Source of the DNA: Candidatus Aegiribacteria sp. MLS_C
GTDB taxonomy: Bacteria; Fermentibacterota; Fermentibacteria; Fermentibacterales; JCC-6
Direction: 5' to 3'
Assembly: GCA_002030045.1 (NCBI GenBank)
Contig: LQBI01000023.1
Coordinates: forward strand, 1 to 5,638
DNA: 5,638 nucleotides
The notes under the pieces were generated by a model. It was not told the DNA's origin and did not search any database. It worked only from the letters and a program-made list of their open reading frames with translations. Shown here piece after piece: positions 1 through 5,638 of this stretch; the first letter of the stretch is position 1; each line of letters opens with the position of its first letter. The position numbers and the translations under genes are program-made.

Positions 1-4
1 AGGT

Positions 5-205
5 ATGAAAGAGATCAAGGTCTACCTACCGGAGGACATGCTGGCGGCCGTTGACGACTGCGCGGCGGACCAGACCCGGGACCGGTCAAACCTTATCAGG
101 CACGCGCTGAAGGGCTACCTGTCGAGATATGGGTACAAAACACCTGAGACCGTAGAAAACCCGTTGCATGTACATGCACGGGGGTCTGAGGGGAAAAATC
201 AATGA
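5..205 (+). CDS. Ribbon-helix-helix (CopG/Arc-type) DNA-binding protein, 66 aa
   Basis: Probably a small dimeric transcriptional repressor. Residues 2-8 (KEIKVYL) form the alternating N-terminal strand, followed by helix one at about 10-22 and helix two at about 27-42, beginning with the DRSNLIRHAL segment typical of the family. The strand would enter the major groove as part of a two-stranded sheet in the dimer. Residues 44-66 look like a disordered tail. Only four bases precede the ATG, so the ribosome binding site is not visible at this edge, but the window's last bases carry a perfect one (see 5631-5636). Its TGA overlaps the next ATG as ATGA. A palindrome with TGCA ends lies inside its 3' end and could be its operator. 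Autoregulation is an inference from how CopG-like proteins usually work. An antitoxin role is possible, but the following small genes do not look like known toxins. Confidence 0.75.
   Translation: MKEIKVYLPEDMLAAVDDCAADQTRDRSNLIRHALKGYLSRYGYKTPETVENPLHVHARGSEGKNQ
165..178. promoter_or_regulatory. 14-bp perfect palindrome with TGCA ends, candidate RHH operator
   Basis: The sequence TGCATGTACATGCA is a perfect palindrome lying inside the 3' end of the ribbon-helix-helix gene. From memory, plasmid CopG recognises paired TGCA boxes a few base pairs apart, and here the two TGCA boxes are six apart. CCGT at 161-164 and ACGG at 178-181 give an alternative flanking pairing, so at RNA level it could also form a small hairpin. 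Operator function is inferred from the neighbouring gene. The position inside the coding sequence and ahead of the next genes is unusual for a promoter operator. Confidence 0.35.
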
Positions 206-297
206 TATTTGGGGAGGAGAACACTGTGGAAGAAAAAACTGGACAGACGAGAGTGAGGATCGCGTACAAGATCAGCGAAGGAGCGGAGATCGCATGA
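202..297 (+). CDS. 31-aa small hypothetical protein, translationally coupled
   Basis: This short frame reads MIFGEENTVEEK, then a basic stretch (TRVRIAYK) and ends in GAEIA. The main argument for it is position: its ATG overlaps the TGA of the repressor gene as ATGA at 202-205, and its own TGA overlaps the next ATG as ATGA at 294-297, so it bridges two genes with no spare base. A GAGGGG ribosome binding site lies at 188-193, eight bases before the ATG. A stronger one (GGGGAGGAG, 211-219) precedes an in-frame GTG at 226, which would give a 23-residue form. No family is recognised. It could be a coupling leader peptide rather than a functional protein. Confidence 0.5.
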   Translation: MIFGEENTVEEKTGQTRVRIAYKISEGAEIA

Positions 298-413
298 ACG
301 CACTACTCGGGGGCCTGGTAGCTTTCATTCTGATGGCTATTCCTTTTGCGCTTTTCATGGCCGGAGTGTTCGCCATGATCGAGAAAGACAGGGATCGGAA
401 GAATGGCAGATAA
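294..413 (+). CDS. 39-aa single-span membrane protein, unknown function
   Basis: After a short N-terminus, residues 4-29 form one uninterrupted hydrophobic helix rich in Leu, Ile, Phe, Ala and Gly, followed by a highly charged tail (EKDRDRKNGR) that by the positive-inside rule should lie in the cytoplasm. An AAGGAG at 278-283 stands ten bases before the ATG, and the ATG overlaps the preceding stop as ATGA, so this start is preferred to an upstream in-frame ATG at 168 that would overlap the repressor gene. Its last 11 bases overlap the nuclease gene. Small one-helix proteins are common in phage operons, but nothing identifies this one as a holin, spanin or toxin. Confidence 0.55.
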   Translation: MNALLGGLVAFILMAIPFALFMAGVFAMIEKDRDRKNGR

Positions 414-744
414 AGCATGGAAGCAGTTCGAGCGCCGGGTCTCCGAGTTCTTCGGGGGACGGAGGAATCCGCTCTCCGGGGGAAACGGTAAACACACCCG
501 GGCCGATGTCATCCACCCCACGCTCTTCGTCGAGTGCAAACAGCGCAAGGCTCACTCGGTATTGAGGACATGGGACGAAGCGGCGGATCAGGCGAAAGCG
601 GAAGGGAAAATCCCCGTCGTTGCCTTGAGCGAGAAGGGACGACCGGGGTTCTGGATACTTTGCAAACAGACGGACTTTTTAGCGATAGCGCTGGAAATGT
701 CGGTGAAACATCCGACGGAGGGGAACGATCCCGAAACGGAATAA
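403..744 (+). CDS. PD-(D/E)XK nuclease, Holliday-junction-resolvase-like, 113 aa
   Basis: Likely a metal-dependent endonuclease acting on branched or damaged DNA. The core motifs are visible in order: E10 in the first helix (KQFERRVSEFF), a Gly/Ser-rich turn with basic residues at 18-33 (GGRRNPLSGG), D35 in RADVI, and E44-C-K46 in VECKQRK. The order E, SGG, D, ExK matches small archaeal Hjc-type and phage resolvases. Residues 70-88 (IPVVALSEKG to FWIL) form the later core strands and turn. The spacing D35 to E44 is short compared with Hjc, suggesting a tight hairpin. The length of about 110 residues fits a minimal nuclease domain with no separate DNA-binding domain. The gene starts inside the membrane-protein gene (11-base overlap) with only a weak purine-rich ribosome binding site, so translation is probably coupled. 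A structure-specific resolvase role is inferred from motifs and neighbours; a restriction-type or repair nuclease is the alternative. Confidence 0.75.
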   Translation: MADKAWKQFERRVSEFFGGRRNPLSGGNGKHTRADVIHPTLFVECKQRKAHSVLRTWDEAADQAKAEGKIPVVALSEKGRPGFWILCKQTDFLAIALEMSVKHPTEGNDPETE

Positions 745-804
745 TTGACGGACGAGGGGGTGCCGGGCTGGGTAGACGGCTCGGTGCCTCCTCCGGGCAC
801 CTTT

Positions 805-865
805 GGCCGGGAGGGTCTACCAGGGGGGTTTACCTCCTTTACCTCCTGCCTCCCGGCCTTTTTTT
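805..865 (+). terminator. Intrinsic terminator inside the operon
   Basis: GGCCGGGAGG at 805-814 is the exact reverse complement of CCTCCCGGCC at 849-858, and seven T residues follow directly at 859-865. The 34-base loop holds an inner stem, AGGGGG against CCTCCT. This is a strong bacterial-type terminator just 15 bases before the start of the next gene, so it either ends transcription of the small-gene cluster or acts as an attenuator that must be overcome to express the genes at 881-5271. Confidence 0.8.
829..846 (+). repeat. Tandem 9-bp repeat TTTACCTCC, two copies
   Basis: Two identical adjacent copies of TTTACCTCC occupy the terminator loop, at 829-837 and 838-846. Each contains CCTCC, and a third CCTCC follows at 849-853. 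All three are complementary to the GGAGG ribosome binding site at 872-876, so they could be alternative sequestering partners. Chance repetition in a pyrimidine-rich loop cannot be excluded. Confidence 0.6.
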
Positions 866-880
866 CTACCCGGAGGGGAG

Positions 881-1870
881 ATGGAAAACGGAAAAGCATT
901 ACAGGTCATAGACAGATACGGGAAGACCGGCCTTGTCTATGCCAGAAAAGAAGAGATCGAGGCGGTGAGCGAGCAGTACGAGTCCATCGTGACTGTGCTG
1001 GAGCTTGGCCCCGATGAGTTCATTCACGTGGGCGGGGGGAATTACTACCCGCTCAAGAGTGCCACAAACAAGATCAGCGACGCCTCAGGCGTATCGTTCA
1101 CGGAGAACTGCGGCACCCGGGAAGAGGGGAACTTTCAGACCGTCGAGGTCGTCAAGAAAGAAGGAATCCTCCAGGTTACCGGAGACTATGCCGTCATCGG
1201 ATGGGCGCGGGGCTATCGGCTGAAACCGGACGGCACCAGGCGCATGTCATTAGTCTGCGAGTATGCGTTCAACGTAGTCGATCGGTGCAACATGGACATC
1301 CTCAACGATAAGAAAGATCGGTATACCACGGTAGCCGACATCAGGCGGCACCTGTTGGAGCTCAAGAAATTCGCAACACAGAGAGCATCTACCGGCGCCG
1401 AACTGCGGGTAGTCCGTGAGCTGGTCGGCATGCCCACCGCTTTCAAGGAATCCGACACGAAGAAGCCTATCGTCCTCTCACAGACGGTAGAGAGTACCAA
1501 GTTCAAGGTCGGGATAGCCCGGGAGATCATGAAGACCCCGGACGGCCGTCAGGCGGTTGTCAACGCCCTCTTCGGGACGACTACAGCCCTCTATGGTCCT
1601 CAGGGACAAGTGAGCGCTCCTGTGGACGTCACACCCTCACCACAGGCCATAGAAGCCCCGGAGGAAGAACCGGATATCTTTGCGGAACCCGAAACGGACG
1701 TCATCGCCGATCTCAAGGCTAAGCTGGAGGAATGGCTGTCCTCCGATGCAGTACAGAACCCCAAGAACCGGGAAGGGATTCAGGCACTCATCGACAACGA
1801 GGATGCCACAGAAGACGAGATCCGGCGGGTACTTGAGCACCTGGCGAAAACGTTAGGCGGTGCGGCATGA
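881..1870 (+). CDS. Hypothetical protein, candidate single-strand annealing/recombination protein, 329 aa
   Basis: The ATG at 881 is chosen because GGAGG (872-876) stands just before it. The frame stays open upstream to a TTG at 803, but that codon lies in the terminator stem. No family is firmly recognised. Residues 50-71 contain GGGNYYPLKSATNKISDASG, a pattern I associate with phage recombination-type proteins. Residues 98-140 are strand-rich (VTGDYAVIGWARGYRL, then MSLVCEYAF), and 163-188 form a helix ending ELVGMPTAF, recalling the alanine/arginine-rich helix of some annealing proteins. Residues 258-272 are an acidic linker (EEEPDIFAEPE), followed by a mostly helical C-terminus. An ordered core with an acidic linker and small C-terminal domain fits a DNA-binding protein that docks on partners. 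Its stop overlaps the Mre11-Rad50 start as ATGA, so the two are translationally coupled. The pairing of an annealing protein with an SbcCD-type nuclease is common in phages, but the assignment is inference and could be wrong. Confidence 0.45.
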   Translation: MENGKALQVIDRYGKTGLVYARKEEIEAVSEQYESIVTVLELGPDEFIHVGGGNYYPLKSATNKISDASGVSFTENCGTREEGNFQTVEVVKKEGILQVTGDYAVIGWARGYRLKPDGTRRMSLVCEYAFNVVDRCNMDILNDKKDRYTTVADIRRHLLELKKFATQRASTGAELRVVRELVGMPTAFKESDTKKPIVLSQTVESTKFKVGIAREIMKTPDGRQAVVNALFGTTTALYGPQGQVSAPVDVTPSPQAIEAPEEEPDIFAEPETDVIADLKAKLEEWLSSDAVQNPKNREGIQALIDNEDATEDEIRRVLEHLAKTLGGAA

Positions 1871-4800
1871 AGATCATAAGCACAGCAGACCTGCACTACG
1901 ACAGGGACAGACAGGCGGAGTTTTTTGCCTCCGCCAATGCACTGCTTGACGCGGCGAAATTCCACACCCCGGATCTGATCACCATCGCCGGGGACATCTT
2001 CGACAGGGCAACGAATAACACCCGGTCATCGGGATTCCCCGAGTTGATCGAATGGTTCCGGGATCTTGCGAGCATCGCCCCGGTGGCCGTTATATACGGC
2101 ACGCCTACCCATGACATACCCGGGAGCCTGGACTTCCTCGAACGGATCGAGGCGAGACATGACATCGTTATCTGCCGGCCGAATCAGACATTTGTGCTGG
2201 ACGATGATAATGTCGTCACACCTTTTGAGGCGGAGAATCCCCGCCTCCTCATCCTCGGCATCCCCGAAGTATCGAAAGGCTGGCTACTGGCGAACAAAGA
2301 CGACCTCAGTGGAGACACCACCGAGGCCGTCAAGGGGGCAATGAGATCGTACCTGCTGGGCCTGGCAGCTATCAGACAGGAGTTCTCAAGCATTCCCTGC
2401 GTCGTACTCTACCACGGAGCAATCCGGGGGGCAAGGCTGTCGGACACTCAGACACTCCCACCCGGCGGTATCGAGGTTGGAATAGATGACCTTGCCCAGA
2501 TCGGGGCGGATTACTACTCCTGCGGACACATCCACATGCGGCAGGACCTTCCCGGTCTACCCGGACGGTATGAGGGATCGATCTATCCCAAGACATGGGG
2601 CGAGCTGGAGCAGAAGGCTTTCTCCGTCGTCGAGTTCGGCGGAGATCAGGAGGCGGTCAACTATCCCCACCCGCCACGGAAAAAGATGTCCGTTAAAATC
2701 GGTGACGAAATATCGGAAGAAGACGTGGCCGGGTATCAGGTATGGGTAGAAAAGACAGTACCGGCGGGAACACCCGTCGATACGGGAACCGCCCTTGAGT
2801 ATCTGTATAAGCTCGGAGCCCTTTCCGGCTCCCGGTATACCACCAGGACAACCCACGACGAGACCACCCGGGCGAAAGAGATAACCGAGGCCACCTCTAC
2901 CTACGGCAAGGTACGGGTGTGGGCCGAGAATACCGGCGTCGCTATCCCGGCGGATACGGAAGAGAAGATCCACGCCCTCGATGCTGAGAGCGAGCGGAAA
3001 GGACTCCTCCATCAGCCGAGGCGGTGGAGACTGGACCGGCTGGAACTCCGGGGTGCTATCGGGCTGTGGAAGGGGCAGAAGAAGGAAGAGGTCGTCATCG
3101 ACTTCGAGAACCTCGACCCGGGAACGATAGCCCTTCTCGGTGACAACGGAGCCGGTAAGTCAACTATCGTCAAGAACTGCAACCCCTACCCGGAACCTAT
3201 TGGCGGGGAACGGAAGTACCAGGACCTCTTCTATCTGCGCGATTCATACTCGGCTACCTACTGGACGGATATGGTCTCGGGACTCAAGTACAAAGCCATC
3301 AAGCAGATTGACGGGAAGAATTCCAGCGGTAAAGCGGAGTTTTTCCTCTACCGGCTGAACGGGGACGGCTGGGAACCCTACGACGAAGAGGCAACCAGTG
3401 GACGGAAAGCCGGGTATGAAGCGGCGGTGATGGAGCTCTTCGGCACTCCCGAGATATTCACCCGGAGCGCCTACATCGCACAGGGCGGGGCGGATATGCC
3501 GAACACCCCGAAGGGCCGGAAAGAATTCTTCAACGAGCTCCTGGGCAACGAGTACCTCGAAGTCATGAGCCAGAGCGCCAAGAGCAGGGCGGACGGGATC
3601 GAGAGAGAGATCGACTCTACCACCGGCAGGATCGAGGGGCTCAGGTATGGGCTGGATCAGGATGGGGTACTCCTGACCACCAAGACAGCCAAGACCATCG
3701 AGATGGAAGAGGAGAAGGCAACACTCCGGGGGCTGGAAGAATCCGGCAAACTGGCAAAGGAACAACTCGAAACACTCAAAAAGGAGCAGCAGGAAAATGA
3801 ATCAATTCGACACCAGATCAGAACACTGGAAGGAACTATCTCGGATACTCGGAATCAAATCGCTGGACTGGAAAAGCAGATTGTTTCTTTTAAGGAGACA
3901 TTGCAGGGAATACCGGCTGCAGAGAAGGCTCTCGCGGATGATGAGGAAAGAAGAGCGGAACTGGAACGGGCGCAAAGTGATAAGGCTGCCCTTGAAGCTC
4001 GGAACCTCGAAGCTAGAGAGAGACATGCTCAAGCTCTGGAAGCAGTACGACTGAAGAGGGCGGAAGCCCGGGAAGCATACGATGAAGCCGATGCCAGGGT
4101 AAAAAGCATCGATCTGGATATAAAAGCTCTGGAGAGTGAGAAGTCGGCGCTGGAGCAGAAAAAGACTGTCATCGATACACCATGTCCTAAGTGTGGATAC
4201 CTTGCGCCGAATGTGGCGGCTCAGCTGCTATACATAGACGAGCGGCTCGAAGAGATAGTGGGAGACCTTTCCCATGCTCACGAAGAGATGAGCATGGCAT
4301 TAACGGAAAAAGCCGCCACCTCGGAAGAACTCGAGGCCATCATAGACCCGGAACCGCCGGAGTATGAGACCTACATCATGCCGGAGATTGAAGCCTTGAG
4401 CCCCGAGCAGAGGCATGCGTTACAAAACAAGATCGAAGCCGGTAGGAATGCAACGGCACAGATCGACGCCAAGGAAGAACAGATCCGGCAGCTCAAGGAA
4501 AAGCTCAACACCACCCGGGGAGACCTCGAAGCGGCGAAAGCTCAAGAGGACGTATTCATTGACGGAAAAGTCAAGGAAGCGGAGAAGGAATACGAAGCCC
4601 TGCGGGAAAGTTATTCGTCATGCTCCGGATCGATCAAAGCCCTGGAAGCAGAGATCACCGGCCTTGAAAAGCAACTGGCGGACATCGAGAAACGCCGGGA
4701 AGAAATCAAGCGGCTTGAGGATGAGATCGGCACGAAGCGGACCGACCTCGATACCTGGCGCTTTATCCAGAAGGCTCTCGGGCGGGACGGGGTCCAGGCC

Positions 4801-5271
4801 CTTGAGCTGGATGCCCTTGCTCCCTCTATCGCCGAGGTGGCGAACAGGCTCCTCCAGCGGGCTTACGGTCCACGGTTTGAGATAGAGTTCCGCACAACCC
4901 GGGACGCGGGGACAGGCAAGAACCGTCACCAGGTGGAGGACTTCGAGATCTACGTCCACGACCACGAAGAAGCCGAGCCGTCCCTCCAGGTGCAGACCCT
5001 CGGGACGATGAGCGGCGGCGAACGGGTGTGGATCATGAAAGCCCTGTGTGATGCCTTCGGGATCGTCAGGGAAAAGAATACTGGCCTGCAGTACATGACC
5101 ACCTTTCAGGACGAAGCAGACGGGGCCTTGAGCCCTGAGAAAAAGCACCTCTACCTCCAGATGGTCGAGGCGGCTCATGCGGAAAGTGGACGGCATCATA
5201 CCGTCTACATCACCCACGACAGCGGGATACAGGATGCGATCCCGCAGCAGATCAAGGTAAGTGAGCTTTAA
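1867..5271 (+). CDS. Fused Mre11/SbcD nuclease - Rad50/SbcC ATPase, 1134 aa
   Basis: One chain carries both halves of the DNA double-strand-end processing complex. The Mre11/SbcD phosphodiesterase occupies about 1-255: motif I D8-L-H10, motif II G42-D43, motif III as GTPTHD (78-83) with H82, motif IV H183, motif V GHIH (220-223). A cap/linker region follows to about 385. The Rad50/SbcC part has Walker A GDNGAGKST (425-433), Q-loop Q539, a coiled coil at about 565-770, zinc hook CPKC (773-776), the return coil at about 785-960, signature SGGE (1049-1052), Walker B D1082-E1083 and H-loop H1117. The C-terminus (IPQQIKVSEL) looks complete. No methionine lies between residues 274 and 469, so no obvious second start exists for a separate Rad50. 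The chain is shorter than E. coli SbcD plus SbcC together, mainly through shorter coils. The expected role is ATP-dependent opening and nucleolytic trimming of DNA ends and hairpins, in the cytoplasm. The gene starts at an ATGA overlap. Confidence 0.92.
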   Translation: MKIISTADLHYDRDRQAEFFASANALLDAAKFHTPDLITIAGDIFDRATNNTRSSGFPELIEWFRDLASIAPVAVIYGTPTHDIPGSLDFLERIEARHDIVICRPNQTFVLDDDNVVTPFEAENPRLLILGIPEVSKGWLLANKDDLSGDTTEAVKGAMRSYLLGLAAIRQEFSSIPCVVLYHGAIRGARLSDTQTLPPGGIEVGIDDLAQIGADYYSCGHIHMRQDLPGLPGRYEGSIYPKTWGELEQKAFSVVEFGGDQEAVNYPHPPRKKMSVKIGDEISEEDVAGYQVWVEKTVPAGTPVDTGTALEYLYKLGALSGSRYTTRTTHDETTRAKEITEATSTYGKVRVWAENTGVAIPADTEEKIHALDAESERKGLLHQPRRWRLDRLELRGAIGLWKGQKKEEVVIDFENLDPGTIALLGDNGAGKSTIVKNCNPYPEPIGGERKYQDLFYLRDSYSATYWTDMVSGLKYKAIKQIDGKNSSGKAEFFLYRLNGDGWEPYDEEATSGRKAGYEAAVMELFGTPEIFTRSAYIAQGGADMPNTPKGRKEFFNELLGNEYLEVMSQSAKSRADGIEREIDSTTGRIEGLRYGLDQDGVLLTTKTAKTIEMEEEKATLRGLEESGKLAKEQLETLKKEQQENESIRHQIRTLEGTISDTRNQIAGLEKQIVSFKETLQGIPAAEKALADDEERRAELERAQSDKAALEARNLEARERHAQALEAVRLKRAEAREAYDEADARVKSIDLDIKALESEKSALEQKKTVIDTPCPKCGYLAPNVAAQLLYIDERLEEIVGDLSHAHEEMSMALTEKAATSEELEAIIDPEPPEYETYIMPEIEALSPEQRHALQNKIEAGRNATAQIDAKEEQIRQLKEKLNTTRGDLEAAKAQEDVFIDGKVKEAEKEYEALRESYSSCSGSIKALEAEITGLEKQLADIEKRREEIKRLEDEIGTKRTDLDTWRFIQKALGRDGVQALELDALAPSIAEVANRLLQRAYGPRFEIEFRTTRDAGTGKNRHQVEDFEIYVHDHEEAEPSLQVQTLGTMSGGERVWIMKALCDAFGIVREKNTGLQYMTTFQDEADGALSPEKKHLYLQMVEAAHAESGRHHTVYITHDSGIQDAIPQQIKVSEL

Positions 5272-5630
5272 GAAAGTATGACAGTCGGGAAAGACCGGCA
5301 ACCAGTGAGGCCGCAAGGGCGGCAATTATCGTGGACAGCATGGTGGGCGCACGGTAAACCCCTCCGGGTCAACGCCGGACACTGGTTTGAAGGCACACAA
5401 AGGCGGATGAACTAAAGCCGTATCGGAAAGCCTTAATTGCCTGCTTCAGCACGGAACAAAAACCGGCAGGCTTATAGAGCTGATACCGAGCTACCGGGGA
5501 ATCAGGTGGCAATTGTGGTAGGACATGAACAGAGATGAGTCCAAAGGATAATGAACACGGCTTATCACATCGACGGGATTGAGCCTTGAAAGGATCGGGC
5601 CACGTTAAATCACCGGTCCCATTATTTTTA
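5272..5630 (+). ncRNA. Candidate structured RNA region; possibly group II intron 5' domain
   Basis: About 360 bases without a convincing gene contain many complementary segments: 5300-5307 with 5380-5387 (8 bp, AACCAGTG/CACTGGTT); 5310-5314 with 5319-5323 (four-base loop); 5358-5361 with 5366-5369; 5420-5426 with 5480-5486, enclosing 5439-5444 with 5466-5471 and 5452-5454 with 5463-5465; 5491-5495 with 5517-5521; 5547-5551 with 5562-5566. The 5295-5299/5374-5378 pairing conflicts with the first helix, so alternative folds exist. The overall look (GAAA-type turns, GACAGCATGGTG, GGATGAACTAAAGCCG) reminds me of domain I of group II introns, but the canonical GUGYG 5' end is not seen, no domain V is seen and no reverse transcriptase lies in the window. 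A long operon leader or a new RNA class remains possible. Confidence 0.4.
5597..5629 (+). terminator. Weak terminator-like hairpin
   Basis: GGG at 5597-5599 and CC at 5600-5601 pair with CCC at 5618-5620 and GG at 5615-5616, leaving one bulged T, and are followed by ATTATTTTT. The stem is only five pairs with a 13-base loop, so it is far weaker than the one at 805-865. It could end the large operon or be part of the structured RNA. Confidence 0.3.
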
Positions 5631-5636
5631 AGGAGG
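5631..5636 (+). promoter_or_regulatory. Consensus ribosome binding site at the window end
   Basis: AGGAGG, preceded by an A-rich lead, ends two bases before the window edge, so a start codon should follow within a few bases. No start is visible inside the window. If the window is circular, the first gene's ATG at position 5 follows after six bases, an ideal spacing. Otherwise it serves an unseen downstream gene. Confidence 0.65.
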
Positions 5637-5638
5637 AA

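Follow-up and report, generated by a model that had tools for sequence, protein, structure and literature searches.

A single-chain Mre11-Rad50 protein encoded downstream of a predicted Rad52-like gene on a bacterial contig

The Mre11/SbcD nuclease and the Rad50/SbcC motor are usually two proteins. In the window analysed here, a complete contig (C23, 5638 bp) from a bacterial genome bin of 2.98 Mb, both were read from one open reading frame. Is this frame a real fused gene, and what might its product do? The genes assigned on the contig were as follows:

5 to 205, plus strand: ribbon-helix-helix (CopG-like) regulator (PF01402, 26.3 bits against a cut-off of 20.5)
403 to 744, plus strand: Holliday-junction-resolvase-like gene (phrog_2002, E 7e-12; a 55% identical relative in viral contig L031)
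881 to 1870, plus strand: upstream partner gene, 329 aa from the ATG at 881 (phrog_13782; predicted Rad52-like annealase, from its model and Foldseek)
1867 to 5271, plus strand: fused SbcD-SbcC (Mre11-Rad50) gene, 1134 aa plus stop (single ORF, with homologous single ORFs)

The fusion gene consisted of 1134 codons in one frame without interruption, and its third-position GC was coding-like over most of the length and lower in the part coding for the coiled coil. Profile analysis showed that the N-terminal part matched TIGR00619 sbcd (E 4e-9), phrog_100 SbcD (E 5e-6) and Pfam Metallophos (24.6 bits against a cut-off of 21.5), while the C-terminal part matched phrog_77 SbcC (E 4e-40). With an Mre11-like N-terminal domain and a Rad50-like C-terminal domain in one polypeptide, the protein agreed with the definition of SbcDC. 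The nuclease residues were D8, H10, G42-D43, H82-D83, H183 and G220-HIH. The ATPase motifs were Walker A (GDNGAGKST, 425), the signature SGGE (1049), Walker B/D-loop (QDEADGAL, from 1081) and ITHD (1115). The SbcC/Rad50 set was complete (Walker A, Q-loop, CxxC hook between antiparallel coils, signature and Walker B), and the original prediction that all ABC-ATPase motifs and the zinc hook lie in this frame was borne out. Its companion statement, that all phosphodiesterase motifs are present, held for the metal-site motifs DxH, GDxxD, H and GHxH and failed for motif III, in which the usual GNHD was GTPTHD and the Asn was replaced by Thr81.

The structure of the fusion was predicted from 36 aligned proteins with a pLDDT of 84. 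The following parts were assigned:

1867 to 2634, plus strand: Mre11/SbcD phosphodiesterase domain, residues 1-256 (Pfam Metallophos; motif table; model against E. coli SbcD 4lu9, Z 27.2)
2647 to 2889, plus strand: capping domain, residues 261-341 (predicted structure; SbcD/Mre11 core match to residue ~326-330)
2899 to 2997, plus strand: C-terminal helix-loop-helix of the Mre11 part, a candidate Rad50-binding domain (helices predicted at 345-356 and 364-377)
2998 to 3018, plus strand: linker between Mre11 and Rad50, about 7 residues, 378-384 (predicted structure; Rad50 chains align from 385-387)
3019 to 3549, plus strand: Rad50/SbcC ATPase lobe I (Walker A at 3139-3165; predicted structure, structural match)
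3550 to 4173, plus strand: outgoing coiled coil, residues 562-769 (predicted structure)
4183 to 4194, plus strand: zinc hook CPKC, residues 773-776 (sequence motif)
4207 to 4779, plus strand: returning coiled coil, residues 781-971 (predicted structure)
4780 to 5268, plus strand: Rad50/SbcC ATPase lobe II (signature SGGE, Walker B DEAD, H-switch ITHD; structural match)

Comparison of the model with solved chains gave Z 27.6 for the Mre11 chain 3tho_B (residues 1-383 to chain residues 7-383), Z 25.9 for 6s6v_A (residues 1-379 to 1-395) and Z 26.9 for the SbcC chain 7yzo_D (residues 387-1134). The first Rad50 strand was predicted at residue 385. Since the Mre11 chains ended at about 379-383 and the Rad50/SbcC chains began at 385-387, the join lies at the normal chain boundary. 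A capping/helix-loop-helix-like region and the short linker were present between the two parts of the predicted structure. The claim of Mre11 and Rad50 in a single polypeptide was thus upheld by the model (Mre11 1-383, Rad50 387-1134), and also by homologues of the same order and length. Compared with the separate SbcD and SbcC of E. coli and Thermotoga, the fusion had all domains in equal order and strong fold matches; it differed in being one chain, in its motif III and in an identity of only 18-25% in structural alignments. The ends of Mre11 and Rad50 in the Thermotoga complex are about 28 Å apart, and 9-12 residues would bridge them (PMC3175470), somewhat more than the linker of the window's fusion. 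It is reasonable to expect that fusion fixes a 1:1 stoichiometry and constrains the geometry of nuclease and head.

Full-length single-frame homologues were obtained from 5 viral and 8 MAG contigs, with about 31-37% identity. The viral contigs came from IMG/VR (L030, L031, L032 and L034, about 35% identity; L087, 37%), and the MAG contigs (L065-L070, L075 and L076) from Treponema and other Spirochaetes. Elusimicrobia, Terriglobia and Treponema contributed partial copies. The viral relatives were located by an SbcC profile and a fusion profile; the SbcD half was too little conserved for a profile of its own. Scans of the viral contigs with the fusion or the upstream protein alone gave no match, the automatically chosen patterns having landed on variable stretches. 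At E 1e-5 the fusion was not found in any named phage of the collection searched. Searches of 42 genomes from the window's phylum and a sample of 392 from the phylum of L068 recovered the fusion in 1 and 2 genomes, respectively, a sporadic occurrence as expected for a mobile gene. The host bin had, on contig C6, an SbcD homologue with an SbcC-like frame overlapping it downstream, so the fusion appears additional to a separate host pair.

In a tree of 41 rows, which did not include L087, 14 fused rows and L079 formed one clade with support 100. L077 (Campylobacter) was a distant fused member, and L064 was a separate, very divergent fusion of unsure placement. L079 (Bacilli, 7001-10347) lay inside the fused clade, yet its frame was broken between nuclease and capping domains, the two pieces overlapping by ATGA. 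This overlap and an upstream GAGG suggest that the split is real rather than an assembly frameshift, and it is probably a secondary fission; among 296 genomes of its class the re-split form occurred only in L079 itself. The nearest split relatives of the fusion were on Burkholderiales plasmids and in other phages, among them gp75-gp74 of Leptospira phage LE1. Phage LE1 resembled the window in having a phrog_13782-family gene (gp76) upstream of sbcD and differed in encoding two genes. The Burkholderiales plasmid pairs were also two genes, separated by a small additional one, and phrog_13782 was not detected beside them, nor beside L077 or L079.

The stop of the upstream gene overlapped the fusion start by 4 bases (ATGA, 1867-1870). 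In some thirty loci sbcD, whether fused or split, was preceded by a member of the phrog_13782 family, often with a 4-nt overlap, and phage genes were nearby in the relatives; the fused family thereby connects phrog_13782 to Mre11-Rad50. The upstream protein was modelled with a pLDDT of 83.7. Its best Foldseek matches were human RAD52 (E 0.015, weak), and its VIA Z scores were 6.7 with human RAD52, 5.2 with Mgm101 and 3.0 with RecT, all below 8, where a common arrangement is not excluded. These models suggest that phrog_13782 is a Rad52-like annealase. The adjacent genes of an exonuclease and a putative annealase recall Red exo/beta and RecE/RecT, whereas in the window the nuclease role falls to an MR complex and the candidate annealase belongs to an unannotated family with a weak Rad52/RecT fold match. 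The record of LE1 gp76 (L006 3752-4705) notes peptidase family M20/M25/M40; the protein belongs to the same family as the predicted Rad52-like gene.

Helicase, replication-initiation or loader, and terminase genes were neighbours of the fusion in L068, L031, L075 and L076; the terminase was seen in L068, L031 and L076, and primase and SSB also in L068. ParB-like genes were among the neighbours in relatives. The fused family thus comprised phages, prophages and contigs resembling mobile elements, and neither this phage context nor the conserved upstream gene figured in the original prediction. No capsid or terminase gene was found on the window's 5.6 kb contig, and we infer from the context of the relatives that it is a mobile element.

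The implied novelty of a Mre11-Rad50 fusion did not stand, as the kind has been known since 2011, when Yoshida, Claverie and Ogata described fusions in Mimivirus (R555) and Bacillus phage 0305phi8-36, and further ones in a Clostridium kluyveri plasmid, a Deferribacter megaplasmid and some eukaryotes, and proposed that viruses and plasmids spread them (PMC3175470). Like the window's fusion, these had the nuclease N-terminal and the ATPase C-terminal, with a capping and helix-loop-helix region and a short linker; they lay on mobile elements, as is presumed here, in hosts that also had a separate canonical pair. The window's fusion differed in having the upstream Rad52-like gene as part of its unit, and, as far as testable with the 2011 sequences outside the tree, in its sequence clade. 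The open-licence papers searched did not describe the breadth of the family, the change in motif III or the Rad52-like partner.

We consider it likely that the window's frame is a true Mre11-Rad50 fusion gene belonging to a phage, a prophage or a related mobile element, and that its product probably trims DNA ends for the Rad52-like neighbour to anneal. The chance that a sequencing or assembly error joined two ordinary adjacent genes is practically negligible. The contig is a MAG contig, and other phages and plasmids as a rule carry the two genes separately; however, a homologue search, as called for in the original prediction, found the same full-length frame in at least 13 further contigs of independent samples, so homologues are not always split. 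The boundary was also smooth, passing from the Mre11 helix-loop-helix through the short linker to the first Rad50 strand with no remnant of a stop or start. Judged by these sequences, the fusion is genuine, and no artefact or mis-call, because many independent contigs share the full-length frame. It is very unlikely that an internal start (e.g. the GTG at 2917, codon 351, with a weak AAGG upstream) yields a separate SbcC as well, so that both forms occur in cells. The stretch 275-468 was free of Met as had been claimed (the flanking Met residues are 274 and 469). It does contain GTG codons in frame, at 287 and 351, so the absence of Met alone cannot exclude an internal start. What argues against it is that no internal start with a ribosome-binding site was conserved across the fused loci compared, and that a product starting at codon 351, ahead of most of the helix-loop-helix, would retain a piece of Mre11.

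A host defence or SMC-like system in place of a phage recombination enzyme was highly improbable. The weak PADLOC matches to LmuB and JetC on which it draws lay nearly all in the coiled coil and were driven by it, the neighbours in relatives were phage replication and packaging genes, and an Mre11 nuclease is found specifically in MR complexes; the LmuB and JetC identities were rejected as a coiled-coil artefact. That the nuclease part is inactive, the protein acting chiefly as a tether for DNA ends or a structural clamp, deserves more weight and is still unlikely. The motif III Asn is the usual metal-binding residue, and without it nuclease activity of the fusion cannot be assumed. The fused members covering motif III had GTP(S/T)HD (GTKTHD in L087), and the Burkholderiales plasmid relatives had GTFSHE. 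In the fused members L030, L032, L034, L074 and L076 the GHxH motif was GDIH, with Asp for the first His. The replacement of Asn by Thr or Ser and the GDIH of these five relatives would fit an inactive nuclease, as would Mimivirus R555, which departs from consensus with an Asp at the corresponding active-site His (PMC3175470). However, the remaining metal ligands and the catalytic His-Asp were all retained in the window's fusion, and the Ser conserved in the Burkholderiales plasmid relatives points to a lineage-specific site rather than decay.

Under the favoured reading of a genuine phage or mobile-element fusion, two chains would pair through their nuclease parts and their ATP-sandwiched ATPase heads to form the usual M2R2 machine. 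Each nuclease would be held beside the head regulating it by its own helix-loop-helix and short linker. The fusion would then probably act during phage replication, trimming DNA ends, hairpins or blocked ends, after which the upstream Rad52-like protein would anneal the exposed strands. We give somewhat less than an even chance to the wider proposal that the pair is an unrecognised kind of phage two-part recombinase, consisting of a single-chain Mre11-Rad50 resector and a dedicated Rad52-fold annealase (phrog_13782), in phages and prophages of Spirochaetes and other bacteria. If true, the eukaryotic Mre11-Rad50/Rad52 route would have a minimal counterpart in this pair. If phrog_13782 is a Rad52-like annealase, it might serve genome engineering in bacteria without recombineering tools. 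A single-chain MR complex would be handy for structural and single-molecule work on end resection, each nuclease being tied to one head.

The region after the fusion gene contained no Rfam family at gathering level. A hairpin, GCYACC-GGGGANTCA-GGTGGC, was present 3' of the fusion (5485-5517 of the window) and recurred in L031 (about 983-1016), L087, L088 and L089; of these four viral contigs, L031 and L087 also had the fusion. A tRNA-like sequence was seen near the hairpin in L031, L087 and L088 by eye only, and ARAGORN called no tRNA in either the window or L031. The contig ends shared no repeat of 8 or more bases, and the joined end was not found in the viral contigs. When the contig end TTTTTAAGGAGGAA (5620-5638) was joined to the start AGGTATGAAA (1-20), a ribosome-binding site came to lie well placed for the first gene; as a guess, the contig may be circular.
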